Source: Acidobacteria bacterium RIFCSPLOWO2_12_FULL_66_21
GTDB taxonomy: Bacteria > Acidobacteriota > Vicinamibacteria > Vicinamibacterales > 2-12-FULL-66-21
DNA: 64,000 nt
Assembly (NCBI GenBank): GCA_001767455.1
Contig: MELC01000079.1
Span: 1 to 64,000, forward strand
Reading direction: 5' to 3'
Shown here: one piece after another, positions 1-64,000 of the stretch
Position numbering within the stretch: the stretch's first letter is position 1
Layout: each line of letters begins with the position of its first letter
The notes under the pieces: generated by a model
What the model was told of the DNA's origin: nothing
Databases searched by the model: none
The model's input: only the letters and a program-made list of their open reading frames with translations
Translations under genes and position numbers: made by a program

Positions 1-78
1 AGCGATCAGCTATTTCGTGACTGGGAGAATGCGAGGAGATCCGTCGGAGGGATTACGGATTAACGTGAGAGCCAACAC

Positions 79-468
79 GTGCAAGCCGTGGCGTGGTATC
101 GCAAGGCGGCAGACCAGGGAGACGTAACCGCGCAGTTCAACCTCGGCGTCAGTTACGCCAACGGACGAGGCGTCCCGCAGGAATACGCGCAAGCCGTGAC
201 GTGGTATCGCAAGGCGGCAGAGCAGGGAGAGGCGGGGGCGCAGTTCAACCTGGGCATGATGTACTCAACTGGGAAAGGTGTTCCGCAGGACTATGTGGAA
301 GCCCACAAGTGGAGGAACCTCGCGGCTGCTCGGGCGACGGGTGAGGACCAGAAACGATACGCGGACGTGCGGGACTCACTTGCCAGGACGATGCCCCCCG
401 CTCAACTCGCGGAGGCGCAGAAGCGAGCCAGCGAGTGGATGGCGGCGTTTGAGAAGCGAAACAAGTAG
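79..468 (+). CDS. Sel1-repeat protein, 5'-truncated
   Basis: The 129-residue product carries Sel1-like TPR units with the usual pattern AQFNLG..Y..G.GVPQ(E/D)Y..A..WYRKAA: a partial unit at residues 1-17 and two fuller units to about residue 90. The C-terminal tail is charged and helical. Sel1 repeats mediate protein-protein contacts. The open frame begins directly after a TAA at 61-63, inside a repeat, so the first repeat and any signal peptide are missing. The GTG at 79 is only the first possible start and has no convincing Shine-Dalgarno sequence. It is probably a truncated remnant, although the remaining part is intact. Confidence 0.6.
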   Translation: MQAVAWYRKAADQGDVTAQFNLGVSYANGRGVPQEYAQAVTWYRKAAEQGEAGAQFNLGMMYSTGKGVPQDYVEAHKWRNLAAARATGEDQKRYADVRDSLARTMPPAQLAEAQKRASEWMAAFEKRNK

Positions 469-661
469 CGCACCGAGGGTGCCAGCCGTTTGCCACAACG
501 CGATCAGTGGGCTCCATACCCCGCCACCGTTTCACCCGGTCCCTGGATAAACTGACGGAAACAGTTCAGCATAGCGGACAGCTCGCCAGTCGTTTAATCA
601 CCATCTCGGTCAGAAAGCAGTGACCTTGACGATGCAGGTCAAACCGGCAGTAGAAGGAGCG

Positions 662-856
662 ATGATGCCGAACGAAATCACGAGCCGTATTGTCGTCGAT
701 CAACTGAAGGACGGAACGTTCAACGTCATGGAGCTGCCGCCAGACTACGACTACACAAAGGGACTGCCCGCGCGCGGGAGGTATTTCAAGACACGCGGTG
801 AGGCAATGAGAGAGTTCATGCGCTTGTTCCAGGCACACGATCCTGTTAAGGAGTGA
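662..856 (+). CDS. Small hypothetical protein (64 aa)
   Basis: I do not recognise a family. The start at 662 (ATG ATG) is chosen because GGAG lies about 7 nt upstream; the frame is open further upstream to 620, but that part lacks a ribosome site. The protein is short and soluble, with an aromatic/acidic middle (ELPPDYDYTKGLPARGRYFKT) and a C-terminal helix (EAMREFMRLFQAHDPVKE). It converges with the minus-strand operon ending at 861, with only 4 bp between the stops. Its place among mobile-element genes suggests an accessory role. No function can be assigned. Confidence 0.5.
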   Translation: MMPNEITSRIVVDQLKDGTFNVMELPPDYDYTKGLPARGRYFKTRGEAMREFMRLFQAHDPVKE

Positions 857-860
857 ACGG

Positions 861-1007
861 TCACTCCTCCTGCTGAATCGTAACGCGGACGCGGTCCTTG
901 TTTCCCGCTCGCGCCTTGGCGATGGCTCTCTTCACTTCCTCGATCTGAAGGTGGGCGACCTGCTCGGTCGCGTTGGTCGGAATCTCTACGACGGTTGGCT
1001 TGTTCAT
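861..1007 (-). CDS. Small hypothetical protein (48 aa), last gene of Rep operon
   Basis: The 48-codon frame runs from ATG (1007-1005) to TGA (863-861). Its ATG overlaps the stop of the upstream ribbon-helix-helix gene in an ATGA arrangement, which supports translation by coupling. The product starts MNKPTVVEIPTNATEQVAHL and continues as a lysine/arginine-rich helix ending RVRVTIQQEE. It has no cysteines, no membrane segment and no recognisable domain. It may be a small DNA-binding or antitoxin-like partner of the gene before it, but this is only suggested by position. Confidence 0.5.
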   Translation of the reverse strand: MNKPTVVEIPTNATEQVAHLQIEEVKRAIAKARAGNKDRVRVTIQQEE

Positions 1008-1138
1008 TGCTGCTGTCCATTTTCCTGTTCCAGGCGGCTGCGTAGGTGCTTGCGGAGGTAGTTGCTGACGGTGCGTTCCTCTCGGTCGGCAAGGTGTTCA
1101 AGCGCGACACGTTCATCGTGGGTGAGGCGCACGGACAC
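1004..1138 (-). CDS. Ribbon-helix-helix (Arc/CopG-like) small DNA-binding protein
   Basis: The 44-residue product begins MSVRLTHDERVALEHLADRE and continues ERTVSNYLRKHLRSRLEQEN. This is the layout of an RHH domain: an N-terminal strand (SVRL), helix A (THDERVALEHLADR), the turn before helix B with TVSNYLRKHL, and a short tail. RHH proteins bind DNA as dimers through the strand and often repress the operon that encodes them or act as mobilisation accessory factors. A GTG start at 1138 is needed because a TGA precedes it in frame. It lies 27 nt downstream of the 73-aa gene and overlaps the next start by 4 nt. Confidence 0.6.
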   Translation of the reverse strand: MSVRLTHDERVALEHLADREERTVSNYLRKHLRSRLEQENGQQQ

Positions 1139-1165
1139 GGTCTTCGGTCATCTTCTGCTGAGCAT

Positions 1166-1387
1166 TCACTTCCATCGGTCAAGATCTCCTTCGGTTTCAA
1201 GTTGGTGAAGTTGGTTGAGTGCGTGGTTGCTGAGCACGGCGGCAACGTGCTGGACGATGGGCGTCGTGTCGCTGGTGAGCAGGCATAGGTAGCGTTCAAG
1301 AGCGGCGAAGATCTCCAGTCGTTCCGCTTGTGCGACGGGGGGCAGTTCAAAGGCAAGCGGCTCGGGCTGTCGGGCGGGAGTGTTCAT
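1166..1387 (-). CDS. Hypothetical protein (73 aa) in Rep operon
   Basis: The ATG at 1387 overlaps the TGA of the Rep-like gene in an ATGA junction, and GGAGA lies about 9 nt upstream, so translation is well supported. The protein is mostly helical: a proline-rich start (NTPARQPEPLAFELPPVAQ), then AERLEIFAALERYLCLLTSD and VQHVAAVLSNHALNQLHQLE, ending acidic. I recognise no family. The gene order suggests a replication or partition accessory protein, but this is inference. Confidence 0.55.
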   Translation of the reverse strand: MNTPARQPEPLAFELPPVAQAERLEIFAALERYLCLLTSDTTPIVQHVAAVLSNHALNQLHQLETEGDLDRWK

Positions 1388-2037
1388 TGTGGCTGTTCTC
1401 CGTTCTCGGGCTGTGATGGCTCGGGTTGTGTGTGGATGTAGAGGATGGCGTTCCGCGAAAGCGTCTTGAAGTCGTCGGCGTTGTAGCGGATCGATCCCGC
1501 GAGGTTATTTATTCGTTCCAGGCGAGTGGTGCGGTAAACGAACGGCTCGGTGCGACAGGCGCGAGTGAGGACGTTCCGAAACGTGGGCAACGTCACGTCT
1601 GGCGGTAGAGCGAGCAGGATGTGAAGGTGTCGTCTCGTTCCCGTGTCGTGATGGCACACAAGTGCGGTTAGTCGTTGCGGAGCGTGCTTGCGCCTGGCGG
1701 CGTTTCCGAAGAGTTCCTTGTTCAGGCGGTTCATCAGGCGGATGGCAATGCGTCGGGCTTCGTTTTCGGTGAGATAGAGGTAGGGAGCGAACGCATTTGC
1801 TTGCTCCAACGTTCTCGGTGCTCGCTTGGCTCGGACACCGACATCCACATCGGTGTTGATCCGCACGATCTTCTGGCGAGTGATCGGGACGATGGCAGCG
1901 ATGGACGGCAGCGGTTCACAGGACAGTTCCTTCGCTGAATACTCCACTGTCGGGCGCTTGCTGGTGCGTAGCGTTCTTACTTCTGGGCTTTCGCGGCGCT
2001 GCTTCAACGTCAGTTCCGTTCCGCCCGTGACTGTCAC
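1384..2037 (-). CDS. HUH-motif Rep/relaxase-like protein
   Basis: The 217-residue product contains RRHLHILLALP at residues 135-145, a His-hydrophobic-His metal-binding motif (H137-L138-H139) as in HUH endonucleases that start rolling-circle replication or mobilisation. The motif sits on a strand after TALVCHHDTGT, as expected for the HUH core. Candidate catalytic tyrosines follow at Y185 (SIRYNADDF) and Y200 (AILYIHT). The basic N-terminal 70 residues show no domain. A GTG at 2037 is the start used here, but the frame stays open upstream into the recombinase piece, so the true N-terminus is uncertain. It leads an operon of four overlapping or closely spaced genes. IS200-type transposase is a less likely reading. 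Confidence 0.5.
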   Translation of the reverse strand: MTVTGGTELTLKQRRESPEVRTLRTSKRPTVEYSAKELSCEPLPSIAAIVPITRQKIVRINTDVDVGVRAKRAPRTLEQANAFAPYLYLTENEARRIAIRLMNRLNKELFGNAARRKHAPQRLTALVCHHDTGTRRHLHILLALPPDVTLPTFRNVLTRACRTEPFVYRTTRLERINNLAGSIRYNADDFKTLSRNAILYIHTQPEPSQPENGEQPQ

Positions 2038-2430
2038 AACACGCTGGCGGTGTTGAAGGAACGCGGGATCTCAACGTCCATCTGCGATCTTCCCGACGGT
2101 GCGGACGTGACGGGCAACGGCATCGCGGCGCTCCTTATCGGCATCATGGCGTCCGTTGCGGAGTGGGAGCGGGAACGCATCCGCGAGCGAACGGCAGATC
2201 AGAAACGTCTAGCGAAGGATCAGGGACGCTATCTCGGCGGCAAGATCCCATGGGACAAGAACGTCGTTAACGGGAAACTCGTTGACGACGACTCAAAGCG
2301 GACGGTTGTGCGGAAGTTGAGAGAGTGGCGAGGCGAAGGTGTTCCACTCCGCGACTGTGAAGCGCGGGTAAAGAAGCACTACAAAACGTCGTTGTCAGTG
2401 GACGCGATCAGGCGGCTCACGCAGGAGTAG
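1972..2430 (+). pseudogene. Serine recombinase, C-terminal fragment
   Basis: The frame opens after a TAG at 1969-1971. From about 2014 it matches the end of the resolvase catalytic domain: the RSARD..NTLAVLKERGI region and the long E-helix segment LLIGIMASVAEWERERIRER. It continues into the recombinase/zinc-ribbon region style (GRYLGGKIPWD...KLREWRGEGVPLRDCEARVK). The N-terminal part with the catalytic serine is absent, so the product cannot be an active recombinase. The first internal start would be GTG 2050. The upstream part overlaps the 5' end of the oppositely oriented Rep-like gene, which points to a deletion or insertion joint. Confidence 0.7.
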
Positions 2431-2631
2431 GCAACAGACGAAGCGAGAAGACGGGGACGGCGGAAACAGCAGACGCAAACAGGCTCATCGTCAGCGAGCT
2501 GAGCGACTGGGGCTGAAAATGCTCAACGATCTGTCGCTCGTTAGCATCCTCGCTATTTACAAAAGACAACTACAACGCTTGACGCCTTAGATACTGACCT
2601 TGCAACATCTCTCATTCTGCTAGCAAATAAG

Positions 2632-2715
2632 TGCCGGGGGTGGGAATCGGACCCACACGACCTTGCGGTCACGGGATTTTAAGTCCCGAGCGTCTGCCAG
2701 TTCCGCCACCCCGGC
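2632..2715 (-). tRNA. tRNA-Leu(UAA)
   Basis: On the minus strand the 7-bp acceptor arms GCCGGGG and CCCCGGC pair, followed by discriminator A. The anticodon stem CGGGA/TCCCG encloses the loop CTTAAAA, giving anticodon UAA. A long class-II variable arm (TGACCGCAAGGTCG region) and the T-loop GGTCCGATTCCC support tRNA-Leu. CCA is not encoded. The 3' end faces the mobile segment on the left. Confidence 0.95.
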
Positions 2716-2724
2716 CATCACCAT

Positions 2725-2776
2725 TGTAGATTGCCGATTGGTGATTGCGGGTTGAATTGACGAGTGCGGATTGACC
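2725..2776. repeat. Heptanucleotide array (GATTGNN type)
   Basis: About seven imperfect 7-bp units (GTAGATT, GCCGATT, GGTGATT, GCGGGTT and similar) lie between the tRNA-Leu 5' end and the 3' end of the lipoprotein gene. It belongs to the set of locus-specific heptad arrays seen across this window. Confidence 0.6.
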
Positions 2777-2834
2777 CATTGTCGCCGAGGCGACGGCATC
2801 CTTCGGTCCCGATCCCGTGAGGACTGCGCCGCCC

Positions 2835-3413
2835 TTACCCGCCCGTCTGACGGCGGCGCGCGGCGACCTCGGTCGAGCTGGCGAGGTAGATCGTCACCGG
2901 CGTGCGGACGACGGAGGTGTCCGAGAGGGACTGGCCCGCGCCGAGGATCGCGCCTCCCGCAAACACGCGGGCGGGCGGGAGATGCCCGGCAAACAGCGCG
3001 GCGACGCCGACCAGACCGGCGCCGACCGCCGCCCCGCGCGCGCCGGCGTTCACGTAATCCCGCGACGCCTCGCCCGGCACCTTGTCCACGCGCATGACGT
3101 CAGAGGCGGCCAGCGCAACCTCGCCCGATGGCGTCAGCACCTTCACGGTCACCGCGTCCGCAGACAGGAACTGCCCGCCCGCCTTGCGGCCGTCCATCAT
3201 CAGCACCAGCACCGGCGTCGCCGGCGGCAGCAGCATGACGTTGTCCCACCGTCCCACGGCGATGGACGCCGGGGGGGCGCCGTAGATCGAAGGGTAAGGA
3301 CGCGCCATCCCGTACGGTCCCGGGACTCCGCGCATCGGGTATCCCCCAGGCACGCACGCGGCCGCGGTCGCCGCCGCCGCACCGAGAAGAGTCAGAGCCA
3401 TGAGCCGCTTCAT
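2835..3413 (-). CDS. Putative lipoprotein with DGRK beta domain
   Basis: The 192-residue protein begins with a signal sequence (MKRLMALTLLGAAAATAAAC) whose cysteine at residue 20 is a plausible lipobox site. A Gly/Pro/Tyr-rich linker follows to about residue 50. The middle (LLPPATPVLVLMMDGRKAGGQFL...VTVKVLTPSGEVALAASDV) is a small beta-strand domain in which a Sm/SH3-like fold seems possible. The C-terminal half contains a glycine-rich hydrophobic hairpin (GAAVGAGLVGVAALFAGH). A shorter relative with the same DGRK core and glycine-rich hairpin is encoded at 58766-59176. Its role is unknown; an envelope location is inferred from the signal. Confidence 0.6.
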   Translation of the reverse strand: MKRLMALTLLGAAAATAAACVPGGYPMRGVPGPYGMARPYPSIYGAPPASIAVGRWDNVMLLPPATPVLVLMMDGRKAGGQFLSADAVTVKVLTPSGEVALAASDVMRVDKVPGEASRDYVNAGARGAAVGAGLVGVAALFAGHLPPARVFAGGAILGAGQSLSDTSVVRTPVTIYLASSTEVAARRRQTGG

Positions 3414-3501
3414 TCCTCACCTCCCACGGGCAGATTACGGGCTGCACCCATCAGGAGTCGTGACGGTGGGCTGAAGAAGGATGAAGAATCGTGAGCCGCT
3501 C

Positions 3502-3507
3502 TATAAT
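3502..3507 (+). promoter_or_regulatory. -10 box of pdxH (TATAAT)
   Basis: A perfect TATAAT ends 8 nt before the ATG at 3516, so transcription would start at or within a base or two of the coding region. A GGAGG also lies in this gap. No clear -35 box is visible. Confidence 0.5.
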
Positions 3508-3515
3508 CGGAGGTC

Positions 3516-4094
3516 ATGGCCAGCGCCGATCCCATCACCGAGTTCCTGAACGCGGTCGAGCGCGCGCAGGCGCACCACGTGGACACCGCGCCGGTCGCGC
3601 TGGCCACCGCCGACGCGAACGGCCGCCCCTCGGTGCGGATGGTCCTGCTGCGCGGCGCGGATCACGGGGGCTTCGTCTTCCACACCAACTACAACAGCCG
3701 CAAGGGACGCGAGCTGTCGGTCAATCCGCACGCCGCGCTCTGCTTCCATTGGGTCGCGCTCGACGAGCAGATCCGGATCGAGGGCACGGTCGAGCGGCTG
3801 GCGGCCGATGAGTCGGACGCGTACTTCACCAGCCGCCCGCGCGGCAGCCAGCTCGGCGCGTGGGCCTCGGACCAGAGCGCCGTGCTCGCCTCGCGCGAGG
3901 CGCTCGAAGAGCAGTACCGGGAGATCGAGCGCCGGTTCGAGGGGGGCAGCGTGCCGCGCCCGCCGTTCTGGGGCGGGTACCGCCTCATCCCCCACCGGTT
4001 CGAGTTCTGGTACGGCCGTCCCGATCGCCTCCACGATCGCGTGGTCTACGTGCGCGACGGCGCCGCGTGGCGAATCGAGCGGTTGTATCCCTAG
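3516..4094 (+). CDS. pdxH: Pyridoxamine 5'-phosphate oxidase
   Basis: PdxH oxidises pyridoxamine or pyridoxine 5'-phosphate to pyridoxal 5'-phosphate with FMN and O2, the last step of PLP formation and salvage. The 192-residue length is normal. The family features are in order: [20 protein letters not shown] (FMN-binding strand), [48 protein letters not shown], and the C-terminal signature [25 protein letters not shown] with the closing RIERLYP. The start ATG at 3516 has GGAGG just upstream. It stands alone, divergent from the lipoprotein gene. Confidence 0.95.
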
Positions 4095-4099
4095 AGGCC

Positions 4100-4196
4100 G
4101 GGGGGCTTCGCCCCGTCCGCCTTCGCGCGTGCTGCAGGGGCGCTCCGGCGAGACCTCGCCGAAGCCGCTTCGCGGCGGAGGCGGGCCGGACCCCCC
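4100..4196. repeat. 98-bp GC-rich dispersed repeat, copy 1
   Basis: The unit opens with GGGGGGCTTCGCCCCG and contains several internal hairpins, such as GGGGCTTCGCCCC and the cluster around CTCGCCGAAGCCGCTTCGCGGCGGAGG. It recurs at 54730-54827 with one single-base indel and one substitution. A partial related piece follows at 4269-4302. It lies between pdxH and the permease gene. Confidence 0.85.
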
Positions 4197-4342
4197 TACT
4201 CACTCGCTCGCGGGGCCCCCTTCGCCCCGCTCCGCTCGTGAGCCTCGCTCGCGTCGCTCGCTCGCGCTTAGGGGGCTTCGCCCCGCCGGACCCCCCTACT
4301 CACTCGCGTCGGCTCCCCATCGCCCATGCTAAGCTGCGCCGC

Positions 4343-5659
4343 GTGAGCTTCAGGCGCGCACTGGGGCCGTTCGACGCGACGATGGTCGTGATCGGCGGCA
4401 TCATCGGATCCGGGATCTTCATCAACCCGTACATCGTCGCCCAGCGCCTGGACACGACGGCGCTCGTCCTCGGCGCGTGGGCGGTGGGCGGGATCATCGC
4501 GCTGGCGGGGGCGTTCGCCTACGCGGAGCTCGGCGCGGTCTTTCCGCGCGCCGGAGGACAGTACGTCTACCTGCGCGACGGGTATCATCCGCTCGCCGGG
4601 TTTCTGTACGGCTGGGCCCTCCTCGCGCTGATTGAAACCGGCGCGATTGCCGCGGTCGCCATCACCTTCGCCACCTACGCGCTCCGGCTCGTGGGACGGC
4701 CCGACATCGAACCCGTGCCGCTCGCCATCGCCTCGGTCGTCGTCCTCTCCGTCATCAACTATTTCGGCGTGAAGCCCGGCAGCCGCGTGCTCAACGTGTT
4801 CGTCATCCTGAAGGTCGCGGCGCTCGCGCTGCTGATTGGCGCGGGTGCGTTCGCGCCGGCGCACGAAGGCTGGTGGACGGCGGGGCGCGCGGCGACGGCT
4901 GCGTCAGGGTCGACGATCGTCGCGTTCGGCGCCGCGATGGTGCCGATCCTCTTCGCCTACGGCGGATGGCAGAACGCGAACTACGTGGCCGAGGAAATCG
5001 AGAACCCGCGGCGCAATCTTCCGTTGAGCCTGATCGCCGGCACCATCACCGTCGTCGTCATCTACGTGCTCGTGAACGCCGTGTACATCCGCGCGCTCGG
5101 GCTCGCCGGCCTCGCGGGCACGACTACCCCCGCGTCCAAGGCCGCGGAGCTGATGTTCGGCGGCGTCGGCCAGACGTTCGTCACCGCCGCGATCGCCATC
5201 TCGACCTTCGGCTTCCTCGATCTCGGGATCCTCGCTCCGACGCGGGTGTACTACGCGATGGCGGCCGACGGCCTGTTCATCCCCGCGCTCGCGAAACTCC
5301 ACCCGAAGTACGGCACGCCCTGGCTCGCCATCACGATTCAGTCCGGCTGGACGTGCGTGCTCGCGCTGACCGGACGCTACGAGCAGCTCCTCAATTACGT
5401 GGTGTTCGCCGACTGGATCTTCTTCGGCCTGACGGTCGGCACGGTGCTGATCTTCAGGCACACGCATCCGCTCGGAGACCGGCCGCCCGACTCGTTCCGC
5501 GCCCCCGGCTATCCCTTCGTGCAGATCGCCTTCACGATCGTCGCGGCGGCCGTGGTCCTCAGCGTCGTGTGGGCGGACCCGGGCAGCGCCGCACGCGGCG
5601 CGCTGCTCCTGGCGCTCGGCATTCCTGTCTTCTACTGGTTCAGAGCCCGCCTTCGCTGA
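4343..5659 (+). CDS. APC-family amino acid permease
   Basis: The 438-residue polytopic protein has about 12 membrane segments and the N-terminal APC signature VVIGGIIGSGIF in the first helix, which normally binds the substrate backbone. GAFAYAELGAVFPRAGGQYVYLRDGYH (helix 2 and following loop) is also typical, as is the helix 6 region with GGWQNANYVAEEIENPRR. It likely imports or exchanges an amino acid across the inner membrane; the substrate cannot be told. GTG at 4343 is chosen because it keeps the usual short cytoplasmic lead (SFRRALGPFDA); ATG 4382 would begin inside helix 1. The frame remains open far upstream through the GC-rich repeat, which is not coding. Confidence 0.9.
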   Translation: MSFRRALGPFDATMVVIGGIIGSGIFINPYIVAQRLDTTALVLGAWAVGGIIALAGAFAYAELGAVFPRAGGQYVYLRDGYHPLAGFLYGWALLALIETGAIAAVAITFATYALRLVGRPDIEPVPLAIASVVVLSVINYFGVKPGSRVLNVFVILKVAALALLIGAGAFAPAHEGWWTAGRAATAASGSTIVAFGAAMVPILFAYGGWQNANYVAEEIENPRRNLPLSLIAGTITVVVIYVLVNAVYIRALGLAGLAGTTTPASKAAELMFGGVGQTFVTAAIAISTFGFLDLGILAPTRVYYAMAADGLFIPALAKLHPKYGTPWLAITIQSGWTCVLALTGRYEQLLNYVVFADWIFFGLTVGTVLIFRHTHPLGDRPPDSFRAPGYPFVQIAFTIVAAAVVLSVVWADPGSAARGALLLALGIPVFYWFRARLR

Positions 5660-5679
5660 AGCTTCGGCGAGGCGGGCTC
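5643..5679 (+). terminator. Hairpin at the end of the APC permease gene
   Basis: GAGCCCGCC (5643-5651) pairs with GGCGGGCTC (5671-5679), with an inner CTTCG/CGAAG-like stem. The TGA of the permease (5657-5659) lies inside the loop. No T-run follows, so function as an intrinsic terminator is uncertain. Confidence 0.35.
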
Positions 5680-5690
5680 GGAGGGGCTGA

Positions 5691-5780
5691 GCACCTTTCA
5701 GCACCCTTCAGCACCCTTCAGCACCTTTCAGCACCCTTCAGCACCTTTCAGCACCCCTCAGCACCCTTCAGCACCCCTTA
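5691..5780. repeat. 10-bp tandem repeat (CAGCACCCTT)
   Basis: Nine nearly perfect 10-bp units of CAGCACC(C/T)(T/C)T fill the gap between the permease and the S9 peptidase. The exact 10-bp period is about one helical turn. It lies just before the peptidase -10 box TATACT at 5795-5800. Confidence 0.85.
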
Positions 5781-5831
5781 TGAGCCCCTCCGGCTATACT
5801 GTCGCCGCAACCCGAGCCTCAGGAGCTGCCC

Positions 5832-8135
5832 ATGCACACCGCTATTCGCCGCGCCGTCATGGCGCTCGTTGTCCTGGCTGTCGCCTCCGCGGCCTCCGCC
5901 CAACCGTCGAGCCCGTTTACGGCCGAGGACATGCTCAAAGTCGCCTCCGTCAGCGTCCTCGACGTGACGGAGGATGGCAGCCGCGTGGCCGCCTCGGTCC
6001 GCCTCCCCTTCGACAACGCGACCGTTGACAACCGGCGTTACGGCGACCCCACGTACCTGTCGCCGTCGAACGTCACGCTGCAGATCATCGACGCGCGCAC
6101 GGGCGCAATCGACACGCCCTTCAAGGGGCTGGTGAGCGTTCGCACCGCCGCATGGTCGCGCGACGGGAAGCGTCTCGCGATTCTCATCGCCCAGGATGCC
6201 GCCGTCCCCAGCGGATTCCCATCGGCGAAGCTGTTCGTGTGGGAGACCGGGCGCAAGGCGCTGACGGAAGTGCCGGCTGGCGCAGACACCGCGGTCGCGC
6301 TGAACAGCAGCCTGGCGTGGACGCCGGACGGCGCCGCGATCCTGGTCGCACTCAGGGATCGAACGCAGGACGCCGCCGCTCGCGCGAAGTTCCGGGAGCT
6401 GACCGAAGGCCCCATCGTCGTCCACAAATCGACGGACCCCTTCCTCGAGTGGGACCTGCTCGGCAGGGACAACCGCAGCCGCTCGATTGCGGCGCTGGAT
6501 CCGCGTACGGGCGCGGCGCGGCCGATCCTCCCGCAGGCGCGGATCTCGAGCTATGAGGTCTCGCGCGACGGGGCGTTTCTCAGGGTGATGGAGGACGCGA
6601 CCGAGAAGACCGATTACGAGACGATCGGGGGCACCGACAACGTCCTGAAGTTCGTGGATGCCGCGACCGGACAGGCCCGCACGGTGATGGCGGCCAAGGA
6701 CCTCAAAGGGCTCACCCTTCGATGGTCGGACGACGGGCGGTGGTTCGCGTACGCGAAAAAGGGCGAAGTGTTCGTGCAGGGAATCGACGGCAGTGCGCCG
6801 CGCAGCCTGACACCGAAGCCCGCGAAGGCCGACGCGAAGGGGGCCGAGCCCGATGCGGCCACGCCGGGTGCCAGGACGGGCGACGAGAAGAAACCGGCGG
6901 AGGAATCGTTCTCGGTGACGTCGTTCTCGCGCGACGGGAGCCGTCTGCTCGTCACCAGCCGCAAGGGCTGGTACGTGGTGAAGGTCGCCGACGCGACGCG
7001 CGACCTGATCGTGCCGCTGCAGGAGGACGAAGAGAAGAACCCGCGATTGACGGCGGTCGGCTGGAGTCCGGACGGCGCGGCCATCTACGCAACGTGGGGC
7101 GCGCGCGACAAATGGGAGCGCGGGGTCGTCCGCATCGACGTCGCCAGCAAGGCCATGACGCCGCTCGTGCGCGACGCGCGGCTGTATGGCGGCGTGCGGC
7201 TGTCGCGCGACGGCGGCACGTTCATCTTCACCGCCTCGGACGGCGATCGCCCGGCCGACCTCTACACGGCCGACGCACGCTTCTCCAGTGCGAAGAAGCT
7301 GACCGATCTGAATCCATGGATCGCCGGCAAAAGCCTGCCCCGATCGGAACTGGTCGCCTATCGCGATGCCGACGGCAAGCGGTTGTACGGCGTGCTCCGC
7401 TATCCCGTGAACTACGAGAAGGGGCGGACCTACCCCATTATCTTCGAGTTGTACGAGACGTTTTTCGACAACGGGTTCAACGCCCGCGCGGCGTTCCTGA
7501 CCAACCACGGGTACGCCGTGTTCCACCCGTCGGTGAATCTCGTTGTCGGCCAGCCGGGCGAGGCGTGGGTCAAGGGCGTCACGTCGGCGGCCAACCGCCT
7601 GATCGAGATGGGCGTGGCGGATCCCGACAAGCTCGGCGTCCAGGGCACGAGTTACGGCGGCTACGCGACGGTGCTCCTTATCACGCAGACCGATCGGTTC
7701 AAGGCGGCGGTGAACGTGTCCGGCAAGGTGGACATGGTCAGCTTCTATACCGACAGTCCGCGGCTCGGCGTCCGCAACACGCACGCGCCGGAGAAGAGCC
7801 AGGATCGCATTGGCGGAACGCTCTGGGACTACCCGGAACGCTATCTCGACCACTCCGCGATCCTGCGCGCGGACCGGATCAAGACGCCGCTGCTGACGAT
7901 ATCGGGCGACCAGGATCCGAACGTGCCGGCGAGCCAGTCACGCGAGATCTATTACGCGCTGCGCCGCCTCGGCAAGGAGGTCGAGTGGGTCCGCTACGTC
8001 AACGGCGCGCACCGGCCGCCCGACAGCGTCGCGGAGAGCATCGACTTCGAGCAGCGCATTCTGGCGTGGTACGAGGCGCATCTCAAGAAGCCCGAGAAGA
8101 AAACGGATACGTCGGCGCTCGGCGCTCGGCGCTAG
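5832..8135 (+). CDS. S9-family prolyl oligopeptidase-like peptidase, secreted
   Basis: The 767-residue protein has a signal peptide (residues 1-23, ending ASAQ), a beta-propeller built from TolB/WD-like blades with repeated SRDG motifs (about 30-500), and a C-terminal alpha/beta-hydrolase domain. The nucleophile is S607 in GTSYGGYA; D695 in GDQDPN and H727 in NGAHRPPD complete the expected triad. Such enzymes cleave short peptides after proline or alanine, with the propeller acting as a size filter, here likely in the periplasm. AGGAG lies 6 nt before the ATG. TATACT at 5795 is a likely -10 box with a normal leader, unlike several other genes here. Confidence 0.9.
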   Translation: MHTAIRRAVMALVVLAVASAASAQPSSPFTAEDMLKVASVSVLDVTEDGSRVAASVRLPFDNATVDNRRYGDPTYLSPSNVTLQIIDARTGAIDTPFKGLVSVRTAAWSRDGKRLAILIAQDAAVPSGFPSAKLFVWETGRKALTEVPAGADTAVALNSSLAWTPDGAAILVALRDRTQDAAARAKFRELTEGPIVVHKSTDPFLEWDLLGRDNRSRSIAALDPRTGAARPILPQARISSYEVSRDGAFLRVMEDATEKTDYETIGGTDNVLKFVDAATGQARTVMAAKDLKGLTLRWSDDGRWFAYAKKGEVFVQGIDGSAPRSLTPKPAKADAKGAEPDAATPGARTGDEKKPAEESFSVTSFSRDGSRLLVTSRKGWYVVKVADATRDLIVPLQEDEEKNPRLTAVGWSPDGAAIYATWGARDKWERGVVRIDVASKAMTPLVRDARLYGGVRLSRDGGTFIFTASDGDRPADLYTADARFSSAKKLTDLNPWIAGKSLPRSELVAYRDADGKRLYGVLRYPVNYEKGRTYPIIFELYETFFDNGFNARAAFLTNHGYAVFHPSVNLVVGQPGEAWVKGVTSAANRLIEMGVADPDKLGVQGTSYGGYATVLLITQTDRFKAAVNVSGKVDMVSFYTDSPRLGVRNTHAPEKSQDRIGGTLWDYPERYLDHSAILRADRIKTPLLTISGDQDPNVPASQSREIYYALRRLGKEVEWVRYVNGAHRPPDSVAESIDFEQRILAWYEAHLKKPEKKTDTSALGARR

Positions 8136-8192
8136 GCGCTCGCGGGGCCACGACTCACGAGGAACGAGCCCCGAGCCACGGTCTCGCCGCGC

Positions 8193-8318
8193 CTACCGAG
8201 TCAGCGGCGCGGCGGCGAGAAACTGCGGCGGCTTGCGGTGCTTTGTCGCCTGCTCGTACGCGCAGGCGAACGCGATCGGCTTCGGCTCGCTCCAGGCGCG
8301 GCCGATGAACGAGAGGCT
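8193..8318 (-). pseudogene. Amidase C-terminal relic
   Basis: Downstream of the response-regulator stop and in the same frame, 41 codons read [20 protein letters not shown] then [14 protein letters not shown]. This matches the C-terminal tail of amidase-signature enzymes (FxGRAWSEP...[14 protein letters not shown]). Nothing upstream belongs to an amidase, and the in-frame TAA at 8319-8321 ends the regulator instead. The relic shows that a large amidase gene was deleted and its end joined to the regulator gene. Confidence 0.7.
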
Positions 8319-8990
8319 TTATGCTGAAAGCCGATCGACGATGGCGCGCCAGGTGCGCGCGGCGGGATTGGAATCCGAGGACAGGGCGGCGCCGCAGACG
8401 ATCGCCCGGCGATCCTCGGACTCGTGGGTCCACACGGGTTCAACGGCGAGGTGGAGGCCGATGCCGGCCACTTCGACGTCGAAGTGATCCGGCAGGGGCT
8501 GCTTCGCTGGAATCTCGAGCCGGAGCCCGCCGTAGCAGACGTCCACGACGGCGGCGGGCATGCCGTCGGCGGTCACGCGGAATCCCCCCACCACGCGCTT
8601 GCGCGGCCAGCGTCGCTTGCGGCGGACGCGCGACAGCGCGCGAGAGATTGTCTCGAGGAACTCGGATGGCTTGATCGGCTTGCGCAGGAACTCCGCGCCG
8701 TATCGGCCGGCTTCCAGTTGCATCATGGGCTCGTCGTAGCCGCTGATGATCATGGTCGCCATTTCCGGATGATCGGCCGTGGACTGGCGAATGAGGTTGA
8801 GCCCGTTGTAGCCGCGCAGCCTGACGTCAGAGACGAGGAGATCGAATGAGCCGACGGTCAGCAGCCGTTTCGCGGCGTCATAGGTGGCCGCGCCGGTCAC
8901 CTGATAATGCGCGTCGCGCAGCAGTTCAACCAGACCCGCCAGGGTACTCTCGTCGTCATCGAGGACCAGAATGCGATAAGGGAGTTTCAT
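8319..8990 (-). CDS. Response regulator, REC domain plus PilZ-like domain
   Basis: In the 223-residue product, residues 1-120 are a CheY-like receiver (LVLDDDES acidic pocket, phospho-acceptor D in LLVSDVRL, the ISGYDE strand, and K in FLRKPIKP). Residues about 130-223 resemble a PilZ domain, with a basic RRWPRKRV start and DVCYGGLRL where c-di-GMP binders usually have DxSxxG. The serine is replaced by cysteine, so nucleotide binding is doubtful. The start ATG at 8990 begins directly at the receiver; the frame extends upstream to 9095 but without domain content. No partner kinase is next to it. The gene end is joined to an amidase relic. Confidence 0.8.
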   Translation of the reverse strand: MKLPYRILVLDDDESTLAGLVELLRDAHYQVTGAATYDAAKRLLTVGSFDLLVSDVRLRGYNGLNLIRQSTADHPEMATMIISGYDEPMMQLEAGRYGAEFLRKPIKPSEFLETISRALSRVRRKRRWPRKRVVGGFRVTADGMPAAVVDVCYGGLRLEIPAKQPLPDHFDVEVAGIGLHLAVEPVWTHESEDRRAIVCGAALSSDSNPAARTWRAIVDRLSA

Positions 8991-9161
8991 GGTCCCGCCG
9001 GGGAGCAGGCCCGTACGATCGGGCATCACGGCTCGGCAGGGCAAGGATGATGCCCATGGGAACCATCGAAGAAATGGGCTGATTTGCGAAATCACACCAC
9101 CTGTCGCGCCGTCTGACGCCGGTTCTGTAACCGAACGGACAAGTCTGCAATCCGCCTGATC

Positions 9162-9515
9162 TTAGTGGACCACAGGCTTCGCCGGCGGCCGGGTAGTCAG
9201 TACCCGGCCGATGAGCGCGTCGAGTCGCTGCTGCGGCACGTCGAAGGGACCTGCGACGGCCGCGCCGCTCGGGATTTCGATGGCAATGACGACGCCGCCC
9301 TGAGCGGGCTCGACGATCCAACTGAAGCCGCGGAGCGCCACATGGTGGTGGTCGCTCTGCGGGTTGCGCAGGCGATCGATCGCGAGCAGCATCGCCTTGA
9401 GCACGCGCTCGACGTCGCGCTCGTCCCAGTCGGCGGGTTCGCTGCCCTCGTGCACGATCCGTTCGGTGACCGCTGCGCTGCGCTCCCGCAGCACGATTTC
9501 CACATCGAAGATCAT
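9162..9515 (-). CDS. Hypothetical protein (117 aa) coupled to DUF255 gene
   Basis: The ATG at 9515 overlaps the TGA of the upstream DUF255 gene (ATGA), so it is probably translated by coupling. The protein reads as an alternating beta/alpha domain ([72 protein letters not shown]). It has no signal peptide and no known motif. A small alpha/beta fold of unknown function is all that can be said. Confidence 0.6.
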
Positions 9516-11656
9516 AACGCTCCAAGCTGCGCGGCCAGGGCCTCCGGAGAGGTCGCGGGGGCCAGGCAGGTGAAATCGCGGCACACGTACGCGGTCGCGC
9601 GGCCCTCGCGTGGCAGCATCGCGGCGGCCATCGGCAACACGCGGTCCAGGGCCCCGTCTCCCGCGCGTGGGACGATCACCGCAAACGGCAGGTAATGCCG
9701 CGCAAGTTCCACCGCCAGCGCTCTCGTGCCGGCGGCGTCCTGACTTGCCGCGATCACGATCTGCGCGTACCCGGCGTGCCATGCCGACAGCGCGCACAAC
9801 ATCATCGGAACGGCCCGCGCCGCGTGACCGGCCCGCGGACCGTACCGGGCGAGCGTGCGTTCCGCACGATCGCCGGCGGCCGTGTCGCCAGCCAGATGCG
9901 CAAGCACCAGCGCGTTGAGCGCGGCCACGGAGCTCGCCGCCGGCTCGGCGCCATCGTAGTCTTCCTTCAACCGCAACAGCACGGCCGGATCCGCTCCCGT
10001 CGTGCTGAACCAGCCGCCTTCTTCAGCGTCCCAGAACAGTTCGTCCTGGCGGGCCTGCAGCGCGATCGCCCACTCCAGCCAGGCGGGATCCCCGTCGGCC
10101 TGGAACAGCTCCAGCAGTCCCCAGATGAGGCAGGCGTAGTCCTCGGCGTACGCCTCGATGGACGCGTCACCGTCACGATAGCGGCGCAGCAGACGCCGGG
10201 CGCCTCCATCCCAGAGTGCGGCGCGGACGAAGCCCGCGGCGGTTCGCGCGGCGTTCAGATAGGCCGCGGCATGCGCGCTCGCGGGCAGCACGCGCGCGGC
10301 ACGCGCGAAGGCGGCAATCATGAGACCGTTCCAGGCGGTCAGGACTTTGTCGTCGCGGTGCGGACGCGGACGCGCCGCGCGGACCTCGAACAGCCGCCCG
10401 CGGATCCGGCCAAGGGTGGCGATCACCTCCTCGACGGTTCGTCCCGTCGCCGCCGCGACTTCCTCGCTCGAGCGCGCGACATGGAGCAGGTTCCTGCCGG
10501 TGAACTCCCCCTGCGGATCGTGCGGCGCGTTGCCGGACGGCTCGATGCCGAAACGGGCCCGCGCGACGTCCGCGTCGGGACCCAGCACGGCCCCGATTTC
10601 CTCGTCGCTCCAGATGTAGAACGCCCCTTCCGACTTGTGCGCGCCGGGATCGCCGGCACGCTCCGGCGGAATGCTGTCGGCGTCTTCGGCCGAATGGAAT
10701 CCCCCGCCACGATCCGTCATCTCGCGGAGCACGTAGGCCAGCGTGTCCTCCGCGACCCTCGCATAGAAGTCCTCGCCCGTCGCCTGCGCCGCCTCGAGGT
10801 ACGCCAGCACCAGCTGCGCCTGGTCGTACAGCATCTTCTCGAAGTGCGGGACGCGCCACTCCGCATCGACGGAGTAGCGATGGAACCCGCCGCCGACGTG
10901 ATCGCGCATGCCGCCGAGCGCCATCGCCCGCAGCGTGTCGCGGACCATCACGAGCGGCGCCTCGACAGCCGGGCCCGCGGCCGCGCGCCGCGCGTGCTCG
11001 CGAAGCAGGAACAGAAGCTCGGAGGGACGCGGAAACTTCGGCGCCTCGCCGAAGCCGCCGCGGCGTCGATCGAACGCCATTTGAAACTGTTCGAGGGCCG
11101 TGTCGAGCGCGTCGAGGCCGGCGATTTCCGACTCGCCAGGCCCGCGCACGCCGGCGCCGGTCACGCCGCGGAGCCGCGCGAGCAGCTCGGTCGCCGCCTT
11201 TTCCACCTGCGGCCGATCCTCTTTCCAGACGCGCGCGATCTCGGTCAGGAGATCGGCAAATCCCGGCCGGCCCCACCGCGACGACGGCGGGAAATACGTG
11301 CCGCCGAAAAACGGCCGCAGATCGGGCGTGACGAACACCGTCATCGGCCATCCGCCCGCGCCCGTCGTCGCCTGCACGAACGACATGTACACCCGGTCGA
11401 CGTCGGGGCGCTCTTCACGGTCCACCTTGATGCTCACGAAGTCGTGGTTCAGCCGCGCCGCGATGTCCGGGTCCTCGAAGGACTCGTGCTCCATGACGTG
11501 GCACCAGTGGCACGTCGAATAGCCGATGGACAGGAAGATGGGCTTGTCTTCGCGCCGGGCCCGCTCGAAGGCGTCGTCGCCCCAGGGATACCAATCCACG
11601 GGATTGCCGGCGTGCTGGAGGAGGTACGGACTGCGCTCGCGGGCGAGACGGTTCAT
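9512..11656 (-). CDS. Thioredoxin-fold DUF255 protein (YyaL/SPATA20 family)
   Basis: The 714-residue length and order of features match the family. An N-terminal thioredoxin-like domain (residues 1-165) contains [18 protein letters not shown] and the CxxC motif in [17 protein letters not shown] long (alpha/alpha)6-barrel of glycosidase type follows, with [40 protein letters not shown] and [15 protein letters not shown]. The biochemical role of the family is unclear; a redox or cellobiose-epimerase-like fold has been suggested from structure. Start ATG 11656 gives the canonical [13 protein letters not shown] beginning. It is divergent from the ABC ATPase gene with 43 bp between them, and is followed by a coupled small gene. 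Confidence 0.9.
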
Positions 11657-11685
11657 CCGTATCAATCGTACCACGCCGTCCGGGA

Positions 11686-11691
11686 TACAAT
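11686..11691 (+). promoter_or_regulatory. -10 box of the ABC ATPase gene (TACAAT)
   Basis: TACAAT ends 8 nt before the ATG at 11700 in the short divergent gap. The spacing suggests an almost leaderless transcript. Confidence 0.4.
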
Positions 11692-11699
11692 CTCGCCCC

Positions 11700-12452
11700 A
11701 TGGACCTTGCCGTCGAAACCCACGGACTCACGCGCGACTTCGGCGGCTTCCGCGCCGTCGATGCGATCGACCTGGCGGTGCCGGCCGGCAGCTTCTACGG
11801 ATTCCTCGGGCCGAACGGCGCGGGGAAATCGACCACGATCAAGTGCCTCACCGGGCTGCTGAAACCGACGTCGGGCACGATGCGCATCCTGGGGGTCGAT
11901 CCGCTGGCGGATCCCGTCAGCGTGAAGCGGCGCATCGGCGTCGTCCCCGAGGATCTCGCGCTGTTCGATCGGCTCACCGCGCAGGAGACGCTGACCTTCA
12001 TCGCGCAGGTGCACGGCATCGACCGCGCCACGGCGAAGAGCCGCTCGTCCGATCTGCTCGATCTGATGGAGCTGAAATCCGCCGGCACGACCCTCGTGAC
12101 GGACTTTTCGCACGGCATGCGCAAGAAACTGTCGCTCGCGGCCGCGCTGCTGCCGGCGCCGCGCCTGCTGTTTCTCGACGAGCCGTTCGAGGGGATCGAC
12201 GCGGTCGCCTCGCGTCAAATCAAGGATCTGCTGCACGGGTTCGTCGGCCGCGGCGGCACCATCTTCCTGACGTCGCACATCCTGGAGATCGTCGATCGGC
12301 TGTGCACCGACATCGGCGTCATCGCGCAGGGGCGCCTGGTGGCCCAGGGCGCGCTCAACGAGCTTCGTTCCGGCGGCAGGACGCTCGAGGAGCTGTTCAT
12401 CACGCTCGTCGGGGGCGATGCCCACACCCACGCATCGCTGGACTGGGTCTGA
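11700..12452 (+). CDS. ABC transporter ATP-binding protein
   Basis: The 250-residue ATPase has Walker [10 protein letters not shown], the Q-loop region, a variant signature region ([19 protein letters not shown]), Walker [13 protein letters not shown] and an H-loop LTSHILEI. The order and length fit ABC-2-type exporters of the CcmA/YhaQ class, in which a single ATPase pairs with a separate membrane protein. The partner is the next gene, 3 nt downstream. The FSHGM form of the usual LSGGQ/FSGGM motif is a conservative variant. The transported substrate is unknown. Confidence 0.92.
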
Positions 12453-12455
12453 CGG

Positions 12456-14168
12456 ATGTACCGGACCCTTCGGGCTTTTGCGTGGCTCAGGTGGCGCCTG
12501 TTCGTCAACTCGCTCGAGAAGACGGGCTCGCGCGACACGCTCGAGCGTTTCTCCATCGCCATCGAGCAACTCGGGCCACTGATGGCCGCCGTCATCATGG
12601 TCCCGTCCACCCTCGCGCTGTCGGTGGTGGGGGCCGCGGCGGGATACGCGCTCGCCCGCGCGCCGTCCGGCGCGCCGCCGATCCTCTTCGAGGTCGCGCG
12701 GTACCTCCTGCTCGCCGCCATCGCCCTCTGCGTCGTCGGCCCGCTGATGCTGCCGGCGGCGGACCGCACCAATCCCGTGCGCCTGCTGCTGCTGCCCATC
12801 TCGCGCGTCACGCTGTATGTGGCGCAGGTGGCGTCCGCGCTGAGCGATCCGTGGATTCTGGTATTCCTGCCGCTGATGGCCTGCCTTCCGCTCGGCCTTG
12901 TGGCGGGAGCGGCGTTCGGCTCGGCGCTGGTGACGCTTCTCGCGGGCGCGGCGTTCGTCACCGTCCTGGTCGGCGTCTCAGCGCTCTCGAGCAGCCTGCT
13001 GCATCTGATCATGCGCGACCGGCGCCGGGGCGAGCTGCTCGCGTTGCTCTTCATTCTGATTGTGCCGATGCTGAGCATGCTGCCGGGTCTGCTGGACATG
13101 GGTGGCCGTCGCGGCCGCGCTCCGCGCGAGCCGGTGCGGCACGAGCGACGCGCGCCGGCGTGGGTCGCGGCGGCCGGCACGCGCGCGTTCTCGCTGCTGC
13201 CGAGCGAGCTCTACGTCACCGCAACTCGCAGCGCCTCGCGGGGGGAGCCGGCCCGGGCGGGAGCGGCCCTCACCGGGCTGGCGCTCGCAGTTGCCGGCGT
13301 GCACGGTCTCGGCCTGCTCGTGTTCGTGCGCATTCTCGGTTCACCCGGATCGAGCGGCACGCGGCGCACGACGCCGACGCGGGAAGTGTGGGGACGCACG
13401 GTGCCGGGCTTGTCATCCGGGGCGTCGGCGGTTGCGCTCGCGCAGTATCGACTGGCGCTCCGAACGCCGCGGGGACGTCAGATCCTCTTGTCGCCCATCA
13501 TCATGCTGGGCGTCATCGGCGTCGTGATGCGAAGCGGCGCCGGCGTGAATCTCGGCAGGTTCGCGCCGAGCGGCGGACTCATCCTGGGCTCGCTTGCCGC
13601 CTTCGTGTGCCTCCTGGCGATCCTGCCGATTGCCATGAACCAGTTCGCGATCGATCGCGCCGGGATCACGCTCGCGTTCCTGGCGCCGCTGACGGACCGC
13701 GAGTACCTCGACGGCAAAGCGGTCGGCAATGCGCTGATCGCGTTCTCGCCGGCGCTGGTCTGCCTGGGCGGCGCGTTCGTCCTGCGACCGGGAGGGTCGG
13801 CGGCGATGTGGCTGTCAATCCCGGCAGCGCTCGCCGGAACCTACCTGCTGCTGTCCCCCGCGGCCGCGCTGCTCTCGGCGCTGTTTCCGCGTGCCGTCGA
13901 CCTCAACAGCATCGGGCGCCGCAGCAACGCGCACGGCGTGGCCGGGCTGCTCGGCATGCTGTCGTTTCTGCTGTCAGCCGCGCCTCCCCTGCTGATCGCC
14001 CTGATGGCGACCAGGCTCTTCGACCGTTCATGGCTTCTGCTCCCCCTGCTTCTGGCCTGGGCAGGTATCGCGTACGGTCTCAATCGCGCGCTCTTTGTCC
14101 CCGTACGGGCGGTGTTTGCCGGACGACGCGAGAATCTCGCGATGATGGCCACCGCGAAGAGCGCCTAG
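12456..14168 (+). CDS. ABC transporter permease (ABC-2-like exporter)
   Basis: The 570-residue protein has about 12 hydrophobic segments, for example LMAAVIMVPSTLALSVVGAA, LLLAAIALCVVGPLMLPAA, LLALLFILIVPMLSML and LLGMLSFLLSAAPPLLIALM. Between the halves lies a polar loop (RGRAPREPVRHERRAPAW). It has no signal peptide. Being larger than a standard six-helix ABC-2 permease, it may be an internally duplicated or YhaP/YhhJ-like exporter subunit. It follows the ATPase gene with only 3 nt between, so the two almost certainly form one transporter. Confidence 0.8.
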   Translation: MYRTLRAFAWLRWRLFVNSLEKTGSRDTLERFSIAIEQLGPLMAAVIMVPSTLALSVVGAAAGYALARAPSGAPPILFEVARYLLLAAIALCVVGPLMLPAADRTNPVRLLLLPISRVTLYVAQVASALSDPWILVFLPLMACLPLGLVAGAAFGSALVTLLAGAAFVTVLVGVSALSSSLLHLIMRDRRRGELLALLFILIVPMLSMLPGLLDMGGRRGRAPREPVRHERRAPAWVAAAGTRAFSLLPSELYVTATRSASRGEPARAGAALTGLALAVAGVHGLGLLVFVRILGSPGSSGTRRTTPTREVWGRTVPGLSSGASAVALAQYRLALRTPRGRQILLSPIIMLGVIGVVMRSGAGVNLGRFAPSGGLILGSLAAFVCLLAILPIAMNQFAIDRAGITLAFLAPLTDREYLDGKAVGNALIAFSPALVCLGGAFVLRPGGSAAMWLSIPAALAGTYLLLSPAAALLSALFPRAVDLNSIGRRSNAHGVAGLLGMLSFLLSAAPPLLIALMATRLFDRSWLLLPLLLAWAGIAYGLNRALFVPVRAVFAGRRENLAMMATAKSA

Positions 14169-14530
14169 CAGCCGTAGCGTTTGCATGCTCGCGCGAACGC
14201 GGCCGCTGCGGTCTCGGCGAGCTCTGCCGCGCGGTGGGTAACTGCTTACCTAACTCGGCCGAGCTTGTGGGCCTCTGGTATTCCACAGTGGAAACGGCAC
14301 AGCCGATCCCCACAAAAAGTCCCAGAAGAAGGTCCCATCGCCTGGCATCACGGTTGCTTTTCATGATGGTGCCGCGCCACTGAGGCGCGACCTACCGCTC
14401 TGGTGTTCCGCTGGAGCAACCACCTCAGCGACAGGGCCTACCAAAGGGCGCAGGGAGCGTCGATTAGACACTCCCTGTCCTGCCTCACAGCCCTTCGATG
14501 AAAGCAGGCAGCTGGCAGCTGCCCGCTGCG
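14169..14530. other. Gap of 362 bp without a supported gene
   Basis: This convergent gap separates the permease stop from the YihY stop. A minus-strand frame at 14080-14364 begins with a short hydrophobic segment (WDLLLGLFVGIGCAV), but it runs into the permease gene and has no ribosome site, so I do not call it. No tandem array is visible here. Confidence 0.4.
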
Positions 14531-15445
14531 TCAGACGCGTGGGGACGGCGCTGCGGGGATCTCGTCCGGACGCCGGCGCCGCAGCCGCGCGTACGCGGCG
14601 GTCAGCTCGACGCCGTACAACAGAATGACCGCCGAGATATAGACCCAGATCAGAAATACCACGACGGCGGCAATCGAACCGTGGACGCTGAAACGCGACA
14701 GATCGCGGACGTATCGCGAGAAGGCGGCGAGCGCCACGCGCCACAGCAGACCAGTGACGATGGCGCCCACCCAGACGTCGCGAAAACGCACCTTGGCGTT
14801 CGGCACGAAGTAAAACACCAGGCCCACGATCAGGATGAACAGAATCGTCGTTGCCCACTTGAGCGCCAGTCCCTGCAGCGGCTGGAGGCCGGGCGTCCGC
14901 GCGAGGGCCGTCGCGAACCAGTGCGTCTCGGCGACGTTGATTGCGCTCACCAGCAGCAGTCCCAGCAGCAGAAGGAGGCCGGAGGTCACGAGCATGACAA
15001 ACGACATCAGCTTGTGCTTCAGGTAGCTCGGCTGCTTGTCGACGCCCCAGGCGTGGTTGACCGCGCTCGTCACGGCGCCGAACACGGCCATCGCCGCCCA
15101 GACCATCAGCACGCTGCCCGCGACGCCGAGCTGCACATGCGACTGCTCGAGCGCGTCGAGCTGATTCGTGACGAACTCGAACTGCCGCGGAAAGTAGCGC
15201 AGGACGAACCCGAGGACGTGCGTGCGCTCCGCGGGGTTGGTGGTGACGCTCGCCAGGATCGACAGCGCCAGCAGGAAGAAGGGAAAGAGCGACAGGAGGG
15301 AGTAGTACGCGATCGACGAGGCGAACGTCAGATCGTTGCCGTTATAGACGCCCGTGACGCCGCGCCAGATCGCCAGCGCGATCAGCCGGATTTCGGCCCA
15401 GGTTCTCGTCGCGGCACGCCGCACGAACGGGATTGGCCGATCCAC
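14531..15445 (-). CDS. YihY/BrkB-family inner-membrane protein
   Basis: The 304-residue protein has about six membrane segments and the family pattern: an N-terminal amphipathic lead, NGNDLTFASSIAYYSLLSLFPFFLL in helix 1, a middle with VNHAWGV, and GLVFYFVPNAKVRFRDVWVGA followed by VVVFLIWVYISAVILLYGVEL near the end. The old ribonuclease BN label for this family is not supported; a transport or envelope role is likely. The GTG start at 15445 has TATGAT ending 6 nt upstream. It is the last gene of the envelope cluster. Confidence 0.9.
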   Translation of the reverse strand: MDRPIPFVRRAATRTWAEIRLIALAIWRGVTGVYNGNDLTFASSIAYYSLLSLFPFFLLALSILASVTTNPAERTHVLGFVLRYFPRQFEFVTNQLDALEQSHVQLGVAGSVLMVWAAMAVFGAVTSAVNHAWGVDKQPSYLKHKLMSFVMLVTSGLLLLLGLLLVSAINVAETHWFATALARTPGLQPLQGLALKWATTILFILIVGLVFYFVPNAKVRFRDVWVGAIVTGLLWRVALAAFSRYVRDLSRFSVHGSIAAVVVFLIWVYISAVILLYGVELTAAYARLRRRRPDEIPAAPSPRV

Positions 15446-15451
15446 GGCCTC

Positions 15452-15457
15452 ATCATA
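15452..15457 (-). promoter_or_regulatory. -10-like box before the YihY gene (TATGAT)
   Basis: On the minus strand TATGAT ends 6 nt before the GTG start at 15445. It may allow the gene to be transcribed separately from the upstream cluster as a leaderless message. Confidence 0.4.
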
Positions 15458-15475
15458 TCCCGCGAGCCCCGCCGG

Positions 15476-15742
15476 CTACCCGAGTGGCGGCACCGCTTTG
15501 CGCCCGCTCTCGACCCAGGCGGTGCGGACCTCCCGGTTGAGCCACGCCGGGATTGTGACGGTGGCCGCCGCCAGCGCCAATCGCCACGCCAGCCGCCGGA
15601 GTGACGGGGTACGCACCACGACGACGGCGGCACCGATCGCCGTCACCGCGAGGATTCCGTTGGCCAGCTGACGAGCGGTCGCTTCCGTCACCGTGGTCCA
15701 ATGAAGAGTGAAGTGCCGCGTGCGACGTGCGGGGAGCTGCAC
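15476..15742 (-). CDS. Small membrane protein (88 aa)
   Basis: The product has one or two hydrophobic segments (ANGILAVTAIGAAVVVV and LAWRLALAAATVTIPAWL) separated by a basic turn, which suggests a small inner-membrane hairpin. The start is uncertain: GTG 15742 gives 88 residues, GTG 15691 gives 71 and removes a polar lead without features. It lies between the YtxH-like gene and the YihY gene on the same strand, with a 15-bp gap upstream. I recognise no family. Confidence 0.5.
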   Translation of the reverse strand: MQLPARRTRHFTLHWTTVTEATARQLANGILAVTAIGAAVVVVRTPSLRRLAWRLALAAATVTIPAWLNREVRTAWVESGRKAVPPLG

Positions 15743-15757
15743 GCCGCACGGCGGCCA

Positions 15758-16132
15758 TCAGCCGCGGTAGCCGGTTCCGGCGCCCGTCATCGAGCCGGTG
15801 TTCGTGGTGCCCGGGGTCCCCGTGGTGCCCGGACCCGTCGTGTCCGTGGTGCTCCCGTCGCCGCCGCCGATGACACTCGAGCGCGCGCGATCGTAGGCCT
15901 CACGGCCGCGATCCACCAGATGGCTGACCTTGTCGGTCGCCTGCGCGTAGGTATCGCCCGCCGTTGTCTTCAGGCGTCCTGCCTGCTCCGACAACTGGTT
16001 GCGCAGCTCCGTCCCGGCTTTCGGCGCGAACAGCATGCCGAGCCCCGCGCCGAGCACCGTGCCGGCCAGCAGCCCCATCAGGAACGATCCCCCACCCTCT
16101 TCGCGCTCCACTCGATCGTATTCGTACGCCAT
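15758..16132 (-). CDS. YtxH-domain membrane-anchored protein
   Basis: The 124-residue product has a polar start (MAYEYDRVEREEGGG), a glycine-zipper membrane segment (LMGLLAGTVLGAGLGMLFAP) ending in the YtxH hallmark FAPKAGTELR, an amphipathic helix to about residue 80, and a disordered Thr/Gly-rich tail (GSTTDTTGPGTTGTPGTT). YtxH proteins are often stress-induced and membrane-anchored; their function is unclear. It belongs to the minus-strand envelope cluster. Confidence 0.85.
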   Translation of the reverse strand: MAYEYDRVEREEGGGSFLMGLLAGTVLGAGLGMLFAPKAGTELRNQLSEQAGRLKTTAGDTYAQATDKVSHLVDRGREAYDRARSSVIGGGDGSTTDTTGPGTTGTPGTTNTGSMTGAGTGYRG

Positions 16133-16183
16133 GCCGCCCCCTCCTTCAACTATGGTTCGTCCGGCCCCAGGACCGGCGTTTCG

Positions 16184-16606
16184 TCAGACGCGACTCTCCG
16201 CCGTGTCGCGCGGCCCGTGCCGCCCTTCACTGCCAAGCACCGAGATGATCGCCGCGCGCACGCCGCGCGCGATCCCGACCGCCTGGTTCACCTTGTCGGC
16301 GACCGTGTCCTTCACACGCCCCGCCGTCTCGTCCACGCGCTCCATCGTGCCCGAGATGGCATGATCGACCCGCGCGGTCTGCTGGCTCACGCGCGCGGTG
16401 ACGGCCTTCACGTCCACGAGGATCGCGTCCACCTTCTCGCGCAACGGCGCGATCTGGCGTGCCTCGAGGTCGGAAACGAGCTGCATCACCCGGCGATACA
16501 CCACGAACCCGCCGATGCCCATGCCGATGAGCAACAGCGCTTCCAGCACGCTGACGCCCGCCATGACGGCGAGCAGCACGTTGGTCGTCTCGAGATTGGC
16601 GTCCAT
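16184..16606 (-). CDS. DUF948-like membrane-anchored coiled-coil protein
   Basis: The 140-residue product has one N-terminal membrane segment (VLLAVMAGVSVLEALLLIGM continuing to VVYRR), then a long heptad-rich helix (LREKVDAILVDVKAVTARVS, VDHAISGTMERVDETAGRVK) and a polar end. The layout matches DUF948 general-stress proteins, although exact family membership needs a search. It sits 6 bp downstream of the 82-aa gene and 51 bp upstream of the YtxH gene. Confidence 0.75.
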   Translation of the reverse strand: MDANLETTNVLLAVMAGVSVLEALLLIGMGIGGFVVYRRVMQLVSDLEARQIAPLREKVDAILVDVKAVTARVSQQTARVDHAISGTMERVDETAGRVKDTVADKVNQAVGIARGVRAAIISVLGSEGRHGPRDTAESRV

Positions 16607-16612
16607 GGTTCG

Positions 16613-16861
16613 CTACGCCGACCAGCGGCCGCCCTGCGTTCCGGCGATGTCGTTCAGCGAGCGCCAGCCTTCATTGGCAGCCGTGCGCGCCTTCTCGACC
16701 GTCCCGCGCACCTGCGTCAACTCCTTCATGAAGTCGTCCAGTTTCGGCTCGATCTGATCGCGTACACGCCGACCGCTCTGCGTCATGTACAGCCACCCCC
16801 ACGCGCCCCCGACGACGGCGCCGATGAATGTCGCAAGCAGTACTCGCGATCGCTCGTCCAC
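16613..16861 (-). CDS. Small YtxH-like membrane protein (82 aa)
   Basis: The product has a short glycine-rich membrane segment (LLATFIGAVVGGAWGWLYM) followed by TQSGRRVRDQIEPKLDDFMK and an amphipathic helix. The layout mirrors the larger YtxH protein two genes downstream. GTG 16861 is the start. It is the first of three consecutive genes for single-span proteins with cytoplasmic or periplasmic helices, which may act together in envelope spacing or stress. Confidence 0.7.
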   Translation of the reverse strand: MDERSRVLLATFIGAVVGGAWGWLYMTQSGRRVRDQIEPKLDDFMKELTQVRGTVEKARTAANEGWRSLNDIAGTQGGRWSA

Positions 16862-16941
16862 GTCTGCCTCCTTGGTCGTCTCGGACGCCCTGCGCGCGCC
16901 CGTACTCAGGATCCATCAATCAAACCACGTGCCACGGCCGT

Positions 16942-18285
16942 TCACGACACCGACCGCGGCACGAACATCGTAAGTGCCACGCCATCCCAGCGTTTGCCCG
17001 TCGGACTGTCGTCCGCCTCCGCCCCCATCGACATAATCGCGACGAAATCCGGGTCGAGGCCGTACTTCCCTACGACATAGTCCCGCACGAGTTCCGCGCG
17101 GCGCCGGCTGGACAGGAACCGCACGTCACCGGTATCCGCCTCAGCATAGCCTTCTATGACGAACGGACTCGTCTTTGGGTATTTGACAAACGCCGCCATG
17201 GCCGCGTCCAGCCGCAGCCGCCCATCGTCGGTCAGCTGCTCCTGACCGTCCGCGTCTTTGGCGAACAGGACCGGCGCCCCGGCCCAGATGCGGAGCGGGC
17301 GTCGATCGCCCGATGCAAGGGCACCCTCGCGGTATTGCTGCACGCTGACATCGCTCAGGTCGAAGTAGCCCCGGCGGTTGAAAAAGCCGCGGAAAAAGAA
17401 GCTCCGCTTCAACGCTTCGGTGTTCTCGGCGAGATCGGACATCGCCTCCCGCGCCGAGGTCAGCGTCTGCTGGAGGTTGCCGGCGAGCCCCTTCATCGGG
17501 CCGCTGTCGCCGCGGAAGTCGGCGACCGCCCCCTTTGCCTGTTCGCTGGCTTCCCGGAGGTTCGCGACGGCCTTTTCCGCCTGCGACACGATGTTGCGGG
17601 CGCTCACATACAGCGCATCGTCGTTCAACAGCTTGCCGACACTGCCGCGCCCCTGCCGTACGCCGGCGACGATCGCAGTCAGGTTATCGGTCGCTTTCCT
17701 GCTCGATTCAGTGATGGCCCGCACGTCCTTCCCCACATCCGCGATCAGCACCTGCGCGCCGTCGGCCGTGTCGGTAATCGACGACACCGCCTCGTCGACG
17801 CCACCCTTCACCTCGGTGATGGTCGCCGTGATCAGGTCGATCGCCTCGTTCATCTTGTTCAGCATGTCGGCGAGGTCGAAGGGCTCGCGGCTCTGGATGG
17901 TCCCCTTGGGCGGAACCTCGGGCGAGCCTTCGGACCCGGCTTCAACCTGAACGAACTTGTTGCCGACGAGGCCGTCGTTCTGGATCGAGGCGACGGAATC
18001 GACCCGGATGAGCGGGTGAAGGTCCTCGCGGACCCGGAGCTTGAGCCGGAACTTCCCCGTCGGCCCCGTCGGAACGTGAATCTCCTCGACCTCCCCGGCG
18101 TCCATGCCAGCCACGCGCACCTTGCCGCCGTTCTCCAGACCGGAGACGCGCGAGAACTCCGCGTACAACTCGAAGGTGTCGGTGAACAGCATCCGGCGGT
18201 CCCCGATCAGGAACAGTCCGACCGCGAACAGCAGCAGGCCGCCCACCACGAACGCGCCGACAATCGGAAGGCGATTCTTTGACAT
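16942..18285 (-). CDS. MlaD (MCE domain) fused to an OmpA-like domain
   Basis: The 447-residue protein has one membrane anchor (LPIVGAFVVGGLLLFAVGLF, residues 6-25), an MCE/MlaD domain at about 35-115 (FELYAEFSRVSGLENGGKVR, VAGMDAGEVEEI), a long alpha-helical region to about 305 as in tube- or needle-forming MCE proteins, and a C-terminal OmpA-like peptidoglycan-binding domain at about 320-447 (FVIEGYAEADTGDVRFLSSR then RAELVRDYV). MCE proteins carry lipid between membranes with MlaE and MlaF. The fusion suggests that the lipid tunnel is tied to the cell wall. It lies 130 bp after mlaF, separated by a heptad array. Confidence 0.88.
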   Translation of the reverse strand: MSKNRLPIVGAFVVGGLLLFAVGLFLIGDRRMLFTDTFELYAEFSRVSGLENGGKVRVAGMDAGEVEEIHVPTGPTGKFRLKLRVREDLHPLIRVDSVASIQNDGLVGNKFVQVEAGSEGSPEVPPKGTIQSREPFDLADMLNKMNEAIDLITATITEVKGGVDEAVSSITDTADGAQVLIADVGKDVRAITESSRKATDNLTAIVAGVRQGRGSVGKLLNDDALYVSARNIVSQAEKAVANLREASEQAKGAVADFRGDSGPMKGLAGNLQQTLTSAREAMSDLAENTEALKRSFFFRGFFNRRGYFDLSDVSVQQYREGALASGDRRPLRIWAGAPVLFAKDADGQEQLTDDGRLRLDAAMAAFVKYPKTSPFVIEGYAEADTGDVRFLSSRRRAELVRDYVVGKYGLDPDFVAIMSMGAEADDSPTGKRWDGVALTMFVPRSVS

Positions 18286-18297
18286 CAGCTATCAGTT

Positions 18298-18415
18298 GTC
18301 AGTTCCCAGTTTCCAGTTTCCAGCTTCCAGTACCCTGCCTGCTGCCTGCTGCCCGCTGTCTGCTGCCTGCTGCCTGCTGCCTGCTGCCTGCTGCCTACTG
18401 CCTGCTGCCAACTGT
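18298..18415. repeat. Heptanucleotide array (CAGTTTC then CCTGCTG)
   Basis: About five units of CAGTTTC/CAGCTTC are followed by about eleven units of CCTGCTG with few variants. The array lies inside the mla gene cluster, between mlaF and the mlaD fusion, and stays intergenic. Confidence 0.85.
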
Positions 18416-19207
18416 TCAACCTGCGTGCTGCGACGCCATGAAGGCGCGCACGAGTTCGTTGGTGCTGCGGTCGAAATCGGCGGCGGATCCGCGCGCGACG
18501 ATCCGTCCTTCGTGCAGCATCACGAGGGAGTCGCCGAGCCGGCGCGCGCTCGGGATGTTGTGGGTGACGACCACGAGCGTCGCGCCCCCGCTGCGCTTCA
18601 GGCCGAGCAGCAGGTCGTCGATTTCGTCGGCGGTGATCGGATCGAGCCCCGCACTGGGCTCGTCGACCAGGATGAGGTCCGGATCCAGGGCCAGCGCGCG
18701 CGCCAGGCCGGCGCGCTTGCGCATGCCGCCCGAGAGGTCGGCCGGCATCTTGTCGTATTCCTTGTCGAGTCCGACCGCCGCGAGCTTGTCCCCGGCTCTC
18801 TGGCGAATCTCGGGCTCGCCAAGCCGCGTGTGGCGCCGCAGCGGAAACGCCACGTTCTCGCCGACCGAGATGGAGTCGAACAGGGCGGCGTTCTGGAACA
18901 GAAAACCGATCCTGCGCCTGACGCGCGACAGCTCCGGACCGTCGAGTGCGCTGATCTCGTCGTCGCCGACGAACACCCGGCCGCGATCGGGGCGGGCCAG
19001 GCCGATGATGTGCCTGAGCGTCACGCTCTTCCCCGTGCCGCTGCGCCCGAGGATCACGAATCCGCGGCCCGCCGGCACCTCGAACGACACGTCGTCGAGC
19101 ACGCGGCGGCCCGCGAACTCCTTCGTCACCCCGTCCAGGCGCACCGCGATCGCGGGCGGCGCGGCCGGGCGCGCGGACGTCTCGCAGGCTTCGAGGGTCT
19201 CGGTCAA
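18416..19207 (-). CDS. mlaF: MlaF-type ABC ATPase, phospholipid transport
   Basis: The 263-residue ATPase has Walker A LGRSGTGKS, Q-loop FLFQNAALFDSI, signature LSGGMRKRAGLARAL, Walker B LILVDEPSAGLDPI and H-loop VVVTHNI. The RSGTGKSV and LSGGMRKR forms are typical of MlaF/Mkl ATPases that power MCE systems. The start is an unusual TTG at 19207, which overlaps the mlaE stop (TTGA). No ATG, and no other start that keeps the N-terminal strand, is available, so coupling is inferred. Confidence 0.92.
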   Translation of the reverse strand: MTETLEACETSARPAAPPAIAVRLDGVTKEFAGRRVLDDVSFEVPAGRGFVILGRSGTGKSVTLRHIIGLARPDRGRVFVGDDEISALDGPELSRVRRRIGFLFQNAALFDSISVGENVAFPLRRHTRLGEPEIRQRAGDKLAAVGLDKEYDKMPADLSGGMRKRAGLARALALDPDLILVDEPSAGLDPITADEIDDLLLGLKRSGGATLVVVTHNIPSARRLGDSLVMLHEGRIVARGSAADFDRSTNELVRAFMASQHAG

Positions 19208-19989
19208 CCCGCAACCTCCGGAAAGATGAAGAAAATCAGACGGACCAGAATCACGTTCGACACGATGATGAGCATCGACGAGAGCACGACCGCCCGCGTC
19301 GAAGCGCGGCCGACTCCCTCCGTCCCCGAGGTCGTCGTGAATCCAAGATAGGACGACATGGTCGCAATGATGAAGCCGAAGACCATCGTCTTGATGGTGG
19401 CCGGCACGTAGTCGGTCATGTCGATCAGCGTGAACGCGCTGGTGAAGTAGAGCGACAGAGACATCCCGGTCGCCGCGGTCTCGGCGAGATAGCCGCCGAT
19501 CATGCCGGCGAAGTTCATGATGGTCGTGAGGATGGGCAGCGCGATGACGCACGCGACGACCCGGGTGACGACGAGGTAGCGGAACGAATCCACGGCCGTG
19601 GCTTCGAGCGCGTCGATCTGTTCGGTGACTTTCATCGCCCCCAGCTCGGCGCCGATCCCGGCGCCGATCCGGCCCGACAGCAGCAGCGCCGCCGTCAGCG
19701 GCCCGGTCTCGCGGACCAGCGCGATGGCCAGCCCTGCCGGAATCATCGCCTCGGCGCCGAAGCGTTCGAGCGACGCCCGCGTGTGCATGGACAACACGAC
19801 GCCGACGGCGAGCCCGGAGATGGCGACGAGCGGCGCGGATCGGACACCGAGCTCGTAGAGCTGGCGCACGGTCTCACGGAATTCGAACGGCGGCAGGACG
19901 CTCTCGCGGACGGCCTTCAAGGCGAAGAGCCACACCTCACCAACGGTGGCAAGCGCTGCAGTAGCCGCCGGCGCGGCGCGGTCGAGCAT
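19204..19989 (-). CDS. mlaE: MlaE-type permease, phospholipid transport
   Basis: The 261-residue inner-membrane protein has the MlaE pattern: a polar amphipathic start, about five membrane segments, VRETGPLTAALLLSGRIGAG and AELGAMKVTEQIDALEATAV near the middle, and the C-terminal VFGFIIATMSSYLGFTTTSG then GVGRASTRAVV. With MlaF and the MlaD fusion it should move phospholipids between inner and outer membranes. MlaB and MlaC genes are not in this cluster. It lies downstream of a sigma-54 activator gene, separated by an inverted heptad array. Confidence 0.94.
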   Translation of the reverse strand: MLDRAAPAATAALATVGEVWLFALKAVRESVLPPFEFRETVRQLYELGVRSAPLVAISGLAVGVVLSMHTRASLERFGAEAMIPAGLAIALVRETGPLTAALLLSGRIGAGIGAELGAMKVTEQIDALEATAVDSFRYLVVTRVVACVIALPILTTIMNFAGMIGGYLAETAATGMSLSLYFTSAFTLIDMTDYVPATIKTMVFGFIIATMSSYLGFTTTSGTEGVGRASTRAVVLSSMLIIVSNVILVRLIFFIFPEVAG

Positions 19990-20021
19990 TCAGTCCGCTG
20001 AGCTGCAAGGGACGGGCCGAC

Positions 20022-20125
20022 CCAACGCCCAACTTCCAACTCCCAACTCCCAACTCCCAATCCCCAATTCAGGAACGTTGGGGGTTGGTAGTTGGGCGTT
20101 GGGCGTTGGGAATTGGGAGTTGACA
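20022..20125. repeat. Inverted heptanucleotide array (CCCAACT / GTTGGGC)
   Basis: Seven units of the CCCAACT type are followed after a short spacer by seven units of the complementary GTTGGGC type. Together they can form a long hairpin between the regulator stop and the mlaE start. It could terminate the regulator transcript. Confidence 0.85.
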
Positions 20126-20128
20126 GCG

Positions 20129-21529
20129 TCAGACCGGCGTGGCCCGTCGGACGCCGGCCTTGCTCCCGTCCTGGATCTCGTGCTTCTTCATCTTGCTGTA
20201 CAGCGTCGGCCGGTACAGCCCGAGGATCTGCGCCGCCTCCTGCTTGTTCCAGTTCGTCCGCTGGAGCGTCTGCAGGATGGCCATCTTCTCGATTTCAGCC
20301 AGAGTGCGGTGCGGCGGGATCACGAACTCCGTCGTCGTCGCGCTCTCGCTGCGCAGCGATTCCGGCAGGTCCGTGACCGTGATCTCCGCTCCCTTGGCGA
20401 CAAGCACGCCGCGCTCGATCACGTTCTCGAGCTCGCGGACGTTGCCAGGCCAGCGGTGCCGGATGAGGACGTGGTAGGCCGCCGGCGCAATCGACTTGAC
20501 GTTGCGCTGGTGCCGCTGCCGGTACTTTTCGAGGAAGTGCTCGCACAGGAGCGGAATGTCCTCGGTCCGCTCGCGCAGCGGCGGCACGCGCAAGGTGATG
20601 GTGTTGATGCGGAAGTAGAGATCCTCGCGCAGCTTGCCGTCACGCAGCGCCGCATCCAGATCGATGTTCGTGGCGCAAATCAGCCGGAAGTCGACCCGCA
20701 CGATCCGGTCGCTGCCGATCGGCCGGTACTCGCGCTCCTGGAGGACGCGCAGCAGCTTCGTCTGCAGGTACGGGGGCATCTCGCCAATCTCATCCAGAAG
20801 GAGCGAGCCTCCCTCCGACATCTCGAAGAGTCCCTCCTTGTCCGTCTGCGCCCCGGTGAAGGCCCCCTTTTTGTAGCCGAACAGCTCCGACTCAATCAGG
20901 TCCTTGGGGATCGCCGCGCAGTTGATCTTGATGAAGGGCCCTTTCGCGCGCTTGCTGTTGTAGTGCAGCGCGTTGGCGATCAGCTCCTTGCCGGTGCCGT
21001 TCTCTCCCTGGATGAGGATGTTCGCGTCGCTGCCGGCCACGCTCTCGACCAGCTCGAGCACCTCGTGCATCTTCTTGCTCTTGCCGATGATGTTGCCGAA
21101 GCGGAACTGCCCTTCCAGCTTCTGCTTGAGGAGGAGGTTCTCGCCGACCAGGTCGCGCCGCTCGATCGCGCGCTCGAGCATCGCCAGCAGCGTGTCCGGC
21201 TCGATCGGCTTCTCCACGAAGCTGTGCGCGCCCGCTTTCATCGCCTCCACGGCTTTCGGCACGCTGCCATGCCCCGTGATGACGATCACTTCGGTGTCGG
21301 CGTGGATCTGCTTGAACTTGCGCAGCAGCTCGAGGCCGTCGGCATCCGGCAGCATCATGTCGGTGACGACCACGTCGGGCTTCCAGGTCTTGAAGATCTC
21401 CTCGCCGCGGGTGCCGATCATCGCGGTGCGGACCTCATAGCCCTCGTGCTCGAGCAGGATCTTGAGCCACTCGATCATCGACGGCTCGTCGTCGATCGCG
21501 AGCACCCGGTTCTTCTTCTTCGTCGTCAT
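20129..21529 (-). CDS. NtrC-type sigma-54-dependent response regulator
   Basis: In the 466-residue product the receiver is residues 1-125 (AIDDEPS, phospho-acceptor D57 in VVVTDMMLP, K in FVEKPIEP). An AAA+ central domain spans about 145-385, with Walker A GENGTGKE, the sigma-54 contact GAFTGA, LLLDEIGEMP, and the arginine-finger region RWPGNVRELENV. A Fis-type helix-turn-helix ends the protein (LQRTNWNKQEAAQILGLYRP then TLYSKMKKH). It should activate sigma-54 promoters when phosphorylated. Start ATG 21529 follows GAGGGC; an ATG at 21544 has no ribosome site. No kinase is adjacent, so the signal and targets are unknown. Confidence 0.95.
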   Translation of the reverse strand: MTTKKKNRVLAIDDEPSMIEWLKILLEHEGYEVRTAMIGTRGEEIFKTWKPDVVVTDMMLPDADGLELLRKFKQIHADTEVIVITGHGSVPKAVEAMKAGAHSFVEKPIEPDTLLAMLERAIERRDLVGENLLLKQKLEGQFRFGNIIGKSKKMHEVLELVESVAGSDANILIQGENGTGKELIANALHYNSKRAKGPFIKINCAAIPKDLIESELFGYKKGAFTGAQTDKEGLFEMSEGGSLLLDEIGEMPPYLQTKLLRVLQEREYRPIGSDRIVRVDFRLICATNIDLDAALRDGKLREDLYFRINTITLRVPPLRERTEDIPLLCEHFLEKYRQRHQRNVKSIAPAAYHVLIRHRWPGNVRELENVIERGVLVAKGAEITVTDLPESLRSESATTTEFVIPPHRTLAEIEKMAILQTLQRTNWNKQEAAQILGLYRPTLYSKMKKHEIQDGSKAGVRRATPV

Positions 21530-21827
21530 GCTGCCCTCATCCATGAGCCGCCGCTAGAGACGATACACCAGCGCAGTCAACAGGCACGAGAAATTATACA
21601 CAATCAGTCAATAGCGTCCATATACCGACATATGTTCGGAACGCCTACACAGAGGAACTGCTGACGGCTGAGCCGCTTAGGGGCCGGAGATCCGGAGGAA
21701 ACGGAGCTCACGGGCCTCACACGGAGACACGGAGGTCACGGAGACGCGCGGCGCAACACAGACCGCGGCTGTGGTCCGGCCGCGGCGCCGGCCTTCGGCA
21801 GCCTTCGGCCGGCGTCGGAGGAGCTCC

Positions 21828-21887
21828 GAGATCCGCAGATGCAAACACGCGACGCGCGGTTCTGGCGTGCTTGCGTCTGCGGATCTC
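21828..21887. repeat. Dispersed stem-loop, copy A (23-bp arms)
   Basis: The left arm at 21828-21850 starts GAGATCCGCAGATGC and pairs with the right arm at 21865-21887 ending GCGGATCTC, at 21 of 23 positions by Watson-Crick, with a 14-nt loop. Copy B at 59284-59340 has the same arms with changes that mostly keep pairing. Both copies sit inside CACGGAG/CTCCGTG flanks. Confidence 0.85.
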
Positions 21888-22047
21888 GGGGCACCTCTCG
21901 CGCGAAGCGCGGCCGCGGCCGGGCCCTGCTCCGCGCGTCTCCGCGAACCCCGTGACTCCGTGTGAACCACTCCCTCCCCTTCTCTGCTCCTCCTGTTGGC
22001 CGTTACAAAGGGAGCCTCCCCTTCTCTCCTCCTCCTGTTTGAACAGC

Positions 22048-22053
22048 TATAAT
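22048..22053 (+). promoter_or_regulatory. -10 box of the liu operon (TATAAT)
   Basis: TATAAT ends 6 nt before the ATG at 22060, so the operon transcript would be leaderless or nearly so. No ribosome site precedes this ATG. Confidence 0.5.
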
Positions 22054-22059
22054 CCCGAC

Positions 22060-22338
22060 ATGACGGAACCGATCCGACGTGCGCCGGACCGACCGAACGG
22101 TCCCGCGCCCTCCCCGTCCGCGTCGCGCCGCGGCTGCCCCGACGATTCAGACAAGGCGCGGCCGGAATGGAGCCGGCGGCGCCGCGCCGGCGCAATGGAG
22201 GCCGCCAGTCGGGGTGCAGGGGGCCCCGACGATTCAGGCAAGGTCCTTTGCGAGCGCTGCGGCGCCGAGATGTTCCGGATGCACGCCGTCTGGCGCTGCC
22301 CCGCCTGCCGCTTCAAGACCGACTGCTGCGGCTGGTGA
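22060..22338 (+). CDS. Zinc-ribbon protein heading the carboxylase operon
   Basis: In the 92-residue product the first 60 residues are Arg/Pro/Ser-rich and probably disordered. The C-terminus is a four-cysteine ribbon with the spacing CERCGAEMF...[15 protein letters not shown]. It ends 8 bp before the acyl-CoA carboxylase gene, in the same direction. The ribbon suggests zinc binding and perhaps contact with the carboxyltransferase, where some AccD-type subunits carry their own ribbon. No enzyme function is seen. The ATG at 22060 follows a TATAAT box. Confidence 0.65.
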
Positions 22339-22346
22339 CAGGGCAG

Positions 22347-23954
22347 ATGCTCCCGCTCGAGACCCACATCGACCGCCGCTCGGAGCTCTTTCGCTCGAAT
22401 CACGAACGCATGACCGCGCTCGTGGCCGAGCTGACGGAACGAACCGCGGCCGTTCGCGAGGGTGGAGGTCCGAAATACGTCGAACGGCATCGCGAACAAG
22501 GAAAGCTGCCGGTCCGCGAGCGCATTCCACTGCTGCTCGACGACGGATCGCCGCTGCTCGAGCTGTCGCCGCTCGCCGCGTGGGGCTTGTACAACAACGA
22601 AGCGCCTTCAGCCGGGATCGTGACCGGCGTCGGGCGTGTGTCGGGCCGCGAAGTCATGATCGTGGCGAACGACGCGACAGTCAAAGGGGGTTCGTACCTG
22701 CCGGTGACGGTCAAGAAGCACGTGCGCGCCCAGCAGGTGGCCCTCGAGAACCGCCTGCCGTGTGTGTACCTCGTGGATTCGGGGGGCGCGTTCCTGCCGC
22801 TGCAGGCGGAGGTCTTTCCCGATCGCGAACACTTCGGCCGCATCTTCTACAACCAGGCGCGCATGTCCGCCGAGCGCATTCCGCAGATTGCCGTGGTCAT
22901 GGGCTCGTGCACGGCCGGCGGCGCCTACGTGCCCGCGATGTCCGATGAAACGGTGATCGTGAAGGGCACCGGCACGATTTTCCTGGGCGGGCCACCGCTG
23001 GTGAAAGCGGCAACCGGCGAGGAGGTCACCGCGGAAGAACTCGGCGGCGCGGATGTGCACACTCGGTTGTCCGGAGTCGCCGATTACTTCGCCGAAGACG
23101 ACGAGCACGCCATCCAGCTCGCGCGAACGATCGTCAGCACACTCAACACCGTCAAGCGGCTTCCGGCCGACGTGACCACGCCGGAGGAGCCGCACTACGA
23201 TCCGCAGGAAATCTACGGCGTCGTCAACCACGACACCCGCAAGCCGTACGAAGTGCGCGAGATCCTGGCGCGGATCGTCGACGGGTCGCGTTTCGACGAG
23301 TTCAAGGAGCGGTACGGCACGACCCTCGTCACCGGGTTCGCCCGGCTGCACGGGTTCCTGGTCGGGGTCATCGCCAACAACGGGGTGCTGTTCTCGGAGT
23401 CGGCGCTCAAGGCCACGCACTTCATCGAGCTCTGCAACCTGCGCGGCGTGCCGCTCATCTTTCTCCAGAACATCACTGGCTTCATGGTGGGACGCGAGTA
23501 CGAACGGGGCGGCATCGCGAAGGACGGCGCCAAGATGGTGCATGCGGTCGCCAACTCCGTCGTCCCCAAATTCACGGTGATCATCGGCGGCTCGTTCGGC
23601 GCGGGCAACTACGGCATGTGCGGGCGGGCGTACGAGCCGCGGCTGCTGTGGATGTGGCCCAACGCGCGCATCTCGGTCATGGGCGGGGAACAAGCGGCGG
23701 GCGTGCTGACGACGGTCAAGCGCGACCAGCACGCGCGCCAGGGGCGCGCCATGACGCCGGAGGAGGAGGAGGCGATCCGCGCGCCCATTCTCGAGAAGTA
23801 CGATCGCGAAGGATCTCCGTACTATTCGACGGCGCGCCTGTGGGACGATGGGATCCTGGATCCCGCGGCGACGCGCCAGGCGCTGGCGCTCGGGTTGTCG
23901 GCCGCCTTCAACGCGCCGATACCGGACCCGAAGTTCGGCGTCTTCAGGATGTAG
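22347..23954 (+). CDS. Methylcrotonyl-CoA carboxylase, carboxyltransferase (beta) subunit
   Basis: The 535-residue length is that of MCC beta. Family features include [57 protein letters not shown], the oxyanion and CoA regions [18 protein letters not shown] and [17 protein letters not shown], and the C-terminal half [28 protein letters not shown] and [13 protein letters not shown]. It transfers carboxylate from biotin to 3-methylcrotonyl-CoA in leucine degradation. The substrate is inferred from its neighbours (hydratase, HMG-CoA lyase); propionyl-CoA carboxylase is the main alternative. ATG 22347 lies just after the zinc-ribbon gene. Confidence 0.9.
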
Positions 23955-24014
23955 CACGGACTCCCGCGCGCCCGGCCTCGAGGTCGGGCCTGCGGTGACT
24001 CAAACAGCCACTTC

Positions 24015-24782
24015 ATGTCCGCCATTGTCATCGCCCAGGACGGGCCGGTCGTCCGCGTCACCCTGAACCGCCCCGAGGTCCGCAACGCGTTCAACCCGGA
24101 GCTCATCGGTGAGCTGACGGCATGGGCTGAATCCGTGCAGCCCGGTTCGGTCCGCGTGGCCATCCTTCAGGGAGCGGGTCCCGTGTTCTCGGCTGGCGCG
24201 GACCTCGCGTGGCTGTCGCAGACCGCGGCGTTCTCGCACGACGAGAACGTACGCGACGCGCGTGCGCTCGGCCGCATGTTCGAGACGCTGAACGCAGTGC
24301 CCGTCCCGCTCGTCGGCCGGATTCAGGGGGCGGCGCTTGGCGGAGGCGTGGGGCTTGCCGCGGTCTGTGACATCGTCGTCGCCGCGGACACGGCGGTGTT
24401 TGGTTTCACGGAGGTGAAGCTCGGGATCGTTCCGGCGGTCATCTCGCCATTCGCGGTCGCGAAGATCGGCCCCTCGGCTGCCCGCGAGCTGTTCCTGACC
24501 GGCGCGCGGTTCTCGGCCGATCGTGCAAAGGCCATCGGGCTGGTGCACGCGGTCGCCCTCGAGACGGATCTCGATACGGCGATCGACGCATACGTGCGCG
24601 AGCTGCTGTCGTCGGGCCCGCTCGCCGTGGCCGGCGCGAAGGCGCTCGTCGCCCGAATCGCCGGGCGCACGCCGGCGGAAGCCGCCGAGATGACGGCGGA
24701 CACCATCGCCCGGCACCGCGTCTCGGTCGAGGGGCAGGAAGGCATGCGCGCATTTCTCGAAAAGCGGAAGCCGCGGTGGTAA
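24015..24782 (+). CDS. Methylglutaconyl-CoA hydratase (enoyl-CoA hydratase family)
   Basis: The 255-residue crotonase-fold protein has VTLNRPEVRNAFNPELI at the start, the oxyanion-hole segment GPVFSAGADLAWL, and the second oxyanion region GRIQGAALGGGVGLAAVCDI then VVAADTAVFGFTEVKLGIVP. In the liu pathway this enzyme hydrates 3-methylglutaconyl-CoA to HMG-CoA. The specific role is taken from gene order, since sequence alone only gives the superfamily. Its end overlaps the biotin carboxylase start by 7 nt, so translation is probably coupled. Confidence 0.88.
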   Translation: MSAIVIAQDGPVVRVTLNRPEVRNAFNPELIGELTAWAESVQPGSVRVAILQGAGPVFSAGADLAWLSQTAAFSHDENVRDARALGRMFETLNAVPVPLVGRIQGAALGGGVGLAAVCDIVVAADTAVFGFTEVKLGIVPAVISPFAVAKIGPSAARELFLTGARFSADRAKAIGLVHAVALETDLDTAIDAYVRELLSSGPLAVAGAKALVARIAGRTPAEAAEMTADTIARHRVSVEGQEGMRAFLEKRKPRW

Positions 24783-26257
24783 GGCTGCTCATCGCGAACC
24801 GCGGAGAGATCGCGATCCGCATCATCCGGGCGTGCCGCGAAGCGAGGATCGAGTCGGTGGCGGTTTATTCGGATGCCGACGCGGGCGCACCCCATGTCAG
24901 CGCGGCGGATCGCGCGCTGCGCATCGGCCCTGCCCCTGCACCGGAGAGCTACCTCTCGATCCCCGCCCTGATCGAGGCGGCGCACGCAAGCGGGGCCGAT
25001 GCCGTCCATCCCGGCTACGGATTCCTGTCCGAAAACGCCGCGTTCGCCCGCGCCTGCGAAGCGGCAGGTTTGATTTTTGTTGGACCGCCGACCGACGCGA
25101 TTGAGCGGATGGGCTCGAAGATCGCGGCACGGGAGCTGGCGCGCAGCGCCGGTGTGCCGGTCGTGCCGGGGATCACGCCGCCGTACCAGACCGATGGCGC
25201 GCTCGCCGAGGCCGCGCGTGCGATCGGGTACCCGGTGCTCGTCAAGGCGGCGGCTGGCGGCGGCGGCAGGGGGATGCGCACCGTCGGCGACGACCGCGAC
25301 GCGCACGAGTTGATACCGGCCGCCCGCCGCGAGGCCGCGGCCGCCTTCGGGGACGGCACGCTGTACGTCGAGCGGCTGATCGAACGGCCTCGCCACGTGG
25401 AAATCCAGGTGATGGGCGACGCGCACGGCAACCTCGTACACCTGTTCGAGCGCGAGTGCTCGGTGCAGCGCAGGCACCAGAAGATCGTCGAGGAGAGTCC
25501 TTCTCCCTCACTCGCGCCCCCGGTGCGGGCCGCGATGGGAGCGGCGGCGGTCGCCTCGGCGCGGGCGGCCGGGTACCGCAACGCGGGCACGGTCGAGTTC
25601 CTGCTCGAAGGAGAGGGAGACGCCGCGCGCTTTTATTTCCTCGAGATGAACACGCGGCTGCAGGTCGAGCACCCCGTGACGGAAGCGGTCGCCGGGGTCG
25701 ATCTCGTCCTCGCGCAGCTTCTGGTCGCCGCGGGCGAACGGCTGCCCTGGTCGCAGGACTCGCTGATCCAGCGCGGCCACGCGATTGAATGCCGCATCTA
25801 CGCCGAGGATCCGGCGAACGGTTTCCTGCCGCAGGCCGGCCCGCTCCGGCTCTACCGCGAGCCGAGAGGGCCCGGCATCCGTGTCGACGCCGGCGTGGTG
25901 GAGGGCAACACCATCACGGTCAATTACGATCCGCTCCTGGCAAAACTGATCGTGTCGGCCGAGTCCCGCGATGCCGCCATCGAACGGGCTGTTGCCGCGC
26001 TGCGCGAGTACGCGGTCCTCGGGATCCGGACGAACATTCCGTTCCTGATTCGCCTTCTCGGACATCCTGAGTTCCGCGCTGGGCGCCTCCACACCGGTTT
26101 TGTCGACGCGCACCTCGGCGAACTGTCGAGCCGCGGCCCCGTGCCGGCGGAGGCGCTCGCCGCCGCGGCAACACTCCCGGCGGCAGGTGGCCAGGTGACG
26201 GCGGCAGCCCGCTCGGCGCCGGATCCCTGGAGCACGTTGACAGGATGGGGACGCTGA
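24776..26257 (+). CDS. Biotin carboxylase subunit (MCC alpha, catalytic part)
   Basis: The 493-residue ATP-grasp enzyme contains LIANRGEIAIRIIRACREA, DAVHPGYGFLSENAAFARAC, the glycine-rich ATP loop VKAAAGGGGRGMRTV, ERPRHVEIQVMGDAHGN, FERECSVQRRHQKIVEE, EMNTRLQVEHPVTEAV and ECRIYAEDPANGFLPQAG. It carboxylates biotin on the carrier domain. Most MCC alpha subunits are about 650-670 residues with a BT linker and a carrier domain in one chain. Here the chain stops after the BC domain and the carrier is the next gene. GTG 24776 is the start, overlapping the hydratase gene. Confidence 0.92.
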   Translation: MVRLLIANRGEIAIRIIRACREARIESVAVYSDADAGAPHVSAADRALRIGPAPAPESYLSIPALIEAAHASGADAVHPGYGFLSENAAFARACEAAGLIFVGPPTDAIERMGSKIAARELARSAGVPVVPGITPPYQTDGALAEAARAIGYPVLVKAAAGGGGRGMRTVGDDRDAHELIPAARREAAAAFGDGTLYVERLIERPRHVEIQVMGDAHGNLVHLFERECSVQRRHQKIVEESPSPSLAPPVRAAMGAAAVASARAAGYRNAGTVEFLLEGEGDAARFYFLEMNTRLQVEHPVTEAVAGVDLVLAQLLVAAGERLPWSQDSLIQRGHAIECRIYAEDPANGFLPQAGPLRLYREPRGPGIRVDAGVVEGNTITVNYDPLLAKLIVSAESRDAAIERAVAALREYAVLGIRTNIPFLIRLLGHPEFRAGRLHTGFVDAHLGELSSRGPVPAEALAAAATLPAAGGQVTAAARSAPDPWSTLTGWGR

Positions 26258-26261
26258 CGCC

Positions 26262-26771
26262 GTGGCGCTGACCTTCAAGCTCGGCGACGGCAGCCGCGTC
26301 AAGTGCGAAGCCGCGCGGCTGGAGGACGATCCCTTGCACGTCACGTGCGAAGTGCAACGGGACGGCGGGCACGGACCTCTGTCATTTGAGTGCGCCCTCG
26401 GCACGGATGGAACGATCCGGATCCTGGGGGAACACCCTCGCAGGGCGTGGGCGGTGGCCGCGGGCGACACCCGCTGGGTGTTTGTCGATGGCGAGGTCTA
26501 CGAACTCAAGGTGGAGATCGCCGGCGGGCACCGCCGGCCGCATCATCACGGATCGCTGTCGGCCCCCATGCCGGCCACCGTGATTCGCCTCCAGACGCGC
26601 GCCGGCGACAGGGTGAAGCGCGGCGACACGCTCGTGGTTCTGGAAGCGATGAAGATGGAGCTGCCCGTGCGGAGCAACGCCGACGGCGTGGTCAGCGCCG
26701 TCCACTGCCGCGAGGGCGATCTCGTGCAGCCGGGCGTGGCGCTCATCGAGATTGCCGAAGACGAGGCCTGA
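26262..26771 (+). CDS. Biotin carboxyl carrier subunit (split MCC alpha C-terminus)
   Basis: In the 169-residue product, residues about 90-169 are a biotinyl domain with the biotinylation motif VVLEAMKMELPV (K131) and flanking strands LSAPMPATVIRLQTRAGDRV and GVVSAVHCREGDLVQPGVAL. Residues 1-85 form a beta-rich region resembling the BT linker domain that in single-chain MCC alpha joins the carboxylase and carrier. It begins with GTG only 4 nt after the carboxylase stop. The pair therefore looks like one alpha subunit split at the BC-BT boundary. Confidence 0.88.
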   Translation: MALTFKLGDGSRVKCEAARLEDDPLHVTCEVQRDGGHGPLSFECALGTDGTIRILGEHPRRAWAVAAGDTRWVFVDGEVYELKVEIAGGHRRPHHHGSLSAPMPATVIRLQTRAGDRVKRGDTLVVLEAMKMELPVRSNADGVVSAVHCREGDLVQPGVALIEIAEDEA

Positions 26772-26775
26772 TCGG

Positions 26776-27681
26776 ATGCGGTATCCCTCGCGTGTCTCGA
26801 TTGTCGAAGTGGGTCCGCGGGACGGCCTGCAGAACGAGGCGACGGGGGTGTCGACCGCGGACAAGATTGCGTTCGTCGACCTGTTGTCGGCTGCCGGACA
26901 CGGCACGATTGAAGTCTCGGCGTTCGTCAGCCCGCGATGGGTCCCGCAGATGGCGGATGCCGCCGATGTCTTCGCGGCGATCTCGCGGCATCCGGGGACG
27001 CGGTACTCGGCGCTCGTCCCGAACCTCGCCGGCCTCGAACGGGCCCGTCAATCCGGCCTGACGGAGATCGCGGTTTTCGCGGCGGCATCCGAGACCTTCA
27101 GCCGGCGCAACATCAATCAGGGGATAGAGACATCGCTCGACATCTACGGTCAGGTCTGCGCCCGCGCGCTCGACCTGGGCATGCGCGTGCGCGGCTACGT
27201 CTCAACCGCGTTCGGCTGCCCGTTCGAGGGAGTGGTGCCGATCTCGAAGGTCGTGGCGGTGTCGGAGGCGCTCGTGAAGATGGGGGCCGCCGAGATCTCC
27301 GTGAGCGATACCATCGGCATCGCCCATCCGGGCCAGGTGCCCGGGGTGGTCGCAGCGGTCGCCGAGCGGATTTCCATCGAGCGTGTCGCGCTGCATTTCC
27401 ACGACACGCGCGGTGCCGCGCTCGCAAACGTGCTCGCGGCCATGGAGATGGGTGTGTCGGTATTCGACGCCTCGGCCGGCGGCCTCGGAGGATGTCCCTA
27501 CGCGCCGGGGGCGACAGGAAATGTCGCGACGGAGGACCTCATCTACATGCTCGACGGCCTCGGTATCGAAACGGGCGTCGATCTCGAAGCGCTGCTCGAG
27601 GCGTCGCGATTCATCGAGTCGAGAATCGATCATCCGCTGCCCTCCCGCTTCTACCGCGCCACGATGGCGCACCACCGCTGA
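26776..27681 (+). CDS. Hydroxymethylglutaryl-CoA lyase
   Basis: The 301-residue TIM-barrel enzyme has the family opening IVEVGPRDGLQNEA, EVSAFVSPRWVPQMADA, AAASETFSRRNINQ, YVSTAFGCPFEG, DTIGIAHPGQV, HFHDTRGAALANVLAAME, and the active-site cysteine signature GLGGCPYAPGATGNVATEDL. It splits HMG-CoA into acetoacetate and acetyl-CoA, the last leucine-specific step. ATG 26776 lies 4 nt after the carrier gene. It closes the liu operon and converges with the gene at 27791 across a heptad hairpin. Confidence 0.95.
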   Translation: MRYPSRVSIVEVGPRDGLQNEATGVSTADKIAFVDLLSAAGHGTIEVSAFVSPRWVPQMADAADVFAAISRHPGTRYSALVPNLAGLERARQSGLTEIAVFAAASETFSRRNINQGIETSLDIYGQVCARALDLGMRVRGYVSTAFGCPFEGVVPISKVVAVSEALVKMGAAEISVSDTIGIAHPGQVPGVVAAVAERISIERVALHFHDTRGAALANVLAAMEMGVSVFDASAGGLGGCPYAPGATGNVATEDLIYMLDGLGIETGVDLEALLEASRFIESRIDHPLPSRFYRATMAHHR

Positions 27682-27684
27682 CGC

Positions 27685-27790
27685 GTGAAGTTGTGAATTG
27701 CGAGTTGTGAATTCAGAGCATCAAGCTGGAATCGTCCGAGCGGACGATCTCAGCTATGTGCCTGTCAATTTACGATTCAGAATTCACAAT
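27685..27790. repeat. Inverted heptad array between convergent genes (GTGAATT / AATTCAC)
   Basis: GTGAATT-type units at the left face AATTCAC-type units (GAATTCA, CAATTCA) at the right, with an inner stem GATCGTCCG/CGGACGATC-like hairpin around 27737-27750. It can fold as a bidirectional terminator for the HMG-CoA lyase and glycosyltransferase-like genes. Confidence 0.7.
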
Positions 27791-29206
27791 TCAGCGCAGT
27801 ACGATCGCCTCCGCGCCCGTCCACCGCGCGGCGTCCACGCGGACCAGGCGCTTGTCGCGTAACACCCACGCATCGCGGGGTCCCGGCGGCACCGCGACGA
27901 TTTCAGCGGCATCCGTGCCTGACGGCGGCGGCACCAGCCATATCGACCGTCTCCGCCCCGCCACGAGCGTGGCCGCCTCGGGAATCAGGCCTCCAAACGC
28001 CGAGGCGATGTTCGCGCGCGTCGTTCTCTCATCGACGATGAGAATGGTGCCGTCTGAAGAGGCTCGTGAGGCCTGCTCCAGCCCAGGCATCACGCCGGCC
28101 GTCAGGTCCGCGAGCTCGACCCACCTCACGTTGCGCACGCGGTAAACCGGCACGAGCGCGAGCGCCAGCACGATCGCGGCAATCGCGGCCGCTTGCTGCC
28201 GCCGCGGCGGAGCCGCACGCCAGATGGCCGTCGCGGCAGCCGCCCCCGCCCAGGCAATCCCCGCCGAGGGAAAACACGCGTAGAGGCTCGATCGCACGGG
28301 AAGGAAGACCGTAATGGCGAATCCAAGGCAGAGCCATCCCAGCCCCACCGCCACAATCCGCCGTTCGGACTCGCTCAGCGCCGGCCTCCGCCTTACGAGC
28401 GCAAGCAGGACGAGCAGGCACACGAGGGTGAAAGTGCACGACCGATCGGCGTACTCCGCGATGTTCCTCGCGACCTGGGACCAGTCGAATGTGAAGCGGT
28501 AGAACCAGGGGGCCGTTACCGGAGTCATGGCCCCGGACCGGGCCCGCAACACGAAATACGCGATCTCCGCCGCGGCGAACAGACTGGCGGTCACGGCGAT
28601 TCGACCCCGTTTTCCGCCCATCGCGACGAGCATCAGCAGCAGCGGCAACGGCAGGAGGACCGCCTCCTCCTTGGACAACAGAGCGCCGAAGAGAAACAGC
28701 GCCGCTGTTGCGGGGCGGTCTTTCGCAACGGCCGCGGCCGCCAGTACGGCAAACAGCGTCAGGAACAGCGCCGTGCGGCCGCTGATCCACAGCACCGCCA
28801 TGTTGATGCCGTGGAGATTCAGCAGCCACAGCGCGGCGGCGAACACACAGGCGGACGGCGGCAGCCGCCACAGACGGGCGACCCACCCGATCCCCCCGGC
28901 CGCGAGAAGGGCCAGGCCGAGATTCGCGAGCCCGTACCCGAGGGGACTGAGGCCGCTGGCGTATTCGTTCAGCGCGAAACTGAGCGACACTACCGGACGA
29001 TAGAAACCGCTCGTGGCTTCGAAGAGGCGCCGGAGATCGCCGACGCTTCCAGCCCGGCTCGCCAGAATCCACGCAAAGTCATCCTTGACGAAACCGTGCC
29101 CGACGTCCGGGACGTACGCCAGGCCGACGACGAGGGCGAGGAGGGCGACATGGAGCGAAGGGCGTGCCCACCAATGGGCGGGGCTGGGCTCAGATTCTGA
29201 GATCAT
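27791..29206 (-). CDS. Polytopic membrane protein, GT-C/PMT-like
   Basis: The 471-residue protein has about 11-12 membrane segments. The N-terminal part has a GT-C type layout: helix 1 (HVALLALVVGLAYVPDV), then the acidic pair in HGFVKDDFAWIL, then YRPVVSLSFALN, as in mannosyltransferase-like proteins of the TMTC/PMT kind. The C-terminal 100 residues are soluble and beta-rich. No donor or acceptor can be assigned. Start ATG 29206 is used; the frame is open further upstream only because the heptad array has no stops. Confidence 0.75.
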   Translation of the reverse strand: MISESEPSPAHWWARPSLHVALLALVVGLAYVPDVGHGFVKDDFAWILASRAGSVGDLRRLFEATSGFYRPVVSLSFALNEYASGLSPLGYGLANLGLALLAAGGIGWVARLWRLPPSACVFAAALWLLNLHGINMAVLWISGRTALFLTLFAVLAAAAVAKDRPATAALFLFGALLSKEEAVLLPLPLLLMLVAMGGKRGRIAVTASLFAAAEIAYFVLRARSGAMTPVTAPWFYRFTFDWSQVARNIAEYADRSCTFTLVCLLVLLALVRRRPALSESERRIVAVGLGWLCLGFAITVFLPVRSSLYACFPSAGIAWAGAAAATAIWRAAPPRRQQAAAIAAIVLALALVPVYRVRNVRWVELADLTAGVMPGLEQASRASSDGTILIVDERTTRANIASAFGGLIPEAATLVAGRRRSIWLVPPPSGTDAAEIVAVPPGPRDAWVLRDKRLVRVDAARWTGAEAIVLR

Positions 29207-29230
29207 GCGGGACGCTGCGGCGTGAGCGTA

Positions 29231-29297
29231 GCAGTTTCCAGTTTCCAGCTTCCAGCTTCCAGCTTCCAGTTTCCAGCTTCCAGTTTCCAGTTCCCGG
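29231..29297. repeat. Heptanucleotide array (CAGTTTC/CAGCTTC)
   Basis: Nine to ten heptads alternate between CAGTTTC and CAGCTTC in the divergent gap between the membrane-protein gene and the PadR gene. The same motif occurs at 18300-18335, 11 kb away. Confidence 0.85.
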
Positions 29298-29358
29298 CTG
29301 CCACCTTCGGATCTCTGCAGGCCGGCCCGCTCCATTGAACCCATATGATGACAGGTAT

Positions 29359-29718
29359 ATGATGCCCCCTATGGACCGCACCACGATCGACTTGCTTCAG
29401 GGGACCCTCGGCGTTCTGATGCTGAAAGCGCTCAGTTGGGGCCCGATGCACGGGTATGGAATCGCCCGGTGGATCGAGCAGGTAACAGGCGACGAGCTGC
29501 TCGTCGAGGAAGGCTCGCTGTATCCGGCCCTGCACCGGCTGGAGGTGCACGGCCTGGCCACATCGGAATGGACGCTCTCGACCACCAATCGGCGCGTCAA
29601 GAGCTACACGATTACCGAACGGGGACGGGCGCAGCTCCGAGCGGAACTGTCGCGATGGGATCGCTTTTCCACGGCGGTCTCACTGGCGCTCCACGCGCGG
29701 CGCCCGCGAACGGCATGA
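29359..29718 (+). CDS. PadR-family transcriptional regulator
   Basis: The 119-residue winged-helix protein contains LLQGTLGVLMLKALSWGPMH then GYGIARWIEQVT, the wing region LLVEEGSLYPALHRLEVHGL and RRVKSYTITERGRAQLRAEL, and a C-terminal dimer helix. In Acidobacteriota such PadR genes often sit directly before an ADOP permease gene, and the next ATG overlaps this stop (ATGA), although the permease is destroyed. It probably represses its own operon. ATG 29359 and ATG 29371 are both possible starts. Confidence 0.9.
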   Translation: MMPPMDRTTIDLLQGTLGVLMLKALSWGPMHGYGIARWIEQVTGDELLVEEGSLYPALHRLEVHGLATSEWTLSTTNRRVKSYTITERGRAQLRAELSRWDRFSTAVSLALHARRPRTA

Positions 29719-29799
29719 ACAGCGACCCGCGGCCGCGCGAGCGCCGCTTCTGGGCGGCCGACGTCGAAAAGGACGTGGACGACGAGATCGTGTTCTACG
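29715..29799 (+). pseudogene. ADOP-type permease, N-terminal stub
   Basis: From the ATGA overlap with the PadR stop, about 28 codons read MNSDPRPRERRFWAADVEKD then VDDEIVFYV. This is the characteristic start of acidobacterial duplicated orphan permeases (MacB-like). After this the frame continues without similarity into an opposite-strand PolX relic. The 800-residue permease is missing, so the PadR gene has lost its usual partner. Confidence 0.7.
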
Positions 29800-30007
29800 T
29801 TCTACGTCTCTCCATCCACGCCTTCAGCCGTTCGTTCGGCCAGCAGTTGACCACGCGATCGGCGGGGACACGCGCGAGACGCGCGTGCGCGATCGCGTAG
29901 TCCGCGAATCTCAGCTCGCCAATCGAGTGTGCGTCGCTGTCGAGGGCGAACAGGCATCCGGCCTCCAGCCCGCGGCCGGCCGGCTCGTAGTTGAGGTCAC
30001 GCAGCCT
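29795..30007 (-). pseudogene. DNA polymerase X PHP-domain C-terminal relic
   Basis: On the minus strand about 70 residues (RLRDLNYEPAGRGLEAGCLF, ALDSDAHSIGELRFADYAIA, HARLARVPADRVVNCWPN) match the end of the PHP exonuclease domain of bacterial PolX, including the metal-binding DAHS motif. The catalytic polymerase part and most of the PHP domain are absent. The stop lies exactly at the end of the permease stub, so two truncated genes meet tail to middle. Confidence 0.75.
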
Positions 30008-30119
30008 TTGCTGACACCTGCACACAGTCCGCCGGCTGACGGTCACGGCATCCGCCTTGCTGCTAGTTCAGCAGGAAACGGATGCGGTGACCTGTGGAGA
30101 CCCGCATGGAGGGCCTGGA

Positions 30120-31856
30120 ATGCGAAAAACGGCTGCGGCCGTTCTTGTTCTGATACTTGCGCTCGCCGGCGGCTGCGCGCGGCTGCACATGGGCGACAAG
30201 CAGAAGGCCAGCGAAATGGACCTCGCCCTGCGCGACGCCCTGAAAAGCGCGGGCACGCCGGCCTATATCACGCAGGATACCGAGGGCGCGCGCTTGTGGA
30301 AGCTGACGCGCCAGTTCTACACCAGCCGCGATTTCGCGCCTGCCTGGATCAAGGACGCCGAGCCGAAGGCCCAGATGGAGGCGTTCATCGAGGCGATCGG
30401 CGACGCAAGAGCCGAAGGCCTCGATCCCGAGCTCTACAGCTACTCGCTCCTGCGTCAAAAGCGCCATGACGCGTCGAAAGGCTTCCTGACGAAGAAAGGC
30501 TTCGACCCGAAGGAAGCCGGCGCGATGGACGTGTGGCTCACGTATCTCTACATGAAATACTCGTCGGACCTGGCGAACGGCCTGTCCGATCTCGCCCACG
30601 CGGATCCGACGTGGAAGATCAGGCCCGACACGTTCGATCCGCTCGCGCATCTCGAACGCGCGCTCGCGGAAAATCACGTCGCGCAGTCGCTTTCAGAGCT
30701 GACGCCCACCCACCCCGTCTATCAGGGATTGCGCAAAGCGCTGGCGGAGTACCGCGACAAGGTCGCGCACGGCGGCTGGCCCGCGGTTCCCGCGTCGATG
30801 AAGCTGAAACCCGGCCAGCAAAGCGCGCTGGTCCCGCTTCTCGCGAGGCGGCTCGCGGCAAGCGGCGATTACGCCGGCGCCATTCCTCCCGAGGGACGGC
30901 CGGCCGTCTATGGCGCCGACATCCAGGAAGCCGTCAAACGCTTCCAGCGCCGGCACGGCCTCACCGACGACGGCACCGTGGCGCCCCCCACCGTCGCGGA
31001 GATGAACGTCCCGGTTGACGGGCGGATCCGTGCAATCGAGCTCAACATGGAGCGCTGGCGCTGGCTGCCGCGCGATCTCGGCGAGCGGCACATCCTCGTC
31101 AACGTTCCCGAGATGCGGCTCGATGTCGTGGATCACGATCGCGTGCCGCTGACCATGCGGGTCGTCGTCGGGAAGAGGGACACGCCGACCCCGATCTTCG
31201 ACGACGACATGACCAACGTCGTGTTCAGTCCGTACTGGAACGTCCCCGCCGACATCGCACAGAACGAGACGCTGCCGGCGGCGCTGAGAGATCCGGGATT
31301 CCTCCAGCGCACCAACATGGAAGTGATTGACGCGTCCGGCAATCCGGTCGATCCCGGCAGCATCGATCTCGGTTCGCCCGAGCAGTACCGCTTCCGCCAG
31401 AAGCCAGGCACGTCCAACTCGCTGGGACTGGTGAAGTTCATGTTCCCGAACCAGTTCAACGTGTACCTGCACGACACGCCGGCCGATTCGCTGTTCGCGC
31501 GCTCCAGCCGGTCGTTCAGTCATGGGTGCGTGCGCGTCGAGCAGCCGGAGAAGCTGGCCGAGTATGTGCTCCACGACCAGCCGGAATGGACGCCGGAGCG
31601 CATTTCGGAAGCGATGCACGCCGGACGGGAGCGGAGCGTGAAGCTGCTCACACCCATTCCGGTGTACATCGCCTACTTCACGGCGAACGTGTCGGCGGAC
31701 GGGCTGGTGCAGTTCCGGAAGGATGTGTACGGGATCGACGCGAGCCTGACGGCGAGGCTGAACGATCGGCTGCGGCGCCTGCGCTCGACGGCCTCGGCCT
31801 CGGCGACCGCGATCACGGCGCCGCGCACGAAGCCGCGCCGCGCGCCCCGGCGATGA
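30120..31856 (+). CDS. L,D-transpeptidase, YcbB/LdtD type, lipoprotein
   Basis: In the 578-residue product the signal sequence ends in a lipobox (VLILALAGGC, cysteine about residue 20). Then come a scaffold domain, a peptidoglycan-binding domain at about 255-300 (IQEAVKRFQRRHGLTDDGTV), and a YkuD catalytic domain at about 320-500. The catalytic motif is SFSHGCVRVE with H468 and C470. These enzymes make 3-3 cross-links in peptidoglycan and resist most beta-lactams. GGAGG lies 8 nt before ATG 30120, which decides the start against an earlier in-frame one. It converges with the regulator gene with no base between the stops. Confidence 0.92.
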   Translation: MRKTAAAVLVLILALAGGCARLHMGDKQKASEMDLALRDALKSAGTPAYITQDTEGARLWKLTRQFYTSRDFAPAWIKDAEPKAQMEAFIEAIGDARAEGLDPELYSYSLLRQKRHDASKGFLTKKGFDPKEAGAMDVWLTYLYMKYSSDLANGLSDLAHADPTWKIRPDTFDPLAHLERALAENHVAQSLSELTPTHPVYQGLRKALAEYRDKVAHGGWPAVPASMKLKPGQQSALVPLLARRLAASGDYAGAIPPEGRPAVYGADIQEAVKRFQRRHGLTDDGTVAPPTVAEMNVPVDGRIRAIELNMERWRWLPRDLGERHILVNVPEMRLDVVDHDRVPLTMRVVVGKRDTPTPIFDDDMTNVVFSPYWNVPADIAQNETLPAALRDPGFLQRTNMEVIDASGNPVDPGSIDLGSPEQYRFRQKPGTSNSLGLVKFMFPNQFNVYLHDTPADSLFARSSRSFSHGCVRVEQPEKLAEYVLHDQPEWTPERISEAMHAGRERSVKLLTPIPVYIAYFTANVSADGLVQFRKDVYGIDASLTARLNDRLRRLRSTASASATAITAPRTKPRRAPRR

Positions 31857-32267
31857 TCACGCTTCGCCGGCGCGCTCGCGGAGCAGCTCCGCGGCCACAT
31901 CGGCGAGCGTGTCGGGCGTACACGGCTTCTGGAGGATCCGATCGCAGCCGGCCTCGCGCGCCCGCTCGTCGTGCTGATGGCCGCCGTAGCCGCTCAGGCA
32001 GATGATGGCAATCCCGGCGAGGCCCGGATCCTTGCGAACGCGTTCCACCAGCTCGAATCCGTCGATCACAGGCAGCGACAAGTCGGTGATCAGCACGTCG
32101 GGACGACGCTCACGCGCGAGCGCCAGCGCCTGCGCGCCGTCGCCCGCCTCGACCACATCGTAGGCGAACGACAGGAACTCCGCGTACATCTGCCGCGTGT
32201 CGGCATGATCCTCGACAAGCAGCGCGACGGGCCGCTTGGACGGGCCGGCTGAATCGAAGGTATTCAT
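31857..32267 (-). CDS. Single-domain CheY-like response regulator (second of pair)
   Basis: The 136-residue product is a receiver domain only: LLVEDHADTRQMYAEFLSF, phospho-acceptor D in VLITDLSLPVIDG, ICLSGYGG, and K in ILQKPCTPDTLADV. It has no output domain, so it acts through contacts with other proteins. The ATG at 32267 overlaps the stop of the preceding regulator by one base (TGATG), which implies coupled translation. The two regulators are related but not near-identical, probably an old duplication. Confidence 0.9.
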   Translation of the reverse strand: MNTFDSAGPSKRPVALLVEDHADTRQMYAEFLSFAYDVVEAGDGAQALALARERRPDVLITDLSLPVIDGFELVERVRKDPGLAGIAIICLSGYGGHQHDERAREAGCDRILQKPCTPDTLADVAAELLRERAGEA

Positions 32268-32710
32268 CAGCGGTTCCGCACTTTCGCCCGCCTCGCCCGC
32301 GCGGCGAACTGCGCGTGCCCTTTCAGAAACGGTGCGACCGCGGTGACGAGATCCGGGGGCATGCACGGCTTGGCGATGAACCCGTCGCACCCGGCCTCCC
32401 GTGCGCGCTCGTCTTCACCTGGCAGGGCGTGTGCGCTGAGCGCCACGACCGGAATATGGCTCGTGCCCGGGTCCGTCTTCAGGATACGCGTGGCCTGCCA
32501 TCCGTCGATGCCCGGCAGCGAAAGGTCCATCAGGATCAAGTCGGGCGACGACTCGACCGCACGCTCGATGGCCTGGGCGCCGTCGCGCGCGGTCTCCACC
32601 CGGAATCCTGAGAACTCCAGATAATCCCGATACATCTCCCTGGCGTCGTCGAAGTCTTCGACGATGAGGATGAGCGGGCGGGCGAGGTAGTCGGGTGCGT
32701 TGAGCGACAT
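32267..32710 (-). CDS. Single-domain CheY-like response regulator (first of pair)
   Basis: The 147-residue product is a receiver with LILIVEDFDDAREMYRDYLE, phospho-acceptor D in LILMDLSLPGIDGWQ, VVALSAHALPGEDERAREAG and K in FIAKPCMPPDLV, then a short basic tail (HAQFAARARRAKVRNR). ATG 32710 has AGG close upstream; a GTG one codon earlier is also possible. No histidine kinase is near, so the phosphodonor is unknown. Such pairs often sit in phosphorelays or hybrid-kinase networks. Confidence 0.9.
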   Translation of the reverse strand: MSLNAPDYLARPLILIVEDFDDAREMYRDYLEFSGFRVETARDGAQAIERAVESSPDLILMDLSLPGIDGWQATRILKTDPGTSHIPVVALSAHALPGEDERAREAGCDGFIAKPCMPPDLVTAVAPFLKGHAQFAARARRAKVRNR

Positions 32711-32819
32711 CACCTGGGCACTGATGGATGAGCCGGCGACACGACGCGTATGGAAAGCCGTCGCGCCGGGCCTCTTCCGGTCCTCCGCATGGCCTGTTGT
32801 TGCAATCGACGTTCCGATC

Positions 32820-33746
32820 TCAGCGGGGATTTGCCACCAGCGCGAGGCGGTCCCCCTTGGGACTCACCGCCAGACGGCTCACGTTGGAGAGACCGAGCGC
32901 CGCGAGATCCACGGTGCCCCTCCAGGAGGAATCCCCCTTGCGCCACGCGTAAAGCGTCCCGCCGTGCGCCACGATCGCGGTCCCATCCGGCAGCCAGGCG
33001 ATAAATGGATCCGCTGCGCCGGGGACGAGAGGAACCAGGGCCGTGGTGCCACGCATGCGGCCGTCAGACTGGCGGTCCTTGAGCAGCTCCTCGAGCGTCA
33101 CCACTGGACCAGCGGCGCTTTGCGCGATCCGAATGAAGCTCACCGAGCCTGACGGACTGCGCTGCAGGGAGCGCCCGATGCCTGACGCGACGACTTCGGA
33201 CTTCCCGGTGCGCACGTCGGCTACCCGAAGGGTCGGCGGCTCGCCAAGAACGAAGAGCGCCACGGTGTACTGGTCGATCCACGCGTGATAGCCGACCGGC
33301 TTGATATCGGGCAGCAGCACGGCCGGCTCCTTGCCGTCGAGGCCGAAGCTCCACAGCCGCTGCGTACCGTCGGCTTCGACGCGGATCACTGAAAGGTGAC
33401 GGCCGTCTGGCATCACCGTGGGCGAGTACTCGCTCTCCGGCGTGTCCGTGAGCCGCGCAATCTCCTTGCTGGCGAACGTGTACTTGTAGATGTCGGTGCC
33501 GGCGGCCGCGCCGCGGCCCCGGGCCGGCGCGGAAACTCCGCGCACCGACGTGAACAGGATCGCCGCGCCGTCGGGCGTGAACGACGGCTGGTTGTCGTAG
33601 CCGGGGCTGTTGGTCACGTCGACGGGCGTTCCCAGGCTGAGCTTCCCGGCGTCGTTCGTGAGCGTGGCCAGGTAGATTTCGGTATCGGGCGGCGCCTGGG
33701 GCCGAACAAGGGCCAGCGCAAGCGCCAGCGGCAGGATCCGCGTCAT
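32820..33746 (-). CDS. Secreted TolB-like beta-propeller protein
   Basis: The 308-residue product has a short signal peptide (MTRILPLALALALVRPQA) followed by repeated propeller blades with motifs such as NQPSFTPDGAAILFTSV, EYSPTVMPDGRHLSVIRVEA, FIAWLPDGTAIVAHGG and LAVSPKGDRLALV. It resembles the propeller part of TolB or of S9 peptidases, without a catalytic domain. A periplasmic binding or scaffold role is likely. A TATAAT ends 6 nt before the ATG. Confidence 0.8.
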   Translation of the reverse strand: MTRILPLALALALVRPQAPPDTEIYLATLTNDAGKLSLGTPVDVTNSPGYDNQPSFTPDGAAILFTSVRGVSAPARGRGAAAGTDIYKYTFASKEIARLTDTPESEYSPTVMPDGRHLSVIRVEADGTQRLWSFGLDGKEPAVLLPDIKPVGYHAWIDQYTVALFVLGEPPTLRVADVRTGKSEVVASGIGRSLQRSPSGSVSFIRIAQSAAGPVVTLEELLKDRQSDGRMRGTTALVPLVPGAADPFIAWLPDGTAIVAHGGTLYAWRKGDSSWRGTVDLAALGLSNVSRLAVSPKGDRLALVANPR

Positions 33747-33752
33747 GAGCGA

Positions 33753-33758
33753 ATTATA
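33753..33758 (-). promoter_or_regulatory. -10 box of the propeller gene (TATAAT)
   Basis: On the minus strand TATAAT ends 6 nt before the ATG at 33746. No ribosome site fits in the gap, so the message is probably leaderless. Just beyond it lies a short 8-bp repeat array (AGGGTTCC/AGGGTTCT, 33757-33792). Confidence 0.5.
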
Positions 33759-33788
33759 AGGGTTCCAGGGTTCTAAGGCTCTAGGGTT

Positions 33789-34529
33789 CTATCGGTCGTA
33801 CTCACCGCGGCGCGCGCGTGCGCGTATGCGCAGGACTTCCCGCAGCATGCCGACGCTGTCCCGCAGGATCGAAACCTGTGATTCCGATTGGTAGTGCCAC
33901 TCGACCGGGACCTCGACGGTGCGCAGTCCGAGGAGACGCGCGACGTAGAGCACTTCGATGTCGAACGCCCACCCGTTGACGGTCACGCGCGGGAAGATCG
34001 CCTCCGCGGCCTGAGCGGTGAACATCTTGAAGCCGCATTGGGTGTCCTCGATGCCGCGCAGGACCGCCCGCTGCACGGTGTAGTTGAACGCCCGGCCCAT
34101 CAGGTGACGCAGCAGGGGCTCCCCGACGCGGCGCGCGCCATGCCCTTCCCGCGATCCGATTGCCACGTCGAAATCAGAGAGCGCGGGAGGCAGGAACCGC
34201 GCCAGCTCCTCCACGGGCATGGCGAGGTCCGCGTCACAGAGGAAACGAAACGCACCACCGCCGGGCGCCAGCATGCCGGCCTTCACGGCGCCACCCTTGC
34301 CGCGATGCGGCTCGCGCTGAAGAACGACCGCGGGCACATCGCGGCCGATCTCTGTCACGACGCCGGCCGTGTCGTCCGAGGATCCGTCATCCACGACGCG
34401 GATCGCCCACGTCCATGGCCGGGCGGACAGATAGCCGGCCAGCACCCGCAGGGTCGTGCCGATCCGCTCCTCCTCGTTGAAGGCGGGGATGACGACGGTG
34501 AGGTTCACGCGGTCCGCGGCAACGGCCAT
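33789..34529 (-). CDS. Glycosyltransferase family 2, dolichyl-phosphate-mannose-synthase-like
   Basis: In the 246-residue product the GT-A fold features are VVIPAFNEEERIGTTLRVL, VVDDGSSDDTAGVV, the basic HRGKGGAVKAGML loop, the metal-binding DxD in FLCDADLAMPVEEL, and DTQCGFKMFTAQAAEAIF. It has no C-terminal membrane domain. It probably transfers a sugar from a nucleotide donor to a polyprenyl phosphate, giving a donor for the GT39-type enzyme encoded by the adjacent upstream gene (5-bp gap). ATG 34529 is preferred since the earlier in-frame start would overlap that gene. Confidence 0.88.
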   Translation of the reverse strand: MAVAADRVNLTVVIPAFNEEERIGTTLRVLAGYLSARPWTWAIRVVDDGSSDDTAGVVTEIGRDVPAVVLQREPHRGKGGAVKAGMLAPGGGAFRFLCDADLAMPVEELARFLPPALSDFDVAIGSREGHGARRVGEPLLRHLMGRAFNYTVQRAVLRGIEDTQCGFKMFTAQAAEAIFPRVTVNGWAFDIEVLYVARLLGLRTVEVPVEWHYQSESQVSILRDSVGMLREVLRIRARARRGEYDR

Positions 34530-34534
34530 GTTCG

Positions 34535-36367
34535 TCACCGCGCGGCCGTCGAACGCGCGTCCGTGCTGCACGAACTGTAGCGGCCCGGCAGCAGGAGCAG
34601 GGCGTCCAGGACCCGCACCATCGGCACGTACGTCACGCTCGTCGAGCCGCGTGGCACGCCAGCCGCCTGTTCCAGCGCCGCACGGAACGCATCGTCAGCG
34701 GTGCGCAGGTGCTCGCGGAAATCGAGGTAGCGCTGGTTGCCCACCAGCACGGGCCGCCGCGCGGCGGGTCCAAACAGATTCACGTACAGCCGGAGATCGT
34801 CCGGCTGATCGAGCCACTCCCACCCCCCGAAGCGCCGGAAGTAATAGTAGTAGGGGTGTAGAAAGCTCCTTGCCGGCAACTGCACGTGCGTGCCGGGCGG
34901 AGGGTCCGTACCGATGAGCCCGAGCACGCAATCACGCACGTCGCGCATCGGGTGCTTCTCCTCCGGCAGGTGCGACAGCGTGTCTCGATAGGCGACCGAA
35001 GGCATCAGCGTGAGAAGAACGAGCGGGATCAGCAGGCGGGCGGCGTACGACGCGCGGCCGGCGAGCGCGGCAAAGACGAACGCGACGATCCACGGGCGCA
35101 GCACCTGCGCGTTGCGCAGCACGATCGTGCGGCTGAATCTCCAGTGTACCCGGATGCCCGCGGCAGCAAGGACCGCGAGCACGATCGCGCCGGCGGCGAA
35201 CGCGAGCAGCACGTACGCGACCGCCGGCCGCCGGAGGAACGCGGTCACGCGGGCGTTCCACGATGCCAGCCATCGCTGCACGAGCTCGCCGGTGGGCGCG
35301 GCGCGTGGCTGAAGGACACGCCACAACCAGGCGGGAACGAGGCCGGCCGCAACCGCGAGACCCGGGAGGAATGGATACGCGTAGTGATACAGCTTCGACG
35401 GGCTGCAGGAGATCAGGAACATCGGCACGACGAACCACACGAGCACCAGGATATCCGGACCGCGGCGGCGCCGCGCCACGGCGGCGATCAACAGCACCTC
35501 CCCCGCAATGGCCAGCGCCAGCGTCTCGGAATGACGGAGGTTCTCATACAGCCAGTCCAGGTAGTAGTACCACGCGTGCACGTGATCCGGGTCGAGTGAC
35601 ACCGTCATGCGCCTGACCACGTGCTCGGCGAGGAGGACGCGCCAGAACCCCGATCCGAACCTGCGGTGCTCGTACACGAACCACGGGGCAATCAGCACAA
35701 CGGCGACGCCGGCCGCGACCGCCCAATCCCGCCATCGCCGCAGCACCTCGCGGCGCCACTGAGGCACCAGCGCCACGGCCAGGGCAATCACGAGCGGCAG
35801 GAACAGCGCCGCCGCGAACTTGGTCATGAAGCCGAGCGTGAAATACAGTCCGACGGCGATGGCGCTCGCGCGGCGTGGTGCGCCGGCCCATCCGAGGAAA
35901 TGATACATGCCGCCGCAGTAGGCGAGCACCAGCGCCGCCTCCATGTTGTTGCTGCGCAGGCCGTGATCGAAGACGAACGGCGGGTGAACGAAGAGCACGG
36001 TCACCGCAATCAGGCCGCACATCCATCCCCCCAGGCGGCGTCCGATGAGCAGCACGTAGATGAATGCCGCCCCGCCGAACAGGGCATCCAAGAACCGGAG
36101 ACCGAACTCGTTGTGGGGCAGAAGGCCGAGCCGAATCGGGGCGGCGACGATCCAGAACTTGAGCGGGGGCTTTTCCAGGAACGGGATGTCGCCAGGGCTG
36201 GACCTCGGCGTCAGCCAGTCGCCGGTCTCGAGGATGCGGTCCACCGCGTACGAGTAGATCGCTTCGTCGTTCAGAAGGTCCGTGCGACCGAGTCCGACGA
36301 ACAGCGGCAGGCAGAACAGGACGATGACGATCGCAATCGGAACGAAGGAGATGCGGCGCAACGGCAA
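34535..36367 (-). CDS. Membrane glycosyltransferase, GT39/ArnT-like
   Basis: The 610-residue polytopic protein has the GT-C signature after helix 1: GRTDLLNDEAIYSYAVDRIL then ETGDWLTPRSSPGDIPFLEK (Asp-Glu pair, then a catalytic-loop region), DHGLRSNNMEAALVLAY and about 12 membrane segments. A soluble C-terminal domain covers about residues 430-610. ArnT/PMT enzymes move a sugar from undecaprenyl phosphate to lipid A or proteins on the periplasmic side. Starts TTG 36367 and TTG 36361 are both possible; TATACT at 36374-36369 fits leaderless use of the second. Confidence 0.85.
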   Translation of the reverse strand: MPLRRISFVPIAIVIVLFCLPLFVGLGRTDLLNDEAIYSYAVDRILETGDWLTPRSSPGDIPFLEKPPLKFWIVAAPIRLGLLPHNEFGLRFLDALFGGAAFIYVLLIGRRLGGWMCGLIAVTVLFVHPPFVFDHGLRSNNMEAALVLAYCGGMYHFLGWAGAPRRASAIAVGLYFTLGFMTKFAAALFLPLVIALAVALVPQWRREVLRRWRDWAVAAGVAVVLIAPWFVYEHRRFGSGFWRVLLAEHVVRRMTVSLDPDHVHAWYYYLDWLYENLRHSETLALAIAGEVLLIAAVARRRRGPDILVLVWFVVPMFLISCSPSKLYHYAYPFLPGLAVAAGLVPAWLWRVLQPRAAPTGELVQRWLASWNARVTAFLRRPAVAYVLLAFAAGAIVLAVLAAAGIRVHWRFSRTIVLRNAQVLRPWIVAFVFAALAGRASYAARLLIPLVLLTLMPSVAYRDTLSHLPEEKHPMRDVRDCVLGLIGTDPPPGTHVQLPARSFLHPYYYYFRRFGGWEWLDQPDDLRLYVNLFGPAARRPVLVGNQRYLDFREHLRTADDAFRAALEQAAGVPRGSTSVTYVPMVRVLDALLLLPGRYSSCSTDARSTAAR

Positions 36368-36395
36368 AGTATAGGCCGGGAAATGGATCCGTGGC

Positions 36396-36401
36396 TATAA
36401 T
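36396..36401 (+). promoter_or_regulatory. -10 box of the M28 peptidase gene (TATAAT)
   Basis: TATAAT ends 7 nt before ATG 36409 with no ribosome site in the gap. It lies in the 40-bp divergent gap with the GT39 gene, whose own TATACT is on the other strand. Confidence 0.5.
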
Positions 36402-36408
36402 CGGCCGC

Positions 36409-37887
36409 ATGAGACACTCACGAATTGCGGCGGCCACGTGCGCGGCGGCCGTGGCCATTGGCGGCGGGATCGCGGCGCAGGGCGTGCGGACGGCCGATGA
36501 CCGGAGCGTGCTCGACCAGATCCGGCGTGAAGGGACCGAACGGTCCCAGGTCATGACCGCGTTCGACCAGTTCGTTACGGTCATCGGCGCGCGCCTCACC
36601 GGGAGCCCTGCGCACAAGCAGGCTGCCGACTGGGCGCGCGACACGTTCGCCCGCTGGGGGCTGGCCAACTCGCACCTCGAAGCGTGGGAGTTCGGCCGCG
36701 GCTGGGTCCTCGACGGCCAGGTGATCGAGATGCTCGAGCCGCGGTACATGCCCCTCATCGGCTACGCGGAGGCCTGGGCCGCGCCGACGAAATCCGAGAT
36801 CAACGGCACGCCGATCATGATTGGCGGACGGTCCGCCGCGGACGTCGGCGCGATGCGCGACAAGCTCGCGGGCGCCATCGTCCTGACCCAGCCGATCCAG
36901 ACGGGCTTCGTCCGGGAGGATCGGCCGCAGCCGACCGCGAGCGACGCGCCCGTGCGCATCGGCGCGCCGCCAATGCCGCGGCCGGCCGGCGCTCCGACCC
37001 AGGCCGACGCGCGTCAGATCCAGCAGACCCTTCGCGGGGCGGGCGTCGGCGTGCTGCTGCGGCCGAGCGCAGGAGAACACGGGACGGTGTTCGTCCTCGG
37101 CCGCGATCAAGGCGAGAACGCCGTCCCCAGCATGGTGCTCGCCGCCGAGCACTACAACATGATCGCCCGCATGCTGCAGCAGGGACTGCCGGTCAAGCTG
37201 CGCGTGGGGATCAAGTCGCGCTTTCTCACCTCCGACACCAACAGCTACAACGCGATCGCGGACCTGCCGGGGACCGATCCGGCCCTGAGGGATCAGGTCG
37301 TCGTACTCGGCGCGCACCTCGATTCCTGGCATTCGGGGGCCGGCGCGAGCGACAACGGCCATGGGGCGGCGGCCGTCATGGAAGCCGCGCGCATCCTGCA
37401 CGCCATCGGCGTGCGGCCGCGGCGCACCATCCGGTTCGCCCTGTGGGGAGGCGAAGAGCAGGGGCTGCTTGGGTCCAAGGCGTACGTCCGGCAGCATCTC
37501 GAGGGGCCGGCAAACGCGAAGGCCCGCGACAACCTGGCGGTTTACCTGAACCTGGATGCGGGGATGGGGCCCATCTACGGCTGGTACTCGGAGAACAACG
37601 CGGCAGCCAAATCCCTGTTCGACCGGTGGCTGGAGCCGCTGCGCGATCTCGGCATGCGCCGCAACATCCTGCCTGGCATCGGGAACACCGATCATCTCAG
37701 CTTCAAGGCGGCCGGCGTGCCCGGTTTCAATCCGATCGAGGACTACACCACTTACGACGTGCGCACCCATCACACGAATGTGGACATGTACGAGCGTGTA
37801 CGCGCGGAGGATCTCAAGCAGAACGCGATCGTGCTCGCGTGGTTCGCGTACAACGCGTCGATGATGGATGGCATGTTCCCGAGGTAG
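36409..37887 (+). CDS. M28-family zinc aminopeptidase, secreted
   Basis: The 492-residue product has a signal peptide (RIAAATCAAAVAIGGGIAAQ), a PA-like insert at about residues 110-270, and an M28 catalytic domain. The expected zinc ligands and catalytic acids are visible in order: H in VVLGAHLDSW, D in GASDNGHGAAAVMEAARIL, E-E in WGGEEQGLLGSKAY, D in YLNLDAGMG, and H in DVRTHHTNVD. It should release N-terminal amino acids from peptides in the periplasm. It is followed after 6 bp by the EEP-family gene, so the two may be cotranscribed. Confidence 0.9.
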   Translation: MRHSRIAAATCAAAVAIGGGIAAQGVRTADDRSVLDQIRREGTERSQVMTAFDQFVTVIGARLTGSPAHKQAADWARDTFARWGLANSHLEAWEFGRGWVLDGQVIEMLEPRYMPLIGYAEAWAAPTKSEINGTPIMIGGRSAADVGAMRDKLAGAIVLTQPIQTGFVREDRPQPTASDAPVRIGAPPMPRPAGAPTQADARQIQQTLRGAGVGVLLRPSAGEHGTVFVLGRDQGENAVPSMVLAAEHYNMIARMLQQGLPVKLRVGIKSRFLTSDTNSYNAIADLPGTDPALRDQVVVLGAHLDSWHSGAGASDNGHGAAAVMEAARILHAIGVRPRRTIRFALWGGEEQGLLGSKAYVRQHLEGPANAKARDNLAVYLNLDAGMGPIYGWYSENNAAAKSLFDRWLEPLRDLGMRRNILPGIGNTDHLSFKAAGVPGFNPIEDYTTYDVRTHHTNVDMYERVRAEDLKQNAIVLAWFAYNASMMDGMFPR

Positions 37888-37893
37888 GGAGCG

Positions 37894-38721
37894 ATGAGAC
37901 GGGCCTTCGTGCTGGTTGCGGTCGTGACCGCGGTCGGAACCGCGGGGTGCATTCCATTCGCGCGCAAGGAGCCGCTCGTCCGGGTGCTCGTGTACAACAT
38001 GCACGCCGGAAAGGACGCTGGCGGCAGGGACAACCTGCAGGGGATCGCGGAGCTCGTCCGCACGACCGATGCCGATCTCGTCCTCCTCCAGGAGGTGGAC
38101 CGCGGCACCAATCGATCCGGCAAGGTGGACCAGCTCCAGGCGCTCACCAGCCGGACCAGGTACGGCGGCGCGTTCGGCCGCACGCTCGACTACGACGGGG
38201 GCACGTACGGGATTGCCGCGCTCGCGCGACGCGGGTTCCTGTTCGATACGACCGTGCCGCTGCCCGTCACGCCGGAACAGACACGAGCGGGCGGCTCGCA
38301 CGAGGCTCGTGGCGCGCTCATCCTCGTCGCCGCCACGCAGTACGGCCGCCTCCAGGCCATCACGACGCATCTGGACGCGTCCGCCCAGGACACGTACCGC
38401 GTCCAGGAAGTCGCGCAGCTGCTGCTGCACGTCCGCGCACGGATCGGCCCGGAAACCCCGGTCCTCGTCGGTGGAGATTTCAACGCGGAACCGGCCAGCG
38501 CGACGATCCAGCGCACGCGCGACGCCGGCCTGCGCGACGCGTGGACGGAGTGCGGGCAGGGCGACGGCTTCACCTATCCCGCCGACACCCCGCGCAAGCG
38601 TATCGACTATCTGTTTCTGACCGGCGATCTGCGCTGCACGGCGGCGCGGGTGATAGACACTCAGATCTCAGACCACCGCCCGCTGCTCGTCACGGTCCGC
38701 ATCGCGCATCCCGTTCAGTAG
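37894..38721 (+). CDS. Endonuclease/exonuclease/phosphatase-family lipoprotein
   Basis: In the 275-residue product the signal ends in a lipobox (VVTAVGTAGC, cysteine about residue 19). The EEP fold motifs are in order: VLVYNMHAGKDAGG, LVLLQEVDRGTNRSG, TTHLDASAQD, LVGGDFNAEPASATI, FTYPADTPRKRIDYLFL and the final SDHRPLLVTV with the catalytic SDH. EEP enzymes hydrolyse phosphodiesters or phosphomonoesters with Mg2+. A surface-anchored member may act on nucleic acids, phospholipid head groups or inositol phosphates. The substrate cannot be told. Confidence 0.9.
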   Translation: MRRAFVLVAVVTAVGTAGCIPFARKEPLVRVLVYNMHAGKDAGGRDNLQGIAELVRTTDADLVLLQEVDRGTNRSGKVDQLQALTSRTRYGGAFGRTLDYDGGTYGIAALARRGFLFDTTVPLPVTPEQTRAGGSHEARGALILVAATQYGRLQAITTHLDASAQDTYRVQEVAQLLLHVRARIGPETPVLVGGDFNAEPASATIQRTRDAGLRDAWTECGQGDGFTYPADTPRKRIDYLFLTGDLRCTAARVIDTQISDHRPLLVTVRIAHPVQ

Positions 38722-38729
38722 CGCCGGAA

Positions 38730-38841
38730 GGTGCCTTCCGTGCCTTCCGTGCCTTCCGTGCCTTCCGTGCCTTCCGTGTCCTTCCGTTCCTTCCGTGTCC
38801 TTCCGTGTTCTTCCGTGTTCTTCCGTGTCCTTCCGTGTTAC
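38730..38841. repeat. Tandem repeat (CCTTCCGTG, 9-10 bp period)
   Basis: About twelve units of GCCTTCCGT shade into GTCCTTCCGT and TTCTTCCGT. It fills the convergent gap between the EEP and esterase genes and ends at the esterase stop. There is no complementary arm here. Confidence 0.85.
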
Positions 38842-40527
38842 CTAATACCTCCACGACGTGACATCCGCGCCGGGGAGAGCGGTCTTCAGGATCCGTTCGA
38901 GCATCTGCGGGAGTACCCGCTGCTCCACTCGCTGGCCGGGAAACTCCGCTTTTCCGGCGTAGCAGTGCGGCGCGCGCTCGCCGATGTCGAACGACCCGGC
39001 GTAGTACGGATCCTTCGTGCCTTCCAGGAACTTCCGCAGCAGGAACGCCGCCTCCTCGAGATAGTAGGTGTCCATGTCCCCCACGTAGAGATGCAGCTTC
39101 CCCACCAGCTTCGGGCCCAGCGTCTTCCAGTCGCGCTCGAGGATGTGCCGCAGGTCGTAGTGTTCCTTCCAGTACTCCGCGACTGACTTGTCGATGACGC
39201 CGGTCCACTTGTCGTAGAGCAGCTTCGGGTAACCATCGGCGCCGACCGGCCCGTAGACGCTGAAGAAAATGTCCATCTGATCGCCGGACCGACCGCGCGT
39301 GCCGAGCACCTCCTCCAGATGGCTCGCGTCCTTCTGCGACATCACCACCTGATCGTCCACGCCGCGCTGCCACGGCCGCACCGGCTCCCGTTTCCACGGG
39401 CTGTTCGGATAGAAGGCGTTCTCGTCCGTGTAGATGTTCACCATCTGGAAATACCGGAAGTCCACCGGATCTGGACAGAACGTCCACGTCCCGTTGAACA
39501 TGTCCGGGTAGAAGATCTGCCACGCGAGCGACTCCCACCCGCCCGTCGACCCGCCGTAGATGGTCCGCGCCCACGGCTGGGCAACGGCGCGGAATCGCTT
39601 CTCGACGAGCGGGATCAATTCCTGCGTGAGGCCGTCCCCGTACGGACCGTTGTTGGCCGAGTTCACCGCGTACGAGTCGTCGTAGAACGGCGTCGGGTGC
39701 TGCATCAGCACGATGATGAAGCGTCCGAGCCTGCCCGACACCCAGTCCTGGTAGAACGCCGATCCCGACGCACTCACCGCGCCCCCGCGTCCCGAGGGCG
39801 CGCCCGGCTCTCCGAGACTGAACGTGCGCGGAAAGTGTCCCTGGTTGTACACCACCGGGTAGTGCGCGTTCGGATGCTCGTCGAACCCTTCGGGCAGGAC
39901 GACAACCGCGCCGAGATACATGTCGTGTCCCCACCACTTGCTCAGAATCTCGCTCTTGAACTTCACATGCTTGACGTACTTGGTGTCGGCGGGCGGATCG
40001 ATGGGCGGAAACTTCTGCGTGAGCTCGATCCGCACCGATTGCGACGAGATCTCCGACAGCTTGATCTTCTGCGGCTCGCTGTAGAGATTCCCGGGCGAGC
40101 GGTTCCACCGCTGCCCTTCCCACTGGTCCATGTGCGCCTTGATCGTGTGACCGTCGGCGCGATGGAACGTGGTGTAGACATTCATCACCGCCTGCACCCA
40201 GTACTCGCCCGGGGGAATCTGCCCGATGCTTTCGAGCGGCCACCCTCTGGTGGTGCCGTCGATCACCGCGGGCTGCCCGGGTTTCAGGCCCTCGACGTCC
40301 ACGCCGAAGAGCGGCTGCGACTGCAGGCCGCGCCCCACCTGGTTCATCGGCGCGGGCTCGTTTGTCTTCGCGACGATGAGCAGCACGCGACCGTCGAGTG
40401 GACCGTCGGCCACACCCGCCGGCACGACAACCTCGAAATGAAATCCGCGGACGGGGGGCTGTCCCTGCGCGGCGAGGGTGGCCGCCACGACCGCCGCGGC
40501 GCCAAACGCGATCAGCAGACGACGCAT
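38842..40527 (-). CDS. Secreted esterase-like alpha/beta hydrolase
   Basis: The 561-residue product has a signal peptide (LLIAFGAAAVVAATLAAQGQ), an N-terminal beta-rich domain to about residue 200, then an esterase domain with VVVLPEGFDEHPNAHYPVVY and the nucleophile motif YGGSTGGWESLAWQIF (GxSxGG), as in the esterase-D/enterochelin-esterase superfamily. The substrate is unknown. GAGGAGA before ATG 40527 is a normal ribosome site, in contrast to the leaderless-looking genes nearby. Confidence 0.8.
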   Translation of the reverse strand: MRRLLIAFGAAAVVAATLAAQGQPPVRGFHFEVVVPAGVADGPLDGRVLLIVAKTNEPAPMNQVGRGLQSQPLFGVDVEGLKPGQPAVIDGTTRGWPLESIGQIPPGEYWVQAVMNVYTTFHRADGHTIKAHMDQWEGQRWNRSPGNLYSEPQKIKLSEISSQSVRIELTQKFPPIDPPADTKYVKHVKFKSEILSKWWGHDMYLGAVVVLPEGFDEHPNAHYPVVYNQGHFPRTFSLGEPGAPSGRGGAVSASGSAFYQDWVSGRLGRFIIVLMQHPTPFYDDSYAVNSANNGPYGDGLTQELIPLVEKRFRAVAQPWARTIYGGSTGGWESLAWQIFYPDMFNGTWTFCPDPVDFRYFQMVNIYTDENAFYPNSPWKREPVRPWQRGVDDQVVMSQKDASHLEEVLGTRGRSGDQMDIFFSVYGPVGADGYPKLLYDKWTGVIDKSVAEYWKEHYDLRHILERDWKTLGPKLVGKLHLYVGDMDTYYLEEAAFLLRKFLEGTKDPYYAGSFDIGERAPHCYAGKAEFPGQRVEQRVLPQMLERILKTALPGADVTSWRY

Positions 40528-40562
40528 GACTGTCTCCTCTCCCGGGGTTCGTCGTGGTTCAT

Positions 40563-40988
40563 TTACGCAGGCTGGAGCCGGAATCCAAGCGCCTTCCCGG
40601 CACGACGGACGCGCTCGTCAAGGCTGAGGAGTTCCAGGCCAGCGACCGCGGATCGCGCCACGAGCGCCGATGCGAGGTGGATAGCGTCAAGCGTGCGGAT
40701 GGGTTCGGCGGGAAATCGCCCTCTCGCGCGATCGACGACATCCGCGCTCATTCGCAAGAGGTGCCAGTGCGCCGCCGCGGCGTTGAGGTGCGCCCGGCGA
40801 TCGGCCGCGGCGGCCTCCTCGAATTCACCCAGCACGATCCCGCGGGTCAGCACGCGATCGCACTCCACCAGCGTGAGATCCGAGGAGACGACGAGTTCCG
40901 CCTTGCCAAGCGCGTCTCGCACGCGGGACCCGGCCTCCTCGCCGAGCAGCCACGCCAGGACCGCGCTCGATTCCGCGTAGATCGTCAT
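40563..40988 (-). CDS. PIN-domain toxin (VapC-like), module 1
   Basis: The 141-residue PIN ribonuclease fold has the acidic residues MTIYAESSAVLAW (E6 where most VapC have Asp), VVSSDLTLVECDRVL, and the C-terminal acidic pair in IRTLDAIHLASAL with LELLSLDERVRRAG. VapC toxins cut tRNA or rRNA and stop translation. The D-to-E change at the first acidic position may lower activity. The ATG overlaps the antitoxin stop by 4 nt, the classic antitoxin-toxin order. Confidence 0.88.
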   Translation of the reverse strand: MTIYAESSAVLAWLLGEEAGSRVRDALGKAELVVSSDLTLVECDRVLTRGIVLGEFEEAAAADRRAHLNAAAAHWHLLRMSADVVDRARGRFPAEPIRTLDAIHLASALVARSAVAGLELLSLDERVRRAGKALGFRLQPA

Positions 40989-41275
40989 CGGGCGCCACGT
41001 TCCTCGTCGAGCAGCTCGGCGGCGCGGCGCCGCTTCAGCAGGCGGGACAGGCTCGGGTACAGGGCGGCGTCATTGTCCGCGCCATGCACCAGCCGCCCGG
41101 CCCTCGCAAGAGCGACGAGTCCGGAAGGCGTACCGCGGCCGGTCAGCGGCCCGGGCGGGACCAGTTCCGCAACGACTTCCCCGCGATCGGTGACGAGCAC
41201 GCCTTCGCCCGATCGGACCTCGCGGACGTATTCGCTGAGACGGTTCTTCAGCTCGCGCAGACCCACGGTTTTCAT
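40985..41275 (-). CDS. Phd/YefM-type antitoxin, module 1
   Basis: The 96-residue product starts MKTVGLRELKNRLSEYVREV, continuing VRSGEGVLVTDRGEVVAEL: the prevent-host-death DNA-binding fold. The C-terminal 45 residues are the flexible toxin-binding arm. AGGAG touches the ATG directly, too close for normal use. A perfect 24-bp palindrome lies 6 nt upstream of the start and is the obvious autoregulatory operator. The two genes form a VapBC-like module. Confidence 0.88.
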   Translation of the reverse strand: MKTVGLRELKNRLSEYVREVRSGEGVLVTDRGEVVAELVPPGPLTGRGTPSGLVALARAGRLVHGADNDAALYPSLSRLLKRRRAAELLDEERGAR

Positions 41276-41281
41276 CTCCTA

Positions 41282-41305
41282 AATGTAGCTTCATGAAGCT
41301 ACATT
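41282..41305. promoter_or_regulatory. Perfect 24-bp palindrome, operator of TA module 1
   Basis: The sequence reads AATGTAGCTTCA followed by its exact reverse complement TGAAGCTACATT, centred between 41293 and 41294. It lies just upstream of the antitoxin start, where Phd-type antitoxins bind as dimers. The half-site TGTAGC also occurs in the repeats before module 2. Confidence 0.75.
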
Positions 41306-41386
41306 GTCAACCCTCGCATCTCAGAGGCGGTCGCACGCGACCTCGGCACGAGGTGAAGAACTGACCGCGCTCAATTGAAATGCGTG

Positions 41387-41788
41387 TCATCGTCCGGGTT
41401 GTACGACGCGCAAGCCGGCCGCCTCTGCTGCCTCGGCCAGTCGCCGGTCGTAGGTGATGACGTCGAGGACAGGCTCATCAATCGACAGGGCCGTGGCGAG
41501 ATGAATCGCGTCGAGGGATCGCAGGACCGGTGGGCCGGCGATCGCCGCGCGATCGAGAATCGCCGGCGTGATCTCCAGGAAATAGATCGCGTCGAGCACC
41601 TCGTCAACGGCCTGGAGCACCCGCTTGTTCGACGTGCGCCGGGCCGCTCGCCGGCATTCCAGTGCGGCGAGCCTCGAGGCGACCAGGCCGTCACGTCCGG
41701 CCAGATCGGCCTCGAGCGCGGAGGTTTCGGGCTCCGCGACCGCCAGTTTGAGCAGCGCGGACGAATCGACGTAGGCGACACCCGCCAT
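41387..41788 (-). CDS. PIN-domain toxin (VapC-like), module 2
   Basis: In the 133-residue product the acidic residues are in MAGVAYVDSSALLKLAV (D8), SRLAALECRRAARRTS, and LRSLDAIHLATALSID with VLDVITYDRRLAEAA, a complete PIN set. Its ATG follows the antitoxin stop directly with no gap. It is related to the module 1 toxin over the whole length but has the normal first Asp. Ribonuclease action on tRNA is expected. Confidence 0.9.
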   Translation of the reverse strand: MAGVAYVDSSALLKLAVAEPETSALEADLAGRDGLVASRLAALECRRAARRTSNKRVLQAVDEVLDAIYFLEITPAILDRAAIAGPPVLRSLDAIHLATALSIDEPVLDVITYDRRLAEAAEAAGLRVVQPGR

Positions 41789-42058
41789 CTACAGGCGCTC
41801 GTCGCGCATCTCGTCCAGAATGCCGCTCAACGGCCGATCGAGGTTCACCTTGAGGGGCCGCGGCAGATCGCGGCTGGATCGCGAGGGTGCCGTCGCGCGT
41901 CCCTCCGCCACCAGCCGATCGAGGACGCTCGACGTGCCCGCCAGGGGCCGGAGGATGGCGACCGCGGCGCCGTGCTCCGTGACCGTCAGGGCTTCGCCCT
42001 TCTTGACGCGGGCGAGATAGACCGACAGGTTCTGGCGCAGTTCACGCACACCCACCAT
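41789..42058 (-). CDS. Phd/YefM-type antitoxin, module 2
   Basis: The 89-residue product from ATG 42058 starts MVGVRELRQNLSVYLARVKK, which lines up with the module 1 antitoxin start (TVGLRELKNRLSEYV). For this reason I prefer it over the ATG at 42085, which would add nine basic residues and lie inside the repeats. The C-terminal arm (PRPLKVNLDRPLSGILDEMR) should bind the toxin. A 9-bp direct repeat lies 26-45 nt upstream. Confidence 0.85.
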   Translation of the reverse strand: MVGVRELRQNLSVYLARVKKGEALTVTEHGAAVAILRPLAGTSSVLDRLVAEGRATAPSRSSRDLPRPLKVNLDRPLSGILDEMRDERL

Positions 42059-42084
42059 CGAGGAGCGGCGCTCTCGAGTGCGCA

Positions 42085-42103
42085 TGTAGCACAGTGTAGC
42101 ACA
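42085..42103. promoter_or_regulatory. Direct repeat TGTAGCACA x2, likely operator of TA module 2
   Basis: TGTAGCACA occurs at 42085-42093 and again at 42095-42103, a 10-bp step (one helical turn). Its TGTAGC core is the half-site of the palindrome before module 1. It is placed upstream of the preferred antitoxin start at 42058. Confidence 0.55.
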
Positions 42104-42178
42104 ACTACTTTGCCTCGTCTCCAGGTTCGGCTCCGATGAAATGCTGCGGCCACCTGCCTTTCAAAAGGGCAATCGACT

Positions 42179-43237
42179 GTGCGAGACTGTCCGGCACCCG
42201 TCATGGAGGCCCGCCGGATCGATCCGCTCCTGCTCCCCTTCGTGCAGGCGACTGCCACGGAACAGTCACAAGACCTTCTGGAGCGCGTCCTTTGCGGTAC
42301 CGCCGACCCGATTATCGAAAAGATCCTGGCTCATAAGTCGCGGGTCCTCCCTCCTTACCAGCGGCGTGATCTCGAGGACATGCGCGCGGAGGCCCGGCTG
42401 CGGCTCGTCAGCCGCCTGCGGGCTCTCCAGAAGGCTCCGCACACCAATCCCATAGACAAGTTCTGCAGCTATGTCGCCGTCACGACGTGCAGCGTCTTCT
42501 ATGACTATCTGCGCCGCCAACACCCTGCCTGGTGGCGCCTCAAGAACCAAATACACTACTTGTTGTCCATACACCGCGATACTTTCGCGCTCTGGGAGGA
42601 TGATCAGCAGATGTGGCGGTGCGGCACGGCGGCATGGCGCGGACAACCGATGCATGCGGCGGCCAACGCGCGCCTTCAACAGGTGCGCGACGACCCGGCG
42701 GCATTCCGGCAAGACCTTCTGCGACACCAGGCGACGCCGCCGCGCCCTACGTGCAGCCTCCTGTCAGCCATTTTCGAGTGGGTGCGCGGTCCGATCGAGC
42801 TCGATCGTTTGATCACCACCGCGGCCGCCTTACTGGGCGTTACGGATGACCCGAGACGCTTCGACGCCCATGACGACGGTCTTGGCGAGCCCGACACCAT
42901 GAGCGATGCCGCAAACGAGGTGGAGCAGAGGCAGAACCTCTCCGCCGCGTGGGCGGAGATTCGGGGGTTGCCTCGGCGGCAGCGCGTGGCGCTGCTGTTG
43001 AGTCTGTCGGAAATTCACGTCTTCCCTGTCGAGGGCATCGTCAGCATCCGTCAAGTCGCGAGGGAACTCGATATACCGGACGAGGAACTCGCCGAGCTGT
43101 GGAACCGCCTGCCGCTTGAAGACATGGAGATCGCCCGTTATCTCGGCCTCACGCGGCAGCAGGTCATCAATCTGCGCAAGGCGGCGCACGACCGGCTGGG
43201 GCGCCGAATGAGGAAGAGCCGAGGCCATCATGCCTGA
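42179..43237 (+). CDS. Sigma-70-family RNA polymerase sigma factor (352 aa)
   Basis: Residues about 60-130 look like sigma region 2: RRDLEDMRAEARLRLVSRLR, then FCSYVAVTTCSVFYDYLRRQ, the usual F..Y......DYLRR run before region 2.4. Residues about 245-345 look like region 4: LPRRQRVALLLSLSEI, then a helix-turn-helix DMEIARYLGLTRQQVINLRK. The middle is longer than in ECF sigma factors and is unlike housekeeping region 3. The next gene, overlapping by 8 nt, encodes a membrane protein with two anti-sigma zinc motifs, which supports the call. Start GTG 42179 has AAAAGGG 9 nt upstream; ATG 42203 is an alternative. Confidence 0.75.
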   Translation: MRDCPAPVMEARRIDPLLLPFVQATATEQSQDLLERVLCGTADPIIEKILAHKSRVLPPYQRRDLEDMRAEARLRLVSRLRALQKAPHTNPIDKFCSYVAVTTCSVFYDYLRRQHPAWWRLKNQIHYLLSIHRDTFALWEDDQQMWRCGTAAWRGQPMHAAANARLQQVRDDPAAFRQDLLRHQATPPRPTCSLLSAIFEWVRGPIELDRLITTAAALLGVTDDPRRFDAHDDGLGEPDTMSDAANEVEQRQNLSAAWAEIRGLPRRQRVALLLSLSEIHVFPVEGIVSIRQVARELDIPDEELAELWNRLPLEDMEIARYLGLTRQQVINLRKAAHDRLGRRMRKSRGHHA

Positions 43238-44621
43238 CCACCTGTCGGCAGAACACCTTGAAGGCTATCGCCAGCGGACACTGGCTCCGCGCGAACTGCT
43301 CGCGGCCGACGACCACTTGGCGGCGTGTGAAGTGTGCCGCCAACAGCTTCGAGACGCGACACCACTGCAGGCGCCGCGCGCGTCGATCCTGCCCTTGCCC
43401 TCTGACGACAGCGCGCCGGCCGGCCATTTGTCCTCAGCGCAACTGGCCGCCTATGTAAGTGACACCGCGGACGACGTGGATCGTGAGATCGTGGAGACGC
43501 ACCTGGAACTCTGCCACGCGTGCGCCGAAGAAGCACGGGACCTGCGGGCGTTCAAGGCGAGCGCCGCAAGCGATCGGGATTCCGCATCGACGGTCCAGAC
43601 CCGCTGGACCCGACGCGTCAAACCGCTCACCGTTCCGCTGAATCGTCTGGTGACGGCTCCCGCAGGGCGGGCTGTGTTCGCTTTGGCTGTTCTGTCGCTG
43701 ATGCTGATCGTCGTGTGGGACGCGGCCAGGTACCGCCGACTCGAAAGGCGGTTTGAAGAGATGAACCGCACCGTCGACGCACTCAAGAGACAGAATGCCT
43801 CTCTTCGAGGCGCGACCGACGCGTTGAAGGTCGAAAACCAATCCGTGAGCGCGGTCCTCAGCGATCGACTTGCTGACAATGACAGGTTGAGAGCGCGGCC
43901 CACGCCGCCAGCCCCCCGGCCATACGCCAGCACGTCGCTTCAGGACTCGTCGGGCCAGGCGACGGTGAGCGCGACAGGAATGGTGAGGATTCCCCCTCAC
44001 GGACCGCTGCCTCCGGCACTCTCGAGAGCCGTTGGAGAACTCGTCAGCGGCGGCACCGTGTCGCCTGTCGAGGCCCTGCAACCGGCTTTTGCGTCCCTGC
44101 GCGCCGATGTCACACGGAGCACTCTCTCGTTCGGACGGGGCGGGGCGAAACCCGTACCCGTTCCGCTGAGCCCTGTGCTCACCGCGATCCGATCGACTCA
44201 ACCGACGCTTCGGTGGAGGCCAGTCCCGTCGGCACGGGAGTACAAGGTGACGCTTGCCGATCTGGATGGCACCATCCTGTGGGAATCCCGCGTCGGGACA
44301 AAGACGCAAGCGCCTCCGCCGCCAAACGCGCTTCACCCGGGTCGAGTTTATTTCTGGCAGGTCGAGGCGCTCGTGGAGGATGCATCGACGCTTTCGCCCA
44401 GCGTGGGATTCCTGCTGCTGGATGAACGCACTCGGCGTGACGTGGAGCAGATGGAGCGCACTTACAAGGCTTCTGCCCTCGCGTTGGCGGGCGTGTACGC
44501 ATCGTACGGACTGTATGAAGACCTGCTGATACAAATCGAGCGGCTCGAGGAACTGAACCCGGCCAGCCCGCAGGTGCAGGCCATGCTGAACAACGTGCGC
44601 CGTCAAATCGGGCGGCAGTAA
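43230..44621 (+). CDS. Membrane anti-sigma factor with two ZAS zinc motifs
   Basis: The 463-residue product has two zinc anti-sigma motifs: H29-x3-C33-x2-C36 (HLAACEVC) and H91-x3-C95-x2-C98 (HLELCHAC), both on the cytoplasmic side. One membrane segment follows at about 148-164 (AVFALAVLSLMLIVVW), then a coiled coil at about 166-215 and a periplasmic part with a beta-sandwich-like stretch (TLRWRPVPSAREYKVTLADL). The C-terminus is helical (MERTYKASALALAGVYASYG, then LYEDLLIQIERLEEL). It should hold the preceding sigma factor at the membrane and release it on a signal, probably by proteolysis. The gene overlaps the sigma gene by 8 nt. Confidence 0.8.
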   Translation: MPDHLSAEHLEGYRQRTLAPRELLAADDHLAACEVCRQQLRDATPLQAPRASILPLPSDDSAPAGHLSSAQLAAYVSDTADDVDREIVETHLELCHACAEEARDLRAFKASAASDRDSASTVQTRWTRRVKPLTVPLNRLVTAPAGRAVFALAVLSLMLIVVWDAARYRRLERRFEEMNRTVDALKRQNASLRGATDALKVENQSVSAVLSDRLADNDRLRARPTPPAPRPYASTSLQDSSGQATVSATGMVRIPPHGPLPPALSRAVGELVSGGTVSPVEALQPAFASLRADVTRSTLSFGRGGAKPVPVPLSPVLTAIRSTQPTLRWRPVPSAREYKVTLADLDGTILWESRVGTKTQAPPPPNALHPGRVYFWQVEALVEDASTLSPSVGFLLLDERTRRDVEQMERTYKASALALAGVYASYGLYEDLLIQIERLEELNPASPQVQAMLNNVRRQIGRQ

Positions 44622-44633
44622 CAGGACCAGCCA

Positions 44634-47600
44634 ATGTCGACGACACACGGACGCCGTTGTGCCGGATTTGTCGTCAGAGCGTTCGTGCTCATGACGGTCG
44701 CGGACGCCGCTCAAGTGCCGGCCGACTTCGGCGTCGTGGTTGAGGAGGTCGCAGCCGGCTCGCCGGCCGAGAAGGCGGGGCTCAGGACGGGCGATCGTCT
44801 GTTGACCTACGACGGGAAGCCGCTCGTCTCGCCAGCCACGCTGCAAGCGGCGGTAGAAAACACGTTTGGCAAGGACACCGTATCGGTGCGCCTCCGCCGC
44901 AGCGGCGCTCTGTCGACCTTTACGGTATCGCAGGGTCGGTTTCGAGCCGACGTGCGGCCTGAATTCTCCTCCGACGTGCTGAGTGGCTATGCGGACGGGA
45001 GGGCGTCCCTGCAGGCGCAGAAGAAGGAAGACGCCATCTCCCGCTGGATGGCGGCCGCACGAACTGCGCAGGCCGCTGGAGATGGCGTCGGCGCGGCATG
45101 GCTCTACCGGACGGTGGGCGAGCTTCACGAGCGGGAGCGGCGGTGGGAGGAGGCGCGCGGGGCGTACGCCGCGGCGTGGACAGTCCTGGGCGGCGGCAGC
45201 GATGCGGCGTCGCAGTCGCGGGTACTTTCCGGCCTCGGACGGTGCAGCAGGAACCTCAATGATCTGCCGGCGTCGGATCGATGGTTCAGACAGGCCTGGC
45301 AGGTAGACGCGGCGGCTGGATACGAGGCGTGGGCCGCCACCGATCTCAGCGAATTGGGTTCGACAGCCAGCGCCCGCGGCGATCTCGCGGCCGCCGAGGA
45401 CTTCGACGGCCGGGCGCTCGCGATCCGTGCGCGCCTGGCGCCGGACTCGCTGGCTGTCGCGGCCAGCCTCAACAACCTGGGTGCCGATGCCGAGGCCCGT
45501 GGAGACCTCGCGCGGGCTCAGGACCACCATCTCAGGGCCCTGTCGATTCGCGAGCGCCTGGCGCCCGATTCGCTCGAGATCGCATGGAACCTCAACAACC
45601 TCGGCAATGTGGCATGGGCGCGCAGCGAGCTTGCGACGGCCCAGGACTATCACAAGCGGGCTCTCGCGATTCGTGAGCGGCTCGCGCCTGATTCGCTGGA
45701 CGTGGCGGCAAGCTTCAACAATCTGGCCGGCATCGCGTCGATGCGCGGCGAGCTTGGCGCGGCCGAGGAGTCCCATCGCCGGGCCCTGGCGATCAAGGAG
45801 CGGCTGGCGCCCGATTCCCTGACCCTCGCCACGAGCCTCAACAACATCGGCGGCGTCGTTCAGGAGCGCGGCGATCTGGACGCGGCGCAGAGTTATTACA
45901 GCCGGGCGCTCGCGATACGCGAGCGCCTCGCCCCCGGCTCCCTGGCGGTCGCATCGACGCTCAACAACCTGGGGAACGTTCTGAGGAGCCGCGGTGATTT
46001 GGAGGCGGCGCAAACGTACCACAGCCGGGCGCTGGCGATCCGCGAACGGCTCGCCCCGAACTCGCTGCTCGTCGCCGCCAGTCTGAACAACGTCGGCGTG
46101 ATCGCCAGGAGCCGCGGCGATCTCGCGGCGGCGCACGACTACCAGAGCCGGTCCCTGGCCCTCAAGGAGCGGCTCGCGCCCGATTCGCTCGACGTCGCCG
46201 CGAGCCTCACGAACCTGAGCTCGATCGCCCAGGATCGCGGCGATCTGCCCGCCGCGCAGGGCTACGAGAGCCGCGCGCTGGCCATCCGCGAACGGCTGGC
46301 GCCCGACTCGCTGTTCCTTGCGGAGAGCCTGACCAACCTGGGCACCATCGCGGAGAGTCGCGGGGCCTTTGCGCCCGCACAGGACTACTACGGGCGCGCC
46401 CTCGCCATTCGCGAGCGGCTGGCGCCCGGTTCTCTGGCGGTCGCGGAGAGCCTCACCAACCTTGGCAATGTCGCTCGAGCCCGCGGCGACCTCGCCGCGG
46501 CTCGCGATTACCACGCCCGCTCGCTCGCGATCCACGAGCAGATCGCGCCGGATGCGCTCGCTGCCGCAGAGAGTCTCGCCAACGTCGCCGATCTCGCTTT
46601 TCGCGAGCGCCGCTTCATCGACGCACGAACCCTGTTCGCGCGCGCCGTCACAATCGTCGAGGCCCAGCGCCGCCAGATCGGTTCCGCGGACGCCCGCGCG
46701 CTCCTGCTCGCTCGACACTCCGATCCCTACAGGGGCCTCGTTCGCACGGCTGTCGCGCTCGATGACCTCGCGGCGGCGTTCGCCATATCCGAACGGGGAC
46801 GCGCGCGCAGTCTGGTCGAACTGCTCGCCGAGCGCCCCCTCGACTTTCGCGCCGAGGCTCCGGCGGAGTTGCTTGCCCTGCAGGCGTCGCTGGATCAGGA
46901 GCGGTCGGCAGCTTACGGCGGACTGACGACGACCGCCACTGAGCTGATAAAGACTCGAACGTCGCTGAGCAGACTCGATCCGAACGACGGCCGCGTGCCC
47001 GCCTCCCGGCAATCGATTCAACGGCTCGAGCAACAAATGGAAGCGCTGCGAGGGGACGTCGCGAGAATTGTCGTACAGCAACGAGAGGTCGAAACCCGGA
47101 TGCGGCAGGCATCACCCAGGCTTGCGATGCTGCAGTATCCGGCTCCACTGGACCTCAAACAGGCGCAGGAACTCCTGGACACCGGCACACTCGCGCTGGC
47201 CTACGTTGTCGATGACGAACAAACGTATCTCTTCGCGGTCACCAGAACTGATGCGCGAGTGGTGAGGTTGACGGTCGGCGGAGCGCAGTTGAGCGAGAAG
47301 ACCCGACTCTTCCGGCAGCTCGTCGCCAGGGAACGACTTGGCAACGCCGCGGAGGCGGGGCGGCAGTTGTATGACATCCTCGTCCGTCCGGCACAGGACC
47401 TCGTGGACCATGCGCAACGCCTCCTTATCATCCCGGACGGACCGCTTCACGTGCTTCCCTTTGCCGCGATGGTCAGTCGGCCCGCACCTGCGCTCCGCTA
47501 CCTGATCGAGGACAAGCCGCTCCACACCGTGTTCTCCATGACGGTGTACGCAGAGACTCGCACTGCAGCACGTTCTCCACGGCCACGCACACAGCCACGG

Positions 47601-48287
47601 CGTCTGTTGGCGTTTGGCGATCCGGTCTATACGAAAGGGCAGCCGGACGCCGCGACACCAGCGGACACCGAAACAGCGTCTCTGCGAAAACGCGGCCTGG
47701 ACCTGGGCCCGCTGCCACAAAGCCGACAAGAAGTCGAAGCCATCGTCCGTTTGTTCGGCACGTCGGCGGCCGCGAAGCTGGGGCCGCAGGCGACCGAGAC
47801 AGCCGCCAAACGGGAGACACGGGATGTGGACATCCTGCATTTTGCCGTCCATGGCTGGATCGACGAGGAGATCGGATTGAGTTCGGGCCTGGCACTGAGC
47901 CAGCCGGAAGCGGTGGGAAGGGTCCCGACCGCGGAGGATAACGGCCTCCTTCAGGCATGGGAGATCTTCGAGCGTGTTCGATTGAACGCCGACCTGGTCG
48001 TGCTGTCGGCCTGTCAGACCGGGCTCGGACAGGAACTGCGCGGAGAGGGTCTGATCGGCTTGACGCGGGCCTTTCTCTATGCCGGAGCCCGCAGCGTCGT
48101 CGTCAGCTTGTGGGACGTCAGCGACCCGGCCACGGCCGCATACATGACGGCGTTCTACGGTGAGCTGCGCAAAGGGGCCAGCAAGGACGTCGCCTTGCAG
48201 CGGGCGATGATCGCCGTGTCACGCAACCCAAGGTGCCGGCACCCGTTCTTCTGGGCGCCGTTCATCCTCGTGGGCGACTGGCAGTGA
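44634..48287 (+). CDS. PDZ-TPR-CHAT protein (caspase-like protease candidate)
   Basis: In the 1217-residue product a weak signal or anchor segment (residues 10-25) is followed by a PDZ domain at about 28-105 (DFGVVVEEVAAGSPAEKAGL then RTGDRLLTYDGKPL). Residues about 120-265 are divergent TPRs. Ten highly alike 41-residue kinesin-light-chain-type TPR units span about 268-677 (consensus LAPDSLxVAxSLNNLG...ALAIRER). A coiled coil at about 740-850 leads to a C-terminal CHAT domain at about 930-1217. The expected dyad is H1073 (DILHFAVHGW) and C1127 (VVLSACQTG), with AFLYAGARSVVVSLWDVSD after it. CHAT domains are clan CD cysteine proteases. It lies 12 bp after the anti-sigma gene in one operon. 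Confidence 0.9.
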   Translation: MSTTHGRRCAGFVVRAFVLMTVADAAQVPADFGVVVEEVAAGSPAEKAGLRTGDRLLTYDGKPLVSPATLQAAVENTFGKDTVSVRLRRSGALSTFTVSQGRFRADVRPEFSSDVLSGYADGRASLQAQKKEDAISRWMAAARTAQAAGDGVGAAWLYRTVGELHERERRWEEARGAYAAAWTVLGGGSDAASQSRVLSGLGRCSRNLNDLPASDRWFRQAWQVDAAAGYEAWAATDLSELGSTASARGDLAAAEDFDGRALAIRARLAPDSLAVAASLNNLGADAEARGDLARAQDHHLRALSIRERLAPDSLEIAWNLNNLGNVAWARSELATAQDYHKRALAIRERLAPDSLDVAASFNNLAGIASMRGELGAAEESHRRALAIKERLAPDSLTLATSLNNIGGVVQERGDLDAAQSYYSRALAIRERLAPGSLAVASTLNNLGNVLRSRGDLEAAQTYHSRALAIRERLAPNSLLVAASLNNVGVIARSRGDLAAAHDYQSRSLALKERLAPDSLDVAASLTNLSSIAQDRGDLPAAQGYESRALAIRERLAPDSLFLAESLTNLGTIAESRGAFAPAQDYYGRALAIRERLAPGSLAVAESLTNLGNVARARGDLAAARDYHARSLAIHEQIAPDALAAAESLANVADLAFRERRFIDARTLFARAVTIVEAQRRQIGSADARALLLARHSDPYRGLVRTAVALDDLAAAFAISERGRARSLVELLAERPLDFRAEAPAELLALQASLDQERSAAYGGLTTTATELIKTRTSLSRLDPNDGRVPASRQSIQRLEQQMEALRGDVARIVVQQREVETRMRQASPRLAMLQYPAPLDLKQAQELLDTGTLALAYVVDDEQTYLFAVTRTDARVVRLTVGGAQLSEKTRLFRQLVARERLGNAAEAGRQLYDILVRPAQDLVDHAQRLLIIPDGPLHVLPFAAMVSRPAPALRYLIEDKPLHTVFSMTVYAETRTAARSPRPRTQPRRLLAFGDPVYTKGQPDAATPADTETASLRKRGLDLGPLPQSRQEVEAIVRLFGTSAAAKLGPQATETAAKRETRDVDILHFAVHGWIDEEIGLSSGLALSQPEAVGRVPTAEDNGLLQAWEIFERVRLNADLVVLSACQTGLGQELRGEGLIGLTRAFLYAGARSVVVSLWDVSDPATAAYMTAFYGELRKGASKDVALQRAMIAVSRNPRCRHPFFWAPFILVGDWQ
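45435..46664 (+). repeat. Ten tandem 123-bp units inside the TPR-CHAT gene
   Basis: The ten TPR units beginning at LAPDSL (last one IAPDAL) repeat with an exact 123-bp step from 45435 to 46542 (nine steps of 123). Units are similar at protein and DNA level, so copy number could change by recombination. Confidence 0.85.
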
Positions 48288-48446
48288 GAAGGCCCTTCCC
48301 CGTCCGACGAAATCGTCCTGTCATTTTTCATCTGGCCCACCGGTAATATCGGCGGCGCGTTGCCATCATTCCCAAATAGAGCAGCGGGGCCCGCGCGCAG
48401 GGGCGCCCCGATGTTGCGGCCTGGGGCGTTTATGGGGAGGTGGCAA

Positions 48447-49157
48447 ATGAGAAGGTCGATGATGGCGGCGGGGGCATCGGTGTTGGCGGCGCTGCTCCTG
48501 ATCGCGCTGGTCCCGGCGGCGGGACATGGCCAGGCGTCGACGATCCTGGCGTGCCGGAACAACACGAACGGCAACTTGCGGTACGTCTCGAGCGCCGCGG
48601 AGTGCCGTGTGCAGGAGACTGCGGTGGTGTGGAACGTCGTGGGGCCGATAGGTCCCGCAGGTCCGCCTGGACCAACTGGTGCCACCGGCGCAACGGGCGC
48701 AACGGGCGCGACAGGAGCCACCGGCGCAACGGGAGCCACAGGCGCAACGGGAGCCACAGGCGCAACGGGAGCCACGGGCGCAACGGGAGCCACCGGTCCC
48801 CAGGGCCCGCCCGGCCCGCAGGGCGTCTGCGCGACCCCGATTCCCGGGCCCGGCCCCGCTGACGTGTCGGGGAGCATCTCGTTCTTTCCTTCCTTTCCTG
48901 ACGGAGGCACGTCGATACACGTCCTGGCGCCGGCAACGGATGGCGATCATCAGGTGCGGATCCTGTGGTTCGATCCGGTGGGGGACGTCGTTCCGGAGGT
49001 GACCTACCACGCGGTTGGCAACAACAATCCGATCGAAGTCGGCAACACGCCGGGTGCAACGGGACATCCGTACCACGGACGGTGGGGCGTCGTGGTCTGC
49101 TACGAATCAGGCGGGCTCACCGAGGCGATCGGCGCCGTGCGGATTCAGGTCTTCTGA
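48447..49157 (+). CDS. Secreted collagen-like repeat protein
   Basis: The 236-residue product has a signal peptide ([20 protein letters not shown]), a short N-terminal domain with two cysteines ([19 protein letters not shown]), then a collagen-type Gly-X-Y tract: [13 protein letters not shown], about 14 GAT triplets, and [12 protein letters not shown]-terminal beta-rich domain follows ([20 protein letters not shown] ... [12 protein letters not shown]). The layout, globular head plus Gly-X-Y stalk, is that of bacterial collagen-like surface proteins that form trimers. The start ATG 48447 is set by GGGGAGG 6 nt upstream. It lies 159 bp after the CHAT gene and could be part of the same regulon. 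Confidence 0.85.
48674..48796 (+). repeat. 9/18-bp repeat encoding Gly-Ala-Thr triplets
   Basis: Units such as GGCGCAACGGGAGCCACA repeat with 9-bp steps and a clear 18-bp higher order. Slippage would change stalk length by whole Gly-X-Y triplets without a frameshift. Confidence 0.85.
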
Positions 49158-49232
49158 GTCGAAGGGCGCCCGCAGCCGCCCGTGGGCCTGTCGAGACAGG
49201 CGCCGCGGGCGGCCAGGACTTATGTTCGAAGG

Positions 49233-50168
49233 TCAGTAGGGGCGATACAGGTCCGCGCGGAACGTGATCGTCTGCCCGGGACGCACGTCCACGTCGAAGG
49301 CGATCGGCTCGAAGCCGTAGGCCTCGACCTCGATGTGGTGCGGACCGGCTTCCAGGTTCATGTGCTGGAAGATGCCGTCGAAGTCGTCCACGATGCCGAC
49401 GTAGTAGCCGTCGGCAAACACCCGCGCGTCGCGCGGAGCGCCGGTGATGCGCAAGCCTCCGTAGTAGCGTCCGGGAATCGGATCGTAGTAGCTGCGCGGC
49501 GTATAGCCGTACGGATACGATCCGCCGGCGCCGTAGTAGACGCCGATGCTCCAGCTCGGACGATAGCGGTAGGGCCGGTACGGCACGACCTGGATGATGG
49601 TGGGGCGGATGATCCGGGCTGATCCGAAACGACGTCCGTCTGGGCGGCGAACCTCGTATCGCCCGCCGTACCCGGGCCGCGCGTCGTATTGCCGCGGCAC
49701 CGCATTCCCGCGCGGCGGCTGGTACTGCGGACGCGCGTCGTTGGGTCGCGGCGCCTGATACTGCGGCCGCGCCTCGTTCTGTCGTCGTGGCTGATTCTGC
49801 GGCCGGGCCTCGTTCTGTCGCGGCGCCTGGTACTGCGGCCGCGCGTCGTTCTGTCGCGGCGCCCGGTATTGCGGCCGGGTCTCGTTCTGTCGCGGCGCCC
49901 GGTACTCCGGCCGCGTCTCGTTCTGTCGCGGTGCCCGGTACTCCGGCCGCGTCTCGTTTTGTCGCGGTGGCTGGCTTTGCCGGGGCGCTTCGCGTGGCCG
50001 CGCAGCCGCGCGGCCCTCCGGACGCTGTCCCTGGGGCCGCTGCCTGGCGTCGCCGCGCTGGTTATCGGATCGCTCGCGGCCGCGCTGACGCTGCCCGTCT
50101 TCGGCATAGGTCGGCGCCGCCATCAGCGCCGCCAGCGCCACTGCTGTGAAGATAGCCTTGGGTGTCAT
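49233..50168 (-). CDS. Secreted PEGA-domain protein with 12-residue Gln/Asn-rich repeats
   Basis: The 311-residue product has a signal peptide (AIFTAVALAALMAAPTYA). Then come an Arg/Gln-rich region and about eight 12-residue repeats of the APRQNEARPQYQ type at about residues 65-160, a basic Tyr/Pro/Arg stretch (VVPYRPYRYRPSWS), and a C-terminal PEGA domain (LRITGAPRDARVFADGYYVG, HHIEVEAYGFEPIAFDVDVR). PEGA domains are beta folds common in surface proteins. The repeats are coded by 36-bp DNA units (about 49728-49975). Strong positive charge suggests binding to polyanionic surface polymers. AGGAG precedes ATG 50168. Confidence 0.8.
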   Translation of the reverse strand: MTPKAIFTAVALAALMAAPTYAEDGQRQRGRERSDNQRGDARQRPQGQRPEGRAAARPREAPRQSQPPRQNETRPEYRAPRQNETRPEYRAPRQNETRPQYRAPRQNDARPQYQAPRQNEARPQNQPRRQNEARPQYQAPRPNDARPQYQPPRGNAVPRQYDARPGYGGRYEVRRPDGRRFGSARIIRPTIIQVVPYRPYRYRPSWSIGVYYGAGGSYPYGYTPRSYYDPIPGRYYGGLRITGAPRDARVFADGYYVGIVDDFDGIFQHMNLEAGPHHIEVEAYGFEPIAFDVDVRPGQTITFRADLYRPY

Positions 50169-50279
50169 CGGGGTCTCCTGATGACCCCCAGCTCCGCAAT
50201 TAGGATGCCAATGCGGACCGTCGGTATTCGGGCCAGATTTGATGCGATCGGAATTCCTGAAGTCCTCCCCTGAGGACGA

Positions 50280-52088
50280 TCAGTCCTTCTTCACCTCGTT
50301 GAGGACGGGCACGGTCAGTCCTTCAATCGATGGGCGCTCCGGCACCTCGAGATCGAAAACCACGATCGTGTTGCGGCCGCGTTTCAGCCATGGCGCGGGC
50401 AGATAAAGCGTCTGCTGCGGGCCGATGCTCCAGAAGCGTCCAAGATGATGGCCGTTCACCCAGACCGTGCCTTTGCCCCATCCGCGGAGATCGAGAAACG
50501 TGTCCGCGGGCGCGCCAACCTCGAAGGTCCCGCGGTGGAAGGCCGGGCCTGACGCGCGCGTGCGCCCGTACCGCACGCGCGACAGATCGGCCATCGGCAG
50601 CGGATACATCGACCAGCCGCTCAATTCCCGGCCGTCGAGCGCCACCGAGCGGGTAATCCCCTTCCGCTCCCCGCGGAGGACCTTTTTGAAATTGATCCGT
50701 CCGGTGTTCTCGACGAGCAGATCGAGGACGACCTCGCGATCGTCGCTGTCCACGCGCAGACGGTCCTGTTTCAGGCGACGGTCGAGCGTACCGGCACGGC
50801 GGCCGTTGACGAAGATGGCCGCGAAGTCGCGCACCTCCGTCACCACGATCTCGCCGTGCACGGGACCGCCCAGCCGCGTGCGGTACAGGATGTAGCCGTA
50901 GGACTGTCCGAGCTCTTCCATCGGCCGCGGACGATCCGCGGTGACTGGTTTGCCGAGGTGATCGACCAGCGACGCCGATTCCTTCAGCTCGAAGCGCGCG
51001 ACCGCTGAGGGTGCGACGTCCGGAGGGAGGGGTGGGAGCACCGCGCCAGTGTGGCGGGCGATGACGTCGCGGAATGCCGTGAACTTGGCCGCCGGCCGTC
51101 CCGACTCGTCGAGCGCCGCATCGTAGTCGTAGCTCGACGTCTGCGGCAGGTATCCCCCGTCGTCGTTCGCACCGTTCATGAAGCCGAACGTCGTCCCGCC
51201 GTGGAACATGTAGAAGTTGAGCGAATGCCCCTGGGCGAGCATCCAGCCGAGTTCGCGCGTCTCGCGCCCGCGGTCGGTCGTGTGATGCGGACGTCCCCAG
51301 TGATCGAACCATCCGGCCCAATACTCGCCCGACATGAGCGGCGCGCCAGGACGGAACTTCGCGAGCGCGGCAAACGCGCGTTCCGCCCCGCCAGGCCCGA
51401 AGTTCACGACAGCCGCGACGCCGGGCAACGTTCCCGCGGGCAGTTGTCCCGGACCGTCGGCCGTGAAGAGCATCGCGTCGGTGAACCCCGCGGAGACGGT
51501 CGCGTCGTGGACGGCACGCATGTAGTCGTGGTCGTTGTCGAACGAGCCGTACTCGTTCTCCACCTGCACGGCGATGATCGGTCCGCCGCGGCCCGACTGG
51601 AGCGGCGCGAGCTCGCGTCCGACCCGCGCGAGGTATCGGCGGGCCGCCGACATGAATTGCTCGTCCGTGCTGCGAACGACGACGGACGGATCCGCGAGGA
51701 GCCACGCGGGAAGGCCGCCGAGATCCCACTCGGAGCACACATAGGGGCCGGGACGCACGATGACGTGCAGTCCCTCCTCCGCGGCCGTCCGGATGTACGC
51801 GGCGACGTCGAGGTTTCCGGAAAAATCAAATGTGCCCGGACGCGGCTCGTGCAGGTTCCAGAACACGTAGGTCGTGATCGTGTTCAGGCCCATCGCGCGC
51901 GCCTTCTTCATGCGATCGCGCCAGTACTCGCGGGGCACGCGCGGGTAGTGCATCTCGCCCGAAATGATCTGCAGCGGCCGGCCGTTCAGCAGGAACGCTC
52001 CGTTGGACGGGGACAGGACGGCACGCTGGGGAGCGGGCGCGGACGCGGCCCCGAGGACAAAGAGCAGGAGAGCGGCGGCTATTCGCAT
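50280..52088 (-). CDS. Secreted GH35 beta-galactosidase
   Basis: The 602-residue product has a signal peptide (residues 1-18) and then the GH35 TIM barrel: LNGRPLQIISGEMHYPRVPR, MKKARAMGLNTITTYVFWNL then HEPRPGTFDFSG, VRPGPYVCSEWDLGGLPAWL. The acid/base is the second Glu of VQVENEYGS and the nucleophile is Glu in LMSGEYWAGWFDHWG. C-terminal jelly-roll domains follow (FDLEVPERPSIEGL at the end). It removes terminal galactose from oligo- or polysaccharides outside the cytoplasm. TAATCT ends 6 nt before the ATG, suggesting a leaderless transcript. Confidence 0.93.
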   Translation of the reverse strand: MRIAAALLLFVLGAASAPAPQRAVLSPSNGAFLLNGRPLQIISGEMHYPRVPREYWRDRMKKARAMGLNTITTYVFWNLHEPRPGTFDFSGNLDVAAYIRTAAEEGLHVIVRPGPYVCSEWDLGGLPAWLLADPSVVVRSTDEQFMSAARRYLARVGRELAPLQSGRGGPIIAVQVENEYGSFDNDHDYMRAVHDATVSAGFTDAMLFTADGPGQLPAGTLPGVAAVVNFGPGGAERAFAALAKFRPGAPLMSGEYWAGWFDHWGRPHHTTDRGRETRELGWMLAQGHSLNFYMFHGGTTFGFMNGANDDGGYLPQTSSYDYDAALDESGRPAAKFTAFRDVIARHTGAVLPPLPPDVAPSAVARFELKESASLVDHLGKPVTADRPRPMEELGQSYGYILYRTRLGGPVHGEIVVTEVRDFAAIFVNGRRAGTLDRRLKQDRLRVDSDDREVVLDLLVENTGRINFKKVLRGERKGITRSVALDGRELSGWSMYPLPMADLSRVRYGRTRASGPAFHRGTFEVGAPADTFLDLRGWGKGTVWVNGHHLGRFWSIGPQQTLYLPAPWLKRGRNTIVVFDLEVPERPSIEGLTVPVLNEVKKD

Positions 52089-52094
52089 GCACTC

Positions 52095-52100
52095 AGATTA
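52095..52100 (-). promoter_or_regulatory. -10-like box of the GH35 gene (TAATCT)
   Basis: On the minus strand TAATCT ends 6 nt before the ATG at 52088. The region upstream is a GTCGATA heptad array, so the promoter borders directly on repeats. Confidence 0.4.
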
Positions 52101-52155
52101 GTCGATAGTCGATAGTCGATAGTCAAAGTCAAAGTCCAAGGTCCAAAGTCGATGG
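52098..52155. repeat. Heptanucleotide array (GTCGATA)
   Basis: GTCGATA occurs three times in perfect register, then shades into GTCAAA, GTCCAAG, GTCCAAA and GTCGATG units. It lies in the divergent gap between the GH35 gene and the small gene at 52287. Confidence 0.8.
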
Positions 52156-52286
52156 TCGAGAGCGGCGGATTGCCGGCAGTTCCAGGGCGCCGACGGGCGG
52201 AACGCACCGAAAAAAGGCCGTTCTCTGGCAGGCGCGCGGATTGCAAACCGCGGCAATAATCCACCATCGTTTTCGGAGTGCCATAC

Positions 52287-52559
52287 ATGGAACCACGCGA
52301 ACCGGTCCAGAGCGCCATCCATCGGCTCCTGCTCTATGTCTGGGATCCCATCGGCGTCGCGAACAATCCAGAGGCCCAGGACAAGTACGACGTGTACGTT
52401 GCCGGCGTCTACCACCTGCTCACCAATGGCGCCGGGCCCCAGGAAGTCGCCGACCATCTTGCGCGCCTCGAGCGCGACGCCATCGGCGTCCCCGTCAGCT
52501 CCGAGCGCGACGCGACCGTCGCGCGCATGCTCTGCGCGCTCGACCTGCGGAAGCACTGA
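52287..52559 (+). CDS. Small conserved-looking protein (90 aa), DUF1871-like
   Basis: The product is soluble, mainly helical and acidic: MEPREPVQSAIHRLLLYVWD then PIGVANNPEAQDKYDVYVAG, ending GVPVSSERDATVARMLCALD. The WDPIG...DKYDVYV pattern resembles small DUF1871-type proteins, but I cannot confirm it. ATG 52287 is preferred to the GTG at 52278. It may form a unit with the next small gene, 70 bp downstream in the same direction. No function is proposed. Confidence 0.55.
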   Translation: MEPREPVQSAIHRLLLYVWDPIGVANNPEAQDKYDVYVAGVYHLLTNGAGPQEVADHLARLERDAIGVPVSSERDATVARMLCALDLRKH

Positions 52560-52629
52560 CCTCACAGGAGCACGGGAGAAGTAGATCAAAGCCTCCCCTT
52601 CTTTTGTTCTTCTGTGCTAAGACTTGTGT

Positions 52630-52917
52630 ATGGATGCCCCCAAGAGCGCCCTCGAAATCGTGATGGAACGTCTGCGCAAGAACGATGCGGACGCGGGGGT
52701 GGAGGCGCGACCGCTGACCGACGAGCAGAAAGCGGCTATCGCGGACGCACGCAGCCAGGGCGAGGCGCGCATCGCCGAACGCAAGATCATGCACGCGTCC
52801 GCGATGGCGAGCGTGTTCGACCCCGCCGAGCGCGCCGAGCGAGAAGAGGAGCTGCGGCGCGACCTCGATCGCTTCGAGCGCGAGCGGGACGAGAAGATCC
52901 GCCGAATCCGAGAGTAA
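52630..52917 (+). CDS. Small charged helical protein (95 aa)
   Basis: The product is a long charged helix: SALEIVMERLRKNDADAGVE, PLTDEQKAAIADARSQGEAR, IAERKIMHASAMASVFDPAE, then an acidic/basic coiled coil RAEREEELRRDLDRFERERD. It has no membrane segment or cysteine. Such proteins are frequent in Acidobacteriota genomes, but I cannot name a family. The start ATG 52630 lacks a clear ribosome site. It converges with the GGT gene across an inverted heptad array. Confidence 0.55.
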   Translation: MDAPKSALEIVMERLRKNDADAGVEARPLTDEQKAAIADARSQGEARIAERKIMHASAMASVFDPAERAEREEELRRDLDRFERERDEKIRRIRE

Positions 52918-53032
52918 TTCCAAATTCCAAACTCCAAAGTCCAAAGGCACTCCAAACTCCAAATTTTGAGGTTTGTCGTTTGAAGTGGCTTTGGAATTTG
53001 GCGTTTGGAGTAGTTTGGAGTTTGGAATTGAC
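52917..53032. repeat. Inverted heptad array between convergent genes (ATTCCAA / GTTTGGA)
   Basis: Units ATTCCAA, ACTCCAA and AGTCCAA on the left face complementary units GGAATTT, GTTTGGA and GTTTGGA on the right, around a short GAGGTTTGTCG centre. The arms can pair over about 45 nt, a likely bidirectional terminator. Confidence 0.85.
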
Positions 53033-53041
53033 GTCGAGCCT

Positions 53042-54697
53042 TCAGAAGCCCGCCGCGCGCCCGGCGCCCCTCGGATCGGCCGCTCCCTTGAAGCCGGCAA
53101 TGCGTCCGTCGGGCCCGAACTCGATCGTGAGGGCGTGCGCGTTGCCCATTCCTCGCGTCACGCGCAGGTTGTGACCGCGGGAGGCTAGCGCGGTCCGCAC
53201 CGCCACCGGAATCGCTTCCTCCACCATGAGCACGTCCGGTTCCGCGAAGCTGACGCGCGGCGCCGCGAGCGCCTCCTGCACGTCCATCCCGAAATCCACG
53301 AGGTTCATCACGATCTGGGGCACGGTCTGGCCGATCGTATGCCCGCCGGGCGTGCCGAGCGCGGCCCACGGACGGCCATTGCGCAGGATGATCGTCGGGC
53401 AGTCGCCGGACAGCTTGCGGCGTCCCGCATGCGCATCCATGGGGTTGCCTTTCGGCTCGAACGTGCTGAACTCGAGCGAGTCGTTCAGCCAGATGCCGGT
53501 GCCCCGCGGCATGATCCGGCTGCCGAACACGCCGCCAAGCGTCAGGGTCGCCGACACGATGTTGCCGTCCTTGTCGGCGACGACAAAGTGCGTGGTGTGG
53601 CGGTCGGCGCCACCCGAAACGCCGGGCGGAACGAAGGGCTTCGCTTTCGCGGCGTCGATCGCCGCAGCCTGTTCCTTCCAATAGGCCGCCGAGAGCAGCC
53701 GGTCGAGCGGCGGAGGCGCCACATCGGGATCTCCGGCATACCGCAGGCGCACCCAGAAGCCGTGCTTGGTCGCTTCCGCGAACCGGTGCAGGTACTCGAC
53801 GCTGTTGTGCCCGAGGGCGCGCACGTCGAACTGCTGCATGAGGCCGAGCCTGACGAGATAGTCGAACGCGTTGGCCGGCGGCGACGCGGTCAGCACATCC
53901 ACGCCGCGGTACCGGATCGCAATCGGCGCGCGCCATTCGGCCTCGTCGCGCGCAAGGTCCGCCAGGCTGAGGAACCCGCCGGCCTCTTTCATCGCGCCGT
54001 CGATCGCGCCCGCAAGCTCTCCCTCGTAGAACGCGGCGGCGCCGCCTTTTGCGACGAGTCCCAGGGACCGCGCCAGGTCCGTCTGGACGAGCCGCTCGCC
54101 GGCACCGAGCGGCTTGCCGTGTGGGCCGTAGATCGTCCTGGCGTGCTCGGGAAAGCCCGCGAATCCACGCGCGATGAGATCCGCCTCGCGCGACTCGAGC
54201 GCGAACCCGTTGGCGGCCAGATCGATGGCGGGCTCGAACAGGCGGCTCCACTTCAGTCGTCCATGCCGCCGGGACATCGCCTCCCACGCGTGCACGTTCC
54301 CCGGGGTGGAGACCGACTTCGCGCCGCGCCGATTCTCCACGTAGCCGGGAGTCGGCGCACGAAAGGCGTCCGAGTCGACCGCCGCGGGAATGCGGCCGCT
54401 CGGATTCAGGAACCACGTCTTCTTCGACTTCGCGTCGTACACCAGGATGGTGCCGTAGCCGCCCATGCCCGACATTTCGGGCTCGACGACGTTGAGCGCG
54501 GCGGCCACGGCGACGGCGGCGTCGAATGCATTGCCGCCCGATCGGAGGATCTTCAGTCCCGCCTCTGTTGCCAGCGGATGCGCCGAGCTGACCATGCCGG
54601 ACCGGCCGGCGGCAGGTGCGCCGGGCTGGGCGGCGGAGTGAAAGGCCGGGACCGCGAGTCCAAGGGCGATGACAACAGCCGGAAGCTTCAGCGACAT
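53042..54697 (-). CDS. ggt: Gamma-glutamyltransferase, periplasmic
   Basis: The 551-residue Ntn-hydrolase proenzyme has a signal peptide (VVIALGLAVPAFHSAAQ), the large-subunit motif GMVSSAHPLATEAGLKILRS then GGNAFDAAVAVAAALNVVEP, EMSGMGGYGTILVY, and the small-subunit start at the TTHFVVADKDGNIVSATLTL site, whose first Thr is the nucleophile after self-cleavage. GTPGGHTIGQ and the C-terminal strands are present. It splits glutathione and gamma-glutamyl peptides. ATG 54697 is used; the frame is open further upstream through GC-rich repeat DNA, but that is not signal-like. TAATGT ends 7 nt upstream. Confidence 0.93.
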   Translation of the reverse strand: MSLKLPAVVIALGLAVPAFHSAAQPGAPAAGRSGMVSSAHPLATEAGLKILRSGGNAFDAAVAVAAALNVVEPEMSGMGGYGTILVYDAKSKKTWFLNPSGRIPAAVDSDAFRAPTPGYVENRRGAKSVSTPGNVHAWEAMSRRHGRLKWSRLFEPAIDLAANGFALESREADLIARGFAGFPEHARTIYGPHGKPLGAGERLVQTDLARSLGLVAKGGAAAFYEGELAGAIDGAMKEAGGFLSLADLARDEAEWRAPIAIRYRGVDVLTASPPANAFDYLVRLGLMQQFDVRALGHNSVEYLHRFAEATKHGFWVRLRYAGDPDVAPPPLDRLLSAAYWKEQAAAIDAAKAKPFVPPGVSGGADRHTTHFVVADKDGNIVSATLTLGGVFGSRIMPRGTGIWLNDSLEFSTFEPKGNPMDAHAGRRKLSGDCPTIILRNGRPWAALGTPGGHTIGQTVPQIVMNLVDFGMDVQEALAAPRVSFAEPDVLMVEEAIPVAVRTALASRGHNLRVTRGMGNAHALTIEFGPDGRIAGFKGAADPRGAGRAAGF

Positions 54698-54704
54698 TTG
54701 GGCG

Positions 54705-54710
54705 ACATTA
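54705..54710 (-). promoter_or_regulatory. -10-like box of ggt (TAATGT)
   Basis: TAATGT ends 7 nt before the ATG at 54697 on the minus strand, with the same short spacing as at other genes in this window. Confidence 0.35.
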
Positions 54711-54729
54711 TTCCACGTCTTTTCTCTCT

Positions 54730-54827
54730 GGGGGGCTTCGCCCCGTCCGCCTTCGCGCGTGCTGTCAGGGGCGCTCCGGCGAGACCTCGCCGAAGCCGCT
54801 TCGCGGCGGAGGCGGGCCAGACCCCCC
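54730..54827. repeat. 98-bp GC-rich dispersed repeat, copy 2
   Basis: It matches 4100-4196 except for one inserted T (GCTGTCAGG against GCTGCAGG) and one A-for-G change near the end. The same orientation is kept. Both copies lie in intergenic DNA and neither has a coding signal. Confidence 0.85.
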
Positions 54828-54844
54828 AACGCGCGGGCTCGCGT

Positions 54845-54882
54845 GCTTCGACCAGGCTCAGCACGCCCTGAGCATCGTCGAA
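54845..54882. repeat. CTTCGACxxGCTCAG stem-loop
   Basis: The left arm CTTCGACCAGGCTCAG pairs with the right arm CTGAGCATCGTCGAAG (13 of 16), with loop CACGCC. It belongs to the widespread intergenic family whose core reads TCGACAAGCTCAG-like in many bacterial genomes. It may be a terminator or a REP-type element. Confidence 0.6.
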
Positions 54883-55100
54883 GGGCGGGGACCCCGCGAT
54901 CCCCACTCCGCTCGCGCGGCTCCAGCCTTCGCTCGCCCCACTCTCGTTCGCGGCGAGCTACGGCTTGGCAGGCACTCACAACGTTCGTTCGCTCCCCTTT
55001 GCGGTGTGTTTCCGTGTGCGTCCGTGGTTGCAATTCCGTGTTTCCGTGGAATCAAATGAAGGACTCCGTGTTGCGGTATCCTCTGGCGGCAGGAGGGTCC

Positions 55101-56471
55101 ATGACCCCAGACGGGGAGGCGACCATCGGCGCAGGACCGATTCCCGACGTCCACGAGACATCCGCCGCTGACGAGCGGGTCATCCCGCGCCGCGCGGTCG
55201 TCAGCTGGGTGTTGTACGACCTGGCGAACACCATCTTCTCGATGGGGGTCGTGTCGGCGTACTTCTCGACGTGGGTGCGCGGAGAGGTCGGCGCGGACAG
55301 GGCCGACTCGGTCTACGGCGTGATCACGGCGATCTCCATGGGAATCATCTTCATCGCGTCGCCGCTGCTCGGCGCGATGACGGATCGGGCGCGCCGGCGC
55401 ATGCCTTTCCTCGTCGTCAGCACCGTCGTCTGCGTCGGCTTCACGATGCTGCTCGCGCGGTGGGGGTTCTACTTCACCGCCGTGTGCTTCGTCATCGCGA
55501 ACATCGCCTACCAGGCGGGGCTGCAGTTCTACGACGCGATGCTGCCCGAGGTCAGCCACGAGGGGAACCGCGGCAAGATCAGCGGGATTGGCGTGGGCGT
55601 GGGATACCTCGGCTCCTATATCGCGATCGGGCTTGGCATGGACGCGGTGTTCGGGTCGGCGGACAAGCCGTTCCTGTTTACCATGATCGCGCTGTTCTTC
55701 CTGCTGTTCGCGCTCCCCTGCTTTCTGTTCGTGAGAGAGCGCGGCAACCCCCACCCGCGCGAGGTGTTCGGCTGGCAGATGGTCCGCGAGTCCACCGGCC
55801 AGACGTTGCACACGCTGCGGTCCGGCAGCGAGTATCCCGGGCTCGTCCGGTTCCTCGTCGGCCGGGTGTTCTACACGGATCCGATCAATACCGTCATCTC
55901 GATCATGATGTTGTACACGATCAACGTGTCGGTGAACACGGGCCTGACGCAGCTGCAGGGGGAGGAAGTCGGCAAGGTGATCATGATGACGGCAATCACC
56001 TTTGCCGTGATTGGCGGCTTCGCGTGGGGGTGGATCGTCGACAAGGTCGGGCCGAAGCGCACGTTGAACTACGTGCTCTACATGTGGACGGGGGTCTTCC
56101 TGCTCGCCGCGGCGGTCGGCATCCTGGGCCTGCCGCTGGCGTTCCTCTACGTGGTGGCGTGCTCCGCGGGATTCGCGCTCGGCGGGGTCTGGGCGGCGGA
56201 CCGGCCCTACATGCTGCGGCTCGCGCCGCCGTCGCGGATCGGCGAGTTCTACGGTCTATACGGGATGGTGGGACGGTTTTCAGCCGTCACCGGCCCCCTG
56301 ATCTGGGCCGGCGTGAGCTGGCTCACGATTTCCGTGTTCGGCCTCGCGCCGCACGTCGGCGAGGGCATCGGCGTGCTGACGCTTCTCGTGTTGATCGTCG
56401 TCAGCTACGTGATCCTGCAGCCGGTGTCCGACACGCCGAAACACTGGACGGCGCGGACTCACGGGCGATAG
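55101..56471 (+). CDS. MFS transporter, UMF1/Atg22-like
   Basis: The 456-residue polytopic protein has about 12 membrane segments. The start of the conserved region, RAVVSWVLYDLANTIFSMGV then VSAYFSTWV, and the early ISMGIIFIASPLLGAMTDRA then RRRMPFLV (loop 2-3 motif A-like) are those of the UMF1 family, as is the FYTDPINTVISIMMLYT helix. Its substrate may be an amino acid or drug efflux, but this is unproven. ATG 55101 is selected because AGGAGGG lies 3-9 nt upstream. It converges with the next gene across the longest heptad array of the window. Confidence 0.9.
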   Translation: MTPDGEATIGAGPIPDVHETSAADERVIPRRAVVSWVLYDLANTIFSMGVVSAYFSTWVRGEVGADRADSVYGVITAISMGIIFIASPLLGAMTDRARRRMPFLVVSTVVCVGFTMLLARWGFYFTAVCFVIANIAYQAGLQFYDAMLPEVSHEGNRGKISGIGVGVGYLGSYIAIGLGMDAVFGSADKPFLFTMIALFFLLFALPCFLFVRERGNPHPREVFGWQMVRESTGQTLHTLRSGSEYPGLVRFLVGRVFYTDPINTVISIMMLYTINVSVNTGLTQLQGEEVGKVIMMTAITFAVIGGFAWGWIVDKVGPKRTLNYVLYMWTGVFLLAAAVGILGLPLAFLYVVACSAGFALGGVWAADRPYMLRLAPPSRIGEFYGLYGMVGRFSAVTGPLIWAGVSWLTISVFGLAPHVGEGIGVLTLLVLIVVSYVILQPVSDTPKHWTARTHGR

Positions 56472-56475
56472 CCTC

Positions 56476-56697
56476 AAATTCCAAACTCCAAACTCCAAAC
56501 TCCAAACTCCAAACGCACTCCAAACGTCAAACGGCAAACGTCAAACGGCAAACCTCAAACGGCAAACGTCAAACGGCAAACCTCAAACGGCAAACGTCAA
56601 ACGGCAAACCTCAAACGGCAAACGTCAAACGGCAAACCCCGGTTTGGAGTTTGGAATTTGTCTGGCGTTTGAGGTTTGAAGTTTGGCGTTTGGAGTT
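56476..56697. repeat. Long inverted heptad array (CAAACTC, CAAACGG/CAAACGT / GTTTGGA)
   Basis: Five to six units of CAAACTC are followed by about 18 units alternating CAAACGG, CAAACGT and CAAACCT in strict 7-bp register, then a shorter run of complementary GTTTGGA and GTTTGAG units near 56640-56697. It is the longest array here (about 220 bp) and sits between convergent genes. Confidence 0.9.
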
Positions 56698-56701
56698 CTC
56701 G

Positions 56702-57592
56702 CTACCGGGACGAGATCGAGTAGCGGATGAGAACGCCCTCGACGAACTCCGCCTCGATGCGCTGGTCGTCCTTCGAGAAGGTCGCCGTCGTCACCTTCAG
56801 CTTCCCTTCCATGCGATCGGCCGTTTTCTCCGGCTGGCCGAACGCGTCGAGCGCGTCCTGCCACGTCATGCCTTTGCGCGGGCCCGACGCGGGGCCGCGG
56901 GCCACCGCGGCCGGAGCCGTCTCCTTCCCGGGCCGCACCACCTTGTCGGCAAAGGGGAACTCGACGTACTCCACCAGCGCCGCCATGATGCCGCCGGGGG
57001 TCACCCCCGCGGGCACGCCATTCTGGTACCGGATATTGAAACGCGAGCCGCCGTGAAGCCGCTGCTCGGCGATGCGCTGCTTCTTCTGCTCCGACGCGGT
57101 CTCAGCGACGGCGCGGTTGCGGCGATCTTCGTTCTCCCGATCGCGCCGCAGGTTGTCGAGGTCGGATTGCATCCGGCGCTTCCGCGCCGAATCCGTCTCG
57201 TTCTTGATGTCACGCTCGAGATTCTTTTCGCGCGTGCTCTTGGTCGCGCTCGGGACATACACGCTCGTGGACGTGTCATCCGAAAAGGTCCCGTACCCCC
57301 CGCCGCCGAGCTGAAACTCGATTAACTTGTCCTTGACGCGGATCCTCGTGATCATCACCGACTCGCCGGACTTGAGCGCGATGCCCGTACTCTTCAGGCG
57401 CGCGCTGTACGCGCCGAAGTCGATGGGCCGCCGCGCGTCGGCATACACGTCGACGCCCTCCTGCGTCGCCGGCATGTCCATCTTGACGACGACCGTCTTG
57501 CCCTCGAAATAGTCCTTGAGGGCGGCTTCCGATTGCGCGTGAGCGGGCAGCGCCAGCAGTGTGGCACACGCCACCAGTAGCGGGGTTTTCAT
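56702..57592 (-). CDS. Secreted protein with charged coiled coil (296 aa)
   Basis: The product has a signal peptide (PLLVACATLLALPAHAQ) and a beta domain to about residue 115 (KTVVVKMDMPATQEGVDVYA, ESVMITRIRVKDKLIEFQLG). A highly charged coiled coil follows at about 118-180 (EKNLERDIKNETDSARKRRM then RRDRENEDRRNRAVAE), and a C-terminal domain (RKGMTWQDALDAFGQPEKTA, VTTATFSKDDQRIEAEFVEG). The end resembles a small SmpA/OmlA-like fold (DALDAFGQPEKT), but this is uncertain. I recognise no named family. It may be a periplasmic envelope protein. Confidence 0.7.
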   Translation of the reverse strand: MKTPLLVACATLLALPAHAQSEAALKDYFEGKTVVVKMDMPATQEGVDVYADARRPIDFGAYSARLKSTGIALKSGESVMITRIRVKDKLIEFQLGGGGYGTFSDDTSTSVYVPSATKSTREKNLERDIKNETDSARKRRMQSDLDNLRRDRENEDRRNRAVAETASEQKKQRIAEQRLHGGSRFNIRYQNGVPAGVTPGGIMAALVEYVEFPFADKVVRPGKETAPAAVARGPASGPRKGMTWQDALDAFGQPEKTADRMEGKLKVTTATFSKDDQRIEAEFVEGVLIRYSISSR

Positions 57593-57646
57593 GCAAACCT
57601 CTCGGAAACGGATTTGCTAGAGGATAAACCAGATCCGGCGCTCGAT

Positions 57647-57898
57647 CTACTTGTGGCAGCAGCCGTCGCCGCAGTCGCAGTGGCAGAGGTCAGCGGGGGC
57701 GGCGCCCGCGACGCCGGAGGGCTCGCGCGGGGCCCATCGGCCGCACGTCGCGCAGCGCTCGGTGTCTTCGACCGGCCTGGCCACGCCGTCCGCCTTGCAG
57801 CTCCACGGGTATTCCTCGAAAGCCGTCCAGAGGGGGTTTTCCTGGAAGAGCGTGGGCTCGGCCCAGCGGCACTGCTGCACGTTTCGGGGATCGGCCAT
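57647..57898 (-). CDS. Cysteine-rich small protein (83 aa)
   Basis: The product contains eight cysteines: one at residue 10, one in EYPWSCKADG, a CATC pair, and a C-terminal metal-binding cluster LCHCDCGDGCCHK. The middle WAEPTLFQENPLWTAFEEYP is aromatic-rich. The closely spaced Cys/His tail probably binds zinc, iron or copper. It has no signal peptide. ATG 57898 is used. Its function is unknown; redox sensing or metal storage are possible. Confidence 0.65.
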   Translation of the reverse strand: MADPRNVQQCRWAEPTLFQENPLWTAFEEYPWSCKADGVARPVEDTERCATCGRWAPREPSGVAGAAPADLCHCDCGDGCCHK

Positions 57899-58076
57899 GG
57901 GGTGCGGTACTCCTGTCGCGGGACAGGCAGCAACACGGATGCCGCCGGTTTCCATCTCCAGATTACGCCAGAAACGCTCTCCTTTCAGACCTGGGAAACA
58001 CCGACCTCCCGCGGCACGCCGAAAACCCGGCGGCGCGTGGTGAGCCGGATCCCCAGCGGCTTGCGCCTTAGCGGGT

Positions 58077-58751
58077 ATGAGCTACGGCCCATTGGCGGCG
58101 CTCGCCGTCGTGGCGGCGTCAGCCACGTTCGGCTTGGTTCCAGCCGCCCTGGCCCAGCAGCCCCCCGACCGGCTCGCACGCGGCGATGCGGCCGGTACGA
58201 TCGGCTGGTTCAACGGCAACAAGTCGAATCTGTCGGGGCGCTCGTACAACAACTGGTACACCCGGGCGGCCTACGGCGCCGCGCTGGTCGGCTGGTACTG
58301 GACCGATCATCACAAGACCGAGATCGAGTTCGGGGCCAGCAGCGCAGCCCGATTGTGGACGTCGCTGGACGCGGTTGACGGCATCCCCGCGTACGGCTCG
58401 GCCGAGTACACCTTCTCGACGACGCGAATCGCCATCGCTCAGCAGTACCAGTTCCTCCGGAACGCCTGGGTGCACCCCCACGTCGCCGGTGGGCTCGACC
58501 TGACCTGGGAGCGCGTGACCGGGCACGAATCCGCCGTGTATCAGTACGATCGAACCAACCCGCAGCCGCGGCTCCTGCGGGACGAGCGGGATGTTCCGCC
58601 CCGCACCGATGTGCACGCGCGGCCGTTCGCCGAGGCCGGGCTCAAGGCGTACGTCACCCCGCACGCCTTCTTCAGAAGCGACCTGCGGTTCGTCGGGATG
58701 AGGCGGCTGGACGAAGTCATCCTGCGGTGCGGGTTTGGGGTTGATTTCTAG
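58077..58751 (+). CDS. Outer-membrane beta-barrel protein (224 aa)
   Basis: The product has a signal peptide (LAALAVVAASATFGLVPAAL, cleavage near ALAQ), then alternating aromatic/polar strands typical of small 8-strand barrels: YTRAAYGAALVGWYWTDHHK, RIAIAQQYQFLRNAWVHPHV, VHARPFAEAGLKAYVTPHAF then FRSDLRFVGM, ending in the barrel-signal VILRCGFGVDF (terminal Phe). It probably inserts by the BAM complex. It is followed 14 bp downstream by a lipoprotein gene, so the two may form an envelope operon. Confidence 0.8.
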   Translation: MSYGPLAALAVVAASATFGLVPAALAQQPPDRLARGDAAGTIGWFNGNKSNLSGRSYNNWYTRAAYGAALVGWYWTDHHKTEIEFGASSAARLWTSLDAVDGIPAYGSAEYTFSTTRIAIAQQYQFLRNAWVHPHVAGGLDLTWERVTGHESAVYQYDRTNPQPRLLRDERDVPPRTDVHARPFAEAGLKAYVTPHAFFRSDLRFVGMRRLDEVILRCGFGVDF

Positions 58752-58765
58752 GAGCTGAAAACGTC

Positions 58766-59176
58766 ATGCGGCGAATGATTGCGGTGATGCTGTGCGCGGC
58801 CCTCTTCATGCCGGCGTGTGCGACGGGCGGGGCCGCGCGCGCCGAGTCTGCCCCGGCGCCCCCCTCGACGGCGGATCCCGCGCTGATGGCCTCCTACGTC
58901 GAACAACTGCCGGTGGGCTCACGCGTGCGGGTGCACACGACCGACGGCCGCAAGCTCTCCGCCACGCTTATGAAAGCCGACGACCGCGCCATCGTCGTCC
59001 AGGCCCGCACCCGGATCCCCGAGCCGCCGATCACCGTTCCCCTGGAGCAGGTTGTATCCGTTCAACTCGAGGCGAACAACGGCCCGGGCCGCGCGATTGC
59101 GATCGGCGCCGCCGCCGGCGCCGGTGCGGCCCTCGGCGTGTTTCTCGTCCTGCTGGCCATCTTCGCTGGTGATTGA
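58766..59176 (+). CDS. Putative lipoprotein with DGRK beta domain, short paralogue
   Basis: In the 136-residue product the signal ends in a lipobox (MLCAALFMPAC, cysteine 17). The core VEQLPVGSRVRVHTTDGRKL then SATLMKADDRAIVVQARTRI is a small beta domain like the one in the 192-aa lipoprotein at 2835-3413. The C-terminus is a glycine-rich hydrophobic hairpin (AIAIGAAAGAGAALGVFLVL). It shares layout and DGRK motif with that protein, so the two are probably paralogues. Its role is unknown. Confidence 0.7.
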   Translation: MRRMIAVMLCAALFMPACATGGAARAESAPAPPSTADPALMASYVEQLPVGSRVRVHTTDGRKLSATLMKADDRAIVVQARTRIPEPPITVPLEQVVSVQLEANNGPGRAIAIGAAAGAGAALGVFLVLLAIFAGD

Positions 59177-59190
59177 ACAGGAGAACGGGA

Positions 59191-59465
59191 GGACGGGAGC
59201 AGCCCATCACACGGGGGCACGGATCACACGGAGACGCGCGGAGGGTGGCCCGTCTGGCCGCGCGATGCGCGATGAAGTGGCCTGAGATCCGCAAACGCAA
59301 GCACGCCCTGATCGTCCGCGTGTTTGCGTTTGTGGATCTCAGACCACTTCTAACGCCGGCCGGGGGATCGACACGGCCGGCGCCAGACGGGCCACCACCG
59401 ACGTCTGCCTAGCTCCGTGCGTCCCCGTGTGCTCCGTGGCTCCGTGTAAGCCGTCTCCGCTTCTC
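59191..59465. repeat. CACGGAG/CTCCGTG composite array around a stem-loop
   Basis: CACGGAG-like units at 59200-59245 and CTCCGTG-like units at 59410-59465 are complementary outer arms. The 23-bp-arm stem-loop copy B sits between them. The same three-part order occurs at 21700-21970. It separates two convergent genes. Confidence 0.8.
59284..59340. repeat. Dispersed stem-loop, copy B (23-bp arms)
   Basis: The left arm at 59284-59306 (GAGATCCGCAAACGC...) pairs with the right arm at 59318-59340 (...TTGTGGATCTC), with an 11-nt loop. Compared with copy A, position 11 of the arm changes from a G-C to an A-T pair, a compensatory change. The other changes give G-U pairs. Confidence 0.85.
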
Positions 59466-59467
59466 CG

Positions 59468-60760
59468 TCACCTCTGTGGGCTCTTGTAGACCGTGCCGCC
59501 TTTCATCACGAATCGCACGTTTCTCAACGCGTGGATATCTCGTGTGGGATCGCCCTCAACCGCGATGAGATCGGCGAGCAGCCCTTCCTTGACCTGGCCG
59601 ATCCGGTTCTCCATGTGGAGCACGCGCGCGGCGAGTGACGTCGCGCTCTTCAGCGCGGCCACCGGCGGCATGCCGTAGTCCACCATCATCTCGATCTCGC
59701 GCGCGCTGTCGCCGTGCGTGAACACGCCGACGTCGCTGCCGCTCAGGATCGTGACGCCGGCGTCGAGCGCCGCCTTGAAGCTGGCGCGCTTGCGCGTGAT
59801 GCCGGCGGGCTCGGGCGCCTGCCCCTTCTTCCACCCGGCGTACTGGCTCGTTGCGTCGCCGGCGGCCAGCGTCGCGCAGAGCGCGACGTTCCTCTCCGCC
59901 ATCAGCTTGAAGATCTCCGGCGTGCCGCTGTCGCCGTGCTCGATCGTCTCGACGCCCGCGAGTACCGAGCGGCGCATGCCTTCAGGCGTGCTCGAGTGCG
60001 CGGACACAGGACGGCCGCTGCTGCGCGCGGTATCGACGATCAGCTTCAGTTCGTCGAGCGAGAAGGTCGGCGCAGCCTCGCCGTGGGCCCCCCAGCGATA
60101 GTCCGAGTACACCTTGATCCAGTCGGCGCCGTGTCCAATCTGGTCGCGGACGACACGGACGAGATCGGCGCCGTCAGCCTCTTCCGCGCCCTGCGGCACA
60201 CGCCATTCGAGCGAGAAGCCCTTCGGGCCGTAGCTGCCGGTGGCGACGATGGCCCGGGTCGAGACCAGCATCCGCGGGCCGGGGACGATCCCCTGGTCGA
60301 CGGCTTGTTGCAGCTCGGCATCGGCGTAGCCCGCACCTTCGGTGCCGAGGTCGCGGACGAGCGTGAAGCCCGCCATCAGCGTCGCGCGCAGATGGTTCAC
60401 CGCGCGCGAGGTGCGCACGCCGAGCGACTCTCGCGCCACCTGGTCGTTCCACGGCGTCTCGTTGTACGGGTGCAGGAGCACGTGCGAATGCCCTTCGATG
60501 AGCCCCGGCAGCAGCGTCGTCCCCGGCATCTCGACGACAGTGGCGCCCGGAGACGCCACGCCGGCGGCGGGACCGGCCGCGTCAATCCGATCCCCCCGCA
60601 CGCGCACCGCCCACCCCTCGTGCATGGAGTCGCCATCGAATACGCGCGCCGGCTTCAACACGGTGACGGTGTCGCGCGAGGGCGCCTGCGGCCCCTGCGC
60701 GGCCGGCGCCGTCTCCATCGCGAGCGACACCGCCGCAAGAGCGACAAGCAGCCGTTTCAT
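59468..60760 (-). CDS. Secreted amidohydrolase (imidazolonepropionase-like), second of pair
   Basis: The 430-residue product has a signal peptide ([20 protein letters not shown]), a beta-sandwich start, then the metal-dependent TIM barrel: HxH in [16 protein letters not shown], a lysine in [11 protein letters not shown], histidines in [13 protein letters not shown] and [11 protein letters not shown], and the catalytic Asp in [14 protein letters not shown]. It closes with [16 protein letters not shown]. It hydrolyses a C-N or amide bond, probably in a peptide-like or cyclic substrate outside the cytoplasm. It follows its homologue by 4 nt. Confidence 0.9.
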
Positions 60761-60764
60761 GCGA

Positions 60765-62033
60765 TCACCTGATGGCCCTTCCGCCCTTCATCACGAACGC
60801 GACGTGCCGGAGCGCGGTGATGTCCGTCAACGGATTGCCCGTGACCGCGACGAGGTCCGCTTCCCGGCCGGGCTCGATCGTGCCGATCCGGTCTCCCATG
60901 CGCAGCGAAGCCGCGGCGATGGAGGTCATCGACGAAATCGCGTCGACCGGCGCCTGGCCGCCATTCTGCACCCGCACGATGGCCTCCTCGACGTTGCGGC
61001 CGTGCGCCCCGGCGACCGCGTCCGTGCCGAACACGATCTTCAGCCCCTTGACCTTCAACGCCCGCTTGAACATCTCGAGCACGACAGGGATCGCCTTCTC
61101 CATGTGGGCGAAACCCTCCTCGTTGTAGTTGCCGATGCCGAGGAAGCGCGGCTTGTTCTCGAGGTAGTTCTGGAGCACGAGGCCGACGTTCGGATCGAAG
61201 AACGTGCCTTTCTCCGCCATGAGGGTCAACACCTCGTCTGTGGCGAAGGTCCCGTGCTCGATCTGCGTGCACCCGGCGAGGACCGCCGCCTTGATCGACT
61301 CGGCGCTGTGCGCGTGGACCAGCGTCCGCAGGTGCACGCCGTTCGCCTCCCCGCACGCCGCCTGCAACTGCTCGTCGCTCATCGTCTGCGTCCCGCCGTC
61401 GCGGATGCTCGCTGACGCAAAGAGCTTGATGAGGTCCGCCCCGTCCGCCGCGGCCTTGCGGACCGCGTCGCGCAACTGGTCGGGCGTCGCCGGCTGACGG
61501 TTGGTGCCGCCGGTGCGCTCGTTGATCTGGCGGATCGACGTCAGGATGCGCGGCCCCGGGAGGAGGCCCCGGTTGATCGCGTTCTTCAGCTCCACGTCCG
61601 AGGGCGAGCCGGCGCTCTGCACCGTGGTGAATCCGTTCACGAGCGTCTGATAGGCATTCTCGGCGCCGTAGAGCGCCTGCTCGGCGGGCGTTTCTCCGCG
61701 GTTGTCCATCCGGCCGTCTTTCCCGAAGTGCCAGCCGATGTGGACGTGCGTATCGATCCACCCCGGCATCAGCGTCATCCCGCTCAGATCGTAGGTGGCC
61801 TTTCCGACCGCGCGGCCAATCCGCGCGATCTTCCCGTTCTCGATCCGCAGGACGACGTCACGCGCGAGATTGCCGCGGCCATCGAGGACGACCCCGGCGC
61901 GGATGGTGACCGGCGCGGGCGGCGCCTGCTGCACCGGCGCCACCGCGGGTGCAGCCGGCGCCTGCCCGGCCGGCGGCTGCGCCGCCAGAGTGCCGCCAAT
62001 CAGCAGCGATAACGCAACACCCCACCGTCTCAT
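60765..62033 (-). CDS. Secreted amidohydrolase (imidazolonepropionase-like), first of pair
   Basis: In the 422-residue product the signal peptide ([16 protein letters not shown]) is followed by an Ala/Pro/Gln-rich linker to about residue 45. Catalytic features are HxH in [14 protein letters not shown], lysine in [17 protein letters not shown], histidines in [10 protein letters not shown] and TQIEHGTF, Asp in [14 protein letters not shown], and the end [20 protein letters not shown]. It is homologous to the next gene over the whole barrel. The pair probably arose by duplication and acts on related substrates. Confidence 0.9.
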
Positions 62034-62036
62034 CCT

Positions 62037-62219
62037 AGACCGGGGCTCCGCCCCGGACCCCGGCTCGGTCGCTCGCGGGGACCCCTCCGCCCCGCGCCGC
62101 TCCCTTCCACCCCAACGCGCAAAGAACGCGCGTCGGGGGCCCCGGCTCGCGGGCGCGCCGTGCGCGCCGCCGTTATGCAGTACTGACAACAGAGTTCTCG
62201 CAAGGCATCGCATAACGGC
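62037..62219. repeat. GC-rich hairpin block and 10-bp inverted repeat
   Basis: CCGGGGCTCCGCCCCGG (62039-62055) is a strong hairpin, and the following CGCTCGCGGGGACCCC style resembles the repeat family at 4200-4300. GCCGTTATGC (62169-62178) and GCATAACGGC (62210-62219) form a perfect 10-bp inverted repeat with a 31-nt spacer, ending exactly at the stop of the gene at 62220. Confidence 0.55.
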
Positions 62220-64000
62220 CTAGCGCACCTCTGTGGATGGCCCGAGGAGCCGGTCGAGTTCCGCCTTGATCGTGTCGAGCTCCTTCTTCAACGTGGTGTA
62301 TCGCTCGATCGCGTCGCGGCCGATCTTCTGGTCGGCTCTCGCGGTCATGCCGGCAAGATAGGTGATGTGCGCCTGGAGGCCCGGCTTGCCGTAGCGCACC
62401 GGCTCCGTCAGGAGCTTCGCCGCGATCGCGTCCACCTGGCGCGCCTTGTCGGCGTCGGCGCCGGCCGCCCCGCGGAGCTTCGTCTGCGCGTCGCGGACAC
62501 GTCTTACCACCTCGTTGACCTGGGCGACGAGGTCGCGCGCGCGCATGTTGTGCGCGAACTGCTCCTTGAGATCGGCCACCGTCGTGCCTTCGGCGGCGAC
62601 GTTGGGATCGATCCGGACGCTGAACGGTTCGGTCTTCGTCGTCGCGCCCACCTTCAAGCGCGCCTGGTAGGAACCGGGGGGCAAGGCGAGGCCGGACTGA
62701 TGCCGCACGTCCCAGATGAACCGGTTGACGCCGGCGTTCTTCGTCACGCGGTTCGCGTTCGCATTGCCGCGGCCGCGCCCGAATCCCTGCGGCGCGTCCG
62801 GATCGTCGGGATCGCCGCCGCCGCCGCGCCCGCCGCGCCCGCGGCCGCCGCCGAGCGCCGGCGCGTCGCTGTTGTAGGAGGTCACCACCGTCCCCGCCGC
62901 GTCGAGAATCTCGATCGTCACCGGGCCGCTCGGCGCGGACGGCACGTAGTACTCGATCATCGGTCCGAGCGCGCTCACTGTCGTGCGGTATCCGTCGCGC
63001 GGCTTGTACAACTGGACGTCGGACGCGGAGGTCTGCGCCGTGATCTGGTGCAGCGCGCTGACGTTGTCGAGGATCCAGAACGCGCGCCCTTGCGTGGACA
63101 CCACCAGATCCTTCCGGTGGACCTTGATGTCGGTGATCGGCACGTTCGGCAGATTGAGCTGGAAGGACTGCCAGTCGGCGCCGTTGTCGAACGAGATGTA
63201 CATCCCGAATTCCGTGCCGGCATACAGCAGCCCTTCGCGATCGGGATCCTCGCGGACCACGCGCGTGGGCGTGTCGGCCGGGATGCCGTTCTTGCCGTCG
63301 GTCAGCCGCTTCCAGGTTTTCCCGTAGTCGTCCGTCTTGTAGATGTACGGCTGGTAATCGCCGAGCAGGTAGCGATACACGGCGTAGTAGGCGGAGCCGC
63401 GGCGATGCGGCGACGCTTCTATCCACTGCACGCGGCCGCCCGGCTCGAGGTCCTTCGGCGTGATGTTCGTCCAGGTCTTCCCGTTGTCGCGCGTGACATG
63501 GAACGGTCCGTCGTTCGAGCCGGTCCAGATCACGCCGGTCTCCAGCGTGGACTCGGTGATGGCGTAGAGCGTGCTGTAGAACTCTTCGCCGGTGACGTCG
63601 CGCGTGATCGGCTCGCCGCTGGCCCCCTGGCAGCAATCCGGATTCGCGGTCAGGTCGGGTGAGAGCTTCTCCCACGTCACGCCCTTGTCGCGCGTGCGGT
63701 GCAGGTACTGCGAGCCGTAATAGAGAACCTCGGGGTCGTGCGGCGACAACGCCATCGGCGACACGCGCTGCATGCGGTAGATGAGATCCCGCCCCGGGTT
63801 CCCGTACAGCGACTGCGCGCCGATCCAGTAGTTCTTCGACTGACCCGTCTTCAGGTTCATCACCGAGTACTGCCCCTTGCAGGACCCGTAGACGATGTCC
63901 GGGTTCTTCGGATGCGGGATGATCGGCCCGGTCTCGCAGCCCGGCCCGTTGCGCCAGTCGTCGCGGTTGAACGGCTGCGCCTGGCTCGTGATGATGAGCG
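62220..64000 (-). CDS. VPS10/sortilin-type propeller protein, partial (N-terminus beyond window)
   Basis: At least 593 residues are visible. The frame stays open to the right edge, so the N-terminus is outside. BNR/sortilin repeats with the Asp-box style are present: TRDKGVTWEKLSPDL, TRDNGKTWTNITP, TDDYGKTWKRLTDG and SFDNGADWQSFQLNL, as in secreted VPS10-domain glycosyl-hydrolase-like proteins common in Acidobacteriota. A Gly/Arg-rich linker (GGGRGRGGRGGGG) leads to a beta domain (FIWDVRHQSGLALPPGSYQA) and a C-terminal helical bundle. It probably acts outside the cell; its substrate is unknown. Confidence 0.88.
   Translation of the reverse strand, partial: LIITSQAQPFNRDDWRNGPGCETGPIIPHPKNPDIVYGSCKGQYSVMNLKTGQSKNYWIGAQSLYGNPGRDLIYRMQRVSPMALSPHDPEVLYYGSQYLHRTRDKGVTWEKLSPDLTANPDCCQGASGEPITRDVTGEEFYSTLYAITESTLETGVIWTGSNDGPFHVTRDNGKTWTNITPKDLEPGGRVQWIEASPHRRGSAYYAVYRYLLGDYQPYIYKTDDYGKTWKRLTDGKNGIPADTPTRVVREDPDREGLLYAGTEFGMYISFDNGADWQSFQLNLPNVPITDIKVHRKDLVVSTQGRAFWILDNVSALHQITAQTSASDVQLYKPRDGYRTTVSALGPMIEYYVPSAPSGPVTIEILDAAGTVVTSYNSDAPALGGGRGRGGRGGGGDPDDPDAPQGFGRGRGNANANRVTKNAGVNRFIWDVRHQSGLALPPGSYQARLKVGATTKTEPFSVRIDPNVAAEGTTVADLKEQFAHNMRARDLVAQVNEVVRRVRDAQTKLRGAAGADADKARQVDAIAAKLLTEPVRYGKPGLQAHITYLAGMTARADQKIGRDAIERYTTLKKELDTIKAELDRLLGPSTEVR

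Follow-up and report, generated by a model that had tools for sequence, protein, structure and literature searches.

The four minus-strand reading frames near the left end of the window (the whole stretch of DNA analyzed, 64,000 nucleotides, with which a 119-kb contig of a 6.5-Mb assembly begins, the sequence to the left of position 1 being unseen) probably belong to the right-hand remnant of an element of about 5 kb that uses a tyrosine integrase to enter tRNA-Leu genes in this order of Acidobacteriota, and that includes a cassette of the rolling-circle type. Intact relatives in two other genomes have the same order of genes, an att duplication at tRNA-Leu and a conserved intergenic block, and comparison with them shows how the window copy was disabled by a deletion. 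The original prediction of a small plasmid integrated in the chromosome was right insofar as a plasmid-like mobile element lies at tRNA-Leu, but the copy at hand is a decayed one.

Through the comparison, a cassette that had no annotation is assigned to a defined mobile element, in a phylum whose mobile elements have been little studied. Small elements that integrate at tRNA genes and encode a protein of the rolling-circle type are already known (PMC5704250). What is new is the unclassified HUH-like protein, the additional serine recombinase and the splitting of a tRNA gene together with its apparent replacement.

Reading frames and other features of the window locus

The features of the locus, from the left end of the window, are as follows:

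1–78, no strand: end of a repeat sequence resembling an insertion element; breaks into the Sel1-repeat gene and ends the contig
79–468, plus strand: 5'-truncated gene for a Sel1-repeat protein (PF08238, E 4.9e-25)
620–856, plus strand: 78-aa frame, convergent with the cassette, in the position of the relatives' methyltransferase gene; no family match
861–1007, minus strand: 48-aa protein, 46–52% identical to its counterparts in both relatives; linked by ATGA to the RHH gene
1004–1138, minus strand: ribbon-helix-helix (RHH) protein with weak NikA-like, RelB and Arc-like matches; conserved in G245 and G443
1166–1387, minus strand: 73-aa frame, specific to the window, an insertion that separates the HUH gene from the RHH gene; searches gave no homologue
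1384–2016, minus strand: 5'-truncated gene for the HUH-like protein, homologous to the G245 and G443 proteins (69–72% identity)
2013–2016, no strand: deletion junction between the HUH gene and the serine-recombinase gene, with microhomology GAAC
2017–2430, plus strand: serine-recombinase remnant (fragment match 2050–2430), C-terminal half only, then a premature TAG
2558–2575, minus strand: TTGTAGTTGTCTTTTGTA, a possible integrase arm site, common to the end of the G245 element
2631–2715, minus strand: complete tRNA-Leu, anticodon TAA, which was the target of integration and forms the element's right end

All four of the predicted minus-strand frames are present: that of the HUH-like protein (reported as 1384–2037, with the HLH motif at H137-L138-H139 of that frame), the 73-aa frame, the RHH frame and the 48-aa frame, along with the ATGA overlaps that join the first pair (1384–1387) and the last pair (1004–1007). 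The contention that these are real genes fares well for the HUH, RHH and 48-aa frames, which recur in two genomes, but less well for the 73-aa frame, which occurs only in the window and lacks a counterpart in either relative. By codon position, the GC content of the frame is 0.73, 0.41 and 0.65, a coding-like pattern. Since it is absent from the relatives and an open frame of its length after an ATG would arise by chance about 14% of the time at the composition of the window, it is backed solely by that pattern and by the overlap.

In the RHH gene of the window, one extra base displaces the ancestral ATG (1149–1151) relative to G245 (ATGACCGAAGACC vs. ATGACGGAAACC), and an internal GTG could serve as a substitute start. 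The best Pfam match of the RHH protein is NikA-like (E 4.7e-5), which, like that to DUF6290 (E 1.7e-4), falls below the cut-off. An Arc-like repressor among the PHROGs matches with an E-value of 2.7e-6, there are weak matches to MobA and MbpA models, and RelB and Arc-like models do about as well as the NikA-like one. Except for the match of the HUH core to PF23343, considered below, no substantial match to the HUH-like, 73-aa or 48-aa protein of the window came from Pfam, PHROGs, NCBIfam or PADLOC.

The first 78 nucleotides of the window are identical to the ends of two other contigs (G000:C26:29427-29504 and G000:C1:15158-15235), each of which then differs. From these sequences, a repeated, insertion-like element appears both to have broken the assembly and to interrupt the Sel1-repeat gene, a gene that may be either cargo of the element or part of the chromosome. 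I rejected the repeat as a bridge to the remainder of the element, since both of the other contigs stop at the same end without extending it. Elsewhere in the window's own genome, near the start of another contig (G000:C91, L057 71–828), lies a relic of an integrase C-terminus and a methyltransferase N-terminus from the same type of element, which could be the missing half of the window element or a second decayed copy.

Intact relatives and integration at tRNA-Leu

Clear homologues of the HUH-like protein were found in two genomes from other genera of the same order, G245 (72% identity over residues 65–216) and G443 (69% identity over the C-terminal part, with the G245 protein as query). Both genes lie within intact elements of about 5.4 kb, flanked by tRNA-Leu att repeats, and both elements have the order tyrosine integrase and DNA methyltransferase (plus strand), HUH, RHH and small gene (minus strand, hence convergent with the first two), an intergenic region of about 0.5 kb, serine recombinase (plus strand) and tRNA-Leu. 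The integrase matches a PHROG integrase in G443 (E 8e-15) and, weakly, PF00589 in G245; the methyltransferase has an Mrr-like or inactive-nuclease-like tail; and the serine recombinases are intact, with a Resolvase domain. Gene order is therefore conserved outside the window, since both genomes hold three of the four genes in the same order, with only the 73-aa frame missing from the arrangement that the original prediction proposed to look for. The HUH and RHH genes of G245 share an ATGA at stop and start, and the end of its RHH gene overlaps the small gene; the latter overlap is kept in G443, where the HUH frame reads on through the RHH gene without stopping.

The dN/dS ratios (Nei-Gojobori) of 0.17–0.26 for the HUH core and 0.21–0.29 for the RHH protein argue that both have been under purifying selection. 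The 48-aa protein (0.45–0.80) is conserved but less constrained than these. Searches with the HUH-like protein through plasmid, phage, viral-contig and PDB sequences found no relative, nor was a relative of the G443 integrase found in viral contigs. An Arthrobacter phage match (E 0.1) was set aside, as it has no HxH motif, and weak matches in G199, G009, G235, G214, G192, G317 and G308 (E 0.001–0.007, some with stop codons) were not taken as relatives.

A duplicated att derived from the tRNA bounds the element in both relatives. In G245, a second copy of the 3' half of tRNA-Leu(CAA), beginning at the anticodon stem, lies about 5.4 kb away. The chromosomal tRNA-Leu(UAG) of G443 is broken at the anticodon loop into a 5' half (L028 5433–5471) and a 3' half (about 10932–10992) that have TGGACTTAGGA in common and that agree at nearly every base with the intact tRNA-Leu(UAG) of G245. 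The window shows only the right end, as a tRNA-Leu and an 18-base motif shared with the right end of the G245 element, the candidate arm site listed above. Its contig ends before the position of the integrase, and because that end of the element lies beyond the contig start, the membership of the window copy rests on its right half.

The G443 element carries within it a complete tRNA-Leu(UAG) (L028 10787–10871). A pattern search of G443 for sites resembling tRNA-Leu(UAG) returned only two, the split gene and the element-borne gene, and ARAGORN recognized tRNA-Leu(UAG) only in the latter. These observations lead me to put forward, tentatively, a more specific reading, in which these are tiny integrative elements whose HUH initiators form a new family and which split tRNA-Leu at the anticodon loop and supply a replacement tRNA. 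If so, the host of the G443 element would depend on it for tRNA-Leu(UAG), since the chromosomal gene is interrupted and the only other pattern match is the element-borne gene, and the case would illustrate the apparent replacement of a destroyed tRNA by the very element that destroyed it.

In G269 and G470, also genomes of this order, related integrases are found next to tRNA-Leu. The G269 element (L054 5100–10342), beside tRNA-Leu(gag), carries what by reading are a ParA-like gene and a Rep-like gene, suggesting an exchange of replication modules. Just outside the left att of the G245 element is a second tyrosine integrase, of phage type (L010 2388–3470, plus strand), suggesting tandem integration next to another element.

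Deletion in the window copy and the intergenic block

On the minus strand at 2013–2016, recombinase-like sequence ending in gcggaacgGAAC is joined directly to HUH-like sequence beginning with GAACtgacgttgaag. As compared to G443, about 0.9 kb is missing (as judged from one assembly), comprising the start of the HUH gene, the intergenic region and the stretch that encodes the N-terminal part of the serine recombinase. The reported HUH frame is open, but the GTG at 2037 is not the native start of the gene, because positions 2017–2037 belong to the serine-recombinase gene, read in antisense, and meet the HUH gene at GAAC. The window lacks the first 28 native HUH codons (31 by G245 numbering), and what is left of the recombinase aligns from about residue 90 of 261, without the catalytic N-terminal part and with an in-frame TAG. 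From this alignment, a deletion appears to have fused the HUH gene to an antisense serine-recombinase remnant, removing the starts of both genes and, with them, a 68-bp block. Given the deletion junction, the TAG in the recombinase and the RHH ATG thrown out of frame, the window copy is very probably defective and most likely inactive. In the window the cassette is very probably not a working operon, as the deletion took away its native start along with the region upstream and the hairpin block that is conserved in the relatives.

The 68-bp block, just upstream of the serine recombinase, does not differ at a single base between G245 and G443 (100% identity), in contrast to the remainder of the intergenic region, where divergence is far greater. 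As single-stranded DNA it is predicted to form three hairpins, with z at −4.9 for one strand and −4.2 for the other. Of the 193 genomes of the class that were searched, only G443 and G245 contain it; it was not found in the window's genome, nor was an exact 28-base piece of it found in viral contigs. The block might serve as nicking origin, as recombinase site or as control region, and its position beside the recombinase start does not decide between these roles. A hairpin for nicking had been anticipated upstream of 2037, but none is expected in the window, because that region and the hairpin block are deleted; the first hairpin of the block was not found there. The intact relatives offer a minimal testable system, consisting of the HUH-like protein, the RHH protein and the 68-bp block with its three hairpins.

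Nature of the HUH-like protein

The HLH motif and its surroundings are invariant in the three homologues (window, G245 and G443) and constitute their most conserved part, GTRRHLHILLALPPDV; two tyrosines downstream of the motif are invariant as well. PF23343 (REP_ORF2-G2P) is the only Pfam family that matches all three HUH cores, and it does so in register, from the conserved YLT through HLH. The matches are below the family's cut-off of 27.8 bits: the G245 protein scores 15.1 bits and the G443 core 13.1 bits, and the best E-value among the three cores is 0.0091. A first AF2 model of the protein had a pLDDT of 49, and a Foldseek search with it was uninformative. A model of the core (pLDDT 69) has the order alpha-beta-beta-alpha-beta, compatible with HUH enzymes but not specific to them, and the matches listed for it by Foldseek and VIA-align contain generic alpha/beta folds and no HUH enzyme.

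The evidence for the HUH identity of the protein is thus suggestive only, and because the match is below the cut-off and the fold searches are non-specific, I do not file the protein as a member of PF23343. Proteins of the same order, in G470:C386 and G403:C62, score better against that family, though the G470 protein has no detectable relation to the HUH-like family beyond the motif. These small proteins (L060 1375–1929, plus strand, and L061 1405–1935, minus strand) have motifs like those of HUH Rep proteins (FVTLTFDP, WHAH/WHVH) and lie near the cut-off.

The HUH-like protein probably works like a rolling-circle initiator. It would nick a site in the intergenic region and so start rolling-circle replication of the excised circle or, as a non-canonical relaxase, its transfer, with the RHH protein regulating it or assisting at the nick site and the serine recombinase resolving multimers. 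The original prediction of a replication and copy-control core is plausible, though the match to PF23343, a family of replication-associated proteins, is below the cut-off.

Alternatively, the HUH-like protein might be chiefly a relaxase. The element would then be an integrative mobilizable element, with the RHH protein as a NikA-like accessory at an intergenic oriT. Such elements commonly have relaxases that are related to rolling-circle initiators (PMC5704250), which counts in favor of this account, as do the NikA-like best Pfam match of the RHH protein, albeit under the cut-off, and its weak matches to MobA and MbpA. I consider it unlikely all the same. The HUH-like protein has no match among MOB relaxase families up to an E-value of 10 (HMMER filters drop most matches above about 0.1), the RHH protein matches RelB and Arc-like models about equally well, and the two invariant tyrosines, the candidate nucleophiles, come after HLH, as in replication initiators, while the two intact proteins share no conserved tyrosine in the N-terminal stretch that precedes APYxYLT.

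It is just as doubtful that HLH is a coincidence and that the protein, instead of being an HUH endonuclease, has for example a DNA-binding or regulatory role in the element. The sub-threshold match to PF23343 and the fold searches, which give only common ferredoxin-like arrangements, speak for this, yet the motif region is the most conserved part of the protein and the PF23343 alignment is in register with HLH.

Y1 transposases have HUH and YIxxQ motifs, and the sequence HLHILLALPPDV together with the invariant ILYIHTQ recalls these, as a lead only. Capture of a Y1-type transposase (IS200/IS605 or REP-associated) by the element is nonetheless improbable, as PF01797 (Y1_Tnp) gave no match at the same HMMER filter sensitivity and the gene lies in a conserved multi-gene cassette with RHH, not alone between hairpin ends. 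A single-stranded phage (inovirus or microvirus), also suggested by the original prediction, has very little to commend it beyond a small HUH protein, compact genes and the phage-type replication proteins that PF23343, by name, includes, since the main ORFs examined in the 5.4-kb relatives amount to an integrase, a methyltransferase, the HUH cassette and a serine recombinase, with no structural or other phage gene (coat, assembly or pilot) recognized, and no relative turned up in the phage and viral collections searched.

Elements of this type, as seen intact in the relatives, resemble the integrative and mobilizable elements (PMC5704250) in their tyrosine integrase, tRNA site, RCR-like protein and cargo of the restriction-modification type. 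They differ from them in that no relaxase family is recognized (the HUH protein being too divergent to classify), that the target in the relatives is cut at the anticodon loop and that a second, serine recombinase is present. The pSAM2-like integrative elements of actinomycetes likewise combine tRNA integration with a rolling-circle Rep; unlike them, the present elements are only about 5.4 kb, belong to another phylum and have no recognized transfer gene or Rep of the pSAM2 family. Tycheposons, too, are bordered by a tRNA gene and carry a tyrosine recombinase (PMC10872708), but they are cargo carriers of 4–200 kb, in contrast to the elements of about 5.4 kb in G245 and G443 with their HUH/RHH cassette.

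In an element of G199 with a related integrase, a gene for a protein with an HYH motif is followed by an Arc-like RHH gene (L050 4433–5605, minus strand). The protein has no detectable sequence similarity to the HUH-like family, so the pair may be compared to the HUH cassette by position only, as an analogy. The integrase of G199 is 62% identical to that of G443.
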